A stretch of 64,000 nt of DNA from Clostridia bacterium (GTDB lineage: Bacteria; Bacillota; Clostridia; Christensenellales; Aristaeellaceae). Under the pieces are notes generated by a model, which worked only from the letters and a program-made list of their open reading frames with translations, was not told the DNA's origin and did not search any database. Both the position numbers and the translations under genes were made by a program. The DNA is taken from positions 62,001 to 126,000 of the forward strand of contig JAFRQX010000019.1 in the NCBI GenBank assembly GCA_017428385.1, in the 5' to 3' direction. How positions within the stretch are numbered: position 1 is the stretch's first letter; the number at the start of each line of letters is the position of its first letter. Below, in pieces: positions 1 through 64,000 of the stretch.

Positions 1-180
1 GCTGTTGATCTCTCTGGTAGCAGACTGCATGGTAAGCGACATATTGGTTCCGGTATCTCCGTCCGGAACCGGGAAAACGTTGAGAGCATCAACTGCTTCA
101 CGGTTTTTCTCCAGAATGGCAGTTCCTGCCATTACCATATCACGCAGAAGCAAACCGTCAATCGTTTTGAACTGTATCAA
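1..180 (-). CDS. yloV: DAK2-domain kinase-like protein YloV, N-terminal part only
   Basis: Only the first 60 codons lie in the window; the gene continues beyond position 1. The protein begins MIQFKTIDG and contains ALNVFPVPDGDTGTNM, the glycine- and aspartate-rich motif of the DAK2/DegV-associated kinase domain, where the aspartates coordinate Mg-ATP. Relatives include B. subtilis YloV and fatty acid kinase A. The start is a TTG at 178-180, preceded by GGAGG with a 9 nt spacer; I see no ATG with a ribosome site upstream. It follows the Asp23 gene after about 40 nt, the usual yloU-yloV order, so the two are probably co-transcribed. Whether it is a true fatty acid kinase subunit cannot be told from this fragment. 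Confidence 0.85.
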   Translation of the reverse strand, partial: MIQFKTIDGLLLRDMVMAGTAILEKNREAVDALNVFPVPDGDTGTNMSLTMQSATREINS

Positions 181-221
181 AGGAATATTCCTCCGTCATA
201 CTTATTGGGTCTTTAGTCAGC

Positions 222-572
222 TTAAATACGGATCCCTTCGACAGAGATGCTGATTTTTCTGACCTTTACGCCTGTAGTGCTCTCGAGCTTGTACCTGACT
301 GTCTCGATGATTGTTTTACATACCTCTGAAATAGAGATACCGTATTCAACAATGATGTAAAGATCCACATCAAGCATATCGCCCACATTGCGGATCTGCA
401 CACCTTTTGTCAGATTTTCTCGGCCAAGCCATTCAACGATTCCATCGGTTGCTCTCTGCCCGGACATCGCAACGATTCCGTAGCATTCAAGTGCGGCATA
501 TCCGACCACCTTGAGCATAACGTCTTCAGCAATATAGATTGTACCGTATTCATTCTTTACTTTACATTCCAT
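222..572 (-). CDS. yloU: Asp23/Gls24 family envelope stress response protein
   Basis: A 116-residue protein matching the Asp23/Gls24 family (B. subtilis YloU): it opens with GTIYIAEDVMLKVVGYAALE and carries the VDLYIIVEYG strand typical of the alpha/beta fold. Family members are abundant cytoplasmic proteins, often held at the membrane by a partner, and are linked to envelope or alkaline stress. The ATG at 570-572 is chosen because GGGAGG lies just upstream; a longer reading frame reaching 635 has no ribosome site. It sits directly upstream of yloV on the same strand, downstream of a strong promoter at 647-675. Confidence 0.9.
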   Translation of the reverse strand: MECKVKNEYGTIYIAEDVMLKVVGYAALECYGIVAMSGQRATDGIVEWLGRENLTKGVQIRNVGDMLDVDLYIIVEYGISISEVCKTIIETVRYKLESTTGVKVRKISISVEGIRI

Positions 573-646
573 GTGTTTCCCTCCCGCATGATACCGTGGC
601 AGGTTTAAATGGATCCTTTCAGGAAAACCATACAAAGGACCATGAA

Positions 647-675
647 ATTATACAGTATATTGTAAATTTTATCAA
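647..675 (-). promoter_or_regulatory. sigma-A type promoter for the Asp23-yloV operon
   Basis: Read on the minus strand: TTGATA (670-675), a 17 nt spacer, then TATAAT (647-652). It lies about 75 nt upstream of the Asp23 start. The close match and correct spacing make it convincing, but the start point is unproven. Confidence 0.7.
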
Positions 676-741
676 GTGCCGGCCTGATTCGCCGGTCCTT
701 GAAAGTCTTTTGTATTTATGGTTTTATATCCTTTATTTTCC

Positions 742-770
742 TTGACAATCTTTCCTTTTTTGAACATAAT
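742..770 (+). promoter_or_regulatory. sigma-A type promoter for the T-box operon
   Basis: TTGACA (742-747), 17 nt spacer, CATAAT (765-770). Transcription would begin near 777, right at the 5' side of the T-box leader, about 255 nt before the first coding start. Confidence 0.75.
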
Positions 771-776
771 AAAAAA

Positions 777-1003
777 GCAATGAAGGGAAGAGTAAGCTGA
801 TTGAAGTATTGCAGAGAGCTTCCGGATGGTGCAAGGAAGTATACGGTATCAGTCGAAGTACATCCCGGAGCAGTCGCCTGAACGCGGATTCCCGTCAGTA
901 AGGTTGACACGGTGCGCCGTATACAGCGCGTAAAAGAGCAGGCTTTCAGTCTGCCGAATGGAAGTGGTACCGCGGTTTTCGCCTTCCGGCGAAAACCGTT
1001 TTT
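777..1003 (+). promoter_or_regulatory. T-box riboswitch leader, probably tyrosine-specific
   Basis: The leader shows the T-box hallmarks. A stem I region holds AGAGAG (about 813-818) and GGATGGTGCAA; a later arm holds CGAAGTACATCC followed by CGGAG; the conserved T-box sequence AATGGAAGTGGTACCGCGG lies at 957-975. An intrinsic terminator follows (stem arms 973-983 and 988-998, then a T run). The T-box core overlaps the 5' arm of the terminator, as expected for antiterminator/terminator switching on uncharged tRNA. The likely specifier is TAC (Tyr) in GAAGTACATC, which agrees with tyrS being the second gene downstream. ATC (Ile) in the same loop is the alternative reading. Confidence 0.88.
973..1003 (+). 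terminator. T-box regulatory intrinsic terminator
   Basis: Perfect 11 bp stem (973-983 with 988-998), a TTCC loop, then five T. It lies 30 nt before the aminotransferase start, so it decides read-through into the operon. Confidence 0.85.
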
Positions 1004-1032
1004 ATTTATCAAACAAGGAGGAATTGGTTATC

Positions 1033-2214
1033 ATGGACATTTCCGAAGTCAGGTTTGCCAGCAGGTTTGACCAGGTCACCGGCAGTGCAATCCGCGAAAT
1101 ATTTAAAGTGATCGCACAGCCTGGGATGATCTCATTTGCCGGCGGCAATCCGTCACTTGAAGCCCTGCCTGATCAGCAGGTCAGCGAACTGGCCCAGTAT
1201 GTGCTCGCACATGACGGGAAAGCTATTCTGCAGTATGGTGCGACGGAAGGTTATCCTCCTTTTGTTGAAAGTCTGAAATCTTATGTTGCGGATCAGCTGG
1301 GTGTCAGCGTTCCGGCCGTTCTGCCCGTAACGGGTTCAACCCAGGCAATGGATTTGCTTTGTAAAGCCCTTCTTGATCCCGGTGATACGGTCCTTGTGGA
1401 AAATCCGTCTTTTCTTGGAAATCTTCAATGTCTTAAACTATACCAGGCAAACCTTGTTACTGTTGAAAGCGACGAAGATGGACTGATTCCTGATGATCTC
1501 GAAATGAAAATCAAGAAATACCATCCCAAGCTGCTTTACACGATTCCCACATTCCAGAACCCGACCGGGAAAACACTGCCTGATTCCAGACGCAAAGCGG
1601 TTGCCGATCTGGCGAACAGGTATGGCATGGTCGTCGCGGAGGATGATCCTTATCGTGACCTGCGGTATGAGGGAGAAAAGGTCAGGGCCATCAAATCCTA
1701 TGATCAGAACGGCTGGGTTATGTTCCTTGGAAGCTTCAGCAAGACCATTTCACCAGGCCTTCGTATCGGATACATAGCCGGTGATGCTGGAATCATCCGG
1801 AAATGCACCATCGGCAAACAATCAACGGATGTTCACTCTGCCAATCTGAATCAGGCTGTTGTTGACCAGTATCTTCGCAGGAATCTTCTGCCCGATCATA
1901 TCCGCAGCATCTGTAAAGGTTACGGTGCAAAAATGCATCAAATGCTTCAGTATCTGGAGCAGTTTCCTGAAGGTGTCTCCTTTACAAGACCTCAGGGTGG
2001 TTTGTTTATCTGGGCTGAACTGCCTGTGCATATTGATACTGTCAAGCTCCTCTCAAAAGCCGTGGAACGTAAGGTTGCATATGTACCTGGTACTTATTTC
2101 TGTGCAGACGGCGGCCATCTGAATACGCTGCGTCTCAACTTTTCCAACAGCACCCCGCAGCAGATTGAGACCGGCATGAGCATACTGAACGACCTGATTA
2201 AATCTGAAATATAA
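1033..2214 (+). CDS. PLP-dependent aminotransferase (fold type I), probably aromatic
   Basis: A 393-residue class I/II aminotransferase of the 2-aminoadipate/MocR-like group. Visible features are [14 protein letters not shown] near the N terminus, [10 protein letters not shown] near residue 100, [13 protein letters not shown] near 171-183, the DDPYRDL aspartate/tyrosine region near 204, and [14 protein letters not shown] with the PLP-binding lysine at about 237. No N-terminal GntR DNA-binding domain is present. The ATG at 1033 follows AAGGAGGA. It is the first gene behind a T-box that most likely senses tRNA-Tyr, and tyrS follows after 13 nt. A role in tyrosine or aromatic amino acid transamination is therefore a reasonable inference, but substrate specificity is not visible in sequence. 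Confidence 0.85.
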
Positions 2215-2227
2215 AAGGAGTATAAAC

Positions 2228-3457
2228 ATGGAACATATTCTTGATATTCTCAAAGAACGCGGATTTATTGCTCAGATGACTTTTGAGGATGAACTCTACG
2301 AACAGCTGAAATCCCCTACCACTTTCTACGTAGGTTTTGATCCCACTGCAGACAGTCTTCATATCGGACACTATATTCCGATCATGGCCATGGCCCACAT
2401 GCAGCGTGCCGGCCACAGGCCGATCGCACTGATGGGCGGAGGCACCGCTATGATCGGTGACCCATCCGGAAAAACAGACATGCGAAAAATGCTCACTGTG
2501 GAAACCATTGATCAGAACGTGGAATGCATTAAAAAACAGATGTCCCGTTTCCTTGATTTTTCCGACAATAAAGCGCTGATTGTCAATAACGGTGACTGGC
2601 TTCGTCATTTGAATTTTATCGATTTCATGAGAGACATCGGCTCCCAGTTTTCAGTAAACCGGATGCTCACCGCTGAATGCTACAAAGCCAGAATGGCTAC
2701 CGAAAACGGTCTCAGCTTTCTTGAATTTACCTATATGCTGATGCAAAGCTATGACTTCCTTGAATTGTTCCATCGTTATGGATGCCGTCTGGAAATGGGC
2801 GGCAATGACCAGTGGAGTAACATGCTCGGCGGCGCTGATCTTGTCCGCAAAAAAGAAAATGAAAAGGCATTCGCCTGCACTTTCCAGCTGCTTCTTACAC
2901 ATGACGGCAGAAAAATGGGCAAGACGGAAGCCGGGGCACTTTGGCTTGATCCGGTTAAGACCTCTCCCTATAATTTCTACCAGTATTGGAGAAACGTTGA
3001 TGATAAAGATGTGGAAAAATGCCTTGCTCTGCTGACTTTCCTCCCTATGGACGAGGTGCGTCGCCTCGGAGCCCTGAAGGATGCAGAAATCAACGAAGCC
3101 AAAAAAGTGCTCGCCTATGAAGTGACGAAACTTGTTCATGGTGAGGATGAAGCCAGGAATGCCGCTGCCGCTGCTGAAGCATTGTTTGGAGGCGGAGTAT
3201 CTGCTTCGAATGTACCCACACTCGAAGTAACATCCGACGAATGGACACAGGACGCCAGGATCTCCACACTGCTTGTCAGATCAGGCCTTTGCAAGAGCCA
3301 GAGCGATGCCAGAAAACAGATTGAACAGAATGCGGTTTCAGTCAATGATGTGAAAATCACCGATCCTGCCGCTGTCCTGTCAAAAGATCAGCTCGGAGAA
3401 GACGGCGCCATGCTGAAAAAAGGCAAGAAGGGATTCTGCCGTATCGTTGTGTTATGA
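2228..3457 (+). CDS. tyrS: tyrosine--tRNA ligase
   Basis: A 409-residue class I synthetase that charges tRNA-Tyr. The HIGH motif appears as SLHIGH (residues 43-48), after [10 protein letters not shown]; the tyrosine/tRNA pocket shows QSYDFLEL and GGNDQWSNM; the KMSKS loop is RKMGKTE near 228-234; a C-terminal S4 RNA-binding domain covers roughly 343-405. Its length and the KMGKT-type loop fit the bacterial TyrS group typified by E. coli. RBS AAAAGGAG precedes the ATG. It is the second gene of the T-box operon, and its last 4 nt overlap the next gene's ATG. Confidence 0.97.
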
Positions 3458-4092
3458 CTGAATCTTACATCACCGTTTCCGGTAATTCCTGTGAAGAAAT
3501 CATTATCAATAAAAGCCGTTTTATCGGTTATGCTTCACCCTGCATTTCAGAAAATGAGGCTCTTTCATTTCTTCAGCAGATCAAGGAGGAGCATAAGACC
3601 GCGACACATCATTGCTATGCATATATTATCGGTGAAAACCAGGGAATCATGAGATACAGCGATGATGGCGAACCCGGCGGCACTGCAGGATTACCCATTA
3701 TGGATGTAATGAGAACAAAAAGTATTGTCAACTGCTGTATTGTCGTTGTTCGATACTTTGGCGGCACGCTGCTCGGTACAGGAGGCCTTGTCCGGGCATA
3801 TACACAGTGTGCGCAGGCGGCTCTTTCAGCCTCCGGTATAGTCAGGATGGAAAAAACATCATTCTATCGGTGTACGCTGCCCTATTCTACCTGGGACAGA
3901 TTTCGCTATGCTGCCGAACATCTGCCTGTAAAAATACAGAGTATTGAATATGGCAGTTCGATTTCTTTTCAACTCGCATTACGTTCTTCAGAAATCGACG
4001 ATCTGTTTCCCCGTTTGTCAGACGCCGCAGACCGTTCCCTGGAAAGTATTCCCGAATCCGAATCCTACGCGGCCTGGGAGGCATACACATAA
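3454..4092 (+). CDS. YigZ family (IMPACT/UPF0029) protein
   Basis: A 212-residue YigZ/IMPACT family protein with [11 protein letters not shown] at the N terminus, [15 protein letters not shown] near residues 67-81 and [20 protein letters not shown] near 97-116, the family signatures. The C-terminal third is the ferredoxin-like UPF0029 C domain. Bacterial members have no settled function; ribosome or translation-related roles have been proposed. It starts with an ATG overlapping the tyrS stop (ATGA), so it is translationally coupled and under the same T-box, an interesting hint towards translation. A strong terminator follows its stop. Confidence 0.9.
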
Positions 4093-4130
4093 CAAAAAGC
4101 GCTGTCATCTGTGACAGCGCTTTTTGTTTT
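4093..4130. terminator. bidirectional intrinsic terminator
   Basis: 15 bp stem (4093-4107 with 4112-4126) flanked by A runs on the left and T runs on the right. It can serve both the tyrS operon on plus and deoD on minus. Confidence 0.85.
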
Positions 4131-4841
4131 TCAGATCAATGCCAGTCCCAGTTCCATCATATTCCGGAATCCGGTTTGTCTGTCTTCAGCGGGTAGTTCT
4201 TCACCCGTAACCAGGCTGTCGGAAATGGAACATATCGCAAGCGCGTTTTTACCGGCTCTGGCCGCATTCATATAAAGCGCAGCCGCCTCCATCTCGACAG
4301 CCAGAACACCGAGCCTGGACAGCGTTTCTGTCTGGCTTGCGTCAGAATAGAAAGCATCTGATGAAAACAGCGGTCCGCAAACCACATTGCACGGGAGCTT
4401 TTCAGCATATGCCATCGCTTTGGACAAAAGCTCATAGCTGCAGCACGGCGCCGCGTTTCCCCTGAATCCGAAACTGTTGATATAGCCGGAATCTGTATAA
4501 GCGCTCATTGCAATCACAATATCCTTGAGCTTCAGTTTGGGTGAGATTGCTCCCGCAGAACCTATACGGATAATATTCTGTACATCGTAAAAATTGAACA
4601 GTTCATAGGAGTATATACCGATAGACGGACAACCCATACCGCTAGCCATAACCGATACGCGTTTTCCTTTATAGTATCCGGTATACCCCTGCACATTCCG
4701 GACATTATTCACAAGTTCTGCTTTTTCAAGATACTGTTCTGCAATAAACTTTGCCCTGAGCGGATCACCCGGCATAAGGACTGTTTCGGCAAATGCGCCG
4801 GCAGGAGCATTGATATGCGGGGTCGGAATGTTGGATGACAT
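4131..4841 (-). CDS. deoD: purine-nucleoside phosphorylase
   Basis: A 236-residue hexameric-type purine nucleoside phosphorylase, which splits purine (deoxy)nucleosides with phosphate. It starts PTPHINAP, followed by TVLMPGDPLRAKFIAE (phosphate-binding GDPxR), IIRIGSAGAI near 90 and the substrate loop VEMEAAALY with the conserved glutamates, then SISDSLVTGE. The length is standard. It is the last gene of a minus-strand run (trmN6, flavoprotein, tetR, deoD) with gaps of 25-35 nt, and ends at the shared terminator. RBS AAAGGAGG. Confidence 0.95.
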   Translation of the reverse strand: MSSNIPTPHINAPAGAFAETVLMPGDPLRAKFIAEQYLEKAELVNNVRNVQGYTGYYKGKRVSVMASGMGCPSIGIYSYELFNFYDVQNIIRIGSAGAISPKLKLKDIVIAMSAYTDSGYINSFGFRGNAAPCCSYELLSKAMAYAEKLPCNVVCGPLFSSDAFYSDASQTETLSRLGVLAVEMEAAALYMNAARAGKNALAICSISDSLVTGEELPAEDRQTGFRNMMELGLALI

Positions 4842-4875
4842 GATTTTTTCCTCCTTTTTTTATATTTCTGTTATT

Positions 4876-5568
4876 TCAGTGTATCCAGTGATTATGTATC
4901 TGTTTACACATGAATGCGATTGTCTGAAGATCTGTCAGTTCTACAGTTCCATAAGGAAGAGAAAGCATTCTTTCTATCATGAGTCTGCAGCATTCTGTCA
5001 TGCGCAGAATCTCTGATATATCTGCCTCGGCATTTTTCTCTTCACATATGAGAATATGATCACATATTCCTGTCCATAGTCCGTGAACAGTTGTCAGGAT
5101 GATATCTGTAACATATTGGGTTTCGGGACAGAAGATAATTTCTTCTTCCTTTCCCTTCTGAATCTGCAGCCGTACCGACTCCCTGAAACAGTTCGACAAT
5201 GCCTCGCAGTAATAATGTCGAACAGTCTTTCCGTCAGTTGTTCTGAAAATAGGAAGCAGCATCATCAGAAAGCTGAGTTTTTCATCCCTGAACGGAATGA
5301 TTCCGGATAAAAGAATGTTGAGATTGACAATAACATTTTCATCCGGATCCAGTTGATCAGATATCGTCTGATAGATCTGTTCAGCTCTTTTTGAACAGAT
5401 TCCCTCGAGCACGGATTCCTTGCTGACATAATGATGATAAAAGCTGCCTTTACTTGTGTGCAGGCAGTCAAGGATATCCTGTATGCTGGTCTGCTCATAT
5501 CCTTTCCTGCAAAAAAGGGTTTCAGCCGTATTCAGAATTTCCTGTTTTCGAATATCGCCTTTTTTCAA
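4876..5568 (-). CDS. TetR/AcrR family transcriptional regulator
   Basis: A 230-residue regulator with a typical N-terminal TetR helix-turn-helix: RKQEILNTAETLFCRKGYEQ, TSIQDILD and KGSFYHHYVSKESVLEGI within residues 6-55. The rest is an unassigned helical ligand-binding domain. The start is TTG at 5566-5568, with GGAGG 7 nt upstream; the nearby ATG is out of frame. It lies between the flavoprotein gene and deoD, 34 nt from deoD. It may control this run, but no operator palindrome was identified and the ligand is unknown. Confidence 0.88.
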   Translation of the reverse strand: MKKGDIRKQEILNTAETLFCRKGYEQTSIQDILDCLHTSKGSFYHHYVSKESVLEGICSKRAEQIYQTISDQLDPDENVIVNLNILLSGIIPFRDEKLSFLMMLLPIFRTTDGKTVRHYYCEALSNCFRESVRLQIQKGKEEEIIFCPETQYVTDIILTTVHGLWTGICDHILICEEKNAEADISEILRMTECCRLMIERMLSLPYGTVELTDLQTIAFMCKQIHNHWIH

Positions 5569-5593
5569 TTTTCATCCTCCTTCATCCGGAAAA

Positions 5594-6799
5594 TCATACA
5601 GATTCTCCTGCGATGATTCCTGAAGAAAACGCAAACATGAGATTGAATCCGCCGCAGTCCCCGTCCACATTCAGAACCTCGCCTGCCGCAAACAATCCCT
5701 GTGTAAGCCTTGATTCCATGGTTTCAGGACAGAACTCACTGCAGTCCGCTCCGCCGGCTGTTACCTGTGCATAATCCATTCCACGGGTTCCAGTGATAAA
5801 GATCCTGTAGCCTTTTGCCGTTTCAGCAATACGCCGTATGTCATTGTCTGTGAGACTTCCAGCTTTCTCTCCCTTCATCGGAATACCTGCCTGTTTCATT
5901 ACTGCATAGCTGATCTTTTCAGGCAAAACACCGTCAAAGAGGCTGACCGGTGACAGATTCGAAAGCATAACCTGTCTCCTTCGGATTTCGCCGATCATTT
6001 CTTCCGAACTGTCACAGATCCCTTCCAGAAAATTGATTTTCAGATGAGTATTCCTTCCTTCTGTAAATCTTGCGCATTGCATAATACAGATACCGCTGAC
6101 TCCGTAATCAGTGAAAAGGATTTCTCCTTTTTCCTGATGGATCAAACTGTTGCCTTCAAACAGGGATACAGCCGCCCGAATCCTGATTCCGGATAGTCCT
6201 GAAATGCTTTTTTTGTCAGTTGTAAGCGAAACAAGCGATGGAAATACCGGGATGATATGGTGTCCTAATGACTCCAGCAGTCTGTATCCATCCATTGATC
6301 CGCCCAGCTTTGACTGAGCTGCACCCCCGCAGCAGATAATGACTTTTTCAGACATTATTTCTTCGTTACGATCATTTCTGATGATGAAAAGATTATGATC
6401 TCTGTATATTGCGGAAACATCAAATCCTGTATTCAGATATACGTCTGTGATTCTGGCGGCATTTTTCAACACAGACAGTACTGAAATTGCCTGATAGGTA
6501 ACAGGATATACTCTCCCCTCCGGTTCCTGTGTCATGATCAGACCATATTCTTTAAAAAAGGCTTCGATTTTGCTGAGAGGGCATTGCTTCAAAACTGATG
6601 CGGCAAAGACGGGATCCCCATAATAAACAGGAAATCCTTTGTTCATCATGTTGCATCGGCCGTTGCCGGAAGCAAGAATCTTTCTGCCGGGTCTTTCGCC
6701 TTTTTCAAGCAGAATGACTTTCAGCCCACGGGATGCTGCAGTAACGGCAGCTGTAAGTCCTGCAGCACCTGCGCCGATGACTGTTACATCTGTTTTCAT
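5594..6799 (-). CDS. HI0933/YhiN family FAD-dependent oxidoreductase
   Basis: A 401-residue flavoprotein of the HI0933 (BaiN/YhiN/YtfP-like) family. It has an N-terminal dinucleotide fold VIGAGAAGLTAAVTAASRG, then the family marker GRKILASGNGRCNMMN, an internal IICCGGAAQSKLGG, and a C-terminal FAD motif GLFAAGEVLNVDGDCGGFNL. The biological substrate of most members is unknown; one gut homologue (BaiN) has been linked to bile acid reduction, but that cannot be assumed here. The ATG at 6799 is preferred; a GTG five codons upstream is in frame, but its ribosome site would overlap it. Confidence 0.88.
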   Translation of the reverse strand: MKTDVTVIGAGAAGLTAAVTAASRGLKVILLEKGERPGRKILASGNGRCNMMNKGFPVYYGDPVFAASVLKQCPLSKIEAFFKEYGLIMTQEPEGRVYPVTYQAISVLSVLKNAARITDVYLNTGFDVSAIYRDHNLFIIRNDRNEEIMSEKVIICCGGAAQSKLGGSMDGYRLLESLGHHIIPVFPSLVSLTTDKKSISGLSGIRIRAAVSLFEGNSLIHQEKGEILFTDYGVSGICIMQCARFTEGRNTHLKINFLEGICDSSEEMIGEIRRRQVMLSNLSPVSLFDGVLPEKISYAVMKQAGIPMKGEKAGSLTDNDIRRIAETAKGYRIFITGTRGMDYAQVTAGGADCSEFCPETMESRLTQGLFAAGEVLNVDGDCGGFNLMFAFSSGIIAGESV

Positions 6800-6824
6800 C
6801 GTACAAGTCAACACCTTTTTGAAA

Positions 6825-7580
6825 TCAGAATCCGGTCTGTTCTTCTAAATGATATACAGACTTCAGTTCGTTTGTCAAGTTGCCGTCCCTTTCATAAATA
6901 ATCAGAGGCTTCATAGGATGAAGCGTAGGGCGCGCATCCTTTACTGCTTCAATCAGCACAAGATTCGCTGGTTTATGGATGTATGGATAAACCATCTGAA
7001 AGCGTTTGGGTTCCAGATGATGTTTCTGCAAAAGTTTCATGATATACATCATCTGAGGAGCCGGATATACAATATATATTTTCCCTCTTCCTTTCAGTAC
7101 TGAAAAAGCGCCCTTCAGAAAGTGATCCATCGTTTCCTCATCCTGATTCCTGGAAATCGCCTTCTGTAAGCTTGGACTGGCCAGGGTGGAATACGGCTGT
7201 CCGTACGGGGGGTTGCATATGATCTTATCAACAGAACAAGGTTCTATATATCTGGATGCATCAACAACATCCGTATGGATAACGGTTGTGACATCCTCCA
7301 GATGATTCAGGATCATATTTCTTTCGGTTAGTTCAGCTGCTTCCTGCTGTATATCCAGCGCATAATACTTTTTTCCTTTTTTTCTTCCTTTCAGAAGCAG
7401 AATCAGCACACCATTGCCTGTACCAAAGTCAGCCACAACATCGTTTTCTCTGATCTCCGCAAAATGCGCAAGTATCACAGAGTCCATTCCAAACCGAAAA
7501 GCGTTCTGTTTCTGGATCAGTTTCAGCCCGTCCAGCTGCAGATCCTCTATCGTTTCATCCTCTTTGAGTATAATGTTCAC
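6825..7580 (-). CDS. trmN6: tRNA1(Val) (adenine(37)-N6)-methyltransferase-like protein
   Basis: A 251-residue SAM-dependent N6-adenine methyltransferase (TrmN6/YfiC; YabB-like in Bacilli). It shows KQNAFRFGMDSVILAHFA, the SAM-binding VADFGTGNGVLILLL near 51-65 and the catalytic IICNPPYGQP near 120, with a helical C terminus. The start is GTG at 7578-7580 behind GGGAGGTC; a longer frame runs up through the upstream terminator and is unlikely. It opens a new minus-strand unit after the glgA terminator. The exact tRNA target is inferred from the family only. Confidence 0.85.
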   Translation of the reverse strand: MNIILKEDETIEDLQLDGLKLIQKQNAFRFGMDSVILAHFAEIRENDVVADFGTGNGVLILLLKGRKKGKKYYALDIQQEAAELTERNMILNHLEDVTTVIHTDVVDASRYIEPCSVDKIICNPPYGQPYSTLASPSLQKAISRNQDEETMDHFLKGAFSVLKGRGKIYIVYPAPQMMYIMKLLQKHHLEPKRFQMVYPYIHKPANLVLIEAVKDARPTLHPMKPLIIYERDGNLTNELKSVYHLEEQTGF

Positions 7581-7593
7581 CTGGGACCTCCCT

Positions 7594-7631
7594 AAAATCA
7601 GGGATGTGCTTTTCTGCACATCCCTGATTTT
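7594..7631 (-). terminator. intrinsic terminator after glgA
   Basis: 16 bp inverted repeat (7594-7609 with 7616-7631) between the glgA stop and trmN6; on the minus strand the 3' arm ends in TTTT. The ribosome site of trmN6 lies just outside it, so trmN6 expression depends on read-through or a promoter that I did not find. Confidence 0.75.
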
Positions 7632-7651
7632 TCAACTTTTATTTCATGATA

Positions 7652-9145
7652 TCAGATATCGATCACTACAGGATTCTCTTTCTTCTCATCATCCTGCTCC
7701 TGCTTTCTGGTAACAAACAGGCTTTGATAAAGGTTAATATATTCCTTCGCAGAATGAGCCCAGCTGAAGTCGCCGTTCATTCCGCGCATCTGCAGTTTCT
7801 TCCAGATCTCGGGATAGTTTTTATAATACTCACAGGCACGTTCGATTGTATGTAACATATCATGAGCATTGTAGTTGAAAAAAGTAAATCCGTTTCCTTC
7901 TCCATTGAAATCATTGTAGCTGAGTACAGTGTCACGAAGTCCGCCGGTTTCTCTGACAATCGGAATTGTTCCGTATCTCATGGCAATCATCTGGCTGAGT
8001 CCGCACGGTTCAAACTGGCTCGGCATCAGGAACATATCAGCACCGGCATAGATTTTGTGGGCCAGTGTGTGATCCATGGTAAATCTGGCAGCAACTCTGC
8101 CTTTATATTCTGTTTCGGCCCAGCTGAACAGATTGAAATACCTGCCTTCTCCCATACCGAGAACAACCAGTTGTACATCATGCCGCATAATATCTGCGAT
8201 CACATAATCAACCAGATCAAGACCTTTCTGATTGCTGAGACGACCAACCATACCGATTACGGGTACATCCGGTTTGATCTCAAGGCCAAGTTCCTCCTGA
8301 AGATTTCGCTTGCATTCGGCCTTTCCGTTCATGTTGTCTGTTGAATAGTTTGCTTTAATCTTATCGTCAGCAGAAGGATCGTATTCCTTCATGTCAATAC
8401 CGTTCAGAACACCTTTCAGTTCCCTGTGTCTGGCTCTGAGTAATCCATCGAGTCTTTCTCCGTAATAAGCTGTCTGTATTTCCTCAGCATAAGAAGGACT
8501 AACGGTTGTAATAAGGTCTGTGTATACCAGTGCTGCTTTCATAAAATTGGCACAGCCGAAGCATTCAAGCTTGTCATCTGTCCACAGGCTGTCTCCCAGT
8601 CCCAGAATATCCTGTACTTCACGAATTCCGAAAATTCCCTGGTATTGCAGATTATGAATCGTAAAGACTGTTTTGATGTTTGCATAGAACGGAAGATGCG
8701 CATATTGAATTTTCAGCAGAGCCGGTACCATGCCGCTTTGCCAGTCATGCGCATGAATGATATCCGGTTGAAAATCAACCAATGGAAGCATATTCAGTGC
8801 GCCGCGGCAGAAGAATCCAAACCGTTCATATTCATCCCCGCCCATGCCGTAGATATAGGGACGGCCAAAATAATACTTGTTGTCCATAAAGTACCATTTC
8901 ACACCGTCTTTTTCGATCATTTCAATGCCGCAGTACTGACGTCTCCAGCCAAGCTGTACTTCAAAGTCGCATACATGCGTCATTTTCTGCATGTATTCCT
9001 GCGGGATTGTACTGAATTGAGGGATGATTACCCGAACATCATGTCCTTCTTTCGCCAGAACCGGCGCTAATGCTCCGACAACATCGGCAAGTCCGCCCGT
9101 TTTTACAAATGGAACTGATTCACTGGCGACAAAAAGAATTTTCAT
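7652..9145 (-). CDS. glgA: glycogen synthase (ADP-glucose type)
   Basis: A 497-residue GT5 glycogen synthase that extends alpha-1,4-glucan from ADP-glucose. The N terminus is MKILFVASESVPFVKTGGLADV, holding the ADP-glucose-binding KTGGLAD motif; the second domain shows GMVGRLSNQKGLDL, the PSQFEPCGLSQ loop with the catalytic glutamate, and RETGGLRDTV. The ATG at 9145 matches the family N terminus and has AAGGGAG upstream; a longer frame to 9265 lies over the glgD end. It is the third gene of the glgC-glgD-glgA operon, 23 nt after glgD, and is followed by a terminator. Confidence 0.96.
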   Translation of the reverse strand: MKILFVASESVPFVKTGGLADVVGALAPVLAKEGHDVRVIIPQFSTIPQEYMQKMTHVCDFEVQLGWRRQYCGIEMIEKDGVKWYFMDNKYYFGRPYIYGMGGDEYERFGFFCRGALNMLPLVDFQPDIIHAHDWQSGMVPALLKIQYAHLPFYANIKTVFTIHNLQYQGIFGIREVQDILGLGDSLWTDDKLECFGCANFMKAALVYTDLITTVSPSYAEEIQTAYYGERLDGLLRARHRELKGVLNGIDMKEYDPSADDKIKANYSTDNMNGKAECKRNLQEELGLEIKPDVPVIGMVGRLSNQKGLDLVDYVIADIMRHDVQLVVLGMGEGRYFNLFSWAETEYKGRVAARFTMDHTLAHKIYAGADMFLMPSQFEPCGLSQMIAMRYGTIPIVRETGGLRDTVLSYNDFNGEGNGFTFFNYNAHDMLHTIERACEYYKNYPEIWKKLQMRGMNGDFSWAHSAKEYINLYQSLFVTRKQEQDDEKKENPVVIDI

Positions 9146-9168
9146 TTTGTTACAACACTCCCTTATGA

Positions 9169-10290
9169 TCAGATAACCACATTCTTGGCAATCACAATCG
9201 GATAGGCTTCCGGTCCAATCAGTTTCGTATTCTTTTTGATTACAGTCTGCTTGTCCAGGATACAATTTTCTATATAAGCGCCTTCCTGTACCTGACCGTC
9301 CTGCATGATAATGCAGTTCTTCACATGAGCATTCGGTGCTACTCGAACGCCTCTGAACAGTACGCTGTTTTCAATCTTTCCTTCGATCTGACATCCGTCA
9401 GCAACAAGAGAATTGATCGAATGTGATTCCGCACTGTAAAATGCGGGCATTTCATCCCTGACCTTCGTAAATACCGGCAGTTCATCGATAAACAGTCTTT
9501 TCCTGATCTCCGGTTTCAGTATATCCATATTGAACTTGAAATAGCTCTGGACGGAATCGATATTCCAGCAGACGCCTGTGTATTCAAACGCGTTCACCTT
9601 GGCCTGTTTTTCCTGTACGAGTTTCAGGAGCAGATCCCTGGCGAGGTCATGCAGGCCATGTGCAACAGCTTTGTCAACAAGCTCTTTCAGGAATTCCCTC
9701 TTCATCAGGCAAACCTGCATAAAAGTGTTTTCATAATTCGGATGCGTTGGTTCAACTTCTATGTCTTTGACATTTCCTTCTTCATCCAGTGAGATATATG
9801 TTCCAAACTCGTCGCGTTTCATGGTGGGATCCTTTGTATACATCAGCGTAATATCCGCGCCTGTATTTTCATAAAACGCGATCATATCCTTGAAATGAGC
9901 ATTGTAAATGATGTTGCTGTTGCTGAGTACCACCAGTTCCTGTTTACTTCTGTTGAGGTAATCTGTATTGGAACGGAGTCCATCAAGCACGCCGGGATAC
10001 AAGCCGACATTTTCACGCGTCAGGAAAGGCGGCAGAATATGAAGCCCGTTCGTTTTTCCGTGAAGATCCCATTCTTTGCCTGAACCAAGATGGTCCATCA
10101 GACTGTGATAGTTCTTCTGCATGATAACACCGATGTTCTTCATACCGCCGTTTACCATGCTGGAAACGAGAAAATCGATTACGCGGAAACGACCTGCAAC
10201 AGGAAGTGCGGCAATAGCCCTGATGATTGTCAATTCGCGAAGCCGGGCATCATTTTCACCGGTATAAATAATCCCCATTACATCCTTCAT
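9169..10290 (-). CDS. glgD: glucose-1-phosphate adenylyltransferase subunit GlgD
   Basis: A 373-residue nucleotidyltransferase-like protein with an N-terminal Rossmann domain and a C-terminal left-handed beta helix of hexapeptide repeats (from about residue 285: SLVADGCQIEGKIENSV and onward). The glycine-rich loop is altered: it begins MKDVMGIIYTGENDARL instead of the [10 protein letters not shown] seen in GlgC. This is the hallmark of GlgD, the non-catalytic or regulatory partner of GlgC in Bacillota. Start ATG at 10290. It lies between glgC and glgA with gaps of 36 and 23 nt. Confidence 0.94.
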   Translation of the reverse strand: MKDVMGIIYTGENDARLRELTIIRAIAALPVAGRFRVIDFLVSSMVNGGMKNIGVIMQKNYHSLMDHLGSGKEWDLHGKTNGLHILPPFLTRENVGLYPGVLDGLRSNTDYLNRSKQELVVLSNSNIIYNAHFKDMIAFYENTGADITLMYTKDPTMKRDEFGTYISLDEEGNVKDIEVEPTHPNYENTFMQVCLMKREFLKELVDKAVAHGLHDLARDLLLKLVQEKQAKVNAFEYTGVCWNIDSVQSYFKFNMDILKPEIRKRLFIDELPVFTKVRDEMPAFYSAESHSINSLVADGCQIEGKIENSVLFRGVRVAPNAHVKNCIIMQDGQVQEGAYIENCILDKQTVIKKNTKLIGPEAYPIVIAKNVVI

Positions 10291-10326
10291 CTTTTATTAT
10301 CTTCCTTTCGTACAATTCGTCAGCAT

Positions 10327-11511
10327 TTAAAAAGTATAGGATTCATCAACCTGTGTGCCTGACGGAACTGAAACACCTGCAGGCAGTGTCACTCCCTGTC
10401 CGATTACAGCGATATTTCCGCTGTCTTCACCGATGATTGAGCCGGCGCCTACTGTTGCATTTTCAGCCACAATGGAACGGCGTACAATAGCGCCGCGCTT
10501 AATGATACTTCCCGGCATCACGACACTGTATTCAATGTCTGCCCCTTCTTCAACAACCACTCCGGCAAACAGAACTGAGTGATTCACTTTGCCATATACT
10601 TCACAGCCTTCAGTAATCAGTGTATCCGTGACGACCGCCCCCTCTGAAATATAATGGGGTGGCATGCCCGGATTTTTGGAATAGATGCGCCACTTTTTGT
10701 CATGCATGTTCATGGGCATCGGATTGTCTATAAGATCCATATTGGCCTCCCACAGGCTTTCTATGGTACCTACATCTTTCCAGTATCCGTTAAAATCGTA
10801 AGCGACAAGAACCTGTTTGTCTCTGAGCATATTGGGTATGATGTTTTTGCCAAAGTCATTGGAGCTGTTCTTGTCAGCTTCATCCTCTGTAAGATAATGG
10901 CGAAGTTTTTCCCATGTAAAGATATATACGCCCATGGAAGCTTTATTGCTTTTGGGATTCTGAGGTTTTTCCTCAAATTCAACAATTTTTCCGTCCGGAT
11001 CTGTATTCATGATTCCGAAACGAGATGCTTCTTCCCAGGGAACTTCACGTACTGCGATTGTTGCATCGGCTCCGTGGGAGATATGATAATCAAGCATCGC
11101 ATTATAATCCATTTTGTAAATGTGATCGCCGCTCAGTATGAGCACATAATCCGGGTGATACTGCTCAATAAATGCCATATTCTGATAAATGGCATTTGCG
11201 GTACCACGATACCATTCTCCGCTTTTTCCTTTCTGATAAGGCGGCAGTACGAAAACACCCCCGTTGGATATATCCAGATCCCAGGGTGCTCCGCTTCCGA
11301 TGTAAGCATTCAGTTCCAGGGGCTGGTACTGTGTCAGTACACCGACTGTGTCAATGCCGCTGTTGGTGCAGTTGCTCAGAGGGAAATCGATAATTCTGTA
11401 TTTTCCTCCATACGGAACAGCAGGTTTTGCAACATTTTTTGTCAGTATACCAAGACGGCTGCCCTGACCTCCAGCCAAAAGCATCGCAATGCAGGTCTTC
11501 TTTCTTAACAC
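10327..11511 (-). CDS. glgC: glucose-1-phosphate adenylyltransferase GlgC
   Basis: A 394-residue ADP-glucose pyrophosphorylase, the committed step of glycogen synthesis (ATP + glucose-1-P). It has [15 protein letters not shown] (residues 10-24), [31 protein letters not shown] with the metal-binding aspartate, and [12 protein letters not shown]-terminal hexapeptide repeats form the beta helix. The start is GTG at 11509-11511 with GAAGGAG 10 nt upstream. It is the first gene of glgC-glgD-glgA. No branching enzyme or phosphorylase gene is in this window. Confidence 0.96.
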
Positions 11512-11586
11512 GCTTTACACGCTCCTTCATTATGTGGAATATTGTTATTTCTTAGACCGTGGTTATGATACCCTTCTTGTTTAATT

Positions 11587-11616
11587 ATTTTACATTTTAC
11601 TGATTATATTCGTCAA
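11587..11616 (-). promoter_or_regulatory. candidate promoter for glgC-glgD-glgA
   Basis: Minus strand: TTGACG (11611-11616), 18 nt spacer, TAAAAT (11587-11592), about 70 nt before the glgC start, inside an AT-rich stretch shared with the divergent ECF sigma gene. Confidence 0.5.
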
Positions 11617-11654
11617 GTACTGATTCTTTTTTGTATATATACTGATAATACTGA

Positions 11655-11682
11655 TTGATCATTGGAAAACTTATGATATAAT
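11655..11682 (+). promoter_or_regulatory. candidate promoter for the ECF sigma operon
   Basis: TTGATC (11655-11660), 16 nt spacer, TATAAT (11677-11682) with a TG dinucleotide making an extended -10 (TGATATAAT). This looks like a housekeeping promoter; I did not recognise an autoregulatory ECF-type AAC/CGT promoter. Confidence 0.55.
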
Positions 11683-11772
11683 TATTTGCTGATTTTTTTA
11701 AAATATTTTTTAATTTTATTGGAATCAGAGAATCATTACACTCGTTGTATGTACGGAAGAGGTGAGAAAACA

Positions 11773-12297
11773 TTGTCCCTTCAGACTGAAATGTCCGGCA
11801 GCTCTTCCGGTTCTCTGTCTTTTGATCAGCTTTATGAGCTGTATGCAACAGACGTTCTTCGTGTATCCTATTACTATCTGGGCAATCGTGAAATGGCTGA
11901 AGACGTTACTCAGGATGTCTTTGTTAAGCTCATCACCAACAATCCCGTCCTTGAGGAAGGAAGGGAAAAGGCCTGGCTTCTGAAGGTTGCATTGAACCGT
12001 TGCAGGGATTTATGGCGCAGCTCCTGGATCAAGAAAGTGGTTTTGGGTCATCCCGGGTTTGAATGTTTTCCCGCGCCGGATGAAATAGGACAGATGGCTG
12101 ATCAGCAATCTCTTGCCGAAGCAGTCAATCGCCTGAAACCAGAGTTTAAGGAAGTTGTCCTTTTGTTCTACTATCAGGGCTTTAATGTTACAGAAATCGC
12201 TGATATGCTTCAGATCGCAGAAGGCACAGTTTCTTCCAGGTTAAGCAGAGCCAGAGACAAGCTACAGAAAGAATTGAAAGGAGATGATCAGCAGTGA
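11773..12297 (+). CDS. ECF-type RNA polymerase sigma factor
   Basis: A 174-residue sigma-70 family protein of the extracytoplasmic function group. It has only regions 2 and 4: FDQLYELYATDVLRVSYYYL and AEDVTQDVFVKLI (region 2, about residues 17-60), then LKPEFKEVVLLFYYQGFNVT and TEIADMLQIAEGTVSSRLSR (region 4, about 115-160). The start is judged to be TTG at 11773-11775, with AGAGGTGAG 6 nt upstream; an in-frame ATG at 11749 lacks a ribosome site. The stop overlaps the GTG of the next gene, a single-span membrane protein that looks like its anti-sigma factor. The stimulus is unknown. Confidence 0.9.
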   Translation: MSLQTEMSGSSSGSLSFDQLYELYATDVLRVSYYYLGNREMAEDVTQDVFVKLITNNPVLEEGREKAWLLKVALNRCRDLWRSSWIKKVVLGHPGFECFPAPDEIGQMADQQSLAEAVNRLKPEFKEVVLLFYYQGFNVTEIADMLQIAEGTVSSRLSRARDKLQKELKGDDQQ

Positions 12298-12833
12298 TTC
12301 AACCCGAGGAACTTCGTTCAGCCACAGACAAAGCTTTATATGGCCTGACTGCAGATGAGTCTCTGAAACAAAGAATTCTTCTTAAGGCTTCCCAAACCAC
12401 TGAAACCCGTCGCGACAGCGTATTTCGTCCAGTCATGAAGCTTTGTGCTGTTGTCGGCGTTTTACTGCTCATGGTTGTAGCTTTGAACAGTGTGCGTCCG
12501 CTCTCCCCTTCCACACCCGGCGAAATGAATGTTTTTGCAGCCGGTGGAAAGGATACTGCCGGAACGCCATTTTCCCAGATTGACATCAAAAAAGTGGCCG
12601 GCATATCCATTGGCAGCGTTGATTATCAGGATGAAGCGCGGTGTGCTGAAATGATTCGCATGCTGCAGTCCGAATCAAAAGAGACTGATGTGGAAATACC
12701 TGACAACGGTGAACGGATTGTCATCCGGATGGAAGACGGAAAAGAATATGCATTCTGCATCAATGAACCTTATGTTTTCAATGATGAGAAATGCTGGACA
12801 TGCAGCGGATTGTTCACATTGCTGCAGAAATAA
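12294..12833 (+). CDS. putative membrane anti-sigma factor
   Basis: A 179-residue protein with a charged cytoplasmic N-terminal part (residues 1-45), one strong transmembrane segment (about 47-65, LCAVVGVLLLMVVALNSV), and an outside domain of about 110 residues containing IKKVAGISIGSVDY and three cysteines, two of them in CWTC near the C terminus. No known sensor domain or zinc-binding anti-sigma motif (HxxxCxxC) is evident. It starts with GTG overlapping the sigma stop (GTGA), so the pair is translationally coupled, the usual sigma/anti-sigma layout. The anti-sigma role is inferred from layout and topology, not from a recognised family signature. Confidence 0.65.
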   Translation: MIQPEELRSATDKALYGLTADESLKQRILLKASQTTETRRDSVFRPVMKLCAVVGVLLLMVVALNSVRPLSPSTPGEMNVFAAGGKDTAGTPFSQIDIKKVAGISIGSVDYQDEARCAEMIRMLQSESKETDVEIPDNGERIVIRMEDGKEYAFCINEPYVFNDEKCWTCSGLFTLLQK

Positions 12834-12855
12834 ATATTTAGTGTTGTTTTTAAAC

Positions 12856-12893
12856 AAACGGCTGTTTCTGAAGATCAGAAACAGCCGTTTTCT
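12856..12893 (+). terminator. intrinsic terminator overlapping the sigH stop
   Basis: A 16 bp inverted repeat (12856-12871 with 12875-12890) followed by a short T tract ends the ECF operon. The right arm is the reverse complement of the last codons of sigH (Asn-Gly-Cys-Phe-stop), so sigH coding sequence doubles as part of the terminator. Confidence 0.7.
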
Positions 12894-13600
12894 TCAAGAT
12901 ACTTCTCAAGTTTTCTCTTTACTCTTTGTAATGCATTGTCTATAGATTTGACATGTCTGCCAAGAGTTTCTGCGATTTCCTGATAGCTCTTACCGTCAAG
13001 ATACGCAGCCAGAACTTCCTGCTCCAACCCGGATAGAACCTCGTTGATTTTCCTGTGTATATTACCCAGGTTCTCCTGATTGATGATCATTTCTTCCGGA
13101 TTGCCGCTGTTACCCTCCATGATGATATCAAGAAGAGTTCTGTCGCTTTCTTCATCATATAAAGGCTTATTCAATGATACATAGCTGTTCAGCGGTATAT
13201 GTTTCTGTCTGGTGGCCGTCTTGATCGCCGTAATAATCTGTCTTGTTATGCATAATTCAGCAAAAGCCCGGAATGAACTGAGTTTTTCCTGTTTATAGTC
13301 ACGGATTGCTTTATACAACCCTATCATGCCTTCCTGGACGATGTCTTCGTGATCAGCGCCGATCAGAAAATAGCTTCTGGCTTTGGACCTGACAAAATTT
13401 TTGTATTTGTTCAGAAGAAATTCTTCCGCCATTGTATCGCCATCATGGCAGAGCTGTACAATCTCTTCATCGGAATATCCGCTGAACCTTTCCCTGAACG
13501 GAATAATCTCTTCTCCGTTTTCGATATCCTCAATTCTCTCAGGATGATTGTTCATTCTTCCTTCATTTATATCAGAAGTTTTCGAATTGTTGTATTCCAT
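12875..13600 (-). CDS. sigH: RNA polymerase sigma factor SigH (early sporulation/stationary phase)
   Basis: A 241-residue sigma-30/SigH homologue. Region 2 shows EEFLLNKYKNFVRSKARSYF, EDIVQEGMIGLYKAIRDY and FRAFAELCITRQIITAIKTA; region 4 near the C terminus shows GLEQEVLAAYLDGKSYQEIA and HVKSIDNALQRVKRKL. These match SigH, which drives stationary-phase and sporulation-entry genes. The N terminus is about 25 residues longer than usual (MEYNNSKTSDINEG...). ATG at 13600 with GGAG 8 nt upstream. It sits downstream of mrnC, thyX and rlmB, as in many Bacillota, but without the usual yacP (rae1) gene between rlmB and sigH. Confidence 0.94.
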   Translation of the reverse strand: MEYNNSKTSDINEGRMNNHPERIEDIENGEEIIPFRERFSGYSDEEIVQLCHDGDTMAEEFLLNKYKNFVRSKARSYFLIGADHEDIVQEGMIGLYKAIRDYKQEKLSSFRAFAELCITRQIITAIKTATRQKHIPLNSYVSLNKPLYDEESDRTLLDIIMEGNSGNPEEMIINQENLGNIHRKINEVLSGLEQEVLAAYLDGKSYQEIAETLGRHVKSIDNALQRVKRKLEKYLEENGCF

Positions 13601-13632
13601 AAGAGCAACTCCAGTTTATTTTGTGTCTCTCA

Positions 13633-14550
13633 TTATTGTCTGCATTCAAGGACACGATACATCATGATACCGGCAGCTACAGAAGCATTCAGGCTCTCTA
13701 TTTTCCCTTTCATAGGAAGCGATACGGCATAATCGCATTTTTCTGCAACCAGACGGCTGATACCATCTTCTTCTGCCCCGATAACCAGCGCAACGCCTCC
13801 TGTGAAGTCTGTTTTCCTGTAATCATTTCCATTCATCGTTACAGCATAGAGCCAGATATTCTTTTCCTGGAGATATTCAATGGTGCGGGCCAGGTTGCTC
13901 ACTCTTGCGACTTTTACATATTCAACAGCACCGGCAGAAGACTTGACGGCTGACGGTGTAAGGCCGACACTTCTGTGCTGGGGAATAATGATACCATGTG
14001 CACCAGTACACTCAGCTGTCCGGATGATCGCCCCCAGATTATGGGGATCTGTAATTCCATCCAGCAGTATAAGGAATGGATCCTCACCTTTTTCAGCGGC
14101 TGCATTCAGAATGTCATCCAGGGAAGAATACTGATAGGCTGATGCAAAAGCGATCAGTCCCTGATGATTGGGAGCAATTGCATCAAGTCTCGATTTTTCA
14201 ACTACCTGTATCTGTATCTTCTGTTCTTTTGCCTTCTGGACTATTTCCCTCGCCGATCCAGACAGTTCTCCCTTCTGGACGAGCAGTTTTTCCAGATCGT
14301 GGTGATTTTTCAATGCTTCCCGAATCGGATTTCTGCCTGTAAGAATATATTCATTATTCTGTTCTGTTCTTTCATTCGAATTCATCCGCGTTTCATGGGT
14401 CTTGTATTCGAACTGCTGATAGCTTCGCGGTGCGGTGTTATCTTTATCAGCTGCTCTTTCATGGCTGTATGAATGCTTTTTTTCCGAGACGTTTTTCTGT
14501 ATGCGTCTTCCGTATGTTTTTACTGCATTCTTTTTGGAATCAAACGCCAT
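13633..14550 (-). CDS. rlmB: 23S rRNA (guanosine-2'-O)-methyltransferase RlmB (TrmH family)
   Basis: A 305-residue SpoU/TrmH-type methyltransferase. A charged N-terminal extension (residues 1-60, rich in Lys, His and Glu) precedes the substrate-binding domain ILTGRNPIREALKN (near 69-82). The SPOUT domain follows with LLDGITDPHNLGAIIRTAE, SSAGAVEYVKVARVSNL, VALVIGAEEDGISRLV and SLPMKGKIESLNASVAAGI, the knotted SAM site. Members methylate G2251 of 23S rRNA. The ATG overlaps the thyX stop region and AAGGAGG lies inside thyX. The poorly conserved N-terminal 60 residues look disordered. Confidence 0.92.
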   Translation of the reverse strand: MAFDSKKNAVKTYGRRIQKNVSEKKHSYSHERAADKDNTAPRSYQQFEYKTHETRMNSNERTEQNNEYILTGRNPIREALKNHHDLEKLLVQKGELSGSAREIVQKAKEQKIQIQVVEKSRLDAIAPNHQGLIAFASAYQYSSLDDILNAAAEKGEDPFLILLDGITDPHNLGAIIRTAECTGAHGIIIPQHRSVGLTPSAVKSSAGAVEYVKVARVSNLARTIEYLQEKNIWLYAVTMNGNDYRKTDFTGGVALVIGAEEDGISRLVAEKCDYAVSLPMKGKIESLNASVAAGIMMYRVLECRQ

Positions 14551-15303
14551 TTATGCTTCCTCCTTACGTGACCGGATTAATACTTCCCTGTTTTTGCGGA
14601 TTTCCGGGGCCATACCGCATGTTTTTTCGCCTTCGGGGCATTTCCCCCTTATACACGCAGGACCGGCATCCATAAATAGTGCTGGTGCAATATCAAAGCA
14701 TATTTTGAACATTTCTTCAGCCATTCTTCTGATTTCCCACTGTGCTCTGTTGCACATTCTCAATGAGAAGAAATGCCGAAGTTCACGTACATTCATTGTC
14801 ACAACAAGTCTTGTTTCACAGGCATTCGGAAGCACAAAACGGGCATCTTCATTGGACTTTTCACCTTTTCCAAGCTTTTTCTGCCACTCAACATACCAGG
14901 ATTCAATCGTATCCATTTGTTTCTGATATTCCTGTACAGCCTCTTCGCCAAGTGCGGCAATACTGTCAGGCATAATAAAACCAAATCCGTTCTCATAGGA
15001 TACATATCGTTGGCTTTGAACAGAAAAACTGGCGATGCGATGTCTTGTCAGCTGGGCAAGAAGTACTCGGCTGACTCCTTCAACACCAAAGGAAAACGTG
15101 ACGTGTTCCAGCACAGATTCATGTCCCATTCCCATCAGTTTTTCAATGAAAGCAGATTGATCCTTCTGTGATATTTTTTCTTTCAGATCTTCTATTGTCG
15201 ATTTTGAGTAACACAATTTCGCACTCAGTGCAATCGTTTCTTCCGGTGAAAGGGTGTGACGGAGAAGGATTACTTTCAGTTTTTTCTGTTCAGCCAATTT
15301 CAT
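14551..15303 (-). CDS. thyX: FAD-dependent thymidylate synthase
   Basis: A 250-residue ThyX, which makes dTMP from dUMP using FAD and methylene-THF. The signature RHRIASFSVQSQRY is present near residues 86-99, preceded by HESVLEHVTFSF and followed by ETRLVVTMNVRELRHFFSLR. The ATG at 15301-15303 is kept as start, but AGAGGTGA abuts it; a TTG two codons later (15295-15297) has better spacing (about 9 nt). It overlaps the mrnC end by 14 nt and leads into rlmB. Confidence 0.95.
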   Translation of the reverse strand: MKLAEQKKLKVILLRHTLSPEETIALSAKLCYSKSTIEDLKEKISQKDQSAFIEKLMGMGHESVLEHVTFSFGVEGVSRVLLAQLTRHRIASFSVQSQRYVSYENGFGFIMPDSIAALGEEAVQEYQKQMDTIESWYVEWQKKLGKGEKSNEDARFVLPNACETRLVVTMNVRELRHFFSLRMCNRAQWEIRRMAEEMFKICFDIAPALFMDAGPACIRGKCPEGEKTCGMAPEIRKNREVLIRSRKEEA

Positions 15304-15703
15304 TCACCTCTTCTATAATAGTCACCAGTTCACTGATCCTGTCATTCTGTCCTGTCAGATACAGGTATCCAAACAATGCTTCAAATCCTGTTGAGGCGGC
15401 ATATTCATCCGGATCCTGGTTCCGGGGCGCTGAATGCTTTGCGTGAGCATTCCTTCCTCTTCTGACAATTTCTGACTCGGTTTCGTCCAGTTCTTCCTGG
15501 ATTTTCTGTAAAATCATTGCCTGCGAATGCGCATTTACAAGACTGACACATTCTTTATGCATATGACGTACATTGTATCTTTTCATAATCAGTTTATATC
15601 TTACAATCAGTTCCCATACTGAATCTCCGATATAAGCAAGCTGCAGCGCATTCAGCTGCAGTGCTTCATGCTTATCCATTACTTTTCCGAACCGAAGACT
15701 CAA
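15290..15703 (-). CDS. mrnC: Mini-ribonuclease 3
   Basis: A 137-residue Mini-III RNase, an RNase III catalytic domain without the double-stranded RNA-binding domain; family members process 23S rRNA precursors. The start of the catalytic domain is ALQLAYIGDSVWELIVRY with the active-site aspartate, and the second acidic patch is ASTGFEALFGYLYLTG. The TTG at 15701-15703 is taken as start because GGAGGT lies 7 nt upstream; a TTG further upstream overlaps that site. It heads the mrnC-thyX-rlmB-sigH run, with an extended -10 TGGTATAAT upstream. In B. subtilis cysS precedes mrnC; here cysS is elsewhere (62784 onward). Confidence 0.92.
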   Translation of the reverse strand: MSLRFGKVMDKHEALQLNALQLAYIGDSVWELIVRYKLIMKRYNVRHMHKECVSLVNAHSQAMILQKIQEELDETESEIVRRGRNAHAKHSAPRNQDPDEYAASTGFEALFGYLYLTGQNDRISELVTIIEEVNEIG

Positions 15704-15797
15704 ATGACTGACCTCCAAGATATATTTAGATTATTATACCATATTCTGTGTTTAGAATAAATATTATCCTCTTCTATAAATTTCATAAAAAAGATAC

Positions 15798-15825
15798 TTG
15801 ACAGCTTCAGAATAATGTGTATAAT
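15798..15825 (+). promoter_or_regulatory. promoter of tRNA-Lys
   Basis: TTGACA (15798-15803), 16 nt spacer, TATAAT (15820-15825); the predicted start falls about 10 nt before the tRNA. Confidence 0.8.
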
Positions 15826-15841
15826 AACGTTTGTTGTCCGG

Positions 15842-15914
15842 GCACCATTAGCTCAGTTGGTAGAGCACCTGACTCTTAATCAGGGTGTCTAGGGTTCGAG
15901 TCCCTAATGGTGTA
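15842..15914 (+). tRNA. tRNA-Lys (anticodon CTT)
   Basis: A 73 nt cloverleaf: acceptor GCACCAT pairs with ATGGTGT (one G-U pair at the end), D arm AGCTCAGTTGGTAGAGC, anticodon arm CTGA-CTCTTAA-TCAG with anticodon CTT, T arm with GGTTCGAGTCC. No CCA is encoded. It reads AAG codons. Confidence 0.95.
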
Positions 15915-15917
15915 CAG

Positions 15918-15950
15918 AGCTGGAAGCAGAAAGCTTCCAGCTTATTTTTT
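15918..15950 (+). terminator. terminator after tRNA-Lys
   Basis: 10 bp stem (15918-15927 with 15933-15942) followed by a long T run. Confidence 0.85.
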
Positions 15951-15971
15951 TTGTTTTTTGCAATAAAGAAC

Positions 15972-15999
15972 AGCGGTCTGCATCTATATGCAGACCGCT
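15972..15999 (-). terminator. probable terminator of the ferredoxin gene
   Basis: A 12 bp inverted repeat (15972-15983 with 15988-15999) just downstream of the ferredoxin stop; the minus-strand T tract is interrupted (TTCTTTATT), so it is weaker than the others. Confidence 0.55.
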
Positions 16000-16016
16000 T
16001 TCAATTTCAGTTGTGA

Positions 16017-16187
16017 TCAGGCCTGAGCGGGTGCACCCACAGGGCAGGTCTCAGCACAAGCACCGCATTCGATGCAGGTGTCAGGATTGATTTCGTATTT
16101 GCCGTCACCTTCGCTGATTGCGGATACGGGGCATTCAGCAGCACAAGCGCCGCAGCTGATGCATTCATCAGAAATTTTGTAAGCCAT
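16017..16187 (-). CDS. 2[4Fe-4S] ferredoxin
   Basis: A 56-residue clostridial-type ferredoxin, cytoplasmic electron carrier. Two cluster-binding motifs are visible: CISCGACAAECP (residues 9-20) and CIECGACAETCP (about 38-49), each CxxCxxCxxxCP, giving two [4Fe-4S] centres in a pseudo-twofold repeat. The sequence starts MAYKISDE, as in typical clostridial ferredoxins. The ATG follows GAGGAGG. It is a monocistronic gene with its own promoter, which lies against the end of ricT, and a hairpin after it. Confidence 0.96.
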   Translation of the reverse strand: MAYKISDECISCGACAAECPVSAISEGDGKYEINPDTCIECGACAETCPVGAPAQA

Positions 16188-16238
16188 AAAACTAACCTCC
16201 TCATATTTGTCCGCGCTGTCATGCGTGAAACTATAGAA

Positions 16239-16267
16239 AGTATATCATCGAACAAATTGAAAATCAA
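16239..16267 (-). promoter_or_regulatory. promoter of the ferredoxin gene
   Basis: Minus strand TTGATT (16262-16267), 17 nt spacer, TATACT (16239-16244), ending 5 nt short of the ricT stop codon. Confidence 0.7.
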
Positions 16268-16271
16268 TATA

Positions 16272-17474
16272 TCATTTATCCTGACTGATTGCCTGCATCG
16301 CTTTCTGCAAAGCATCCGCCCATGGACTCAGGGTACTTGTTTCCGATGTGTTCTGCCTTTCTTTTTCTGTGTTATGTTCAGCCTTTTCCTGTATATCTTC
16401 CTTACTTTGGGGTTCATGGCTGCGTTTGGGGTTTTCCCGTCTTACAGGCTGTCCAAGCAAAGGTTTCCGCGCTTTTCCTTTATTATTTTCTGCGTTGTTA
16501 TCATTATTACCTGTGCTTTGCAGAGAAACTGTTTCATCATTCTCTGAATCATCTGTCTTCTCCCTCATGCCGTTCTGGTTTTTCTTTCCGGCAAATGCAT
16601 CAGAAGCCTGCTCATTTCTTTCTTCACCGTTGTTTTTCTTGTTCTGTTCCTGGCTCATATTTCCGTCTGAAGGTTTTGTAATGTTTTCAAGCGGATATTC
16701 CTTGATCTCGCTTGTGTCCCCGTTCGTCAGACGTACAAAAACCGTTTCCTTGACAATATTAAGATCTGTTACAGGACCAATTCCATCAGGGGTTATAACC
16801 TCCCTGCCGATTTTGGGCATCTTTTTTCTCGTCATTTCATAATGCTCCTGTTCATACTTCAGGCAGCACATGAGACGGCCGCATACACCGCTTATTTTCG
16901 TAGGATTCAGTGACAGGTTCTGTTCTTTTGCCATTTTGATGGAAACCGGCTGAAACTGATCAAGGAATGATCCGCAGCAGATCGGTCTTCCACAGGGGCC
17001 GAGTCCTCCAAGCATTTTTGCTTCATCCCTGACGCCGATCTGGCGCAGTTCTATTCTCATCTTGAAAACTGAAGCCAGATCCTTGACCAGTGATCTGAAA
17101 TCCACTCTACCGTTTGCTGTAAAGAAGAAAAGAATTTTACTGTTATCAAAAGCATATTCAACAGATACAAGTTTCATTTCCAGCTTATGCTCTGCTATTT
17201 TTTTCTGGCAGATGCCAAAGGCTTCTTTTTCCTTCACACGATTTTCCTGTCCGTGTTTTATATCCTGTTCGTCTGCCAGCCTGATTACTTTCTTAAGTGG
17301 GGTATGCCAGTTTTCTTCGTCCACTTCCCTTGTACCCATAACCACTTCGCCCAGATCATTGCCCCGTGCCGTATCAACAATGACATAGTCTCCCGTTTTT
17401 ACTTCTATATCAGAGGAATCAAAATAGTACATCTTTCCATTTTCCTGAAACTGTACTCCGATTATTCTGCCCAT
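16272..17474 (-). CDS. ricT: PSP1-domain protein RicT (YaaT)
   Basis: A 400-residue RicT/YaaT homologue. The PSP1 core (about residues 1-260) contains GDYVIVDTARGNDLGEVV, the cysteine-rich GGLGPCGRPICCGSFL and SGVCGRLMCCLKYEQEHY, whose cysteines bind an iron-sulfur cluster in the RicAFT complex of B. subtilis (needed for RNase Y-dependent maturation, sporulation and competence). The last 130-140 residues are low complexity, rich in Asn, Glu, Lys and Ser, and probably disordered; this tail is long for the family. The ATG overlaps the holB stop, in the classic darA-holB-ricT order. Confidence 0.93.
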   Translation of the reverse strand: MGRIIGVQFQENGKMYYFDSSDIEVKTGDYVIVDTARGNDLGEVVMGTREVDEENWHTPLKKVIRLADEQDIKHGQENRVKEKEAFGICQKKIAEHKLEMKLVSVEYAFDNSKILFFFTANGRVDFRSLVKDLASVFKMRIELRQIGVRDEAKMLGGLGPCGRPICCGSFLDQFQPVSIKMAKEQNLSLNPTKISGVCGRLMCCLKYEQEHYEMTRKKMPKIGREVITPDGIGPVTDLNIVKETVFVRLTNGDTSEIKEYPLENITKPSDGNMSQEQNKKNNGEERNEQASDAFAGKKNQNGMREKTDDSENDETVSLQSTGNNDNNAENNKGKARKPLLGQPVRRENPKRSHEPQSKEDIQEKAEHNTEKERQNTSETSTLSPWADALQKAMQAISQDK

Positions 17475-18487
17475 AATTCACATTCTCCTATAAATGTTAA
17501 AAGTAGTTGTTCAATAATGGCCTGAAAATTGACGTTGCTCGCATTCTGCTTTCTGGCGCTGGTGATCGAATCTGTCAGGAGTGCGAATCTTTCCAGCGGG
17601 GCTGTCTCAGCAAAGCGCTGCCATTCTTTAGAATATTCTTCAGGATAATCTTTCCGGTCACGAAACAGCCGATATTTCAGAAACTGACGGACAGTATCCT
17701 CCAGGATATCAAAAAGCTGATCAGACAATCCTTTCCGGTCTTTCCATGTCGTTGATATGTTTAAAACCTCGCTGCGTTTTCTGTTCTCAAAAAACGCTTT
17801 GACTATTTCATCCTTCAGTTTCCAGTATGTGTCATCGGAAGAAAGCCTGATAGCGTTTCCGATTGAGCCGCCAGAAACCCTGGCGGTCTTCTCCGCAATT
17901 CCCTGTTCTACTCCGGATGAAACAAGGATCGTCTTTATATAATTTTCATCCCAGGGAATAAGTTTGATATTCCGGCACCTGCTTCGCACAGTTGTCAAAA
18001 TCTGTTCAGGATGACTTGTTGTCATCAGAAAAAATGTATTCCTGGGCGGTTCTTCCAGAATCTTCAGCAAACTGTTCTGAGCCTGAGGCGTCATATTCTC
18101 AGCATCGGGAATCATTACAACCCTGTTGCCGCCTCCATAGGCATATCTGCTGCAAAGCCTGATCATTTCACGGATATCTTCTACAGGAATCGTCGCTCTT
18201 CCTTTTTGTACATCCGGTGATATGGGATTGTCTTTTTCGATCACTGTTATATCCGGATGTTCTCCGGCAAGCGCCAGCCTGCATCCGTCACATTCTCCGC
18301 ATGGAATATCTCCTTCGGAGGAGCACATAAGAGATGTCGCAATCAATCCCGCAAGCGAGCGCTTTCCAGCACCCGGCTGTCCGGTAATCAATACAGCATG
18401 AACAAGCCGATGCTCTATGATCTGTTTTTTCAGAGCATCTATTTCAGATCCTTGCTGCCGGAAATCGTCAAATGAAAACTTCTGCAT
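17462..18487 (-). CDS. holB: DNA polymerase III subunit delta'
   Basis: A 341-residue AAA+ clamp-loader subunit. The N terminus has LVHAVLITGQPGAGKRSLAGL (Walker A-like), a zinc-binding set CGECDGCRLAL near 63-73, IPDAENMTPQAQNSLLKILE (Walker B region near 126-145) and a sensor region TTVRSRCRNIKL. The P-loop is GQPGAGKR, compatible with the nucleotide-poor delta' type, and its context between darA and ricT supports HolB rather than DnaX (a separate DnaX is at 60791). It overlaps ricT by 13 nt. Confidence 0.93.
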   Translation of the reverse strand: MQKFSFDDFRQQGSEIDALKKQIIEHRLVHAVLITGQPGAGKRSLAGLIATSLMCSSEGDIPCGECDGCRLALAGEHPDITVIEKDNPISPDVQKGRATIPVEDIREMIRLCSRYAYGGGNRVVMIPDAENMTPQAQNSLLKILEEPPRNTFFLMTTSHPEQILTTVRSRCRNIKLIPWDENYIKTILVSSGVEQGIAEKTARVSGGSIGNAIRLSSDDTYWKLKDEIVKAFFENRKRSEVLNISTTWKDRKGLSDQLFDILEDTVRQFLKYRLFRDRKDYPEEYSKEWQRFAETAPLERFALLTDSITSARKQNASNVNFQAIIEQLLLTFIGECELWAE

Positions 18488-18494
18488 CTCTGCT

Positions 18495-18830
18495 TTAAAC
18501 TTTCAGGAACTGATCCACAGTCAAAACAAACATCGTTGCACCCCCGACAGTCACTTCAATCGGATAGGACGAATATTCGTTCTGTGAAATGCCGCCCGAT
18601 ACTGACGGAGAAACAGTGGAAATCTGCTTCCTGCTTTTGCATACGGATTCGACAATGCTGACTGCCTCATCAATCCTGTTATCATCCACACCAAGCAGCA
18701 ATGTAGTGTTTCCTGCTTTCAGGAATCCGCCTGTGGTTGCCAGTTTGGTCACGCCAAATCCCTGCTGCATTAAAACGGACAGAAGCTTTGAGGCGTCTTC
18801 ATCCTGAACGATAGCGATGATAAGCTTCAT
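18495..18830 (-). CDS. darA: cyclic-di-AMP receptor DarA (PstA/YaaQ)
   Basis: A 111-residue PII-like protein that binds c-di-AMP. It begins MKLIIAIVQDEDASKLLSVL, then GFGVTKLATTGGFLKAGNTT with the ligand-binding TTGGFL loop, LLGVDDNRID and a C-terminal VTVGGATMFVLTVDQF. The length matches the family. It is first in the darA-holB-ricT operon, with GGAAGGAG before its ATG and a strong promoter upstream. Confidence 0.95.
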   Translation of the reverse strand: MKLIIAIVQDEDASKLLSVLMQQGFGVTKLATTGGFLKAGNTTLLLGVDDNRIDEAVSIVESVCKSRKQISTVSPSVSGGISQNEYSSYPIEVTVGGATMFVLTVDQFLKV

Positions 18831-18863
18831 AATCTTTCGTCTCCTTCCGCATTTAACTGTAAA

Positions 18864-18892
18864 ATTATACGCTACATCAATATCAAAATCAA
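18864..18892 (-). promoter_or_regulatory. promoter of darA-holB-ricT
   Basis: Minus strand TTGATT (18887-18892), 17 nt spacer, TATAAT (18864-18869), 34 nt before the darA start. Confidence 0.75.
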
Positions 18893-18997
18893 GTTTGCTT
18901 CTTTTTTATCAAATATTTCGTAAATAACAATGATATTGTCCTCATTCTTTACATCATCCCTGAAAAAGGATAAACTGATGAATCGGGAGGAATCGGA

Positions 18998-20119
18998 ATG
19001 AATCAATTATATCATTGCTATGCCAGTGCTGCTTTCGGTATGGAGGGCCTTGTTTCAAAGGAATTGAAAAGCCTCGGGCTTCACGACGTTGAAGCCGGAA
19101 ACGGTTTCGTCCTTTTTTCAGCATCCGGAGACGAGCTGTTCCTTGCCAATATGGAGGTGCATTTCAGCGACAGGTTGTATATTATCCTGGCTTCGGGAGA
19201 ATGTAAAAGCTTTGAAAGCCTGTTCCAGCTTGTTTCTTCCGTCCGATGGTCTGATTTCTTCTCCAGGGACAGTTTTATTGACATATCCTGCAAATGTTCC
19301 AGAAGTCAGTTAATGAGTCAGCGGGACTGTCAGTCCATTACCAAAAAAGCTATTATTGAAAATGTTAAAAAAGCGACCGGACAAACATCTTTCCCTGAAT
19401 CTGGGTCTGCCCTGTCTGTCCAGGTCTCTGTAAGAAATAATCTGGTCAGGATCCTCCTGAATACCTCGGGTGATGCGCTCTCCCGCCGTGGATATCGAAC
19501 CTGGAACGGAGAAGCTCCGCTTCGTGAAACACTGGCAGCTGCTCTTGTAGAACTGAGCGGATGGAGGCCAGGTCAGCCCCTGTATGATCCCTGCTGCGGG
19601 ACAGGTACCATACTGATAGAATCTGCCCTTAAATCCGGAAGAATCGCTCCCGGGATCAACAGACAATTTGCCATGGAAAAGTACAAATGTTTCCGGGAAC
19701 TCAGCTTCTCAGCGCTCCGCGCTTCCCTGAAAGAAAGAGAAACCCGAGACAGCATTTCCGGTATCAGCGGTTCAGATATCGATCCTGAAGCGCTTGAACT
19801 TGCAAAAAGGCATATTATTCAGGCTGGTCTTGAAATCAACGCAATCGGTCTACATAACCTTCCCCTTCAGGAATTGAGTCTTAATACGGAAAACGGAGTT
19901 TTTATCTGTAATCCGCCATATGGAGAAAGACTCAGTGACCAGGCCGGATGCCGCAAACTCTATCACGATCTTTTCCTGCTTAAAAAGCGTCATCCCTCCT
20001 GGAAGCTCTGTGCAATTTCTTCAGACCCTGCGTTTGAAAGGAGCTTTGGCAAAAAAGCTGACAGGAAACGACGTTTATATAACGGCCGTCTTGAATGTGT
20101 ATATTATATCTATGACTGA
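18998..20119 (+). CDS. THUMP-domain class I SAM-dependent RNA methyltransferase (RlmL/YpsC type)
   Basis: A 373-residue methyltransferase with an N-terminal ferredoxin-like and THUMP region (residues 1-155, CYASAAFGMEGLVSKEL) and a C-terminal Rossmann domain. That domain shows LSRRGYRTWNGEAPLRETLA, LYDPCCGTGTILIESAL (SAM site near 195), SDIDPEALELAKRH and the N2-guanine catalytic motif FICNPPYGERL near 302. Family members (B. subtilis YpsC, N-terminal half of E. coli RlmL) methylate N2 of G2445 in 23S rRNA. The ATG has GGGAGGA upstream. Its last 10 nt overlap the convergent gene end at 20110. Confidence 0.9.
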   Translation: MNQLYHCYASAAFGMEGLVSKELKSLGLHDVEAGNGFVLFSASGDELFLANMEVHFSDRLYIILASGECKSFESLFQLVSSVRWSDFFSRDSFIDISCKCSRSQLMSQRDCQSITKKAIIENVKKATGQTSFPESGSALSVQVSVRNNLVRILLNTSGDALSRRGYRTWNGEAPLRETLAAALVELSGWRPGQPLYDPCCGTGTILIESALKSGRIAPGINRQFAMEKYKCFRELSFSALRASLKERETRDSISGISGSDIDPEALELAKRHIIQAGLEINAIGLHNLPLQELSLNTENGVFICNPPYGERLSDQAGCRKLYHDLFLLKKRHPSWKLCAISSDPAFERSFGKKADRKRRLYNGRLECVYYIYD

Positions 20120-22560
20120 CCATTCGTACGGATAAATGTTCTGCCAATGGATTCATCAGTTGAGTCGTTCCGGACATGTCTTATAAACAGGTCAATATCT
20201 TTTTGCGTATCTGCAATTACCGGACAATATGTATTCATATCCGCTTTCTGATTGCCATAAGGGTAAACAGGAACGATTGTAATTGCAGTGCCTTTGTCTT
20301 CTGACGAGAAATCAAACTGAACTCTTACCAGCATGGAATAGAATGCTTTAGGCTTTCTCGACGTGCTCCCGTCCATTATCGTTCCTGCATTATATATAAC
20401 CGGTACGCCCCTGATGTAGTCAATTCCCTGCGACTGTCCGTATTGATTAAAAATCACAAAATCAGCTCCGGCAAGCACGCATCTGTTTGCTATAGCTTCC
20501 TGAACAATAGAATGATTCTGTTCTTTATCTTCTTTCCTGCTGACAGTAAAAATGATTTTTTCGCATTGCATCTCTTTCAGCCGCCTGATTCGTTCGCTGA
20601 TAATGTTCACATCAGCAAGATATTCACTTTCACTGCATCCGGCAAACCCAATAAGACGCTCCTTCAACCTGATTGCGACAGGCTCAGATCGTTCCATAAC
20701 TTCTGTGCAGCCTGCCGCTTCTTTTCTTGTGTTCCTGAAAAGTTCCTCTCTTTGATATAAAAGATCATCCGTAAGCGTAAGCATCTCAATGGACGCGTTT
20801 GGGAATAATTCACTCATGCCTTTGGGCGCGTATTCAACATTTTTCATTTCCGTTGTGATTTCCGTATTTCCTTCAAGGATGCCACCCAGATCTGCACATG
20901 TCAGATCATCTTCTGACAGCAATGACTTCAGGGCCGAAAAAGGTTCCTGATATCCATCATTTGCTGTAAACGATACGAAACTTTCTTTTCTTGCATTGAT
21001 ATTTCTGTTTCCGCCCGGAACAAGTTTTCCGCAAAAAGTGATTGTAACCTTGTCATCCGTTAAGGTTCTCTGTTCACCTTCCGAATCAATCATCTTTAGC
21101 TGCAGTTCACTGCTGTTATCCTGTTTAAGCATGTTATTGGCTGCTTTTCTTTCCACCGGATCGTCCAGGATAATGACACGTGTATGATATGGAAGATGAG
21201 TAAACAGCCAGTATGCATTCAGGCCTCCCTCTCCCGGATCAGGTTGTATGCGTATACAGGCATGTGAAGCCTTAGCTCCCAGATAGCCGCGTCCCAGAGT
21301 AAAATCCTTTTTATTTTTACCCCAGTCATAAGGCGTCTGATGAAGAAGATTGCCCCCATCATACTGAATAACATAATCATATTTCTTGCCGTTTGTTGAG
21401 AAGTTCACCCTGTGATATCCTGTCAGGAAACAGCCTGCAGAAGTTTCCTGATACAGACTGTTCCTTTCCGCCCTCCCTGTGGATACATAGAGTGTATCGA
21501 TGATTTTCCCCTTGCGAAATACGCTCATGGTTTGTTTTTGTTTGTCCACAAGTATTCCGTATTCTTCAGCAGGATTTTCTGTTTTAAGTTTCTGAAGAGG
21601 AACCCAGCCCTCTATATATTCTCCTTCTTCATGATTCCATGCACCGATGAGCGCCCATGTGCCGTCGATCTCAAGCACCTTTACACCCTGCGTCTGTCCA
21701 TGAAGCGTGCCGAGCGATCTGCTTTTAGTATCCTGCTTTTCATAAACATCCTGATGTTTGAAGAAATCAATATCAATGACAACAGACGGTTTCATCATCA
21801 TAGTCCAGATTTCTTCATCGGACATATCACGGTCCGGCATGATTTCACCGGTTACCGTAATGGATGTGTTTTCAGGTCTTTTCTCGGAAACAGCCAGTGA
21901 ATACTCATAGATTTCTTCCGGTTTGGATGCCTCATACAGTCTCAGCGTATATTGTCCCGGAGCAGGTTTCTTTGCTTTGGAAATGTCGCTGAAATCTTTT
22001 CTGTTGATTCTGCCTCCTGTTGTAGAAAGCTTATAACTGTATGATGCTTCTTCCTGACCTTCACCTGTCATTGTCAGCATGACAGTACCGTCCTTAACCG
22101 TTCTGTATTCCACAAACCAGGTTTCCGGCGAATCCAGATATATGGTTTTCGATGAAGGTAATGCGTACTGCAGGCATTGTCCCGGATACTCCACAGGGGA
22201 CAGAAATGAAGTTGTATGTATCTGTCCTGAATCTGTTTGAAATTCTGCGGTAATGGTATAGGTTTTATCATAGAGTTTTTCTTTATTGTAAGCGCATCCG
22301 TCCCATTCTACCGTTGTTTCGCCGGCATTGACCCGTTTTTCCAGTTCCCTGTATACACAAACATCGTCATGGATCCGTATTTTGAGGTACCCGTCTTCCT
22401 CTGCATTTACGCGAAAAACATTGTTTTCATATGAATGGATATTCCCTACACGTTTTATTTCAAATACGTTTCCGGAGCTTGCATCATTCCATATGCCGCA
22501 TATTAGAATCACAGCACAGACAAATGCGGGATAAAGTTTTTTACTCAGTCTGAAATGCAT
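20110..22560 (-). CDS. secreted L,D-transpeptidase fused to a degenerate CapA-like domain
   Basis: An 816-residue exported protein. Residues 1-25 form a signal peptide or anchor (VCAVILICGIW); 26-240 look beta-rich and unassigned; about 270-325 resembles an SH3b domain (SLGTLHGQTQGVKVLEIDG); 333-470 is a YkuD L,D-transpeptidase with LLHQTP (His407) and ASHACIR (Cys435, SHAC in place of SHGC), so the catalytic His-Cys pair is kept and peptidoglycan crosslinking is plausible. About 500-770 follows the PGA_cap/CapA pattern (PFSALKSLL, ADFVIFNQYGQSQGIDYIRG, IYNAGTIMDG), but every metal ligand position appears changed. The ATG at 22560 with AAGGAG 9 nt upstream is chosen; a 127-codon longer frame runs over tRNA-Leu. 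It overlaps the convergent methyltransferase by 10 nt. Confidence 0.85.
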   Translation of the reverse strand: MHFRLSKKLYPAFVCAVILICGIWNDASSGNVFEIKRVGNIHSYENNVFRVNAEEDGYLKIRIHDDVCVYRELEKRVNAGETTVEWDGCAYNKEKLYDKTYTITAEFQTDSGQIHTTSFLSPVEYPGQCLQYALPSSKTIYLDSPETWFVEYRTVKDGTVMLTMTGEGQEEASYSYKLSTTGGRINRKDFSDISKAKKPAPGQYTLRLYEASKPEEIYEYSLAVSEKRPENTSITVTGEIMPDRDMSDEEIWTMMMKPSVVIDIDFFKHQDVYEKQDTKSRSLGTLHGQTQGVKVLEIDGTWALIGAWNHEEGEYIEGWVPLQKLKTENPAEEYGILVDKQKQTMSVFRKGKIIDTLYVSTGRAERNSLYQETSAGCFLTGYHRVNFSTNGKKYDYVIQYDGGNLLHQTPYDWGKNKKDFTLGRGYLGAKASHACIRIQPDPGEGGLNAYWLFTHLPYHTRVIILDDPVERKAANNMLKQDNSSELQLKMIDSEGEQRTLTDDKVTITFCGKLVPGGNRNINARKESFVSFTANDGYQEPFSALKSLLSEDDLTCADLGGILEGNTEITTEMKNVEYAPKGMSELFPNASIEMLTLTDDLLYQREELFRNTRKEAAGCTEVMERSEPVAIRLKERLIGFAGCSESEYLADVNIISERIRRLKEMQCEKIIFTVSRKEDKEQNHSIVQEAIANRCVLAGADFVIFNQYGQSQGIDYIRGVPVIYNAGTIMDGSTSRKPKAFYSMLVRVQFDFSSEDKGTAITIVPVYPYGNQKADMNTYCPVIADTQKDIDLFIRHVRNDSTDESIGRTFIRTNGQS

Positions 22561-22632
22561 TATACTGCTCCTTTCATCAAACAAAGATATTCTACTTCTT
22601 ATTTCTGTCAGCCGCAAGTTTTTCCATATATC

Positions 22633-22661
22633 TTGACAAAGCGATAACACAGCTTTATAAT
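22633..22661 (+). promoter_or_regulatory. promoter of tRNA-Leu
   Basis: TTGACA (22633-22638), 17 nt spacer, TATAAT (22656-22661): a perfect consensus promoter with the start expected just before the tRNA. Confidence 0.85.
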
Positions 22662-22675
22662 TTCGATGTTTGTTC

Positions 22676-22757
22676 GCGGTCGTGGCGGAATCGGCATACG
22701 CGCACGTTTGAGGGGCGTGTCCGGCAACGGGTACGGGTTCAAGTCCCGTCGACCGCA
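22676..22757 (+). tRNA. tRNA-Leu (anticodon GAG)
   Basis: An 82 nt class II tRNA: acceptor GCGGTCG with CGACCGC, anticodon arm CACGT-TTGAGGG-GCGTG with anticodon GAG, a variable arm, T arm GGGTTCAAGTCCC, discriminator A. No CCA is encoded. It reads CUC/CUU. Confidence 0.93.
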
Positions 22758-22762
22758 CACAC

Positions 22763-22792
22763 AGATCCTGACGCCTGTCAGGATCTTTTCTT
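22763..22792 (+). terminator. terminator after tRNA-Leu
   Basis: 10 bp stem (22763-22772 with 22777-22786) followed by TTTTC. Confidence 0.8.
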
Positions 22793-22796
22793 ATTA

Positions 22797-22828
22797 CAAA
22801 AATACCGGTCTTCTTGACCGGTATTTTC
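22797..22828 (-). terminator. terminator after tmRNA
   Basis: Inverted repeat AAAATACCGGTC/GACCGGTATTTT just beyond the tmRNA 3' end; the minus strand ends in a T run. Confidence 0.8.
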
Positions 22829-22832
22829 TCAG

Positions 22833-23173
22833 TGGAGATGAGGGGAGTTGAACCCCTGTCCGAAAGCACTTCAGAAAGACTTTCTCCGAGCGCATTCCGT
22901 GGTTGGAATTCCTCAGAATGACGTCCGCGGAAAAACGTCATTCAGAGTAGCTTCATTATTGCGGATACCGCTGCAAAGCTTAAGCGGTACTCGTTCCCTG
23001 CATTAATGACGCCGGTTGTCTGATCTGCAGGCGGTCAGAGCCGACGCGCGGCATTAAGCCGCGAAAGCGTAATTGCTATTGTCAGTTATTGTTTTTCCCC
23101 GTTGATACGCAGTACAGGGGCTGCGGCTCGCTTATCCTTCCTCTGTTACCCCCGTCGAAACCGGATCATCCCC
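22833..23173 (-). ncRNA. ssrA: transfer-messenger RNA (tmRNA)
   Basis: A 341 nt tmRNA. The 5' end GGGGATGATCCGGTTTCGAC (reverse complement ending at 23173) and the 3' end, with a T arm GGGGTTCAACTCCCC and acceptor TCATCTCC plus discriminator A, pair as the tRNA-like half. The internal reading frame ends in GCT TTC GCG GCT TAA; my reading of the tag is (A)DNSNYAFAA, with the resume codon taken as GAC after AATAACT. No CCA is encoded. It starts 25 nt after the smpB stop on the same strand, so both parts of the ribosome-rescue system are likely co-expressed. Confidence 0.95.
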
Positions 23174-23197
23174 GGATGCAGCGGTATTCAATAGCAA

Positions 23198-23665
23198 TTA
23201 TTTCTGTCTTTGTCGTAATGCGCGCTGTATTTCCCTTTCGGAATCTTTTTTGGCCATGCTGTCACGCTTGTCATGAAGCTGCTTGCCTTTGCATAATCCG
23301 AGGAGAACCTTAACCCTCCCGTTCAGGAGATACATTTCAAGAGGAATCAGCGTGTATCCCTGTCGTATGACCTGTCCCTCAAGTTTACGGATTTCACCTC
23401 GATGAAGAAGCAGTTTCCTGGATCTCATCGGATCCTTATTGAAAATATTGCCCTGTTCATATGGACTGATGTGCATTCCTTCAACCCATATTTCACCTTT
23501 TCGGATCTGTGCCCAGCTTTCCTTGAGGTTGATTCTGCCCTGCCGGATGCTTTTAACCTCAGTTCCGAAAAGAGCTATGCCGCATTCAATCTTCTCCTCA
23601 ACAAAATAATCATGAAAAGCTTTGCGGTTCTGTGCAATCGTTTTGATTCCCTGCTGGTGCGGCAT
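23198..23665 (-). CDS. smpB: SsrA-binding protein SmpB
   Basis: A 155-residue SmpB, the partner that delivers tmRNA to stalled ribosomes. It has [40 protein letters not shown], and a basic C-terminal tail with [18 protein letters not shown] that enters the mRNA channel. The ATG at 23665 fits the family N terminus and GGGAGGAG; an upstream extension runs into the promoter. ssrA follows immediately. Confidence 0.97.
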
Positions 23666-23686
23666 TACATTCTCCTCCCTTGAAAA

Positions 23687-23715
23687 AGTATAACACGTAC
23701 GTATTCCCTTTTCAA
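23687..23715 (-). promoter_or_regulatory. promoter of smpB-ssrA
   Basis: Minus strand TTGAAA (23710-23715), 17 nt spacer, TATACT (23687-23692). It overlaps the divergent proA promoter region (a TGATATAAT extended -10 lies at 23729-23737 on plus). Confidence 0.7.
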
Positions 23716-23728
23716 TCGTGTATTTGTT

Positions 23729-23737
23729 TGATATAAT
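23729..23737 (+). promoter_or_regulatory. candidate extended -10 promoter of proA
   Basis: TGATATAAT with no convincing -35 (TTCAAT, 15 nt spacer). It lies about 20 nt before the proA start, leaving almost no leader. Confidence 0.45.
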
Positions 23738-23758
23738 CACGCAATGGGAGGGATGGAT

Positions 23759-25057
23759 ATGAAAGACCTGCATGAAATCGCAGCAAGTGCGAGAAACGCT
23801 TTTTATCAGATATCCGTATCATCAGCGGATCAGAGGAACACTGTGCTTTCAGCACTTGCCCGTTTACTTACACAGAATAAAGAGGCAGTTTTTGCTGCCA
23901 ACAAGGCCGACCTTGACGCTGCGGCAGCGGAAGATCTTGCTGCTCCGCTTCTTCATCGACTGACCTTTGGTGAAGAAAAACTCGATCAGGTTGTTCGGGG
24001 CCTTCATGCGCTTGCAGATCTTCCGGATCCTCTGAACAAAACGCTTTCAGCCACTGAAATAACTGAAGGCCTTAAGCTTTACCGCGTATCCTCTCCGATC
24101 GGTGTTATCGGAGTCATATTCGAAAGCCGGCCTGATGCACTGATCCAGATTTCATCCCTTTGTATCAAAAGCGGAAACGCTGTCCTTTTGAAAGGCGGCC
24201 GTGAAGCCCTGCATACCAATCAGGTCTTATGTGATCTTGTCTGCCAGGCACTGGAAGACTCCGGTTTTTCCGCATCCACCGTGCAGCTTCTCGAAACACG
24301 CGAAGACGTTGCTCAGATGCTGAAGGAAGATACGCTGATTGATCTGATCATTCCGCGCGGCAGCAACAGTTTTGTTCGGTACATTATGGACAACAGCCGT
24401 ATTCCGGTGCTCGGCCATTCCGACGGTATATGTCACGTTTATGTTGACAGTGATGCTGATCCTGAAACTGCATGCCGGATCGTTACCGACAGCAAAACAC
24501 AATATGTATCTGTCTGCAATGCTCTTGAAACCCTTCTGGTTCATCAAGATATTGCGCCGGTTTTCCTTCCCGAACTGTATCGCAGCCTCACAGAAAAAAA
24601 AGTGGAAATTCGCGGAGATGAACAGACAGCCAAAATTATCCCCTGCGTTCCCGCCAGCGAAAAAGACTGGTCAACTGAATACCTTGATTATATCCTTTCC
24701 GTTAAAATTGTTTCATCCCTGAACGAGGCCATAGAACATATCAATCGTTATGGCTCTCATCATACAGACTGTATTGTCACCAACAATTCCGAAAATGCGT
24801 CTGTCTTTATGAATACCGTTGACAGTGCCGGTGTCTACTGGAATGTTTCCACTCGTTTCGCTGATGGCTTTGTTTATGGACTGGGTGCTGAGGTGGGTAT
24901 TGCCACCGGCAAGCTCCATGCCCGCGGCCCCATGGGTCTTGAAGGACTAACAACTTATAAATATAAACTGATCGGTTCAGGACAGACCATGGAAGAAATG
25001 AAATCCGGCAAAAGGCAGTATACACATATTCCCCTTCAGGAAAATTGTCCCCTCTGA
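23759..25057 (+). CDS. proA: glutamate-5-semialdehyde dehydrogenase
   Basis: A 432-residue ProA, which reduces glutamyl-5-phosphate to the semialdehyde with NADPH in proline synthesis. It shows [36 protein letters not shown], the catalytic cysteine in [15 protein letters not shown] near 252, and [19 protein letters not shown] near the C terminus. The ATG at 23759 lies 6 nt after GGGAGGG; two in-frame ATGs upstream sit in or before that site. No proB or proC gene is in the window. rluB follows after 21 nt. Confidence 0.96.
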
Positions 25058-25078
25058 TCATTGAAAGGCAGGCTTATT

Positions 25079-25783
25079 ATGCGACTTCAGAAATATCTTG
25101 CGTCCTGCGGTGTTGCATCAAGGCGGAATGCGGAGCAGATGATTCTTGACGGACGTGTTTCTGTAAACGGTGAAATTGTCAATGTGCTTGGAACACAGGT
25201 AGACGAACAGTCTGATACGGTTCAGGTGGACGGATGTATTGTCAGGCCGGAAGCTGAAAAGCACTACCTGGCATACAACAAACCCGTCGGTGAAGTAACT
25301 ACCGTTTCCGATCCTGAAGGCCGGGCTACGGTAATGGACCGTTTCCGCGATTATCCTGTACGCCTTTTCCCAGTCGGCAGGCTGGATTATGACAGTGAAG
25401 GGCTTTTGTTGCTGACTAATGACGGTGATTTGATGAACAGGCTGCTTCACCCCAGTTTTGAAATACAGAAGGCTTATCTTACCAAGGTATCCAACAATGT
25501 ATCTGATCAGGAAATCAGGATGCTTCGAAAAGGTGTCATCATTGACGGTAAACTGACCTCCCCTGCTGAAGTCCGATTAATCCGGCATGATACATTCTCC
25601 ACCGATCTTCTGATAACCATCCATGAGGGACGCAACCGTCAGGTCCGTAAAATGTTTGAGGCGATAGGCCATCAGGTTGTTCGCCTGAAAAGAGTGCGTT
25701 TCGGTCCTGTTCAACTTGGAGATCTTCCCTCCGGAATGTGGCGCAAACTGACAGCTGAAGAAATAAAAAAACTCAGACCTTGA
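25079..25783 (+). CDS. rluB: 23S rRNA pseudouridine synthase (RsuA/RluB family)
   Basis: A 234-residue pseudouridine synthase. An N-terminal S4 domain (MRLQKYLASCGVASRRNAEQ) is followed by the catalytic region with FPVGRLDYDSEGLLLLTNDG, where the GRLDxxTxGL-type aspartate is Asp near 102, and a C-terminal HEGRNRQVRKMFEAIGH motif. The RluB assignment rather than RsuA or RluF is by likeness to the Bacillota RluB type. The ATG at 25079 follows AAAGGCAGG. Its TGA stop lies inside the -35 box of the downstream tRNA-Ser promoter. Confidence 0.9.
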   Translation: MRLQKYLASCGVASRRNAEQMILDGRVSVNGEIVNVLGTQVDEQSDTVQVDGCIVRPEAEKHYLAYNKPVGEVTTVSDPEGRATVMDRFRDYPVRLFPVGRLDYDSEGLLLLTNDGDLMNRLLHPSFEIQKAYLTKVSNNVSDQEIRMLRKGVIIDGKLTSPAEVRLIRHDTFSTDLLITIHEGRNRQVRKMFEAIGHQVVRLKRVRFGPVQLGDLPSGMWRKLTAEEIKKLRP

Positions 25784-25807
25784 CAAAACTCAAAATGACG
25801 CTATAAT
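25780..25807 (+). promoter_or_regulatory. promoter of tRNA-Ser
   Basis: TTGACA (25780-25785), 16 nt spacer, TATAAT (25802-25807). The -35 box contains the rluB stop codon. Confidence 0.8.
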
Positions 25808-25833
25808 TTATCGACGTGAGCATTCGCTGACGC

Positions 25834-25924
25834 GGAGAGTTGGCTGAGTGGTCTAAGGCGCACGACTGGAAATCGTGTGTGGGGTGATACCTCACCCAGG
25901 GTTCAAATCCCTGACTCTCCGCCA
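25834..25924 (+). tRNA. tRNA-Ser (anticodon GGA)
   Basis: A class II tRNA: acceptor GGAGAGT with ACTCTCC, anticodon arm CACGA-CTGGAAA-TCGTG with anticodon GGA, a long variable arm (TGTGGGGTGATACCTCACCC region), T arm GGGTTCAAATCCC, discriminator G. The genome continues CCA, so the 3' end is encoded here, unlike the other tRNAs in the window (or by chance). Confidence 0.95.
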
Positions 25925-25957
25925 AACAGTGCAGATTGATATCTGCACTGTTTTTTT
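25924..25957 (+). terminator. terminator after tRNA-Ser
   Basis: 13 bp stem (25924-25936 with 25941-25953) followed by a run of seven T. Confidence 0.85.
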
Positions 25958-26052
25958 GCCGAAATTCTGTTCAGACTGCTGCGGTTCAAAAAAGCTTTTC
26001 ATGCTGAAGGAAAAATGGTAGAATAAAATGATTTTTATGAGGAGGATCGGTC

Positions 26053-27417
26053 ATGAGAATCATCGTTATCGGCGCTGGTAAAGTGGGTTATACGCTGGCC
26101 GAACACCTGATCGCCGAAGAGCATGACGTCATTATCATCGATAAAGATGATGAAGTAATAGAAAGATGCAGCGGTTCACTGGATGCGCTTTGTATCAGAG
26201 GTAACGGCGCCAATGCAAAAGTTCTGCTTGAGGCGGGCGTTGATAAGGCAAATATTGTGATTGCTTCCACCGAAAGTGATGAAAGCAATATGCTTGCCTG
26301 CCTGATTTCAAAGCGTCTTGGTGCAAATTATACCATTGCAAGAATCCGCGATCCTGAATTCAATGAAAGTCAGATGCTTCTTCAGAATGAACTGGGTATC
26401 GATGTTGCAATTAATCCCGAACGTGCAACAGCTCTTGAAATCAGCCGGCTTCTTCGTTATCCCTTTGCCGGCAGCATAGAATCTTTTGCCAAAGGGCTTG
26501 TGGAAATGGTCGAATTCCGTGCACAGGAAGAGGATTGTTTTATTGGTATTCCGATGAAGGATCTGGCCGGTAAGATTCCCCGGCTTCCACGTATCCTTTA
26601 TGCAATGGTTGAAAGAAACAATAAGGTCATGATTCCCGGAGGCGATTTCAAGATTATGCCCGGGGACAAAGTGTTTGTTTCCGGAGATATGATGACCATT
26701 ACTGAATATTTTCGTTTTCTCGGCAGGAACAAGCATAAGGTACGCAGTGTGATGCTTCTCGGCGGAGGAAGGATTTCCTATTATCTGTCAAGGCTGATTG
26801 TGCCAATGGGGATTCACGTTACACTGTTTGAAATCAATCCTGTCAAAGCTCGTTCTCTCAGCGAGCAGCTTCCCAAGGTTGATGTCATTGTCGGCGATGG
26901 CACGGATCAGGATCTTCTGGAAGAACAGGGCCTGTCCCAGATGGACGCCTTTGTTTCACTCAGCAACCGCGATGAGGAAAACCTGATTACAGGTATGCAT
27001 GCTGCACGTTCCGGTGTCCCGAAAGTCATTGCAAAGAACAGTCGCCTTGCTTACCAGGAAATATTGAACGATCTTGGTCTGGATTCCGTTATAAGCCCTC
27101 AATTCATTACAAGTTCCACTATTTTGCGATATGTGCGTGCACGTGAAAACAGCAACGGAACCAAAATTGAAAGGCTGTACCGACTTGTTGGCGGAAAAGC
27201 CGAGGCAATTGAATTTATTGCAAGAAAAGGTGACTCGTATATCGGTATCCCTCTAAAAAAGCTTACCATGAAAACTGGTTCTCTTGTCTCCATTATTGTA
27301 CACCAGGGAAAAATTATCGTGCCCTTTGGTAATGATCATATTGAAGAAAATGATCATGTGGTCATCATTTCAGTTGAATCCGGTATTTCGGATCTGAATG
27401 AGGTGCTCTACAAATGA
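26053..27417 (+). CDS. trkA: Trk potassium uptake NAD-binding protein TrkA
   Basis: A 454-residue peripheral membrane regulator of K+ uptake with two full RCK units. Unit one: RCK_N from MRIIVIGAGKVGYTLAEHLI, with the acidic strand IIIDKDD, then RCK_C near 140-220. Unit two: MLLGGGRISYYLSRLIV near 235, then DAFVSLSNRDEENLI, with a second RCK_C at 370-454. The tandem layout is the TrkA type rather than single-unit KtrA. It overlaps trkH by 4 nt (ATGA), so gate and channel are made together. AGGAGG precedes the ATG. Confidence 0.95.
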   Translation: MRIIVIGAGKVGYTLAEHLIAEEHDVIIIDKDDEVIERCSGSLDALCIRGNGANAKVLLEAGVDKANIVIASTESDESNMLACLISKRLGANYTIARIRDPEFNESQMLLQNELGIDVAINPERATALEISRLLRYPFAGSIESFAKGLVEMVEFRAQEEDCFIGIPMKDLAGKIPRLPRILYAMVERNNKVMIPGGDFKIMPGDKVFVSGDMMTITEYFRFLGRNKHKVRSVMLLGGGRISYYLSRLIVPMGIHVTLFEINPVKARSLSEQLPKVDVIVGDGTDQDLLEEQGLSQMDAFVSLSNRDEENLITGMHAARSGVPKVIAKNSRLAYQEILNDLGLDSVISPQFITSSTILRYVRARENSNGTKIERLYRLVGGKAEAIEFIARKGDSYIGIPLKKLTMKTGSLVSIIVHQGKIIVPFGNDHIEENDHVVIISVESGISDLNEVLYK

Positions 27418-28877
27418 ACCGTAAACTGATCATTAGAATGCTGGGAGCATTGCTTCTGATTGAAGCTGCAGCCATGCTTCCCTCCCTTATTGTTGCTTTT
27501 GTTTACGGCGAAGGCGACGCCTCCTCCTTTATATACAGTATACTGATCATCCTGCTGACTGGCTGTGCAATGAGTTTTATTCCAGGAAAGGACCAGAATT
27601 CCCATTTACGTCTGAAAGAAGGATATATTATAACTGCCCTGGGATGGATCCTGCTGGGTGTTTTTGGTTCTGTTCCTTTTATGCTGTCCGGTACACTGCC
27701 ACGTTTTGAAGAAGCATTTTTCGAAACAGTATCAGGATTGACTACCACTGGTGCCAGCGTTTTCACACAGTACACTTTTGACCACGCTTGCCGCGGAATA
27801 CTGTTCTGGCGCGCAACAACTCACTGGATCGGCGGAATGGGTGTACTTGTGCTGACACTGGCCCTTCTGCCTAAACTGACCGGTCGTACTGCTCATCTTG
27901 TCAAAGCGGAAAGTCCCGGTCCCTCACTGAGCAAACTTGTCCCTAAAACGGGCGCCACAGCTAAAATTCTGTATAAGATTTATATCCTGCTGTCTCTGAT
28001 TGAATTCATCACACTTCTTTTATGCGGGCTTTCTCCTTATGATTCAGCAGTACACACAATGGCTACAGCCGGAACCGGCGGATTCAGCAGATATGGTGAC
28101 AGTATCGCACATTACAACAGTGTTCCGGTTGAAATCACCATCACGATATTCATGTTTATGTTTGGCGTGAATTTTGCACTTTACTACAAATTTCTGATCG
28201 GTGAAAAGCTCAAAGCTTTTCTGCATGATGAGGAATTTCGCTGGTATTTTACTTTTGCTGTTGTCTTCATCATTCTGATAACCTTGCTGAATCTGGATTT
28301 TTATAAAGGGGATTTCCTGACTTCCCTGCGTTATGGTTCCTTCCAGATCAGTTCTATCATGTCCACAACAGGATTCGTAACCTTTGACTTTAATCAGTGG
28401 CCTGCGGCATCCCATATCATTATTGTTATCGCGATGTTGATCGGATCCTGTGCCGGTTCAACAGCCGGCGGAATCAAAGTCATCAGAATCATCGTTCTGA
28501 GCAAGCTTTCGCGCAGGAACATCCGTGCCACAGGCCAGCCCAAGAAAATGGATGTGATTCGCATCGACGGTAAATCCGTTGATGAACACATGCTGTCTCA
28601 AATTGCTCAATTTGCCTTTATGTATGTTGTCCTTATCCTTGTTGGCGGTTTTATCATGTCTCTGGGCAGCAACTATGATATTACAACAAACCTGTCTGCA
28701 TCTCTTACCTGCGTCAGCAATGTAGGTCCCGGTCTCGGTGCTGTCGGTCCTGTTGAAAACTATGCTGGTTACGGTATCCTTGCCAAACTGACTGCATCTT
28801 TTCTGATGCTCTTTGGCAGGCTGGAACTGCTTCCCCTCTTCATTCTTTTCACTCGTTCTGCATGGCATAAATATTAA
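27414..28877 (+). CDS. trkH: Trk potassium uptake protein TrkH
   Basis: A 487-residue K+ channel-like transporter with about 10 membrane helices and four pore loops. The filter segments are visible in order: SGLTTTGASVF, MATAGTGGFS, ISSIMSTTGFVT and TCVSNVGPGLG, of the TxxTG type with a degenerate last repeat, as is common. It includes WRATTHWIGGMGVLVLTLAL, a TrkH signature. It is translationally coupled to trkA. The ORF ends about 100 nt before the next gene, with no clear terminator seen. Confidence 0.95.
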   Translation: MNRKLIIRMLGALLLIEAAAMLPSLIVAFVYGEGDASSFIYSILIILLTGCAMSFIPGKDQNSHLRLKEGYIITALGWILLGVFGSVPFMLSGTLPRFEEAFFETVSGLTTTGASVFTQYTFDHACRGILFWRATTHWIGGMGVLVLTLALLPKLTGRTAHLVKAESPGPSLSKLVPKTGATAKILYKIYILLSLIEFITLLLCGLSPYDSAVHTMATAGTGGFSRYGDSIAHYNSVPVEITITIFMFMFGVNFALYYKFLIGEKLKAFLHDEEFRWYFTFAVVFIILITLLNLDFYKGDFLTSLRYGSFQISSIMSTTGFVTFDFNQWPAASHIIIVIAMLIGSCAGSTAGGIKVIRIIVLSKLSRRNIRATGQPKKMDVIRIDGKSVDEHMLSQIAQFAFMYVVLILVGGFIMSLGSNYDITTNLSASLTCVSNVGPGLGAVGPVENYAGYGILAKLTASFLMLFGRLELLPLFILFTRSAWHKY

Positions 28878-28973
28878 TGTTTATCACACACAGCTTCCTT
28901 TGTTCATATTCCTGTTTATCTCCGGAAGACATACATATACGGAGACCGATTCTGTATCTGTGAGGACAGTTCA

Positions 28974-30413
28974 ATGAAATCAGAAATCATTATAGTTTCT
29001 ATCGGACAGGGCGATCCTGATTTACTGAACGCAAAAACGATCCGCACACTTCGCGAATCAAATCATCTTCTCCTGAGGACCGGCAGACATCCGATTGCCG
29101 TCTGGCTTGATTCCAACAATATTGCCTATCAGACTCTTGATCATTTTTATGAAGATGCTGATGATTTTGATCAGTTAAACCGCCTGATAGCAGATTATAT
29201 CTTTAACGAAGCCTCTGAAAACACAGTGGTATATGCTGTTCCGGACAGTCTGATGGACAGCACTGTCAAAGCGCTTTTCCGGACAAAGCCTGATCATATT
29301 CATATATCTGTAATACCGGGTGTCGGTTCCTTTGATCTTCACCTTTCATCTTCACTTCCTTATCTTGATGATTCTTCCGTCCAGGTTGTATCTGCCTATG
29401 ACCTGCTGTCTTCTTTCTCCTATGATCCGGGGAATACTGTATTGATAACAGAACTGGATAACGTGATCCTGGCCGGACAGATCAAAATAGCACTGTGTAA
29501 CCTGCTTGAAGATGAACATACGGTTTATCTTCTCATGGAAAACCGTGATCCGTTATCTCTGCCGCTGTACATGCTGGATCGTCAGCATCATTACAATCAT
29601 TTTACTGCTTTGCTGATACCCGGATCCGATTACATGCATCGAGAAAAATATGTTCTGCGCGACCTGACAGATATTATGAATCGTTTACGCTCCCCGGAAG
29701 GATGTCCCTGGGACCAGCAGCAGACTCATCATTCGCTTCGTCCTTTCCTGATAGAAGAAGCATGGGAGTGTGTTGCTTCCATTGATGAAGATGATTACAG
29801 TCATCTTGGTGAAGAACTTGGGGATCTCCTTTTCCAGATCATTTTCCATGCATCCATCGGGCATGATTATGACGAATTTAATTTACATGATGTTATCTCC
29901 TCCATTTGTGCCAAAATGATCCGCAGGCATCCGCATGTTTTTTCAGATGCGGATCTTCAGGATACAGCAAGCATCTCTGCTGCCTGGGAGCAGATCAAGC
30001 AGTCTGAAACAGGGCATCATACTCTTTCACAAAGTCTCGATGACGTATCCGGTTCCCTTCCTGCTCTGAAATATGCGTCCAAAATTCTCAAAAAAGCCTT
30101 CCAGAATGGAAAAATATCCTGTTCCGCCTCTGATATCATCTCAGAAATCAGGATAATTCTGGACAGTATCTGTAGTGATTCCAAGTCTGAAAACCAGACC
30201 GGTTTATATGGAAAACTGCTTTTCCTGTGCTGCTTTCTTTGTTATCAATCCGGTATTGACAGTGAACTGATTCTCCATCGGACAATGGATCGTCTGAAGC
30301 ACCGTCTGAGCGATGCGGAAGCCCTTGCAACAAAGGACGGAAAATCCTTTGAAAGCTTGACTTTCAGTGAACTATGTGTATACTTAAAGCATGTTGAAGG
30401 CGAAATTGAATAA
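28974..30413 (+). CDS. mazG: YabN-like protein: tetrapyrrole methylase-like domain fused to MazG NTP pyrophosphatase
   Basis: A 479-residue two-domain protein. Residues 1-225 resemble the SAM-dependent tetrapyrrole methylase fold ([34 protein letters not shown]) but the sequence is divergent. Residues 230-479 form MazG, with [20 protein letters not shown], the metal-binding EEAWE and [10 protein letters not shown] motifs and RRHPHVFSD. The same fusion occurs as B. subtilis YabN; the MazG part hydrolyses NTPs to NMP, possibly a house-cleaning role, and the first domain's substrate is unknown. hup and rqcP follow, as in Bacilli (yabN-yabO). The ribosome site GTGAGGA is modest. Confidence 0.9.
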
Positions 30414-30440
30414 TTCCGGTCTTTGGCATATTCATATTTT

Positions 30441-30459
30441 TTTATGCAACCTGCATAAA
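30441..30459 (+). repeat. perfect inverted repeat upstream of hup
   Basis: TTTATGCA, 3 nt, TGCATAAA, lying about 3 nt before the AAGGAGGAG ribosome site of hup. It could be an operator or a small mRNA hairpin; no protein partner is evident. Confidence 0.5.
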
Positions 30460-30478
30460 GACAAGGAGGAGATTACCT

Positions 30479-30772
30479 GTGAACAAGAGTGAACTGATCA
30501 ATGCGCTGGCCGAAAAAACATCATTCTCCAAGAAAGATGCCGAAAAAGCTCTGAATGCTTTCGTTGAAACAATCAACGGCGCTCTGGCTAAGGGCGAGAA
30601 AGTTCAGCTGATTGGCTTCGGAACCTTCGACGTGAAAAAACGTCCTGCCCGTACCGCCCGTAATCCGCGTACCGGTGCCGAAATCAAAATTGCCGCATCC
30701 AAAGCGCCTTCTTTCAAAGCAGGCAAGGCTCTGAAGGACAAGGTTAACGCAAAGAAAAAGGCCAAGAAATAA
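30479..30772 (+). CDS. hup: HU family DNA-binding protein
   Basis: A 97-residue histone-like HU that bends and packs DNA. The sequence starts [20 protein letters not shown], with [20 protein letters not shown] (the DNA-binding arm with the FGTF and RxxRNP motifs) and a lysine-rich tail [12 protein letters not shown]. The start is GTG at 30479-30481 behind AAGGAGG. It sits between yabN/mazG and rqcP; a strong terminator follows, so rqcP is at most read-through. Confidence 0.97.
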
Positions 30773-30784
30773 TGATTCGTTTCT

Positions 30785-30820
30785 GCCCGCAGGAACATTG
30801 TTTCCTGCGGGCTTTGTTTT
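30785..30820 (+). terminator. intrinsic terminator after hup
   Basis: 11 bp stem (30785-30795 with 30802-30812) then TTTGTTTT. It ends only 11 nt before the rqcP start. Confidence 0.8.
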
Positions 30821-30830
30821 GTGAGGTTAT

Positions 30831-31109
30831 ATGAGAATTGACAAATATCTTAAAGTGTCCCGTATTATAAAGCGCCGTACAGTTGCAAGCGATGCCTGCA
30901 GCGGAGGACGTGTTTTTATCAATCAGAAGATTGCCAAACCTTCTTCAGATGTGAAACCGGGTGATATAATCAGTATCCGTTTCGGAGAACATACAGGCCT
31001 TTATGAAATCCTTTCTGTACTTGATACAGTCAGTAAAGATCACGCATGTGAAATGTATAAAGTGCTGGATGAGGATACCTTCCTGTCATTGGAGCGTAAT
31101 AAGTCATGA
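30831..31109 (+). CDS. rqcP: S4-domain RNA-binding protein RqcP (YabO)
   Basis: A 92-residue S4 protein: MRIDKYLKVSRIIKRRTVAS at the N terminus, then GGRVFINQKIAKPSSDVKPG. RqcP works with RqcH in poly-alanine tailing of stalled 50S nascent chains in Bacillota. RQC partners (rqcH) are not in this window. The ATG follows GTGAGG. It overlaps ispDF by 4 nt (ATGA). The alternative, Hsp15, is the same superfamily, but the Bacillota neighbourhood (yabN, HU) supports RqcP. Confidence 0.88.
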   Translation: MRIDKYLKVSRIIKRRTVASDACSGGRVFINQKIAKPSSDVKPGDIISIRFGEHTGLYEILSVLDTVSKDHACEMYKVLDEDTFLSLERNKS

Positions 31110-32266
31110 AAAAACATGTTATGCTGCTCGCCGGCGGAAAAGGCACAAGGATGAATGCTTCCGTGAATAAGATTCTTCTTGATCTTTGCGGCAAACCGGT
31201 TGTTCAAAGAAGCGCGGAAGCTTTTTCGTCCATAGCTGATGATATGATCATCGTATGCCGTGAAGCCGATAAGCCTGTTATAGAAAATATACTTAATTGT
31301 TCTTCTCTTCCCTTTCCTGTTTTGTTCACTTCCGGCGGCAAAACACGTCAGGAATCTGTTTTAAATGGTCTGCGTGTGCTTTCTGCCGAGAATGACGATG
31401 TTATTCTGATTCATGACGCTGCCAGATGTCTGGTCGATCCAGGCCTTATCAACCGGATTATTGAATCCGTACTGGCTTGCGGAACAGGCATCCCGGGCAT
31501 TCCGGCAACAAGTACTTTCAAGATTTGCAACGATGAACATTTTGTCACACATACGCCTGACCGCTCCTCCCTTTACGAAATACAGACTCCACAGGGTTTT
31601 ACTGCAGGAATGTTTATTCCGGCCGCATTGAAGGCCGCTGAAGACGGTTTTGATTGCACTGACGATGCAGGGATTCTGGAGCATTACAATATACCGGTTC
31701 ATGTCGTTCCGGGATCGTCACAGAATATTAAACTCACTGAGCCTGAAGACTTGTCCAGGGCTTCTTCGATTCTGAAAGGAGACGCAGCAGGTATGCGTAT
31801 TGGTATGGGATATGATGTACATCGTCTGACCGACGGCAGGAAACTCATCCTGTGCGGTGTGGATATCCCCTACTCACAGGGTCTTCTCGGTCACAGCGAC
31901 GCGGATGTTGCCCTTCATGCGCTTATGGATGCAATGCTTGGTGCCTGTGCACTCGGTGATATCGGAAAGCATTTCCCTGATACAAGTGATCAGTATAAAG
32001 ACATTTCATCTGTTTTTCTTCTGAAAGAAACAAACCGGATTATCGGAGAAGCCGGATACAGTGTATCCAATACAGATATCACGATCGTCGCGCAGAAACC
32101 CAAACTTCTTCCTTTTATTCCTCAAATGGCTGAAGTTGTAGCAAATACATTGAATATTCCTCTCAGTGATGTCAACATCAAGGCAACCACTACGGAAAAG
32201 CTTGGATTCGAAGGCCGTATGGAAGGAATTTCAGCTTATGCGGTATGTACGGTTGTAGGCAGATAA
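31106..32266 (+). CDS. ispDF: bifunctional IspD-IspF (MEP pathway)
   Basis: A 386-residue fusion. Residues 1-225 are IspD (MLLAGGKGTRMNASVNKILL, LIHDAARCLVDP, LYEIQTPQGF), which makes CDP-methylerythritol. Residues 231-386 are IspF (MRIGMGYDVHRLTDGRKLIL, LLGHSDADVALHALMDAMLG, TTTEKLGFEGRMEGI with metal-binding Asp/His), which cyclises the phosphorylated product. Both active-site sets look intact. The two enzymes act at non-consecutive steps (the third, IspE, acts between), and fusion is known in several lineages. dxs, the first enzyme, is at 50074-51963. It starts translationally coupled to rqcP. Confidence 0.96.
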   Translation: MKKHVMLLAGGKGTRMNASVNKILLDLCGKPVVQRSAEAFSSIADDMIIVCREADKPVIENILNCSSLPFPVLFTSGGKTRQESVLNGLRVLSAENDDVILIHDAARCLVDPGLINRIIESVLACGTGIPGIPATSTFKICNDEHFVTHTPDRSSLYEIQTPQGFTAGMFIPAALKAAEDGFDCTDDAGILEHYNIPVHVVPGSSQNIKLTEPEDLSRASSILKGDAAGMRIGMGYDVHRLTDGRKLILCGVDIPYSQGLLGHSDADVALHALMDAMLGACALGDIGKHFPDTSDQYKDISSVFLLKETNRIIGEAGYSVSNTDITIVAQKPKLLPFIPQMAEVVANTLNIPLSDVNIKATTTEKLGFEGRMEGISAYAVCTVVGR

Positions 32267-32271
32267 TGAGA

Positions 32272-33435
32272 TTACTGATTAAATAACATCTGATATATTA
32301 TTTTCTGGCCGGAAACAGGAAGCATTGGGACGGCCTCTGCGAGGAAAAGACTCAAACCAGACATAAATGCAATGCTGTATTCATTGCTGTCTGCTTCATG
32401 ATATGCATCCGGCTCCTTCACTGTATCAGAAGTGATTCCCGGTGTCTGTGTATCCCTTGATGCGGTTATGATTATGTTTTCACTTTCACTGTCCTGAATA
32501 AAAATACTGATATTCACCTGATCGAACGTGACGCCGCCTGTTACCGACAGTATTTTTTCTTCTTTTTTGTTTTCGCAGTCATAGGATATACTGCGTTGCT
32601 GACCGCTCTCTGTAAGTGTAAAATGCTCACAGATCAGAAAATCATCCTGGGATACGTTTTCATAAAAAGAACCTTTGTCACAGTATAGCTTTGTCGAAAG
32701 GACACATTTACTGCGATCGTACTGTGCATATATATCCCGGAAAAAGTACAGATTGTTTTCCTTTTGCGTAATCAGGACCCTTTTTTCGTTCTCAACGGTA
32801 TTATCAACGGACAGCGTCAGGATTACCTGATCCTGTTTCATCAGATCAAATATAATATATCTGTCGCTGTCATAGCTTTTCATTCTGACAAGCGGATTAT
32901 AAGCTGCTGACAGGCGTTCAGCCCCGCAGATAAAGCATTCCAGAAGCATGTCGCAGTATTCTGTATTGCTTTGTTTTTTATTTTCGTACTCAACACTGGG
33001 AAGATATTGATTTTTCATAAATTGCGTTATATCCGAAAGCATATACTCCGTTACGCATACACTTGTAGCTTTCCCGAAAAGCGGGCCGGTATAGATGCCT
33101 TCTGATCGTTCCGTATAACGTGTTTCCAGCCAGTCCCGGTATATCCCGTGCAGGCGGGCTGTTAACAAAGCAATCGATTCAGGTGTGATATCAAATATCA
33201 TGTTGACAATACTGTAAGCATTCTGAAGTTCATCAGAGTCCCTGATAACATAGTCAGATGTCAGCGAAGATGTCATCGCAATGGTTCTATCATTATCCCT
33301 GAAAAGATCAAACAGAACTGTTTTGTTGTTTTTTCCGGAAACAACCGTTCCCTGTATTCCGATATGCGTTTCGCTGATTGCTGTGGAGCAAACACAGTTT
33401 ATCAAGATGATCAGAATACAGATTATCCTTTTCAT
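32272..33435 (-). CDS. secreted protein of unknown function (trio member 3)
   Basis: A 387-residue protein with a clear signal peptide (MKRIICILIILINCVCSTAI, no lipobox). The mature part alternates predicted strands and a helical middle (residues 80-160). It carries cysteines in the 100-180 region, the pattern DRYIIFDLMKQDQVILTLS, then YFFRDIYAQYDRSKCV. A short helical C terminus follows (AFMSGLSLFLAEAVPMLPVS). No family was recognised. It lies 29 nt after the previous gene and ends 5 nt from the convergent ispDF. Together with the two preceding secreted proteins it forms a tandem set with a similar plan (signal peptide, beta N domain, helices, beta domain), possibly distant paralogues. GGGGAAG precedes the ATG. 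Confidence 0.8.
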   Translation of the reverse strand: MKRIICILIILINCVCSTAISETHIGIQGTVVSGKNNKTVLFDLFRDNDRTIAMTSSLTSDYVIRDSDELQNAYSIVNMIFDITPESIALLTARLHGIYRDWLETRYTERSEGIYTGPLFGKATSVCVTEYMLSDITQFMKNQYLPSVEYENKKQSNTEYCDMLLECFICGAERLSAAYNPLVRMKSYDSDRYIIFDLMKQDQVILTLSVDNTVENEKRVLITQKENNLYFFRDIYAQYDRSKCVLSTKLYCDKGSFYENVSQDDFLICEHFTLTESGQQRSISYDCENKKEEKILSVTGGVTFDQVNISIFIQDSESENIIITASRDTQTPGITSDTVKEPDAYHEADSNEYSIAFMSGLSLFLAEAVPMLPVSGQKIIYQMLFNQ

Positions 33436-33464
33436 GAACTTCCCCTACTGTATAATATCGGTCG

Positions 33465-35069
33465 TTACTCCGCTTCTTCTTCAACTTCCAGCGGAGCTGT
33501 TTCTGCTGACGCAGGCTCATTCGTTTCATTCTGCGGAACTTCTTCAGATACGCCGGTTGCGATTTCTTCCTGTTCCGGTTCCTCAGCTGTAATATGACTG
33601 ATCATGGACGCTGCGTTGCTGACCCAGTCTGTGAGATAAGGGATAATTTCCTTATCCTTGTCTGTTCCTACCCGAATCGGATCCTGAATATCAAACGGTA
33701 CGAACACCCAGGGAACCGCTGTCTTAAATTTACCCGTTAACTCCAGGCTGGATTGTCCCTGCCTGATACGGACTTTCATTTCAAGCGTTGTAGCCACATT
33801 CTGTGCATATTTACTGGAATAATGGAGATTGATATCAGCGTTCACAGGATCAAACTCCGGAACACTCTCCGGATCTATATCTTCAGGAAGATAAGTCAGG
33901 TCTTTTTCAACAGAGATATCATACTGATCTTCCTCATGATTCTTTTCGTCGTCACCTTCTCCTTTTTTATATACAGAATTGGTTTTCTTTATGTCCATTC
34001 TGAGCGAGAAGTTTTCATCTTTTCCGTGCTCAGAAGATTCTGTATATACTTTAGCCAGCCAGATACTCTTTTCAAAGGAAGTATCCTTTGCCTGTTTCTG
34101 TTCGGGTGTTCCGTAAACAATCGTTTCTTTTTGGTTTTGCAGGATATATACGTTCAGACCGGAAATCGACTCAATCCGAAGCGTATCATATCCTGTCGAT
34201 TTCTCATCAAGAGGCAGCTCAATGCCAAAGTTGAGTACTTCTCCCATTGCAGAAACCCGTTTGTTCATCGTCAGCTTTTTATTCATGTCAAAGGAATTCA
34301 GTGCTTCCCTGTAATAATACACCAGATTCTGGTTAACATAGAGCGCCTTTTCTTCCGGTGTCATCACAGTATCCAGAAGCGCATTCATATCAGGATCTGC
34401 TGCAAATTCAGCAAATAATGCTACGATCTGATTGTTAACTTCCTCCATGGGGATTTCATAGGAAAAATCAAGCGCTGATGAACCGTTATCCAGCTTCACG
34501 GTCTCAGCTTCCACTGCAAATCCTGCCAGCCACATTTCAAGTTCATTCTGATAACGTGTGAATACCGGATCCCACTGTTCTTTCTGATCCTCTTCGGAAA
34601 CAGACAGAATATTGGTAATAAAGGATGCAGGTGACAAATTTTCTCCGCCGGAAGGGATAAACTGTTCAATATACTCGCTCTTTACAGGAAACTCGAGGAT
34701 TTTACCCTGAACCATATCACTTCTGAAATAGTAGATGCCGTCTTTCCTGTACAGCTCAGACAGTGCTTTCTGCTGATCCTGTTCGTCGGACTGGAAAACA
34801 TAATAATGTAAATCCTTTCCTGACAAAATCCCCCGAATATTATACTCAGCGTCTGAAATGGTCTTCAGGAACCTTGTATCAATCACATCTTTCAGAAAAG
34901 GAATATTGAACATTTCTCCTTCTGAGGAAATGGAAAACGTACCCTTCAGTCCGCTGCCGATCGCAAGCTGGTTATACATTTTCTCCGGAAGAGTATATTC
35001 CGCAGCATGACACGTACATACCACGAGTAAAAGAATCAGAGCCAATAATGCGGAAAGCTTTTTTTTCAT
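33465..35069 (-). CDS. secreted protein of unknown function (trio member 2)
   Basis: A 534-residue exported protein. The signal peptide is MKKKLSALLALILLLVVCTC, with a likely type I cleavage after CHA and no proper lipobox. The mature chain has a beta-rich N part (GLKGTFSISSEGEMFNIPFL), a mixed region with FSYEIPMEEVNNQIVALFAE, a charged loop (KKGEGDDEKNHEEDQYDIS, about 385-405), a second beta region (MKVRIRQGQSSLELTGKFKT) and an acidic, low-complexity C-terminal tail from about 500 (many Glu, Ala and Pro). No catalytic motif is recognised. The pattern resembles LolA-like or periplasmic beta-sheet carriers, but that is only an impression. It lies between two other secreted unknowns on the same strand. 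Confidence 0.82.
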   Translation of the reverse strand: MKKKLSALLALILLLVVCTCHAAEYTLPEKMYNQLAIGSGLKGTFSISSEGEMFNIPFLKDVIDTRFLKTISDAEYNIRGILSGKDLHYYVFQSDEQDQQKALSELYRKDGIYYFRSDMVQGKILEFPVKSEYIEQFIPSGGENLSPASFITNILSVSEEDQKEQWDPVFTRYQNELEMWLAGFAVEAETVKLDNGSSALDFSYEIPMEEVNNQIVALFAEFAADPDMNALLDTVMTPEEKALYVNQNLVYYYREALNSFDMNKKLTMNKRVSAMGEVLNFGIELPLDEKSTGYDTLRIESISGLNVYILQNQKETIVYGTPEQKQAKDTSFEKSIWLAKVYTESSEHGKDENFSLRMDIKKTNSVYKKGEGDDEKNHEEDQYDISVEKDLTYLPEDIDPESVPEFDPVNADINLHYSSKYAQNVATTLEMKVRIRQGQSSLELTGKFKTAVPWVFVPFDIQDPIRVGTDKDKEIIPYLTDWVSNAASMISHITAEEPEQEEIATGVSEEVPQNETNEPASAETAPLEVEEEAE

Positions 35070-35086
35070 GATCAGTTCTCCCTATA

Positions 35087-36421
35087 TCAATGATTCGTCA
35101 GTAATTTCCAGATTTCATCAGGTATATCCTTACGAAGGAATTCCGTGTCTTCATCAGGCAGTGTCAGCATTTTTTTTATCAGGGCACGGATCGCTTCTTC
35201 CGGAATGTCTTCGTTACCCGTGATTGTTATGATCTGCGAACCGGTCTGTTCTTTCTTTTGTGTATCTGGTTGAATTGATTCGCCGATACTGAAACCTGAC
35301 ATAACACTGCTTGTTACTATTTTACCTGTTTTATTTGTAATTTCAAGTGTTCCGGTGTATTCAGCCTCTTTTTCTTTACCCAGGACTTCTGTGATAATGA
35401 TGGAGTGCTCAGGGATACTGCTCCCCTTAACATTATAAGAGATTTTTCCTGTACTGTTCGTACCTTCGGAAGTCAGATCTCCTGTATACCTGATCTTTGT
35501 TCTGTCCTTTTCCTTCTTCTGATCCAGCTGATAATCCCATTTCAGCTTCCTGTTTTCCGGTTCGGAAAAATCCAGCTCGCGATCATATGAAATATTGTCT
35601 CTGTTGTATCCTTTTACTGCGGGTGTCTTGATCGTCAGGCTGTCTTTAACATGATCTTCAGATCGAAGACATTTCCATACCAGGGAAATTCTTCTCATTT
35701 CATCTTCTGACATACCTACTGTTCCGTCATAGTTGACCTTGAGCACATTGTTATTTTGGTCAAATAACAAAACAATTTTCTGAGAACCTGCAAATTTGAG
35801 TTTTTTGAGATCATCCTGCGTTGATTGGTTTTCACACAGATCAGCCAGCGCATCGGGAAAATGTTCGCTGACATAATCAGAAGAAAACTGTATTGTCACC
35901 TTGCTCGCTGACTTACCAAATCCGGAAAAATTGAGCGTTGCAGATGTTCTTCCAGCAAATTCAGGAAATGAATCAGCGGCTTTGCAGAATACAGGATACA
36001 GTTCATCCATCAGATGATTCAGCCTGAAATACTGTTCATCCAGAAAAGAGATGAATTCATCTTTGTCCGCGTTTTCTTCGTCAGTTTGTATCTGTTCCCG
36101 GTTCATCGTTTCTGCCTGTGTATCCGTAATGGATATAATAGGTTCCTGATCAATGTATAACACAGTTTCCGTTCTGTCCTGAGCCGAGCTGACAGCCACT
36201 GAAACATGGCTGAGCAGCCGGTTCAGACTGTCAAGCCTTTCCTTGCTGTACTGTGCCAGCTGGGTATATTCCGGCGCATGGATGCTGAATGTAACCGGTG
36301 ATTCATATTCTCCCGTAAGCAGATAATGCTCCGGATATTTCTCCCCGATACCTTTAGAACCTGAAAAAAGGCATAAGGCAGCGATAATCATCGTAATTGT
36401 TTTCCTGATAATGCTTTTCAT
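35087..36421 (-). CDS. secreted protein of unknown function (trio member 1)
   Basis: A 444-residue exported protein with a signal peptide (TITMIIAALCLFSGSKG). After a beta segment LLTGEYESPVTFSIHAPEYT comes a helical stretch (about 120-165), then SGFGKSASKVTIQFSSDYVS and a repetitive beta region with RTKIRYTGDLTSEGTNSTGK. It ends in a helical, acidic C terminus. The start ATG overlaps the dusB stop (ATGA), with GGAGGG inside the dusB end, so it is translationally coupled to a tRNA-modifying enzyme. No family was recognised. A gap of only 17 nt leads to the next secreted gene. Confidence 0.82.
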   Translation of the reverse strand: MKSIIRKTITMIIAALCLFSGSKGIGEKYPEHYLLTGEYESPVTFSIHAPEYTQLAQYSKERLDSLNRLLSHVSVAVSSAQDRTETVLYIDQEPIISITDTQAETMNREQIQTDEENADKDEFISFLDEQYFRLNHLMDELYPVFCKAADSFPEFAGRTSATLNFSGFGKSASKVTIQFSSDYVSEHFPDALADLCENQSTQDDLKKLKFAGSQKIVLLFDQNNNVLKVNYDGTVGMSEDEMRRISLVWKCLRSEDHVKDSLTIKTPAVKGYNRDNISYDRELDFSEPENRKLKWDYQLDQKKEKDRTKIRYTGDLTSEGTNSTGKISYNVKGSSIPEHSIIITEVLGKEKEAEYTGTLEITNKTGKIVTSSVMSGFSIGESIQPDTQKKEQTGSQIITITGNEDIPEEAIRALIKKMLTLPDEDTEFLRKDIPDEIWKLLTNH

Positions 36422-37401
36422 TGCCTGCCCTCCTGCTGTTCCGGCTCCATATTATTTACCGCATCCTCAAAGAAACAATCTGTCAGTCTCATTGCGGTTG
36501 CCGCATCAGGGCACTGGTTTATTTCTGCTCTGAGTTTCCCTGCGCCGCGTATTCCTTTGATGTACCATCCGATGTGTTTTCTCATTTCTCTTACAGCAAT
36601 CGGTTCAGGTCTGGAATCCAGCATCATCTGATAATGCCTGATAATCATTGCATGTTTATCCTCGATTGTAACAGGACTCACTGGATTTCCTTTTTTCAGT
36701 TCACGGATCTGTTTGAATATCCATGGATTACCCAGAGCACCCCTTCCGATCATCACACCATCTGTATTAGCCTTCTTCTGCCTTTCCAGAGCATCCTGAG
36801 CTGTGAAAATATCACCGTTGCCGATCACCGGAATATGAACTGTTTCTTTTACTCTGGCGATAATGTCCCAGTCCGCTTCTCCGCTGTACTGCTGCTCTCT
36901 TGTTCTGCCGTGGATCGTTATGGATGTAATCCCTGCGTTTTCTGCCATTTTTGCATATTCTTCCACATTAATATGTTCGCTGTCATATCCTGTCCGCATT
37001 TTGACAGAAACAGGAAGAGAAGAAGCCGCTACTGTCTTTTCCATCATTTCACGGGCAATCTGCGGGGTACGCATCAGCCCGCATCCCTCCCCTGAGGGGG
37101 CTATTTTTTTTGCCGGGCATCCCATATTCAGGTCAATGCCGTCAAAAACACCCAGATCGCATATTCTTTTTGCAGCTTCGGCAACTGTTGCAGGATCACG
37201 GCCAAAAAGCTGCAGAATAAGACGAGGCTCACCGGGATCACGGATCATCAGTTCCTGAGTTGCACGTTGTTTCGGCGCACATAAATAACCCATAGCACTG
37301 ATCATTTCCGTATACGCAAGATCACATCCCTGCTCATAACATATTGTTCTGTAGACATGATCTGTAATGCCGCACATGGGTGCAAGCCTGATATCAAACA
37401 T
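36418..37401 (-). CDS. dusB: tRNA-dihydrouridine synthase
   Basis: A 327-residue flavin-dependent Dus enzyme: MFDIRLAPMCGITDHVYRTI, TEMISAMGYLC, the active-site LNMGCPAKKIAPSGEGCGLM (catalytic Cys near 94-107), SVKMRTGYD, ITIHGRTREQQYSGEADWD, VIGNGDI and VMIGRGALGNPWIF. These are the DusB family markers (reduces uridine in tRNA D-loops, U17/U20-type sites). It overlaps the preceding gene by 8 nt and the next by 4 nt, a tight arrangement implying one transcript. The lineage-typical partner nearby is the secreted trio, an unusual neighbour. Confidence 0.95.
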   Translation of the reverse strand: MFDIRLAPMCGITDHVYRTICYEQGCDLAYTEMISAMGYLCAPKQRATQELMIRDPGEPRLILQLFGRDPATVAEAAKRICDLGVFDGIDLNMGCPAKKIAPSGEGCGLMRTPQIAREMMEKTVAASSLPVSVKMRTGYDSEHINVEEYAKMAENAGITSITIHGRTREQQYSGEADWDIIARVKETVHIPVIGNGDIFTAQDALERQKKANTDGVMIGRGALGNPWIFKQIRELKKGNPVSPVTIEDKHAMIIRHYQMMLDSRPEPIAVREMRKHIGWYIKGIRGAGKLRAEINQCPDAATAMRLTDCFFEDAVNNMEPEQQEGRQ

Positions 37402-39070
37402 TTGTTTTTATCCTTGGAAACATCGTTATTCTGTCGCTTGTTCTGCTGTATGGCATCAACGTTTTCATCTCTGCCTGAGAATCAGATACCGGCAGCACGG
37501 GAATGTCTGCTTTTTTATCCGGATTGTATGTTCCGGCTATTACAGCCATGCTGACTTTCATTCCCCCGTCATATGTTTCACTTCCGCTCTGAACCGCATA
37601 GTACGGATCGTCTTTTTTGACCGGAAGTGAATAAAGCCGGTTATTATGAATACAGCAAATTCCCTGATGATGCGTATTTTCGCTGATTACTCTGTCAGTG
37701 TCCTCAAAAAGAATACCATCCTGATTCTGCCATTCTTTTTTCATATGAATATAATAGCCTGTTTCCTTTAAAACAGTCTCTTCTGTCAGATCGGTTTCTT
37801 CCTGTGATCCAGTCAGCTTGATCCTGGATGTTCCTATAGCGGGCATAAATACATCCACACAGGCATTTAACGTCTTTTTGCACTGTATATGCAGGCTGTT
37901 TTCTTCCATATTCAGGATCACAGCCTGTTTGCGGATCATCAGGAGAAACTTTCCTGGGAGCAGATAATTCACCTGAATTCCTTTTTCTTTCAGCGATACA
38001 GCATGAAGAAAAACAGATGCTGCAGCCCTTGTCAGCCGAACATATAAAGCGGCTGTTTCCTCACAGAGGCAATCCAGGCAGACTGAGCCATTGACTTTCT
38101 GTATTTTTCCTGCCATTTCTTTGTTCAGGCAGTCTTCCAGGCTGTTAAAAACGATCCTGACAAGTTCATCCAGCGCCCATTCTGAATCTTCAAGTATCAG
38201 CTGTGAAGCGAACGCTTCAGCCCAGGCTGCCACAGCGCAATTGTTTATCGGCTGTTCAGGCGCATTTCCGCACAGATAAGGGTTGGAAGTCGTCCCTCCG
38301 CAGATCACATGATGATGTTTGTGCAGATATCTCCACACCACTTTCCCAGCTGCCAGATCCTGTCCGTTTCCGCTGAAAATCCCTGAAAACACGGAATAGC
38401 GGACTCCATCTGCCAAAAATTCAGCATGGTTAATCAACTTTTCTTTTTCATCGTAATCAATGTCTTCCGGTGATGCTGTAAGGTTCGGCATTGCCGGATG
38501 CATTTCATCAGTGTTGACTGGGATGGACTGCTGGAAAGTATGCAGTGCTGTAGTCCAGTTGAATGCTGCTGCCCTCAGTCTGGTACAGATCCTCAGAACA
38601 GCTTTCAGTCCCGTCACCTGATAAAAGCGCACCAGGAATTCCATCAGATCTGCAGGCCTATATAACGGATCAGGATCTGCTTTTGTAAGCTGCTCAAATT
38701 CGATTTCCAGATAATGGCACCAAACAGCAAGTCTTTGCAGCAGTTTCCTGTCTGTGTTGTATTCATATACTGCAAAAGCAGCGCGTATAATACTGATCTG
38801 CGTGGAGAGGCTGCCTTCTGTCGAACCGTTTTCCGTGTCTCTCATGGCATTCAGGATCAATGCCGCAACCGGTTCTTCCATTGGTTTGTTTTTGATCAGA
38901 CAGGCAATACGAAATAAGCCTTCCCACATATATGGATTGTCAATCCATCGTCCGGAAGTTGTATAAAGGTTCCTGATCCGTTCATCGGACGTTCTGACCG
39001 TACCGTTGCAGGGAAAACAATGAGTTACCGCCAGGATAGGTGCCCTGGCAAAAACTGGTTTCTGAGGCAT
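37394..39070 (-). CDS. divergent GH127/DUF1680-like protein (predicted alpha/alpha-barrel)
   Basis: A 558-residue protein. Helix-rich residues 60-370 carry the order of landmarks seen in GH127 beta-L-arabinofuranosidases: ICGGTTSN (256-263), then NNCAVAAWAEAF (276-287), IVFNSLEDC (306-314), then CLDCLCEETA (331-340) and IQVNYLLPGK (365-374). In GH127 the metal triad and nucleophile are Glu and Cys of ETC and a CC pair; here ETC is NNC and CC is CLC, so the zinc site and catalysis are probably changed. The C-terminal 170 residues look beta-rich. No signal peptide is seen, so it is likely cytoplasmic. The ATG at 39070, 4 nt after the upp stop, is preferred over a frame that overlaps upp. Confidence 0.6.
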   Translation of the reverse strand: MPQKPVFARAPILAVTHCFPCNGTVRTSDERIRNLYTTSGRWIDNPYMWEGLFRIACLIKNKPMEEPVAALILNAMRDTENGSTEGSLSTQISIIRAAFAVYEYNTDRKLLQRLAVWCHYLEIEFEQLTKADPDPLYRPADLMEFLVRFYQVTGLKAVLRICTRLRAAAFNWTTALHTFQQSIPVNTDEMHPAMPNLTASPEDIDYDEKEKLINHAEFLADGVRYSVFSGIFSGNGQDLAAGKVVWRYLHKHHHVICGGTTSNPYLCGNAPEQPINNCAVAAWAEAFASQLILEDSEWALDELVRIVFNSLEDCLNKEMAGKIQKVNGSVCLDCLCEETAALYVRLTRAAASVFLHAVSLKEKGIQVNYLLPGKFLLMIRKQAVILNMEENSLHIQCKKTLNACVDVFMPAIGTSRIKLTGSQEETDLTEETVLKETGYYIHMKKEWQNQDGILFEDTDRVISENTHHQGICCIHNNRLYSLPVKKDDPYYAVQSGSETYDGGMKVSMAVIAGTYNPDKKADIPVLPVSDSQAEMKTLMPYSRTSDRITMFPRIKTNV

Positions 39071-39074
39071 TGCT

Positions 39075-39752
<678 letters not shown>

Positions 39753-39754
39753 TT

Positions 39755-39783
39755 ATTTTAACAGAAACACGCTCTGTGCGCAA
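39755..39783 (-). promoter_or_regulatory. candidate promoter of the upp cluster
   Basis: Minus strand TTGCGC (39778-39783), 17 nt spacer, TAAAAT (39755-39760), about 50 nt before upp; divergent to the lgt promoter. Confidence 0.55.
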
Positions 39784-39812
39784 TGCTCACTGCTCCGCTA
39801 TTTGTCTTTTCA

Positions 39813-39841
39813 TTGACACATTCATCCTGCAATTTTATAAT
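39813..39841 (+). promoter_or_regulatory. promoter of lgt operon
   Basis: TTGACA (39813-39818), 17 nt spacer, TATAAT (39836-39841), both perfect consensus, 28 nt before the lgt ATG. Confidence 0.8.
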
Positions 39842-39869
39842 CTTTTTAACTGCTGGAAGGAGTTAAAGT

Positions 39870-40853
39870 ATGTCTTCAATCCCTTATTCGAGATACCTGA
39901 TTTATCCCGTTACCTGGTACAGTTTTCTGATTGTTGCCGGCGCATCACTTGCTCTCCTTCTATCCTGCAGAGAAGAGAAGCGTGTTCAGCTTCCCCGTGA
40001 CACTGTGCTGGATCTCGCTTTATGGCTCATTCCCGGCGGAATTATCGGCGCACGTATTTACTATGTGATTTTTTCTTTTTACCAGTTTCAGAATGATCTT
40101 TTATCTGTCTTTCGAGTCTGGGAAGGCGGTCTTGCCATCTATGGAGGAATCATTGCCGGACTGCTCATCATGTTTCTTTTCTGCAGGCGCAGAAATATTC
40201 CGTTCCTCCTGTTATGTGATATTATCGTCCCCGGCCTTGCACTGGCACAGTCCATCGGACGCTGGGGCAACTGGTTTAACATGGAAGCCTACGGTCTGCC
40301 GGTCAACAGTTCTTTTCCCTGTTTCTTTCCTCTTGCGGTACAGATTCCTGCCGAAGGCTATGCGTGGCACCTGGCCACTTTTTTCTATGAATCCATATGG
40401 GATTTCAGCATTTTTGTTTTCCTTCTCCTTACCAGGCATACACTGCTGCAGCGAAAGAAAGGCGATATATTTTTCTTTTATCTTTTCCTCTATGCTTCAG
40501 GTCGCCTGATTATCGAGGAACTGAGAATGGATTCTCTTTATGCCTCTTCTGTCAGAATAAGCCAGTTGTTCAGTGCTTTATTATGCACTTTTATTCTTTT
40601 CCATTACAGGTTATCTTCCGCAAATAATGTACGCAGGCATCCTTTCCTTTCTTTCGTTCTTTTCCCTTTGTCTGTCGTCAGTTCAATTGTTATCATCTTT
40701 TATTCCCTGTTCGGACACAGCCTTTTTTCACTTTCAGCAAAACACGCCGTCCTTCTTCTGAGTGCCTGTTCCATCCTGATGATTATCGGATTATGTTCTG
40801 TATATTTTCCCCGGCGGGGCCAGGAGGTAAAAAATGCCGACTACTGTGTTTAA
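39870..40853 (+). CDS. lgt: prolipoprotein diacylglyceryl transferase
   Basis: A 327-residue membrane enzyme that transfers diacylglyceryl to lipobox cysteines. It shows IPGGIIGARIYYVIF, WEGGLAIYGGIIAGL, the Lgt signature SIGRWGNWFNMEAYG (near 129-143), and ASGRLIIEELRMDSL. About seven core transmembrane helices are followed by extra C-terminal helices (about 245-315), longer than the 260-280 residue norm. AAGGAG precedes the ATG. It overlaps the next gene by 20 nt. Confidence 0.95.
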   Translation: MSSIPYSRYLIYPVTWYSFLIVAGASLALLLSCREEKRVQLPRDTVLDLALWLIPGGIIGARIYYVIFSFYQFQNDLLSVFRVWEGGLAIYGGIIAGLLIMFLFCRRRNIPFLLLCDIIVPGLALAQSIGRWGNWFNMEAYGLPVNSSFPCFFPLAVQIPAEGYAWHLATFFYESIWDFSIFVFLLLTRHTLLQRKKGDIFFFYLFLYASGRLIIEELRMDSLYASSVRISQLFSALLCTFILFHYRLSSANNVRRHPFLSFVLFPLSVVSSIVIIFYSLFGHSLFSLSAKHAVLLLSACSILMIIGLCSVYFPRRGQEVKNADYCV

Positions 40854-41994
40854 AAATATTCTTTATCGCCTGGCACTTCCTTTCTGTGCTCCCGGGTGCG
40901 GTCATAACCCCATCAGCGCTTTGTCCGGTCATGATCTGCATTCCAAAGGTGCTTATGTCCATCTTGTACGCAAACATCATGTCCTGGGATCCGCAACATA
41001 TCTTTCAGCAGGAAATCAATCGGCAATGATTCTGACTTCTTCTGAACAACCCTGCCACAAGCCGCTGGCCGATACGTTTTTCCGGGTAGCTTCAATTACA
41101 AAATCTGCCACATCTGCGCTGGTCATGCATCTTTCAGATCTAGGTGTTCTGGATGTAAATATGCCGATCAGTGATCTTTTCAGCACTGATTCAGAGCAAA
41201 AGGCGCTGAACGGCATCACACTCCGCCATCTTCTTTCCCATACCTCCGGTATCGTTGATCCTGCCGATCTCGAACAATCTGTTGAGAACGGCGTTCCCTT
41301 TACAGACCTTCTTGCTGTATCACGTTGTTTTAATCCCGGTACTGAATTCCATTATTCAAACCTTGGTTTCGGCCTGATTGGATGCATACTCGAGCAGGTA
41401 CTGCAGATTCCAGTCAGCACTGTTTTCAGCCATTATCTGTTTTCTCCCCTTGATATGAATGCAACCCTGGTAGGCAGCTCCATTCCGCGCAGTAAAATCA
41501 TGCCTGTAACACGCGTTCTGCCGTATCGTAAAGGCAGAGATGTGATTGTGACCCGTCTCGGTTCTGATGCATTGTCTCATCCGGATCCTCTTCGCCATTA
41601 TGGTCATACAGCAGGCAGTATGTATATCGATATTCTTTCTTTACACAAATTGTTTGCCATGCTTTCTGCAGGAGACGGCAGTTATATATCGTTTTCTGCT
41701 CTGGAGGATATGAAAGCAAAACATGCTTCCTATGGCAGGCTCTCGCCTTCCCTCTCTTACGGTCTTGGTCTTCTGCGGATAAATGATCCTTTTGTTTCTG
41801 ACAATATAGTTTACGGGCATCAGGGATTTGCATACGGTTGCGTGGACGGTGCATTCTGGGATGACAGGACAAAAAACATGCTAATAACCCTTAATGGAGG
41901 ATGCAGTGAAGCAAGAAAAGGACGTCTCGGTATTGCCAACAGGGATTTCCTTCACTGGGCTTTCAGAAAGGAGCTGCCGTCATGGTCAGAATAA
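40834..41994 (+). CDS. serine hydrolase, class C beta-lactamase/PBP4-like
   Basis: A 386-residue beta-lactamase-fold protein. The nucleophile motif is FFRVASITKSATSALVMHLS (SITK, near residue 89), the YxN motif appears as HYSNLGFGLIG near 172, and the third motif is GHQGF near 329 in place of KTG. The family covers esterases, D-aminopeptidases and class C-like beta-lactamases. No signal peptide is evident, so it may act in the cytoplasm. AGGAGG precedes the ATG, within the lgt end. It overlaps recX by 13 nt; lgt, this gene and recX form one operon. The substrate cannot be told. Confidence 0.82.
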   Translation: MPTTVFKNILYRLALPFCAPGCGHNPISALSGHDLHSKGAYVHLVRKHHVLGSATYLSAGNQSAMILTSSEQPCHKPLADTFFRVASITKSATSALVMHLSDLGVLDVNMPISDLFSTDSEQKALNGITLRHLLSHTSGIVDPADLEQSVENGVPFTDLLAVSRCFNPGTEFHYSNLGFGLIGCILEQVLQIPVSTVFSHYLFSPLDMNATLVGSSIPRSKIMPVTRVLPYRKGRDVIVTRLGSDALSHPDPLRHYGHTAGSMYIDILSLHKLFAMLSAGDGSYISFSALEDMKAKHASYGRLSPSLSYGLGLLRINDPFVSDNIVYGHQGFAYGCVDGAFWDDRTKNMLITLNGGCSEARKGRLGIANRDFLHWAFRKELPSWSE

Positions 41995-42602
41995 TGGCGC
42001 TGGATACAACAGGATCCCGGACTTCCGTACTTCTGGATAATGGAGAAAAATACTGGTTCCGCAATGAAGACCTTGCCGGTACAGGTATTTTTGAAGGTGC
42101 TGAAATGCCTGATGATTCATTTTTTCAGTGGCTGAAACTTCGTCAGTATCCCCGTGCACTCAATCAGGCTGTTGCCATGCTGGCCCGACGCCCGTGCAGT
42201 TCAGGTGAAATCTCTTCCCGTCTGATGAGAAACAGATATGCCTCTGAGGTTATTGAACTGGTTGTATATAAACTTGAAAAAGAAAACCTGCTGAATGACG
42301 TGGAGTTTTGCAACCAATGGATTCAGTACCGCCTCGCCCGTGGTTACGGCCCTGGTTTTATCCGCCGTGAGCTTCGTTCAAAAGGAATCGCTCAGGGCAT
42401 GATTGATACAGCGTTTGAATCATTAAACGAAGAAGATGCTATGGACAAAGCGGAATCTCTCGCCAGGAAAGCCTGGCTGCGCAAAAATCCGGAAGAAGAT
42501 CTTCGTAAAACCAGGCAGAAAGTGATTGGTTTGCTGGTCCGCAAAGGATACAGCTGGGATACTGCCAAAGCCGCTTGTAAATCAGCCGAAAGCAAACTGT
42601 AA
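41982..42602 (+). CDS. recX: regulatory protein RecX
   Basis: A 206-residue RecX, modulator of RecA. After an N-terminal region (MVRIMALDTTGSRTSVLLDN) the RecX three-helix repeats are visible: QAVAMLARRPCSSGEISSRL, VVYKLEKENLLNDVEFCNQW, YRLARGYGPGFIRRELRSKG, and QKVIGLLVRKGYSWDTAKAA. The ATG follows AAAGGAG within the hydrolase gene. recA is not in the window. A strong terminator follows. Confidence 0.92.
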   Translation: MVRIMALDTTGSRTSVLLDNGEKYWFRNEDLAGTGIFEGAEMPDDSFFQWLKLRQYPRALNQAVAMLARRPCSSGEISSRLMRNRYASEVIELVVYKLEKENLLNDVEFCNQWIQYRLARGYGPGFIRRELRSKGIAQGMIDTAFESLNEEDAMDKAESLARKAWLRKNPEEDLRKTRQKVIGLLVRKGYSWDTAKAACKSAESKL

Positions 42603-42641
42603 AAAAATGCGGTACAGATAAGAAATCTGTACCGCATTTTT
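42603..42641. terminator. bidirectional terminator between recX and ppdK
   Basis: 17 bp inverted repeat (42603-42619 with 42625-42641) with A and T runs on both sides, suited to both convergent genes. Confidence 0.85.
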
Positions 42642-42677
42642 CTGTTCAGGAAGCCTGATCCTTAACAGTATGGAAAA

Positions 42678-45320
42678 TCATTTTCCGGAGTTGCTGATAG
42701 CCGCCTGTGCCGCAGCAAGACGGGCAATCGGAACACGGAAGGGAGAACAGCTTACGTAATCCAGACCGATCTTGTGGCAGAATTCCACAGAGCTCGGATC
42801 TCCGCCGTGTTCACCACAGATGCCAACATGCAGTTTCGGGTTAACAGGACGTCCGAGTTCAATTGCCATCTTCATCAGCTTTCCGACACCGGTCTGATCA
42901 AGTTTTGCAAACGGATCATTCTCAAAAATTTTGGTATCGTAATAAGCGCTGAGGAATTTACCTGCGTCATCACGGCTGAAACCGAATGTCATCTGGGTAA
43001 GGTCATTTGTACCGAAGCAGAAGAAATCAGCTTCCGCTGCAATCTCATCAGCGGTCAGGGCTGCACGCGGTATTTCGATCATTGTACCGACTTCGTATTC
43101 CAGTTTTGCTCCTGCATTGGCGATTTCGGCGTCAGCGGTTTCAACAACAACCTTTTTAACATACTTCAGTTCTTTGACTTCGCAAACCAGCGGAATCATG
43201 ATTTCAGGACGAATATGCCAGTCGGGATGTGACTTCTGTGTATTGATTGCAGCTCTGATTACTGCTTTTGTCTGCATTTTGGCAATTTCAGGATAAGTAA
43301 CCGCCAGACGGCATCCGCGATGACCCATCATCGGGTTGAATTCATGAAGTGAAGCAATGATGTTGCGGATGGTTTCTACACTCTTTCCCTGAGCGTCAGC
43401 AAGCTGCCTGATCTCTTCATCATTTGTGGGTACAAACTCATGGAGAGGCGGATCAAGGAACCGGATGCAGACAGGATATCCTTCAAGCGCTTCGTACAGT
43501 TTCTCAAAATCGCTCTGCTGATAAGGAAGAATCTTGTTCAGCGCAGCCTCACGTTCTTCCACGGTATCGGAACAGATCATTTCACGGAAAGCAGCAATAC
43601 GTTCCGGTTCAAAGAACATATGTTCAGTACGGCACAGACCGATGCCCTCGGCACCGAGTTCCCTGGCTTTTTTAGCATCAGCGGGAGTATCGGCATTTGT
43701 GCGCACATGAAGCTTGCGGTATTTGTCTGCCCAGGCCATGATTCTGCCGAATTCACCGGCAATCTTTGCATCAACGGTAGGAATCAGACCGTCATAAATT
43801 CGTCCGGTTGTACCATCGATAGAAATGAAATCTCCTTCATTGAAGGTCTTTCCGGCCAGCTCAAACTTCTTGTTTTCCTCATCCATGGCAATTTCACCAC
43901 AGCCGGAAACACAGCATTTACCCATACCGCGCGCTACAACCGCCGCATGGCTTGTCATACCGCCGCGAACAGTCAGAATACCCTGCGCGCTCTTCATACC
44001 GGTAATATCTTCCGGAGAAGTTTCCAGACGAACCAGTACGACTTTTTCTCCTCTTTCCGCCCATTTTTCAGCATCTTCAGCGGTGAACACAATTTTACCG
44101 CAGGCAGCACCGGGAGAAGCACCCAGTCCTTTTCCGATCGGTTCAGCCTTCTTCAGCGCAGCAGCATCAAACTGAGGATGGAGCAGCGTGTCAAGATTGC
44201 GGGGATCAATCATTGATACAGCTTCTTCTTCAGTGCGCATGCCTTCATCCACAAGATCACACGCGATTTTGAGTGCGGCCTGGGCGGTTCTCTTGCCGTT
44301 ACGGCACTGAAGCATATACAGTTTTCCGTTTTCAACGGTAAACTCCATATCCTGCATATCACGGTAATGCTTTTCAAGCAGGCTGCAGACTTTCTCAAAC
44401 TCAGCATAAGCTTCAGGGAACTGATCCTTCATCTGGGAAATCGGCATGGGCGTACGTACGCCGGCGACAACATCTTCACCCTGGGCATTCACAAGGAACT
44501 CACCCATCAGCTTGTTCTCGCCTGTTGCGGGATCACGGGTAAACGCAACGCCGGTACCGGAATTGTCATTCAGGTTGCCGAATACCATGGGCATAACATT
44601 GACAGCAGTACCCCAGCTGTACGGAATATCATTGTCTCTGCGATAAACGTTTGCGCGGGGGTTGTCCCAGGAACGGAATACTGCTTTCACAGCACCCATC
44701 AGCTGCTCTTTGGGATCAGCAGGGAAATCCTCTCCAATCTTTGACTTGTATTCGGCTTTAAACTGACCGGCCAGTTCTTTCAGATCTTCAGCCGTCAGCT
44801 CCACATCGTACGTGACGCCTTTCTTTGCCTTCATCTCGTCGATCAGCTGTTCAAAATACTTTTTACCGACTTCCATAACCACGTCGGAATACATCTGGAT
44901 AAAACGGCGGTAGCTGTCGTATACGAAACGGGCAAATTTGGGATCGCTGTTTCCGGCAATCATAGCCTCCACGACTTCATCATTCAATCCGAGATTGAGA
45001 ATTGTGTCCATCATGCCAGGCATGGAAGCGCGCGCACCGGAGCGAACGGAAACCAGCAGGGGATTTTTCAGATCGCCAAACTTCTTGCCGTTGATTTCCT
45101 CCATTTTGGAAATGTATTCCATGATCTGTGCCTGAATTTCGTCGTTAATCTGACGACCGTCTTCATAGTACTGGGTACAGGCTTCTGTCGAAATAGTGAA
45201 TCCCTGCGGAACAGGCAGGCCTACTTTGGTCATTTCGGCAAGATTAGCGCCTTTACCGCCAAGCAGTTCACGCATGGTGGCATCGCCTTCAGTGAAGAGG
45301 TACAGATACTTTTTGGACAT
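42678..45320 (-). CDS. ppdK: pyruvate, phosphate dikinase
   Basis: An 880-residue PPDK, converting pyruvate, ATP and Pi to PEP, AMP and PPi (or the reverse in PPi-dependent glycolysis). Domains in order: ATP-grasp with GGKGANLAEMTKVGLPVPQG at the N terminus and VRSGARASMPGMMDT; the phosphohistidine swivelling domain with the catalytic His in GGMTSHAAVVARGMG; and the PEP-binding TIM barrel with GIGLCRTEHMFFE and MIPLVCEVKELK. It has the full length of the dikinase (not PEP synthase). It is monocistronic, with a strong promoter and a hairpin in its 5' leader. Confidence 0.97.
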   Translation of the reverse strand: MSKKYLYLFTEGDATMRELLGGKGANLAEMTKVGLPVPQGFTISTEACTQYYEDGRQINDEIQAQIMEYISKMEEINGKKFGDLKNPLLVSVRSGARASMPGMMDTILNLGLNDEVVEAMIAGNSDPKFARFVYDSYRRFIQMYSDVVMEVGKKYFEQLIDEMKAKKGVTYDVELTAEDLKELAGQFKAEYKSKIGEDFPADPKEQLMGAVKAVFRSWDNPRANVYRRDNDIPYSWGTAVNVMPMVFGNLNDNSGTGVAFTRDPATGENKLMGEFLVNAQGEDVVAGVRTPMPISQMKDQFPEAYAEFEKVCSLLEKHYRDMQDMEFTVENGKLYMLQCRNGKRTAQAALKIACDLVDEGMRTEEEAVSMIDPRNLDTLLHPQFDAAALKKAEPIGKGLGASPGAACGKIVFTAEDAEKWAERGEKVVLVRLETSPEDITGMKSAQGILTVRGGMTSHAAVVARGMGKCCVSGCGEIAMDEENKKFELAGKTFNEGDFISIDGTTGRIYDGLIPTVDAKIAGEFGRIMAWADKYRKLHVRTNADTPADAKKARELGAEGIGLCRTEHMFFEPERIAAFREMICSDTVEEREAALNKILPYQQSDFEKLYEALEGYPVCIRFLDPPLHEFVPTNDEEIRQLADAQGKSVETIRNIIASLHEFNPMMGHRGCRLAVTYPEIAKMQTKAVIRAAINTQKSHPDWHIRPEIMIPLVCEVKELKYVKKVVVETADAEIANAGAKLEYEVGTMIEIPRAALTADEIAAEADFFCFGTNDLTQMTFGFSRDDAGKFLSAYYDTKIFENDPFAKLDQTGVGKLMKMAIELGRPVNPKLHVGICGEHGGDPSSVEFCHKIGLDYVSCSPFRVPIARLAAAQAAISNSGK

Positions 45321-45349
45321 TCAAAATTCCTCCCCGATCATATTCACGG

Positions 45350-45376
45350 AACGGCTTACAGTCCTTGAAAGCCGTT
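45350..45376 (-). repeat. hairpin in the ppdK 5' leader
   Basis: 8 bp inverted repeat AACGGCTT/AAGCCGTT (45350-45357 with 45369-45376) with an 11 nt loop, lying between the ppdK promoter and its ribosome site. No terminator T run follows; it may affect mRNA stability. Confidence 0.45.
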
Positions 45377-45392
45377 ACTTATCCATCAATTT

Positions 45393-45421
45393 ATTATAAG
45401 AGCAGAAAAGATACAATGCAA
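45393..45421 (-). promoter_or_regulatory. promoter of ppdK
   Basis: Minus strand TTGCAT (45416-45421), 17 nt spacer, TATAAT (45393-45398). Confidence 0.7.
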
Positions 45422-45469
45422 GTATTTTCTTTTATCCGGCACTTGCTTCTGTCGTTTTGCCGCGGGTTT

Positions 45470-47191
45470 TTACATTTTCTTCCTTTGATGCTTTATTGAA
45501 TCTGCTGCAGATATCAGTCGCTCTGCATATGCGTTGGATTCAACTGTAATGCCGTCTGCACCGCTGATCATTCTTCCTACCTCAGCGATTCTATCCTTCC
45601 GCCCGAGTTCCGTGACAGAAGTATGCGTTCTGTTGCCCGAAACAGTTTTCTGTACCAGGTAATGATAATCTGATGCTGCCGCAATCTGCGGAAGATGAGT
45701 AACACAGATTACCTGTTTTTCACAGGAGATGGACATCATTTTTTCAGCTACAACCTGGGCCATACGCCCGCTTATGCCTGTATCGATTTCATCAAAGACC
45801 ATGGACTCCACTCCGGAATGTGAAGTTTCCATTGTTTTAACCGCCAGCATGATTCGGCTCAGTTCACCGCCTGAAGCTATTTTCGCCAACGGTTTTAAGG
45901 GTTCTCCCGGATTGGGGCTGATCATGAATTCGATTCTGTCATCTCCATGTTCAGAAGGCATAATGGGCTTCCCGGTTTCATTGGGCTTAAACGCAACACT
46001 GAAAACAGTGTTCCCCATTCCCAGGTCTCCGAGTTCCTTCATCATCTTTTTTTCAAAAGCAGATGCAAGTTTTTTTCTGGACTCTGTCAGTTCTTTGGCC
46101 GCACCTCTGTAGAGGCTCAGCGTTTTTTTATGTTCAGAAGACATCCTGTTAACTTCATCTTCCAGATTAACCAGAGTTTTGTATTCTTCTTCCAGTCCTG
46201 CGGTATAATCCTGTATTTCCGATGATGTTATTCCGTATTTACGTTCCAGACGATGAATCAGGTCAAGCCTTTGATCTATCCGCTCGACATCTTCCGGATT
46301 GAATCCAAGCCGGTCTGACATCTGGCTGATCTGATAAGCTATTTCTTCCAGTTCAAAGAACAAAGATTCACTCCTGTCACTGATTTCTTTGATCTCAATA
46401 CTTTTTTCCGAAAGAGACTTCATCAGAGCTGAGGCTGCTTTAATCTCTGAGAGTGCGGAAAACCCGTCTTCATTCCCGGACAGATGTTCCCTTATTTCTT
46501 TAAGCATTTCTGATTTTTTCAGAATTTCTTCGGCTTTTTTCCTTTCCTTCAGGAGTTGCTCTGCTTCTCCGTTCCGGATATGCGCCTTCCGCAGTTCTTC
46601 AAGATCATGTTCAAGTGAATTGAGCTTAGACTCTCTGTTTTCATTTTTTTTAACCAGACGTGCGTATGCTCTGTGATTATTCAGGAAAGCTTCACAGCTT
46701 TCGCCAACTTTGTCCAGAAGCAGTTTGTGTTTTTCATCACCGGTCTGATCGAGAAACTCCAGATGCATATCCGGATCTGTAAGGAATCTGTGATCATTCT
46801 GTCCATGAAGATCAAGCAGCCAGCCGGCCAGATCCCTGAGTCTCGCAACCGGAATCATCACGCCGCAGACCCGGCATATGTTTTTACCTCCGGTGGATAT
46901 TTCCCTGTATATTGTTATATTTTCACCGTCATATTCAATGCCTTCCTGGTCCATGAATGCCTGAACGTTTCTGTTTTCCCGGACTGAAAACTCAGCCTCT
47001 ACAGACGCCTTTTCGCATCCGGTACGGATCAGGTCCCTGTCTGCCCTTCCTCCGAGGATAAGCGTTACCGCATCGACAACAATGCTTTTTCCGGCACCCG
47101 TCTCTCCAGTCAGAGCCTGCATGCCTTCATGAAATTGAATCGTAACATCATCGATAAGAGCAATTTGATGAATCGTTAAGGATTTTAACAT
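45470..47191 (-). CDS. recN: DNA repair protein RecN
   Basis: A 573-residue SMC-like ATPase in double-strand break repair. The N-terminal head has MQALTGETGAGKSIVVDAV (Walker A near 29-36) and ILGGRAD; a long coiled-coil region spans about 150-360 (rich in Glu and Lys); the C-terminal head shows LAKIASGGELSRIMLAVKTM (ABC signature) and ESMVFDEIDTGISGRMAQVV (Walker B). It follows argR after 13 nt in the conserved nadK-argR-recN order. Confidence 0.97.
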   Translation of the reverse strand: MLKSLTIHQIALIDDVTIQFHEGMQALTGETGAGKSIVVDAVTLILGGRADRDLIRTGCEKASVEAEFSVRENRNVQAFMDQEGIEYDGENITIYREISTGGKNICRVCGVMIPVARLRDLAGWLLDLHGQNDHRFLTDPDMHLEFLDQTGDEKHKLLLDKVGESCEAFLNNHRAYARLVKKNENRESKLNSLEHDLEELRKAHIRNGEAEQLLKERKKAEEILKKSEMLKEIREHLSGNEDGFSALSEIKAASALMKSLSEKSIEIKEISDRSESLFFELEEIAYQISQMSDRLGFNPEDVERIDQRLDLIHRLERKYGITSSEIQDYTAGLEEEYKTLVNLEDEVNRMSSEHKKTLSLYRGAAKELTESRKKLASAFEKKMMKELGDLGMGNTVFSVAFKPNETGKPIMPSEHGDDRIEFMISPNPGEPLKPLAKIASGGELSRIMLAVKTMETSHSGVESMVFDEIDTGISGRMAQVVAEKMMSISCEKQVICVTHLPQIAAASDYHYLVQKTVSGNRTHTSVTELGRKDRIAEVGRMISGADGITVESNAYAERLISAADSIKHQRKKM

Positions 47192-47204
47192 ATACAGCTC
47201 CCGT

Positions 47205-47660
47205 TTATCTGTGATCAGTCAGTTTACGGATTCTGTTCGTGATTTCAGCTGTATCCGCAGCGTCTCTGGCTACAATAAAAATTGTATTATCTCCGGCAAT
47301 TGTGCCAAGTATTTCTTCCCATCCGAGATTGTCCAGTGCTTCTGCTGCCACATTGGCAGATCCGCTGAGTGTCTTGACAACAATCATATTTCCGGAAAAA
47401 TCAACATTTACCAGGGAATCATTCAGGATTCTGGTCAGTCTGTCGCTGACTGCGGTTTCGTGTCTCTCCGGTTTGGCATATTTGAAACCGCCGCCATTCG
47501 CAGCCACCTTGATCAGTTTCAGCTCCCTGATATCCCTGGAAACAGTGGCCTGCGTAACTTTATATCCTGTTTTCCGAAGCTCTGATGCAAGTTCCTCCTG
47601 CGTTTCCACGTCTCTTTCCCTGATAATCCGTAAAATTTCATCCTGTCGACTGGATTTCAT
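47205..47660 (-). CDS. argR: arginine repressor
   Basis: A 151-residue ArgR/AhrC: the N-terminal winged helix (RQDEILRIIRERDVETQEEL, TQATVSRDIRELKLIKV) binds ARG boxes, and the C-terminal domain (LGWEEILGTIAGDNTIFIVA) binds arginine and forms the hexamer. GAGAGGAA precedes the ATG. Its place directly upstream of recN is conserved across Bacillota. No ARG box was identified in this window. Confidence 0.96.
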   Translation of the reverse strand: MKSSRQDEILRIIRERDVETQEELASELRKTGYKVTQATVSRDIRELKLIKVAANGGGFKYAKPERHETAVSDRLTRILNDSLVNVDFSGNMIVVKTLSGSANVAAEALDNLGWEEILGTIAGDNTIFIVARDAADTAEITNRIRKLTDHR

Positions 47661-47687
47661 ACCGGCGTTCCTCTCTGTTCTTTTTTA

Positions 47688-48500
47688 TTATGAACCCCAT
47701 TCACTGAGTTTTCTGCGTGTCAATCCGAAAAAATCATATGGATGCAGACGAATCAGGCTGATTTTCCGGTCAGTACCGGTGACATGTACTGTATCTCCGG
47801 CGCTTAGACTTCCCATGTTCTGCCCGTCGATCTGAAGTTCTGCGGTTTGTTCCCTTTCCGGTTTCAGCAAAAGCCGGATATCTGCTTTTCCCGAAACAAT
47901 GCAGGGGCAGTGCTGCATACTGTGCGGACATACAGGCGTAATAATCATACAGTTCATTCCGGGCTCTACAATCGGACCTCCGGCCGAAAGTGAGTAACCG
48001 GTTGATCCTGTCGGTGTTGCCACGATAATTCCGTCTGCAGTAAACGTGCAGTATTCTTTTCTGTCCACCGTGACGTCAACACGAATCAGCCTTGCGTATC
48101 CGCCGCGTGTGATCACGGCATCATTTAAAGCGTAGTATTCATCACCTGTACGGTTATTGACCACATGCAGAAGACTTCTGTATTCCACATGGTACCGGTC
48201 GTTTATAATGGCAGTAAGCGCATCCTCCAGGTGCTCCGGATCTTCTTCAGTCAGGAAACCGACAGTTCCCAGATTGATGCCAAGCAGTGGAATATCATAT
48301 TCCATTGCATATCTTGCCCCGATCAGAAGCGTACCGTCGCCGCCAAAGGTAACGATCAGATCCGGTTTAATTTGACATTCTTCCGTCTGAGGATTAAACG
48401 TCAGAATATGATGACGATGAAAAAAAGCGGAAGCTTTCTCAGCATATTTCACCGCATCCTGGTTTTCCACATTCAGAATCAGTCCGGCTGCTTTCAACAT
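47688..48500 (-). CDS. nadK: NAD kinase
   Basis: A 270-residue NAD kinase (NAD to NADP). It shows DLIVTFGGDGTLLIGARYAM (GGDGT loop), LLGINLGTVGFLTEEDPEHL, YALNDAVITRGGYAR (the NE/D motif) and ADGIIVATPTGSTGYSLSAG. The ATG at 48500 with GGGAGGA upstream starts the correct N terminus (MLKAAGLILN); a longer frame to 48599 reads through the promoter. It heads nadK-argR-recN. Confidence 0.95.
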   Translation of the reverse strand: MLKAAGLILNVENQDAVKYAEKASAFFHRHHILTFNPQTEECQIKPDLIVTFGGDGTLLIGARYAMEYDIPLLGINLGTVGFLTEEDPEHLEDALTAIINDRYHVEYRSLLHVVNNRTGDEYYALNDAVITRGGYARLIRVDVTVDRKEYCTFTADGIIVATPTGSTGYSLSAGGPIVEPGMNCMIITPVCPHSMQHCPCIVSGKADIRLLLKPEREQTAELQIDGQNMGSLSAGDTVHVTGTDRKISLIRLHPYDFFGLTRRKLSEWGS

Positions 48501-48523
48501 TTGCTTCTTTCCTCCCGAAGGAT

Positions 48524-48553
48524 TTGACAAAATAGTATCACAACCTGTATATA
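48524..48553 (+). promoter_or_regulatory. candidate promoter of the RluA-type gene
   Basis: TTGACA (48524-48529), 18 nt spacer, TATATA (48548-48553). It overlaps the nadK promoter on the other strand. Confidence 0.5.
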
Positions 48554-48560
48554 TACTCAA
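48532..48560 (-). promoter_or_regulatory. candidate promoter of nadK-argR-recN
   Basis: Minus strand TTGAGT (48555-48560), 17 nt spacer, TACTAT (48532-48537). Confidence 0.5.
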
Positions 48561-48623
48561 GAGATACGGTTTTTTTTGTATATTGATGAATATATGCAAA
48601 ATGCAGAAAGGGATGTACAGTGA

Positions 48624-49274
48624 ATGATTCCGGTTCTGTATACTGACAAAGAATTTTTAGTCTGCAGCAAACCCGTCGGTACGCTGTCCGAATCTCCAGG
48701 ACTGCCCGATATGCTTCAGGAGCAGCTGGGCTGCAGGTTTTTTCCTGTTCACCGCCTCGACCAGGGCACCGGAGGCGTATGTGTGCTTGCTGCTTCCGCT
48801 TATGCATGTACAGGGCTTCAGAAGCTTTTCCAGGAAGGAAAAGTGGGGAAAGAATACCTTGCGGTGATATCCGGAAAACCGGTAGAACAAAACGGATCTT
48901 TCCGGGATTATCTCTATCACGATAAAAGATCCAATAAAACCTATGTTGTCAAACAAAAAAGAAAAGGTGTGAAAGAAGCTCTTTGTGACTGGCATATTAT
49001 CGGTACAGCTGTCTTCAATGATCAGCCTCTGACCCTTGTGCGTGTATCGCTGCACACAGGACGCACTCATCAGATCCGTGTACAGTTTGCCTCCCGCGGT
49101 TTCCCGCTCGTGGGCGACCGGAAGTACGGCAGCCGTATCAAAGCATCCTCACCGGCATTATGGGCATACAGCCTGTCTTTTCCGCATCCGCGGAATACAG
49201 AGAAGCATGTGGCTGTTTCCTCTCTTCCTGACGAAGCTTTCCCCTGGATGCTTTTTGATTTGTCTGCTTTATGA
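48624..49274 (+). CDS. RluA family pseudouridine synthase
   Basis: A 216-residue pseudouridine synthase with the catalytic FFPVHRLDQGTGGVCVLAAS (HRLDxxTxG; Asp near 46), YLAVISGKPVEQ, VRVSLHTGRTHQIRVQFASR and GDRKYGSR. There is no S4 domain, so it is a short RluA/TruC-like type. The target base is unknown. It is the only plus-strand gene between tlyA and nadK, and its last 6 nt overlap the convergent tlyA end. Spacing of AAAGGGATG to ATG is a little long. Confidence 0.88.
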   Translation: MIPVLYTDKEFLVCSKPVGTLSESPGLPDMLQEQLGCRFFPVHRLDQGTGGVCVLAASAYACTGLQKLFQEGKVGKEYLAVISGKPVEQNGSFRDYLYHDKRSNKTYVVKQKRKGVKEALCDWHIIGTAVFNDQPLTLVRVSLHTGRTHQIRVQFASRGFPLVGDRKYGSRIKASSPALWAYSLSFPHPRNTEKHVAVSSLPDEAFPWMLFDLSAL

Positions 49275-50084
49275 ATGGATCATGCTTTCGTGAGCCTCGT
49301 TCACAACAGCATGGATTTTATCAGAAGTGATACTCATTCTGTTTCCGTCCTGTTTTCTGATCTCAGCCAGGAATTCTATATTGCCTTTCGGCCCGGTAAT
49401 GGGTGAATAATCCAGGTTAACCGTGCACCATCCCATCTGTTCAGTAAAAGCAACTATATTAGAAATAACACTCCTGTGTATCTCAGGATCGCGTACCACT
49501 CCGTTTTTACCCACATTCTCCCTGCCTGCTTCAAACTGGGGTTTGATCAGCGTATAAAACACACCCTGATCTCCCATGATTTCTGCAGCTGCCGGCAGGA
49601 TCAGACGGATTGAGATAAAGCTGACATCCATCACTGTTATCTCGGGTTTATCCGAAAACATGCCGCTTTCCAGAAACCTTGCATTTGTTCTTTCCATTAC
49701 AGTGACCCGCGGGTCATTACGCAGTTTCCAGTCCAGCTGCCCGTATCCTACGTCAATTGAATAAACAATCCTTGCGCCGTTCCGAAGACAGACATCGGTA
49801 AAGCCTCCTGTACTCGATCCGATGTCCATAATCACCCGGTCTTTCAGGTCTGCGTCAAATACACGCACAGCCTTCTCCAGTTTCAGTGCGCCCCTGCTGA
49901 CATATTCGTTTTCAGAAGATTTCAGAGTAAGAATTTCCTGGTTTCCAATGCTTTCGGATGCCTTGTTGATTCTTCTTTCCCCAACAAAAACGCGGCCCTC
50001 CATGATCGCGGCCTGTGCCCGTTCCCTGCTTTCACACAGATGCTGCTGTACCAGCGCTATATCCGCTCTGATTTTATCGGCCAC
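49269..50084 (-). CDS. tlyA: TlyA family RNA 2'-O-methyltransferase
   Basis: A 271-residue TlyA: an N-terminal S4 domain (VQQHLCESRERAQAAIMEGR) followed by an FtsJ-type methyltransferase with VIMDIGSSTGGFTDVCLRNG (SAM site), MDVSFISIRLILPAA and LIKPQFEAGR. Family members methylate cytidines of 16S and 23S rRNA (some only one); the name 'hemolysin' is historical. The start is GTG at 50082-50084 with AAGGGAG 9 nt upstream. It overlaps dxs by 11 nt. The gene order dxs-tlyA is conserved. Confidence 0.94.
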   Translation of the reverse strand: MADKIRADIALVQQHLCESRERAQAAIMEGRVFVGERRINKASESIGNQEILTLKSSENEYVSRGALKLEKAVRVFDADLKDRVIMDIGSSTGGFTDVCLRNGARIVYSIDVGYGQLDWKLRNDPRVTVMERTNARFLESGMFSDKPEITVMDVSFISIRLILPAAAEIMGDQGVFYTLIKPQFEAGRENVGKNGVVRDPEIHRSVISNIVAFTEQMGWCTVNLDYSPITGPKGNIEFLAEIRKQDGNRMSITSDKIHAVVNEAHESMIHS

Positions 50085-51963
50085 CGGCGTTTTCTCCCTT
50101 CATTTTGCGGTATATGTCTTCCGCAAGTGATTCCGCATCCAGTTTTGCATCCCTGATCAGTCTCTCATGATCTCCATGCTGAATATAGCAGTCCCTGACT
50201 GCATAACAGAAAGCGGGAACATTGTAACCCATATCGAGACAGTATCTGCTTACATATTCTCCGAATCCTCCTGCCAGCATGTGTTCTTCCATGGTATACA
50301 CCTGCACATTCTGAGGCATGGAAGCAAGATATTCTTCGTCCAGAGGTTTCACAGTTGAACAGTTCATAACGCAGGTGCTGATTCCATGCTGTTCAAGGAT
50401 GCATGCAGTATCCATTGCCTTCGGAACCATGGATCCAACCGCCAGCAGGATCACATCACTGCCCGCCTTCAGTTCCAGCCATTTTCCGGCTTCAAAGGGG
50501 CGGTCTGCTTTCTGTTGCTGAACCGGTTTGATCGATTTCGGATAACGAATAACACATGGTCCGTTGTGCCCGATGCTCCACCGCAGCATACTGATCAGTT
50601 CCTGTGAAGATGACGGAGCCAGAACTGTCATGCCGGGAACCGGTATCGTCATGGAAAAATCAAACAAACCGTGATGTGTCTGCCCGTCTTCCCCGCCGAT
50701 ACCGCTTCTGTCCAACAGGAATACCACAGGCAGATTCTGCATACATACATCATGAATCATCTGATCGTAGCACCGCTGGAAAAAGCTTGCATAAACCGCA
50801 ACATACGGTCTCATACCGCCTGCTGCCAGACCTGCTGCCATTGTCACCGCATGTTCCTCTGCAATTCCCACATCAATGAGGCGGTCCGGGAAACGTTCCG
50901 CAAAATGATCAAGGCCCGTCCCGAGCTTCATAGCTGCGGTGATGGCAACAATTCTCTTATCATTTTCAGACAGGTCAGCCAATGTATCCGCCATGATATG
51001 TCCCCAGGACGGAGACTGCGGCTTATCTATCCGATACCCGGTTTCAACATAGAACGGCGGAGTACCGTGAAAAGCCTCCGGACGCTCTTCTGCCTTATCG
51101 TATCCATACCCTTTTTTTGTCAGGACCTGTATAACACAGGGACCTTTTCTGTATCTAGCCTGCCGGAAAGCCTTCTCCATTTCTTCTATATCGTGTCCGT
51201 TGATCGGACCGTAATACTCAAACCCGAGCGCCTCAAAAAATCCGGTTTCATTGTCTCTGACAACCAGTGAACGAAGAACTTTCTTGATGCTGTGAATCAC
51301 CCTGTATAACGGTTTACCGATAACAGGAAGCTGATTAAGGTGCCGTACATGCTGTTTTGCGCTTTGCCAGCCCGCACTGATCCGGAGGCGCGTAAGGTAC
51401 TGAGAAAGTGCGCCGACATTAGGTGCGATGCTCATTTCATTATCATTCAGCACAACAATCATATTCGTTTTGCTGTTTCCGGCATCATTCAGCGCTTCGT
51501 AGCACATGCCGCCTGTAAGCGCTCCGTCACCTACAACAGCAATCACATCATAATGCTCGTTCTGATAATCCCTCGCTCTCGCCATACCAAGTGCGGCAGA
51601 GATGGCCGTGCTTGCGTGTCCTGTTTCAAAACAATCATACGGACTTTCACATCTTTTGGGAAATCCTGACAATCCTCCGTAAGAACGAAGTGTTGAAAAC
51701 CGGTCATACCGGCCTGTGATTATCTTGTGTATGTAGCTCTGGTGTCCCACGTCAAAAACAACTTTATCTTCAGGCATATGAAACACACGGTGCAACGCCA
51801 GCGTAAGCTCTACCACACCGAGATTGGACGCCAGATGACCGCCGTTGGAGGAAACAGTGGAAATCAGTGATTTCCGGATCTCCCCAGCAAGCTGTTCCAG
51901 CTGTTCATAGCTCATTCCATCCAGATCGCGCGGAGATTTTATTTTTTCCAGCATCTTTGACAT
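50074..51963 (-). CDS. dxs: 1-deoxy-D-xylulose-5-phosphate synthase
   Basis: A 629-residue TPP enzyme, first step of the MEP isoprenoid pathway (pyruvate + glyceraldehyde-3-P). It shows GGHLASNLGVVELTLALHRV, VVFDVGHQSYIHKIITGR, the TPP motif VVGDGALTGGMCYEALNDAG, a glycine-rich NDNEMSIAPNVGALS, and in the C half MAAGLAAGGMRPYVAVYASF and DRSGIGGEDGQTHHG. It pairs functionally with ispDF at 31106. It lies 12 nt downstream of ddl in a long minus-strand operon. Confidence 0.97.
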   Translation of the reverse strand: MSKMLEKIKSPRDLDGMSYEQLEQLAGEIRKSLISTVSSNGGHLASNLGVVELTLALHRVFHMPEDKVVFDVGHQSYIHKIITGRYDRFSTLRSYGGLSGFPKRCESPYDCFETGHASTAISAALGMARARDYQNEHYDVIAVVGDGALTGGMCYEALNDAGNSKTNMIVVLNDNEMSIAPNVGALSQYLTRLRISAGWQSAKQHVRHLNQLPVIGKPLYRVIHSIKKVLRSLVVRDNETGFFEALGFEYYGPINGHDIEEMEKAFRQARYRKGPCVIQVLTKKGYGYDKAEERPEAFHGTPPFYVETGYRIDKPQSPSWGHIMADTLADLSENDKRIVAITAAMKLGTGLDHFAERFPDRLIDVGIAEEHAVTMAAGLAAGGMRPYVAVYASFFQRCYDQMIHDVCMQNLPVVFLLDRSGIGGEDGQTHHGLFDFSMTIPVPGMTVLAPSSSQELISMLRWSIGHNGPCVIRYPKSIKPVQQQKADRPFEAGKWLELKAGSDVILLAVGSMVPKAMDTACILEQHGISTCVMNCSTVKPLDEEYLASMPQNVQVYTMEEHMLAGGFGEYVSRYCLDMGYNVPAFCYAVRDCYIQHGDHERLIRDAKLDAESLAEDIYRKMKGENAGGR

Positions 51964-51975
51964 GACATCCCTTCG

Positions 51976-53187
51976 TCACTTAGAGTATTTCATTCCTTTG
52001 CATCCTTTGGCGCCTTTAGATCCCAGGGAAACATTTTTCAGAATGTCACTCGAATAGGCATAATTGGATTGGTTTTTGTCAGCATGTGCTTTTTCCGCAA
52101 AATTTATCATCCTGTCAATCAGTGCGCTGTAAGGTATTCCTGCATTTTCCCACAGATAAAACGCAAGACTGCCCGGAATTGTATTAATCTCCGTTATATA
52201 CAGTTTCTCGCTGTGTTTGTCAAACATATAGTCGATCCGTACCACACCTTTGCAATCCAGCATACGGAAAATGGTCCGGCTCATTTCCTGGATTTCATTT
52301 TTCAGTTCATCCTCGATGGGCGCAGGAAGCACTCTGTGCAGGCTCGCCATGCCCTTACTTCCGCCTGATGCAAGATATTTGTCCTTGAAATCAAGAAATT
52401 CATCATTGTTCAGGGGCATTTCTATCGGAGAAGCCTCTACAATATCATCATATCCCATTACACTGCAGTTGAGTTCAATGGGTTTATCAAGGCCTTTTTC
52501 AACGAGTACCCGTCTGTCGTACTCAAATGCAAGCTCAAGGCTGTCAGCCAGCGATTCTGTATCATCCGCTCTGCTTACGCCGATACTTGATCCCAGATTT
52601 GCCGGTTTCACAAAAACCGGAAAGCCGAGCTCCTCTTCAACTTTGTTCAAAACAGCTCCACGTTCCCCGGAAAATTCACTGCGTGTGAAACTCAGGCCCG
52701 GCAAAACAGGCAGCCCGGCGCCCTGAAAGAACTGCTTCATCATGATCTTGTCCATTCCCAGCGCGCTTCCCGCAACGCCTGTGGAAGTATAAGGAACATT
52801 GATCAGTTCCATCAGTCCCTGCAGTGTGCCGTCTTCTCCGTTCAGCCCATGCATTACAATAATATATGCATCTATACGCGCAACGATCTCCGTTTTTTCC
52901 CTTGCAAACAATCCTGTATTTTTCCTGATAGTGAGCAGCGCTCCCGATCCGGAGGACAGATCGGGAAAAACCCGGATGATTCCTTTCTGATCAGGGCGAA
53001 AAGGTTTATAAGCCTGAATATCTGTCAGTTTATCACCTGTATACCAGTTTCCGTCATCACTGATGTAGACCGGGATAATTTCATATTTTTCCCTGTCGGC
53101 ATGCCGCATAAGCTGAACTGCACTGATAATGGCCACCTCACGTTCACAGCTTCTGCTTCCGAAAATCACACCGATCTGCTTTTTCAT
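51976..53187 (-). CDS. ddl: D-alanine--D-alanine ligase
   Basis: A 403-residue ATP-grasp ligase for D-Ala-D-Ala. It starts MKKQIGVIFGSRSCEREVAI, then YIIVMHGLNGEDGTLQGLME, VFVKPANLGSSIGVSRADD, IELNCSVMGYDDIVEASP and TEINTIPGSLAFYLWENAGI (metal/substrate loop). The ATG at 53187 fits GGGAGGA; an eight-codon longer frame lacks a site. The C terminus carries a Gly/Lys-rich tail (LGSKGAKGCKGMKYSK), not part of the usual enzyme. It sits between the MurF-like gene (21 nt) and dxs. Ddl and MurF acting in series is a standard pairing. Confidence 0.95.
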   Translation of the reverse strand: MKKQIGVIFGSRSCEREVAIISAVQLMRHADREKYEIIPVYISDDGNWYTGDKLTDIQAYKPFRPDQKGIIRVFPDLSSGSGALLTIRKNTGLFAREKTEIVARIDAYIIVMHGLNGEDGTLQGLMELINVPYTSTGVAGSALGMDKIMMKQFFQGAGLPVLPGLSFTRSEFSGERGAVLNKVEEELGFPVFVKPANLGSSIGVSRADDTESLADSLELAFEYDRRVLVEKGLDKPIELNCSVMGYDDIVEASPIEMPLNNDEFLDFKDKYLASGGSKGMASLHRVLPAPIEDELKNEIQEMSRTIFRMLDCKGVVRIDYMFDKHSEKLYITEINTIPGSLAFYLWENAGIPYSALIDRMINFAEKAHADKNQSNYAYSSDILKNVSLGSKGAKGCKGMKYSK

Positions 53188-53207
53188 ATGTTTTGTCCTC
53201 CCAGTTT

Positions 53208-54815
53208 TCATTCTGTATAATTATCGGGGAGATCATTCTCAAACAGAACCGTATCCCCTGCTCCGGATATTTCTTTCAATATTTCCGTTGCTTCTGTCAG
53301 ACTGGAGACAATTCTGACAGCTGCCTCCGGAAATCCTTTTTCCTGAAGTCCGTTCCTGATCGCTTCACTTCGCTTTTTACCCACAAGAATTGCAATATCG
53401 CAGCAATCAGCCATAGCCTGCCCGAACTCATTGTTCATTTCATTCTCGCGTTCTCCAAGTTCAACCATTCCCGGAGTAACAACAATCCGCTGTTTCGGAA
53501 ACTGCTTCAGAACATCAAAAGCCTGCCTGGCTCCGCGTATATTGCTGTTGAAGGCATCGTCAATGACATTCAGTCCGCCAGGATGTCTGATCAGCTGAAG
53601 GCGGTGTTCAATGGGATTGATTTTCCGGATCCCGCGTGATATCTGCTCCATTGTTAATCCGAGGTCCAACGCAACAGATGCGCACAGCAGAATATTCCGT
53701 ATATTCAGTTCTCCCAGCAGCTGCGTACAGCACAGAATTTTCCGGTCCGCTGTACAGAGCAGAAAACTGCTGCCTTCAGGTGAATAGGCTATTTCTTCAG
53801 CCCACACGTCATCTTTATTACTGTCAAGACCGGAGATATATTTCCGTTTTTCTGTCTGATTATACAGCTTTCTGCATATTCCGTCGTCATCAGCAAAAAA
53901 CGCTTTTCCGTCTGCCGGCAGTGCATCAATCAGTTCGTATTTTGTTTTTGTAATTCTTTCCAGTGTCCTGAACGTATCCAGATGCTGCGGACCCACGGAG
54001 GTCAGGATGCCGATCTGTGGATGGACCAGCCTGCACATTTCCTTAATATCGCCTACATGCCGGGCCCCCATTTCTGCGATAAAAATACGGTGCCCCGGTT
54101 CAAGCTTTGAACGTATAACTTTTGTCACACCCATCGGAGTGTTATAGCTGGCGGGTGTCACCAATGTCTGATATTTTTCACCGAGGATTGTTCCAAGGAT
54201 GAATTTAACGCTTGTTTTTCCCCAGCTCCCTGTGATACCGATTCTGAGCAGATCATCACGCTCTTTCAGGATCCTCTGCGCATCCCTGAAATAAAGTTCA
54301 CTGATAATCTTTTCCAGCGGCCATGCAAGCAGACCGCATAATGCGATCAGCCCTGGAAGCAGTGCGGGAAAAACAAGAATGAGAGCGCTTGCGATTCTCG
54401 AATCCCTGTTTCTCACCCAGAGTATCAGAAGGAAGGTCATCAAAGAAAGAACGATAAAGGACGTTGCATAAAGCCGTTTTACACGAGGTGTGATCACAAA
54501 TGCTTTCTTAGCCTTTTTCTCTGAGAAGCTTTTTCCGATAAAGTATCCGCCAGCAATCAGAATTATGGTCTCTGCCAGATACATGTACCATTGTCTGCTG
54601 CTATCGGTCAGATTCAGCGAGATCAGTTGTATTGAAACAGCCAGGAGAATCATCATGCATATTCCCGGCAGCATCGACTTGAGAAGATTCCGCCTGACGG
54701 TACGGAAATATCCCGGAAACTGATAGCTTTCCAGCTGAAAATAATGCAGAAGAATTCTGCCTGCCAGCAGGCATCCGGCAGCAATTCCCATTGACAGAAG
54801 GACAGATAAAAACAT
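53208..54815 (-). CDS. membrane-anchored MurF-like Mur ligase
   Basis: A 535-residue Mur ligase of unusual build. Residues 1-170 hold about five transmembrane helices (about 1-20, 47-66, 78-95, 114-133, 142-165) with a loop LESYQFPGYFR. The Mur ligase middle domain starts near 190: RIGITGSWGKTSVKFILGTI (P-loop, 193-201), FIAEMGARHVGDIKEMCRLV (MurF-type EMGxxxxGEI), SVGPQHLDTF; the C domain shows PIEHRLQLIRHPGGLNVIDD and NSNIRGARQAFDVL. The classical MurF N-terminal UDP-substrate domain appears replaced by the membrane region. The context (ddl next) favours MurF activity, but a specialised amide ligase is possible. It overlaps nothing; RBS AAGGGAG. Confidence 0.85.
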   Translation of the reverse strand: MFLSVLLSMGIAAGCLLAGRILLHYFQLESYQFPGYFRTVRRNLLKSMLPGICMMILLAVSIQLISLNLTDSSRQWYMYLAETIILIAGGYFIGKSFSEKKAKKAFVITPRVKRLYATSFIVLSLMTFLLILWVRNRDSRIASALILVFPALLPGLIALCGLLAWPLEKIISELYFRDAQRILKERDDLLRIGITGSWGKTSVKFILGTILGEKYQTLVTPASYNTPMGVTKVIRSKLEPGHRIFIAEMGARHVGDIKEMCRLVHPQIGILTSVGPQHLDTFRTLERITKTKYELIDALPADGKAFFADDDGICRKLYNQTEKRKYISGLDSNKDDVWAEEIAYSPEGSSFLLCTADRKILCCTQLLGELNIRNILLCASVALDLGLTMEQISRGIRKINPIEHRLQLIRHPGGLNVIDDAFNSNIRGARQAFDVLKQFPKQRIVVTPGMVELGERENEMNNEFGQAMADCCDIAILVGKKRSEAIRNGLQEKGFPEAAVRIVSSLTEATEILKEISGAGDTVLFENDLPDNYTE

Positions 54816-54819
54816 TTGA

Positions 54820-55599
54820 TTAAGCTCCCTTCAGGAACTGACACACGATTGTATTGAATCGCTGCAGCTGTTCCAGATAAGCAAAATGTGTACCGCCTTC
54901 AAAGACAACAAGGCCGGCATCCGGAATTCGTTTTTCCATTTCTTTTCCCATCCAGAGCGGTGTTTCCGTATCGGAATCACCCCAGATGAGCAGTGTGCTT
55001 GCGTTGAATTTTTCGTAAAGGTCCGTGAGGTCAAGATTAATAACCTTCACGAACGTTTTTTTCATTTCATCATCCAGCGCGTTGTAATCACGACTTCCGT
55101 ACTTTTCCCTGAGTTTTTCCTCGAATTTATCAGCAGCCGCCCTGAGGAAAGGGATATGTCTGAGTCTTTCGCATTGTCTTTTCAGCTTTTTGTATTCCGC
55201 GCTGCGTTTTTGAGCCGCTTCTGTCTGTTTTGGTCTGATGCCCGCAGCACCTGTAAAAACAATCCGGTCAAAGAGTTGTGGCTCTTCCGCGGCCAGCCAG
55301 GCGGTGATTCTGCATCCAAAGCTGTGCGCTATGACTGAACATGGGAAAAAACCAAGCCGTTTCAATAGTTCCTTCAGACAGGCAGCGTATTCCGGTACGC
55401 CCCATGGTTCCGGAGGCCTGCCGCTTTCACCATGACCGGGAAAATCCACGAGAAGGACCCGGTGCGTCTTCATCAGTGCCTCTGCAACAGGAGCCATCAT
55501 TTTCATATCACAGCCCCAGCCGTGGAGAAGCACGACTCTGTTTTCACCGTTTCCTTCAAGCCTGTAATGGATTTCCGTGTTTTTAATGATCTCTTTCAT
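54820..55599 (-). CDS. alpha/beta hydrolase
   Basis: A 259-residue alpha/beta hydrolase: VVLLHGWGCDMKMMAPVAEA (oxyanion HG), LLVDFPGHGESGRPPEPWGV, nucleophile elbow VIAHSFGCRITAWLA (Ser near 95), the acid Asp in LLIWGDSDTETPLWMGKEME, and His in FEGGTHFAYLEQ. The elbow is AHSFG rather than GxSxG. The substrate is unknown. Its ATG overlaps the GNAT stop by 4 nt and it ends 4 nt before the MurF-like start, so it is bound into the peptidoglycan-precursor operon; the link to cell wall work is only positional. Confidence 0.88.
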   Translation of the reverse strand: MKEIIKNTEIHYRLEGNGENRVVLLHGWGCDMKMMAPVAEALMKTHRVLLVDFPGHGESGRPPEPWGVPEYAACLKELLKRLGFFPCSVIAHSFGCRITAWLAAEEPQLFDRIVFTGAAGIRPKQTEAAQKRSAEYKKLKRQCERLRHIPFLRAAADKFEEKLREKYGSRDYNALDDEMKKTFVKVINLDLTDLYEKFNASTLLIWGDSDTETPLWMGKEMEKRIPDAGLVVFEGGTHFAYLEQLQRFNTIVCQFLKGA

Positions 55600-56063
55600 C
55601 TTTCATCCGTTGATTCAACATGCCAGATATACCGGCATTTGGTATGGCTGATCTCAAATCTGCTGTATATGTCTTCCGGGACATCCGCTATTCTTTCAAA
55701 GAAACATCCGAGTTTTATACAGGTTTTCCGGCTTGCCTCATTATCCGGATCGCAGGTAATGACAACAGAACTTTTCCCCGACAGCCTTATCTCCCTGGCC
55801 AGAAGCCTGCATGCTCTGTATGCATAATGCTTTCCACGGTACGGCGGATCAATGTGATATCCGATATGTCCGAAATAATATACATTTCTTCCCTCTCCGT
55901 CACGATAGCTGATCTGTCCGATTTCCTGTTTCTGATCATGAATTGTAATCTTCCAGATCTGTTCGTGTCCCAGAGCAAGCTCCCTGTTCAGTACGCCGAT
56001 ATGGATTGGGATCAGATCGATCACACCGTCTGAATATTCAACCCGGTTGCGCCGAAATAACAT
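55596..56063 (-). CDS. GNAT family N-acetyltransferase
   Basis: A 155-residue GNAT. The acetyl-CoA region is FGHIGYHIDPPYRGKHYAYR (motif A-like, Q/RxxG as PPYRGKHYA), followed by VITCDPDNEASRKTCIKLGC (motif B: NxxSxxxxxKLG). It resembles RimJ/RimL or streptothricin-type acetyltransferases; the acceptor is unknown. It lies 5 nt after pfkB and overlaps the hydrolase ATG. Confidence 0.85.
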   Translation of the reverse strand: MLFRRNRVEYSDGVIDLIPIHIGVLNRELALGHEQIWKITIHDQKQEIGQISYRDGEGRNVYYFGHIGYHIDPPYRGKHYAYRACRLLAREIRLSGKSSVVITCDPDNEASRKTCIKLGCFFERIADVPEDIYSRFEISHTKCRYIWHVESTDER

Positions 56064-56068
56064 GTTTT

Positions 56069-56995
56069 TTACACTTCCTGTACCTTAACCTGATCAAGCA
56101 GCATTTCAAAATCAGATCTTACAATTAACTGCGTTCCTTCTGTCATGACGCTGGCTGCTCCTGCCGCAATACCGTACCGGAATGCTTTGGCCATATCTTT
56201 CTCTATTTCATATCCGAGAAGCATACCGCCGATCATTGCGTCTCCGGCACCGACAGTGGATTTTGTTTCAACCCGGAGTGCCGGGGCAAAAAGTGTTTTA
56301 TCTGCAGAAATATACATGGCGCCTATGGCACCCATGGATACCACTGAATGCTGAACCCCAAGCCTGATAAACAGAAGCGCTGCGTCGCGTATTGCCCGCA
56401 TGGTTCTCAGTTCAATGCCAAGCGTTGCTTCCATCTCCCGTAGATTAGGCTTAATCAGAAACGGATGCGCTCCTTTTGCAGCCAGCTCCAGCTCTTTTCC
56501 TTCTGTGTCAAGGATAACTTTTTTCCCCTTCAGGGCTGTCATCAGATCCCTGTAAGTTCCTTCAGGGCAGCCCGGAGGCAGACTTCCTGTCAATACGATC
56601 ATGTCACTGTCAGCCGTAGCCTGTTCCGCCAGCTCCGTAAAGTTACGGATCATTTCAGAAGTCAGAGGCGTACCCGGTTCATTCAGTTCAGTCACTCCCT
56701 GGCCATCAAGGCTGTAAACCTTCATATTGGTTCTGACATGTCCAGGCACTGTCAGAAAATGGTGCCGCAGTCCCTCCCTGTCCATCATGGCGGTCAGTTC
56801 AGGTGCACCGTTTTCTCCCATAATGCCGATACACTGCACGTCGAGGCCAAGCCGACCGGCAACAACGGCTACGTTGATTCCCTTGCCTCCCAGATCAACA
56901 CGGGCATCCCGGATTCTGTTCACCTGACCGATCTGAAGGCTCTCAACATTGACAGTTTTGTCAAAACAGGGATTCAGACAAATTGATGTTATCAT
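56069..56995 (-). CDS. 1-phosphofructokinase family hexose kinase (PfkB)
   Basis: A 308-residue PfkB kinase: MITSICLNPCFDKTVNVESL, VDLGGKGINVAVVAGRLGLD, the internal GSLPPGC, KPNLREMEATLG and the ATP-site signature STVGAGDAMIGGMLLGYEIE with the catalytic Asp. It belongs to the FruK/LacC branch, phosphorylating fructose-1-P or tagatose-6-P-type substrates; no PTS genes are adjacent, so specificity stays open. It is first in the minus-strand run, with a good promoter (57026-57054) in the divergent gap. Confidence 0.88.
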   Translation of the reverse strand: MITSICLNPCFDKTVNVESLQIGQVNRIRDARVDLGGKGINVAVVAGRLGLDVQCIGIMGENGAPELTAMMDREGLRHHFLTVPGHVRTNMKVYSLDGQGVTELNEPGTPLTSEMIRNFTELAEQATADSDMIVLTGSLPPGCPEGTYRDLMTALKGKKVILDTEGKELELAAKGAHPFLIKPNLREMEATLGIELRTMRAIRDAALLFIRLGVQHSVVSMGAIGAMYISADKTLFAPALRVETKSTVGAGDAMIGGMLLGYEIEKDMAKAFRYGIAAGAASVMTEGTQLIVRSDFEMLLDQVKVQEV

Positions 56996-57025
56996 CGCTT
57001 CACCCCATTAAGCATGATTCAGATT

Positions 57026-57054
57026 ATTATATCATTCCCATGCTTCATACGCAA
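57026..57054 (-). promoter_or_regulatory. promoter of the pfkB-ddl-dxs run
   Basis: Minus strand TTGCGT (57049-57054), 17 nt spacer, TATAAT (57026-57031). Confidence 0.7.
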
Positions 57055-57109
57055 CCGATCAATCTGTCCCTGCATAACGCAAAGCCATTCATTTGCATGG
57101 TATTCCGGA

Positions 57110-57138
57110 TTGCACGCTTTCGCATCTTCTGATATATT
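57110..57138 (+). promoter_or_regulatory. promoter of the FAD/DUF1667 cluster
   Basis: TTGCAC (57110-57115), 17 nt spacer, TATATT (57133-57138), 20 nt before the first start codon. Confidence 0.6.
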
Positions 57139-57158
57139 ATTTTACAGGAGGCGACAAC

Positions 57159-58640
57159 ATGAAAACGATGTCAGATATACTGATTATTGGCGCCGGCATC
57201 ACAGGCTGCTGTGTTGCCAGAGAACTTGCAGCTTATCATGCTTCCGTTCTCGTACTGGAAAAGGAAAGCGATCTTGCCGAAGGCGCAACCAAAGCAAACA
57301 GCGGCATTGTCCACGCCGGTTATGATGCCGTGCCTGGAAGCCTGAAAGCATATTATAACGTACGCGGTGCATCCATGTATTCCGGCCTGTGCGCCTCTCT
57401 CGGTCTTCCTTACAAACAGTGCGGAGCCCTGGTTATCGGCATGAATGATCAGGATCGGGAAACCATTGAAAAGCTCAGGCTGCGCGGTGAAAAGAACGGA
57501 GTCTCCGGCCTCAGGATTCTGGAACATGACGAGCTTCTTTCCCTGGAATCGGAGCTCAATCCCGCGGTTATATGCGCACTTTACGTTCCATCCAGTGCGA
57601 TAATCAGTCCGTATGAAACCGCCTTTGCAATTGCGGATCATGCCGCATTGAACGGCGTCTCTTTTCGTTTCAATGAAAACGTCGAAGCAGTTCATGTTCA
57701 GCCGGATGGACTGTTTCGTGTTCTGACTTCTTCAGATGAATACCTTTGCCGTGTTCTGGTCAATTGTGCCGGTTCTTACGGTGCGCAGATTCATAATCAG
57801 CTCTCGGATACAAAGCTGGAAATGATTCACCGGCGCGGACAGTATTACCTTCTGGACCGTATGGATCACCCGCCTTTTACACACACGATCTTTCAATGCC
57901 CGTCATCCATGGGAAAAGGAGTACTTGTCAGCCCTACTGTTCACGGAAACACCCTTCTCGGACCGACAGCAGAAGATATTGTCGATCCGATGGACACAGC
58001 CACCACTTCGGAAGGTCTGTCAGAAGTTTTGCGTAAAGCAGCTCTTACCTGGCCGAATATATCAGTACGATCCAATATAACCAATTTCAGCGGAGTACGT
58101 GCACATCTTGCCACAGATGATTTTATCGTCGGTCCCTGTGACTCCTGTCCGGGATACTATGAAGCTATCGGGATTGAGAGTCCTGGCCTTTCTTCTGCGC
58201 CGGCAATTGCTCAGGATCTGGCAGGGATAATCGCTGATCAGCTGAACCTTTCGGCAAAGTCTGATATGGTTCCCTGCAGCGTTTTGCCCGTTCCTTTCCG
58301 TGATATGAATACAGAAGAAAGAGAAAAGGCCGTAGCAGCAGATCCTGCCTGGGGCAATATCATCTGCCGCTGTGAAACGGTCACCGAAGCCGAGATACGC
58401 GCCGCCATTCGTCGCCCTGTCGGCGCCCGCACAATCGACGGCGTCAAGCGTCGCACCCGTGCAGGCATGGGAAGATGTCAGGGAGGTTTCTGCATGCCCC
58501 GCGTAGCTGATATCATCGCTGAAGAAACTGGTGTCTCTTTACCCGATGTAAAGAAAGGCAGCGGAGACAGTTTCATTCTGGCAGGTTCTGTTGAATCCTT
58601 CCTGAAAGGAGATACAGCTTATGACAGATCGGAATATTGA
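57159..58640 (+). CDS. FAD-dependent oxidoreductase with BFD-like [2Fe-2S] domain (GlpA-like)
   Basis: A 493-residue DAO-type flavoenzyme: ILIIGAGITGCCVARELAAY at the N terminus, LEKESDLAEGATKANSGIVH (GlpA/LhgO type), a core up to about 390, then a C-terminal bacterioferritin-associated ferredoxin-like region with cysteines in NIICRCETVTEAEI and GMGRCQGGFCMPR (CxC...CxxxxC pattern). Relatives are anaerobic glycerol-3-phosphate dehydrogenase subunit A and L-2-hydroxyglutarate oxidases. AGGAGG precedes the ATG at 57159; a longer frame covers the promoter. It overlaps the next gene by 20 nt and forms a three-gene module with a flavoprotein and a DUF1667 protein. Confidence 0.88.
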   Translation: MKTMSDILIIGAGITGCCVARELAAYHASVLVLEKESDLAEGATKANSGIVHAGYDAVPGSLKAYYNVRGASMYSGLCASLGLPYKQCGALVIGMNDQDRETIEKLRLRGEKNGVSGLRILEHDELLSLESELNPAVICALYVPSSAIISPYETAFAIADHAALNGVSFRFNENVEAVHVQPDGLFRVLTSSDEYLCRVLVNCAGSYGAQIHNQLSDTKLEMIHRRGQYYLLDRMDHPPFTHTIFQCPSSMGKGVLVSPTVHGNTLLGPTAEDIVDPMDTATTSEGLSEVLRKAALTWPNISVRSNITNFSGVRAHLATDDFIVGPCDSCPGYYEAIGIESPGLSSAPAIAQDLAGIIADQLNLSAKSDMVPCSVLPVPFRDMNTEEREKAVAADPAWGNIICRCETVTEAEIRAAIRRPVGARTIDGVKRRTRAGMGRCQGGFCMPRVADIIAEETGVSLPDVKKGSGDSFILAGSVESFLKGDTAYDRSEY

Positions 58641-59880
58641 TATTCTTGTAATCGGAGCCGGTCCTGCCGGACTGGCTGCTGCCATTGCAGCCAGAGAAGC
58701 CGGAATCACTTCCCTCCTGGTCATTGATCGTGAAAAAGAACCGGGAGGCATCCTCCGTCAGTGTATCCACAACGGTTTCGGTCTCCATCGCTTTAAAGAA
58801 GAACTGACCGGACCTGAATATGCACAGAGAGATATTGACAGAGCGGCTGAACTGGGTATCCCGATCGAATGCTCCACAATGGTACTTTCAGTCTCACGTG
58901 ACCACCTTGTCACATGTGTATCTCCTGTTTACGGAATACAGCGCATTCAGGCAAAAGCGGTTATTCTCGCCATGGGCTGCCGTGAACGTCCGCGCGGTGC
59001 TCTCTGCACTCCCGGCACACGATGTGCGGGTATATATTCCGCCGGCACAGCCCAGCGTTTTGTAAATCTTGAAGGTTTTATGCCTGGTAAAAGAGTCGTT
59101 ATCCTCGGTTCCGGTGATATCGGCCTGATCATGGCCAGGCGGATGACTCTTCAGGGGGCCAAAGTGCTGGCCTGTGTGGAAATAATGCCTTACTCCTCCG
59201 GTTTGAACCGGAATATCGTACAGTGTCTTCAGGACTACAATATTCCGTTGCTGCTCAGTCATACCGTCACAGATATACGGGGGCTTCACCGTCTTGAAGG
59301 GATCACCGTCTCCGAAGTGGATCAGAACAGAAAACCTGTTCCTGGAACAGAGAAACATTTTGCCTGCGATACACTCCTGCTTTCCTGCGGTCTTATTCCT
59401 GAAAATGAGTTAAGCCTGGGCGCCGGCGTATCCCTTTCTTCCGCCACATCAGGAGCAATTGTGGACGAAACATTTGAAACAAATGTACCCGGTATTTTTG
59501 CCTGCGGCAATGTGCTGCACGTACATGATCTTGTGGACCATGTTTCCGCAGAAAGTTATAAAGCAGGATGTTCAGCAGCGTCTTTTGTACTGAACAGACA
59601 TTCTGAAGATTCGTATTTTTCCGTCATGGATGGTGACGGTGTTCGTGGAACCGTTCCGCAGAGAATCCACAGGAACGTGGATTCACCTGTTGATCTTATG
59701 TTCCGTCCTGCCGGAGTATACCGCAACTGTGCTGTTGTTGTGGAATGCGGAAATATTGAAATCTGCAGAAAAAAGGCCCAGATATTTACCCCTGGTGAAA
59801 TGGCGCTTATCACACTCAAACCGGAGCATCTACGCAATCTGGACGAAAACATACTTACAGTGCGCATAGAAAGGAACTGA
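58621..59880 (+). CDS. NAD(P)/FAD-dependent oxidoreductase (second subunit of GlpA-DUF1667 cluster)
   Basis: A 419-residue pyridine-nucleotide disulfide oxidoreductase-like protein with two dinucleotide folds: DILVIGAGPAGLAAAIAARE (FAD) and GKRVVILGSGDIGLIMARRM (NAD(P)). It also has ILAMGCRERPRGA and the FAD-binding FETNVPGIFACGNVLHVHDL near 288. There is no active-site CxxxxC disulfide, as in the GltD/NirB-like group. With the preceding BFD-domain flavoprotein and the DUF1667 gene it resembles a GlpABC-type electron-transfer complex. The exact substrate is unknown. Confidence 0.87.
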   Translation: MTDRNIDILVIGAGPAGLAAAIAAREAGITSLLVIDREKEPGGILRQCIHNGFGLHRFKEELTGPEYAQRDIDRAAELGIPIECSTMVLSVSRDHLVTCVSPVYGIQRIQAKAVILAMGCRERPRGALCTPGTRCAGIYSAGTAQRFVNLEGFMPGKRVVILGSGDIGLIMARRMTLQGAKVLACVEIMPYSSGLNRNIVQCLQDYNIPLLLSHTVTDIRGLHRLEGITVSEVDQNRKPVPGTEKHFACDTLLLSCGLIPENELSLGAGVSLSSATSGAIVDETFETNVPGIFACGNVLHVHDLVDHVSAESYKAGCSAASFVLNRHSEDSYFSVMDGDGVRGTVPQRIHRNVDSPVDLMFRPAGVYRNCAVVVECGNIEICRKKAQIFTPGEMALITLKPEHLRNLDENILTVRIERN

Positions 59881-59885
59881 ATTTC

Positions 59886-60242
59886 ATGGATCAGGTTATC
59901 ACATGCATTAATTGTCCCGTTGGATGCCGTATGACCGTTTCCCTTTCAGATACGGGCGAATTTCTTTCCGTCACGGGCAACACCTGCCCCCGCGGAGCTG
60001 TTTACGCCCGTCAGGAATGCACACTTCCCAAACGTATTATTACCGCGGTTATTCCCGTTGAAGGATGCCGGATGCCTTTGTCTGTCAAAACATCGGTTCC
60101 TGTACCCAAGCAACTGATTCGGGAAGTAATGCATGAACTGGGAAATACTCAGATCCATGCCCCGGTTCGTGCAGGTCAGATCATTATCCATCACGTACTG
60201 AATACCGAAGCCGATATCGTTGCGACCCGTACCCTGCCCTGA
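59886..60242 (+). CDS. DUF1667 domain protein
   Basis: A 118-residue protein with two CxxC-type sites: ITCINCPVGCRMTVSL (C at 7, 10 and 14) and TGNTCPRGAVYARQE, followed by KRIITAVIPVEG and KQLIREVMHELGNT. The four cysteines suggest a metal or iron-sulfur site. DUF1667 proteins are typically encoded beside the FAD oxidoreductase pair seen here and may act as the third subunit, analogous to GlpC in placement only. It begins 6 nt after the preceding stop. Confidence 0.9.
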   Translation: MDQVITCINCPVGCRMTVSLSDTGEFLSVTGNTCPRGAVYARQECTLPKRIITAVIPVEGCRMPLSVKTSVPVPKQLIREVMHELGNTQIHAPVRAGQIIIHHVLNTEADIVATRTLP

Positions 60243-60285
60243 GTAAACGAAACATTGTTTTTTGTTGTATTCCATTCTGTACGTC

Positions 60286-60314
60286 TTGTAAGCCGTATGT
60301 TTGTCTGTTATAAT
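60286..60314 (+). promoter_or_regulatory. promoter of yajC
   Basis: TTGTAA (60286-60291), 17 nt spacer, TATAAT (60309-60314), about 37 nt before the yajC start. Confidence 0.65.
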
Positions 60315-60350
60315 ATGTGCTACATGAGCTTGAAAGGAGTTTATTCTGTC

Positions 60351-60740
60351 ATGATTGAAAACATTTTCGGTATCGCTTCAGCTTTTGCTGAAGAAACCGC
60401 CGCTGTTGCCGGCGCTGAAGGAGAAGTCCAGCAGGTCAGTTCCATCGCGGCCCTGGCAACCACATTCCTCCCCCTCATCCTGATTTTTGTTGTCTTCTGG
60501 TTTATGCTGATTCGTCCGCAGCGCAAAAAGGACAAACAGGTTAAGGAAATGCTGAACAACCTGAAAGCCGGCGACCGCATCTGCACAATCGGCGGTATCT
60601 ACGGTACCATTACCGGTCTGAAGGATGATACAGTTACTCTTTCCGTCGGAAAGGACAATCTCTCCATGGTTGTGGCACGCTGGGCAATCCGCAATGTTGA
60701 AGATGTCACCATTGAGAATGACGCTCAGGAACTGAACTGA
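60351..60740 (+). CDS. yajC: preprotein translocase subunit YajC
   Basis: A 129-residue protein with one membrane helix (about residues 37-56, TFLPLILIFVVFWFMLIRPQ) followed by the YajC signature RPQRKKDKQVKEMLNNLKAG and the small beta domain GDRICTIGGIYGTITGLKDD. It carries about 35 residues before the membrane helix, longer than most. It is part of the SecDF-YajC accessory complex; no secD or secF is adjacent here, and a strong terminator follows. The ATG at 60351 sits 11 nt after AAAGGAG. Confidence 0.93.
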   Translation: MIENIFGIASAFAEETAAVAGAEGEVQQVSSIAALATTFLPLILIFVVFWFMLIRPQRKKDKQVKEMLNNLKAGDRICTIGGIYGTITGLKDDTVTLSVGKDNLSMVVARWAIRNVEDVTIENDAQELN

Positions 60741-60756
60741 TCACTCGTACAAGTAT

Positions 60757-60793
60757 CAAAGATCCCGGCTGAAGCTTCAGCCGGGATCTTTTA
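60757..60793 (+). terminator. terminator after yajC, overlapping the dnaX stop
   Basis: A long near-perfect palindrome (AAAGATCCCGGCTGAA and its complement) ending in TTTT at 60789-60792; it lies directly at the dnaX stop on the other strand and may serve both. Confidence 0.8.
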
Positions 60794-62416
60794 AATCTCA
60801 TCCACTATATTCACAGGTTCTTTTCCGAAAGTTTCATAAATCGACTCAAGATATTCATCATCTCCGCTGTTATCAGCCGTTTCGGATGATTTACCCTGAG
60901 GCACAGCAGAAAATGAGCATGCCTGTCCGGTTATCTGCTGAAGACATTCACAGATGGTTTTGTTCCTTTCCGGCATATTGAGAACAGTAATAAACTGAGC
61001 CTCTGCTTCTTTCCTGTCCGCCTGCCAGAGATACCTTCCGTTTTTACAGCCGATCATACGTCCCTGGGAAAGAAAGCTCCAGGCAGTCATATCTTTTCCG
61101 CGGATTGTATTCATCAGTTCTTTCCATACCGCAGCATGATTTCCGCTGTTTTCTCTCCCGGCAGCCTGAGGCACCTTTCTTTCTTCCCTGTGCTGCTGTA
61201 TCCTGGTGGTTTTCGTTTCCTCCACGGGAATTTGTGCAGCAGCTGCTGCCGCAGGATTCCGCATCAATCCGTCTATACGTTTTTCAAGTTCAATAATCCT
61301 GTCATTCAGGGCCTGTGAATCCGTTTCTTCGATTCTCAGGCAGCTTTTAATACTGGCGTTTTCCAAAGCCATTCTCGGTGTAGAAGCATATCTCATTTCC
61401 GTTTCAAGCGCCATGAACAGATCCAGAATTTTCATCAGCCTTGACACTGTCATTGATTCGCTTTGCCGGACATATTCCGCAGCTTCATCCCCGGAAATAT
61501 CCATAATCATGGATACATCTTCAGGACTGGTTTTGGCAATCAGCAGGGCCCTGATATGTCTGCAGACATCTTTTGCGAAAACGCCCGGATCTTTGCCGTC
61601 ACGCATAAGCCTGTCAATCATGAGATAAACCTTCGAAGCATCCTGTTCAGAAAGTGCTTTGCTGAATTCGAACAAAAAGGATGTATCGCTCGTTCCAAGT
61701 ATGTTTCTGACGAGTTCTTCATCAACCTGATCACTGTATCCAAGACACATGTCCAGGATGCTGAGCGCGTCCCTCATGCCGCCGTCGGCAGCCCTTGCAA
61801 TCATCATAAGAGCGCCGTCAGATACCTGCGCGCCACTGCCTTCTGCCGCTTCCTTCAGTCTTCCGGCTATTTCCGTACTGGGAATCCGTCCAAAGTCAAA
61901 GCGCTGACATCTGCTCAGGATGGTTTCCGGCAGCTTCTGCGGTTCTGTTGTTGCCAGGATGAAAACAATATGGGCAGGAGGTTCCTCCAATGTTTTCAGC
62001 AGCGCATTGAATGCAGATGTGGACAGCATATGCACTTCATCGATAATATATACTTTATATTTACCGTACTGGGGTGGATACTTGACCGTATCCCTCAGTT
62101 CCCGCATCTCGTCCACGCCGTTATTGCTGGCTGCGTCGATTTCAATAACATCCAGGGTCTCTTCATTGTCTGCCCGCAGACAGTTCTCACACTTTCCGCA
62201 TGGATCACCGTTTTCAGGCTGTAAACAGTTAATCGCTTTTGCCAGAATCTTGGCTGTGGAAGTTTTCCCTGTTCCGCGGGATCCACAGAACAGGTATGCA
62301 TGTGCAATTCGGTTTGTGACGACCTGATTTCTCAGCGTTCCGATGATCGGAGCCTGTCCGACAACATGGGAGAAATCCTTGGGTCTCCACTCACGGTACA
62401 GTGCACGATATGCCAT
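60791..62416 (-). CDS. dnaX: DNA polymerase III subunits gamma and tau
   Basis: A 541-residue clamp-loader ATPase: MAYRALYREWRPKDFSHVVG, YLFCGSRGTGKTSTAKILAK (Walker A), zinc cysteines CGKCENC, VYIIDEVHMLSTSAFNALLK (Walker B), ATTEPQKLPETILSRCQRFD (sensor/SRC), and the C-terminal tail from about 370. Its tau-like part is short. It has the usual N-terminal DnaX signature and is distinct from holB at 17462. GGGGAGGAG precedes the ATG. Confidence 0.96.
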   Translation of the reverse strand: MAYRALYREWRPKDFSHVVGQAPIIGTLRNQVVTNRIAHAYLFCGSRGTGKTSTAKILAKAINCLQPENGDPCGKCENCLRADNEETLDVIEIDAASNNGVDEMRELRDTVKYPPQYGKYKVYIIDEVHMLSTSAFNALLKTLEEPPAHIVFILATTEPQKLPETILSRCQRFDFGRIPSTEIAGRLKEAAEGSGAQVSDGALMMIARAADGGMRDALSILDMCLGYSDQVDEELVRNILGTSDTSFLFEFSKALSEQDASKVYLMIDRLMRDGKDPGVFAKDVCRHIRALLIAKTSPEDVSMIMDISGDEAAEYVRQSESMTVSRLMKILDLFMALETEMRYASTPRMALENASIKSCLRIEETDSQALNDRIIELEKRIDGLMRNPAAAAAAQIPVEETKTTRIQQHREERKVPQAAGRENSGNHAAVWKELMNTIRGKDMTAWSFLSQGRMIGCKNGRYLWQADRKEAEAQFITVLNMPERNKTICECLQQITGQACSFSAVPQGKSSETADNSGDDEYLESIYETFGKEPVNIVDEI

Positions 62417-62428
62417 CTTCTCCTCCCC

Positions 62429-62791
62429 TTATTCAACCGTCAGATTGATATACTGATACAGCTTTTTCACCGTTCTGTTTCCGATTCCGTGAACTGCCGT
62501 CAGATCTTCGGGATAATAAAACGGACCGTTTTTGTTTCTTTCTTCGATCAACTGCAAAGCATAAACCTTCCCGATTCCGGGAAGTGTTTCCAGTTCATCC
62601 TCTCCGGCGGTGTTGATTCTGACTATACCGGCTTCTTTTACCGGAATACCGCTGAGCTGCCAGGCGAAACCGCAGCCTGTCCTGTAGACTATCCCGTCAT
62701 TATGCACAGGTGCCAGAATATGGGCCAGACTCAGTACGACTCCTGTCAGAACAAGCAAAACACCAGTCATACGTTTTGCTTTATCAGACAT
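62429..62791 (-). CDS. ComEA-like helix-hairpin-helix protein
   Basis: A 120-residue protein with one N-terminal membrane helix (about residues 8-28, MTGVLLVLTGVVLSLAHILA), a short linker, and a C-terminal tandem helix-hairpin-helix DNA-binding region (IVRINTAGEDELETLPGIGK, then YYPEDLTAVHGIGNRTVKKL). This is the ComEA plan for DNA binding at the cell surface in competence, but without the SLBB domain of full-length ComEA; it could be a small helper. No comEC gene is nearby. The ATG at 62791 overlaps the cysS end by 8 nt; the ribosome site is weak (AGGAAAG close to ATG). Confidence 0.8.
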   Translation of the reverse strand: MSDKAKRMTGVLLVLTGVVLSLAHILAPVHNDGIVYRTGCGFAWQLSGIPVKEAGIVRINTAGEDELETLPGIGKVYALQLIEERNKNGPFYYPEDLTAVHGIGNRTVKKLYQYINLTVE

Positions 62792-64000
62792 CTTTCCTGA
62801 CTTTCTGTCCCTGTTTAGTATCCTCCAGAATATACCCGGCCTGAATGATCCTGTTGCGAAGCTCATCACTCTTTGCCCAGTCTTTATTCTTCCTGGCTTC
62901 AGCCCGTTCATTTACAAGTGCGGCAATTTCGGGCGGGAGTTCTTCTTCCTTTTTGCTGAGAATTCCCAGTACATCGCAGATTGATTCCAGGCTGTTCAGC
63001 GCGGCCTGAGCAGCTTCCCTTGAAGCGCCCTGAACCACCGTAACATTTGCATCCTTAACCAGTTCAAAAATGGCGCCCAGTGCATCTGCCGTATTCATAT
63101 CATCATCCATCGCGTCATCAAAACGTTTTTCGTATCCTTTCAGACGCTCGATGAATTCTTTCTCCTTGTCATTCAGCGGCCTGTCTTCTCCGTTTTCAAG
63201 CTGGAACTTCAGAGAATTCCGCGCGGTATACAAACGATTCAGGCTGGCATTTGCAGAATCAATCTGATCCCGGCTGAAATTAATCGGACTGCGGTAATGT
63301 GCACTGAGCATAAAGAGACGTACAGCTTCCAGATCATATTCCTTTGCGATATCCCTGACGGTAAAGAAATTGTTCAGGCTTTTACTCATCTTCTGATTGT
63401 CCACATTGATGAAGCCGTTATGCATCCAGTAATTGACATACTTCTTCCCTGTGGCGCCTTCGCTCTGGGCAATTTCGTTTTCATGGTGAGGAAACAGAAG
63501 GTCTTTGCCGCCGCAGTGTATATCGAAAGTCTCTCCAAGATACTTCATACTCATGGCCGAGCACTCAACATGCCATCCGGGTCTGCCTTTTCCCCAGGGG
63601 CTGTCCCATGCGGGCTCTCCGGGTTTCTGCGCCTTCCACAAAGCGAAGTCTTCAGGAGCTTCCTTGTCGGTATCAACATTCAGTCTTTCACTGGCTCCGG
63701 TTTCCCTGTCGTCTGCATTCTGGCCCGACAGTTTCCCATAGCCGGGGAAAGCGGATACGCGATAATAAACATCACCTGAAGGCGATGCGTAAGCATGACC
63801 GTTTTCAATCAGTTTTGAAATCAGCGCGATGATTTCCGGAATATGTTCTGTCGCTTTGGGGTGAACCGTAGCCGGACGGATTCCCAGCGCTTTGGCATCC
63901 TTGTAATACTCATTAATAAATCTGTCGGCAAGTTCCTTTACAGTAATGCCTTCTTCATTGGCTCTTCTGATCATTTTGTCATCGATATCTGTGAAATTCT
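62784..64000 (-). CDS. cysS: cysteine--tRNA ligase, C-terminal part
   Basis: The last 405 codons are inside the window; the 5' end with the HIGH motif lies beyond 64000. It shows NFTDIDDKMIRRANEEG, WHVECSAMSMKYLGETFDIH with zinc-binding residues, GGKDLLFPHHENEIAQSEGA, the KMSKS loop KMSKSLNNFFTVRDIAKEYD, and the anticodon-binding C terminus. All visible motifs are intact. In many Bacillota cysS precedes mrnC; here it leads into dnaX through the ComEA-like gene. Confidence 0.97.
   Translation of the reverse strand, partial: NFTDIDDKMIRRANEEGITVKELADRFINEYYKDAKALGIRPATVHPKATEHIPEIIALISKLIENGHAYASPSGDVYYRVSAFPGYGKLSGQNADDRETGASERLNVDTDKEAPEDFALWKAQKPGEPAWDSPWGKGRPGWHVECSAMSMKYLGETFDIHCGGKDLLFPHHENEIAQSEGATGKKYVNYWMHNGFINVDNQKMSKSLNNFFTVRDIAKEYDLEAVRLFMLSAHYRSPINFSRDQIDSANASLNRLYTARNSLKFQLENGEDRPLNDKEKEFIERLKGYEKRFDDAMDDDMNTADALGAIFELVKDANVTVVQGASREAAQAALNSLESICDVLGILSKKEEELPPEIAALVNERAEARKNKDWAKSDELRNRIIQAGYILEDTKQGQKVRKDV

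Follow-up and report, generated by a model that had tools for sequence, protein, structure and literature searches.

We found that a gene in the window (the whole 64,000-nucleotide stretch of Clostridia DNA analysed here) encodes a probable secreted L,D-transpeptidase fused to a CapA-family domain. This CapA domain had a complete active site in the ancestor and appears to be retained now as a pseudoenzyme module, and in the relatives where the site is intact it might be an MslH-like enzyme. We give this reading as a whole a probability of about 0.7. What is new here is the history of the fusion, that is, its ancestry with an intact site followed by the loss in the lineage of the window.

Domain architecture of the fusion protein

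The start codon (ATG) of the gene lies at 22560, preceded by an AAAGGAG ribosome-binding site, and the stop is at 20110. A longer open frame of 943 amino acids was rejected as the fusion gene, as its extra length is a mere open-frame extension across a divergent tRNA-Leu. The features of the gene are as follows.

20110 to 22560, minus strand: YkuD–CapA fusion gene, 816 aa (ORF, Pfam matches, ribosome-binding site; close orthologs align from residue 1)
22471 to 22560, minus strand: signal peptide region, residues 1–30, sequence MHFRLSKKLYPAFVCAVILICGIWNDASSG, judged by eye
21841 to 22470, minus strand: N-terminal region, residues 31–240, with putative FlgD-Ig-like beta domain(s) (weak FlgD_ig match at 68–109, below the Pfam cut-off)
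21586 to 21753, minus strand: SH3-like segment, about residues 270–325 (weak SH3_3 match at 272–320, below the cut-off)
21169 to 21561, minus strand: YkuD L,D-transpeptidase domain, residues 334–464 (PF03734)
21340 to 21342, minus strand: His407, the conserved YkuD histidine
21256 to 21258, minus strand: Cys435, the catalytic cysteine in SHAC
20191 to 21054, minus strand: CapA/PGA_cap pseudo-domain, residues 503–790 (Pfam match and hhalign)

The YkuD match scored 39.5 bits (E 1e-9), above the curated cut-off of 23.4. His407 and Cys435 are present and identical in 46 of 46 aligned proteins, and the Gly of the S/T-H-G-C motif is replaced by Ala (SHAC), as it is in all fused members of the genus of the window. 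By homology and by its catalytic residues, the protein is a YkuD-family member with this Gly-to-Ala exception.

The PGA_cap family (PF09587) was matched at residues 641–727 with 33.7 bits, above the gathering cut-off of 27, and the score was 38 bits when the CapA domain was scanned alone. In hhalign, the C-terminal domains of six members of the window clade were compared with those of 17 intact proteins; the whole CapA domain was still aligned (probability 100, E 8e-61, 284 aligned columns). Homology thus places the protein in the CapA family, without the status of an active enzyme. Eight YkuD and five PGA_cap matches were counted in the host genome (3.3 Mb, 99% complete); the fusion is the weakest of the latter, the other four scoring 116–167 bits.

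The first-pass annotation had described an exported chain of 816 residues at this position and strand, with a YkuD domain keeping His407 and Cys435 in SHAC and a C-terminal region following the PGA_cap/CapA pattern. All of these points agreed with our results. No match was obtained by phmmer when the window protein was searched against the PDB. AlphaFold was run on the CapA domain, using one homolog, and on the full-length protein, using two; the models had a mean pLDDT of 36 and 40, too low for use. Elsewhere in the window, a T-box leader (Rfam RF00230) was found at 771–989 on the plus strand.

Loss of the CapA active site

The alignment to intact orthologs places the changes on six motifs.

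21007 to 21033, minus strand: motif I, CGKLVPGGN for GGDxVLGGR (Asp lost)
20881 to 20892, minus strand: motif II, DLGG for NLEC (Glu lost)
20755 to 20772, minus strand: motif III, TDDLLY for ANNHTxD (Asn, His and Asp lost)
20527 to 20547, minus strand: motif IV, TVSRKED for QCHWGxE (His lost)
20425 to 20451, minus strand: motif V, FNQYGQSQG for GHHPHVVQG (all His lost)
20377 to 20394, minus strand: motif VI, YNAGTI for YSLGNL

The CapA active-site residues (GD, NLE, NNHxxD, HWG, GHxPH) are all replaced in the window protein and present in the intact orthologs. The substitutions listed earlier from the sequence were correct, and the alignment indicated that they fall on active-site positions. 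In keeping with the claim that every expected metal ligand is changed, a conservation check for shifted ligands found no pseudo-domain His that is invariant in the clade of seven.

The losses in the window clade concentrate on the active site. Among 77 near-invariant positions of the intact CapA domains (11 active-site and 66 other), the pseudo clade retained the residue in 1.3% of cells at the active site and in 50% at the other positions. Ten of the 11 active-site positions, against 17 of the 66 others, were lost in all seven members (Fisher p 6.5e-5, with positions taken as independent and the test done after the pseudo clade had already been seen). The position of the motif I Asp varies inside the clade (K/N/S/C). 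Ten D/E/C positions of the pseudo-domain are invariant in the clade, and a few residues are fixed specifically there (P515, N522, S645, S732, P767), some of them near the old pocket motifs.

Distribution and orthology

A search of 45 genomes of the genus gave 31 readable orthologs; several of the genomes without an ortholog are incomplete. Fifteen orthologs are intact, seven fully degenerate, two half-deleted and two partly eroded, and five are without the CapA domain. The intact ones carry the canonical set GGD, NLE, NNHxxD, HWGxE, GHHPH and SLGN, with one change in L026, which has GHHPQ for GHHPH, a single His-to-Gln replacement at the position matching His295 of MslH. All seven fully degenerate domains belong to the clade of the window. 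Its sister group has two in-frame fusions (L022 and L067, from G033 and G278) that are without the N-terminal half of the CapA domain and keep a degenerate C-terminal half, and the two partly eroded domains lie outside both groups.

Four of the orthologs without the CapA domain (L029, L030, L031 and L085) have SHGC, and the first three were shown at the same locus. Whether Gly or Ala precedes the catalytic Cys goes with the absence or presence of the CapA domain, with the exception of L028, where the domain is absent and the motif is SHAC; this pattern may reflect one event.

In 23 compared neighbourhoods, the gene is flanked at one end by a THUMP-domain methyltransferase, followed by yaaQ, holB and yaaT/ricT; at the other end, a tRNA-Leu or tRNA-Ser is present in nearly every case. 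Where the contig reaches, tmRNA, smpB and proA are often near the tRNA side. Because the gene order is conserved, the copies of the genus are the same gene in place and not scattered fusions. In the window, a tmRNA with the tag DNSNYAFAA lies upstream of the fusion gene (22832–23173, minus strand), and a tmRNA neighbours the gene in many relatives as well. A fusion in a more distant relative of another genus (L068) is also near the methyltransferase, holB and yaaT. The closest relatives with a name are RUG-labelled metagenome assemblies of uncultured Clostridiales, which we take to come from the rumen, and we suspect that the genus may be Aristaeella.

Surveyed among relatives, the YkuD–CapA architecture is genus-wide at one locus, and the family as a whole has one-frame fusions under at least seven genus codes. 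The fusions read from other genera (L068–L072, L088–L097) are all intact at the active-site positions apart from the first His of GHHPH, which is Thr, Gly or Ala in some of them. One of these intact fusions, L069, has SQGC for SHGC, a Gln replacing the His before Gly-Cys. In samples of the order, class and phylum (about 390–400 genomes each), no frame matching both domains was found outside the family; few candidates were scored per genome and two of the searches had strict E-value limits, so a divergent fusion elsewhere could escape detection. Four frames of 609–708 amino acids (L075, L076, L077, L078) end in PGA_cap behind an N-terminal stretch of about 290–395 residues that is largely without a domain match, with DUF6273 in L077. 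A scan of viral contigs found no relatives of the fusion. In the open literature, we found no papers joining YkuD or D-transpeptidase with CapA or PGA_cap, an absence that is not proof.

History of the loss and selection on the pseudo-domain

When the gene tree is built from the N-terminal region and the YkuD domain and rooted with the other genera, the intact fusions are basal and the window clade is nested, with 100/100 support for the window clade plus the half-deleted pair. The CapA active site was complete in the ancestor of the fusions. With eleven neighbouring genes used for the tree instead, the eroded L018/L021/L028 group joins the intact L014, and a single clade of all losers is rejected (AU p 3.6e-56), giving a minimum of two changes. 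By the tree of the fusion gene itself, one such clade is not rejected (AU p 0.18); three independent losses were therefore not upheld, and we claim only the two that the neighbour-gene tree gives. On these trees, the loss within the genus occurred at least twice. The neighbour-gene tree also pairs the domain-less SHGC group with the window clade as its sister, at an indecisive support of 94. A single relaxation may therefore lie behind both the deletion in the one branch and the pseudo-domain in the other. SHAC looks derived within the genus, given that SHGC is the motif in most of the other genera read; the domain-less group again has SHGC.

The pseudo-domain is under purifying selection and is less constrained than the intact CapA domain. 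Its pairwise omega among the three closest species was 0.175, 0.103 and 0.150 (95% intervals within 0.065–0.252), which overlaps with the protein's own N-terminal region, and that of the YkuD part was 0.03–0.06. Deeper omegas were given no weight because synonymous sites are saturated beyond these species. Relative to the N-terminal region, the divergence of the pseudo-domain is 1.23 against 0.68 for the intact CapA domain, about two times faster, and its frame is open in all seven species of the clade.

Comparison with known proteins

The only solved CapA-family chain that we found is MslH, the lasso-peptide epimerase, which acts on the peptide C-terminus with Ca(II) (PMC10406935). In MslH, a single Ca(II) is held by Glu44, Asn87, His259 and His261, the acid/base pairs are His88/Asp91 and His295/Asp11, and the activity of its mutants is lost or reduced (PMC10406935). 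In our alignment to the intact fusions, Glu44 corresponds to NLE, Asn87, His88 and Asp91 correspond to NNHxxD, and His295 is matched by the final His of GHHPH; the His of HWG falls at about model position 260–261, and the Asp11 counterpart is assigned from motif order only. Judged by sequence, the fusions are CapA-family relatives of MslH (PDB 8gq9, 8gqa, 8gqb, 8itg, 8ith), and the counterparts of E44, N87, H88, D91 and H295 in the intact ones are absent from the window protein. The intact fusions are distant homologs of MslH and stand in another context; two of them scored 27 and 39 bits with the NCBIfam MslH model NF038314, far below its equivalog cut-off of 700. This model was absent among the profile matches of the window protein, and in a PDB search the pseudo-domain profile reached MslH only at E 0.4–0.5.

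With other YkuD L,D-transpeptidases (PF03734) the protein shares the catalytic domain, the conserved His and Cys and apparent export, but it has SHAC for SHGC, as in most of the genus, and a CapA domain fused on. With the CapA/PgsA/PGA_cap proteins (PF09587), its intact relatives share all family motifs and the window protein the match above cut-off, whereas the window clade is without the catalytic motif residues, is fused behind a transpeptidase and, in this genome, is not accompanied by CapC. PDB 4xxt, whose deposited title names a predicted Zn-dependent amidase/peptidase fused to a further domain, has a YkuD-like SHGCIR beside a second predicted wall enzyme; its match to the fusion is not significant (E 0.31) and the partner domain differs.

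Discussion

The window protein is most likely an L,D-transpeptidase that still works and has kept its CapA domain as a non-catalytic module. The sequences show that a fusion with every CapA active-site residue in place came first; in the clade of the window, the CapA site was then replaced while purifying selection kept the domain, with the YkuD His and Cys unchanged. The YkuD domain would still make or exchange peptide cross-links, and the CapA domain would be a pseudoenzyme that serves as a structural, substrate-positioning or partner-binding module. A non-catalytic partner that might, for example, bind a wall polymer was also the reading of the first-pass annotation, and it is partly supported, in that the catalytic residues are gone and the domain is under selection beside an apparently intact transpeptidase; the intact ancestral fusions had not been seen at that point, and the loss within the genus at least twice has to be added to it.

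Because the pseudo-domain diverges faster than the intact copies, it could be in slow decay, idle after the loss of its function and headed for deletion as in the sister lineages, where two relatives have lost half of the domain (L022, L067) and five the whole. We regard this as unlikely, as the omega of 0.10–0.18 in three species pairs, with upper bounds of up to 0.25 and overlapping the N-terminal region, the frame open in all seven species, the many invariant non-catalytic positions and the few clade-specific fixed residues all argue against an idle domain. These fixed residues near the old pocket motifs, together with the ten invariant D/E/C positions, could instead belong to a new active site with a different catalysis. 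It is very unlikely, since no His is invariant and the old motif positions vary within the clade (K/N/S/C in place of the motif I Asp), which is not what a new active site would show. Participation in poly-gamma-glutamate synthesis is suggested by the family name only and is most improbable: the genome has no match to CapC (PF14102), which was detected in the B. subtilis control, and the CapA domain is fused to a transpeptidase.

For the intact relatives, we suggest with less confidence that the CapA domain is an enzyme that depends on a metal and epimerises the C-terminal residue of a wall-associated peptide in the manner of MslH, so that editing and cross-linking of peptides would take place at one surface. 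As the only solved CapA-family protein that we found is the epimerase MslH, a peptide-editing role for the intact domain, next to a crosslinker, is plausible. It was also reported that B. subtilis without pgsA has a poly-gamma-glutamate D/L ratio of 5/95 against 75/25, that is, L-rich, and the authors propose other causes for this shift (PMC6029982). The MslH mapping and the pgsA phenotype are leads toward a function in peptide stereochemistry, not a demonstration of it. Most known enzymes of the calcineurin-like fold are phosphoesterases (PMC10406935), and the intact CapA domain could act in this way on wall polymers or lipid-linked precursors. This alternative, which competes only with the MslH-like part of our reading, is a serious one to which we give somewhat less than even odds, because the one solved member, with its single Ca(II), is an epimerase (PMC10406935) and the pgsA ratio fits an effect on stereochemistry, the authors' other causes notwithstanding (PMC6029982).

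A more speculative extension, which we consider doubtful, is that the intact fusion is a two-step wall editor. Its CapA-type epimerase, dependent on a metal, would act on the last residue of a wall peptide and alter its stereochemistry, and the L,D-transpeptidase joined to it would then use or refuse this peptide; in the clade of the window, the epimerase would have turned into a recognition domain without catalysis, by which the crosslinker is tuned.

Although many bacteria have proteins of the CapA family, we found only one with a solved structure, and the fused wall enzyme narrows the likely substrate toward the surroundings of peptidoglycan. One orthologous protein at one locus offers a series from the intact site through partial erosion, pseudo-domain and half-deletion to loss, and a comparison of species along this series can ask what the CapA domain does for the transpeptidase.
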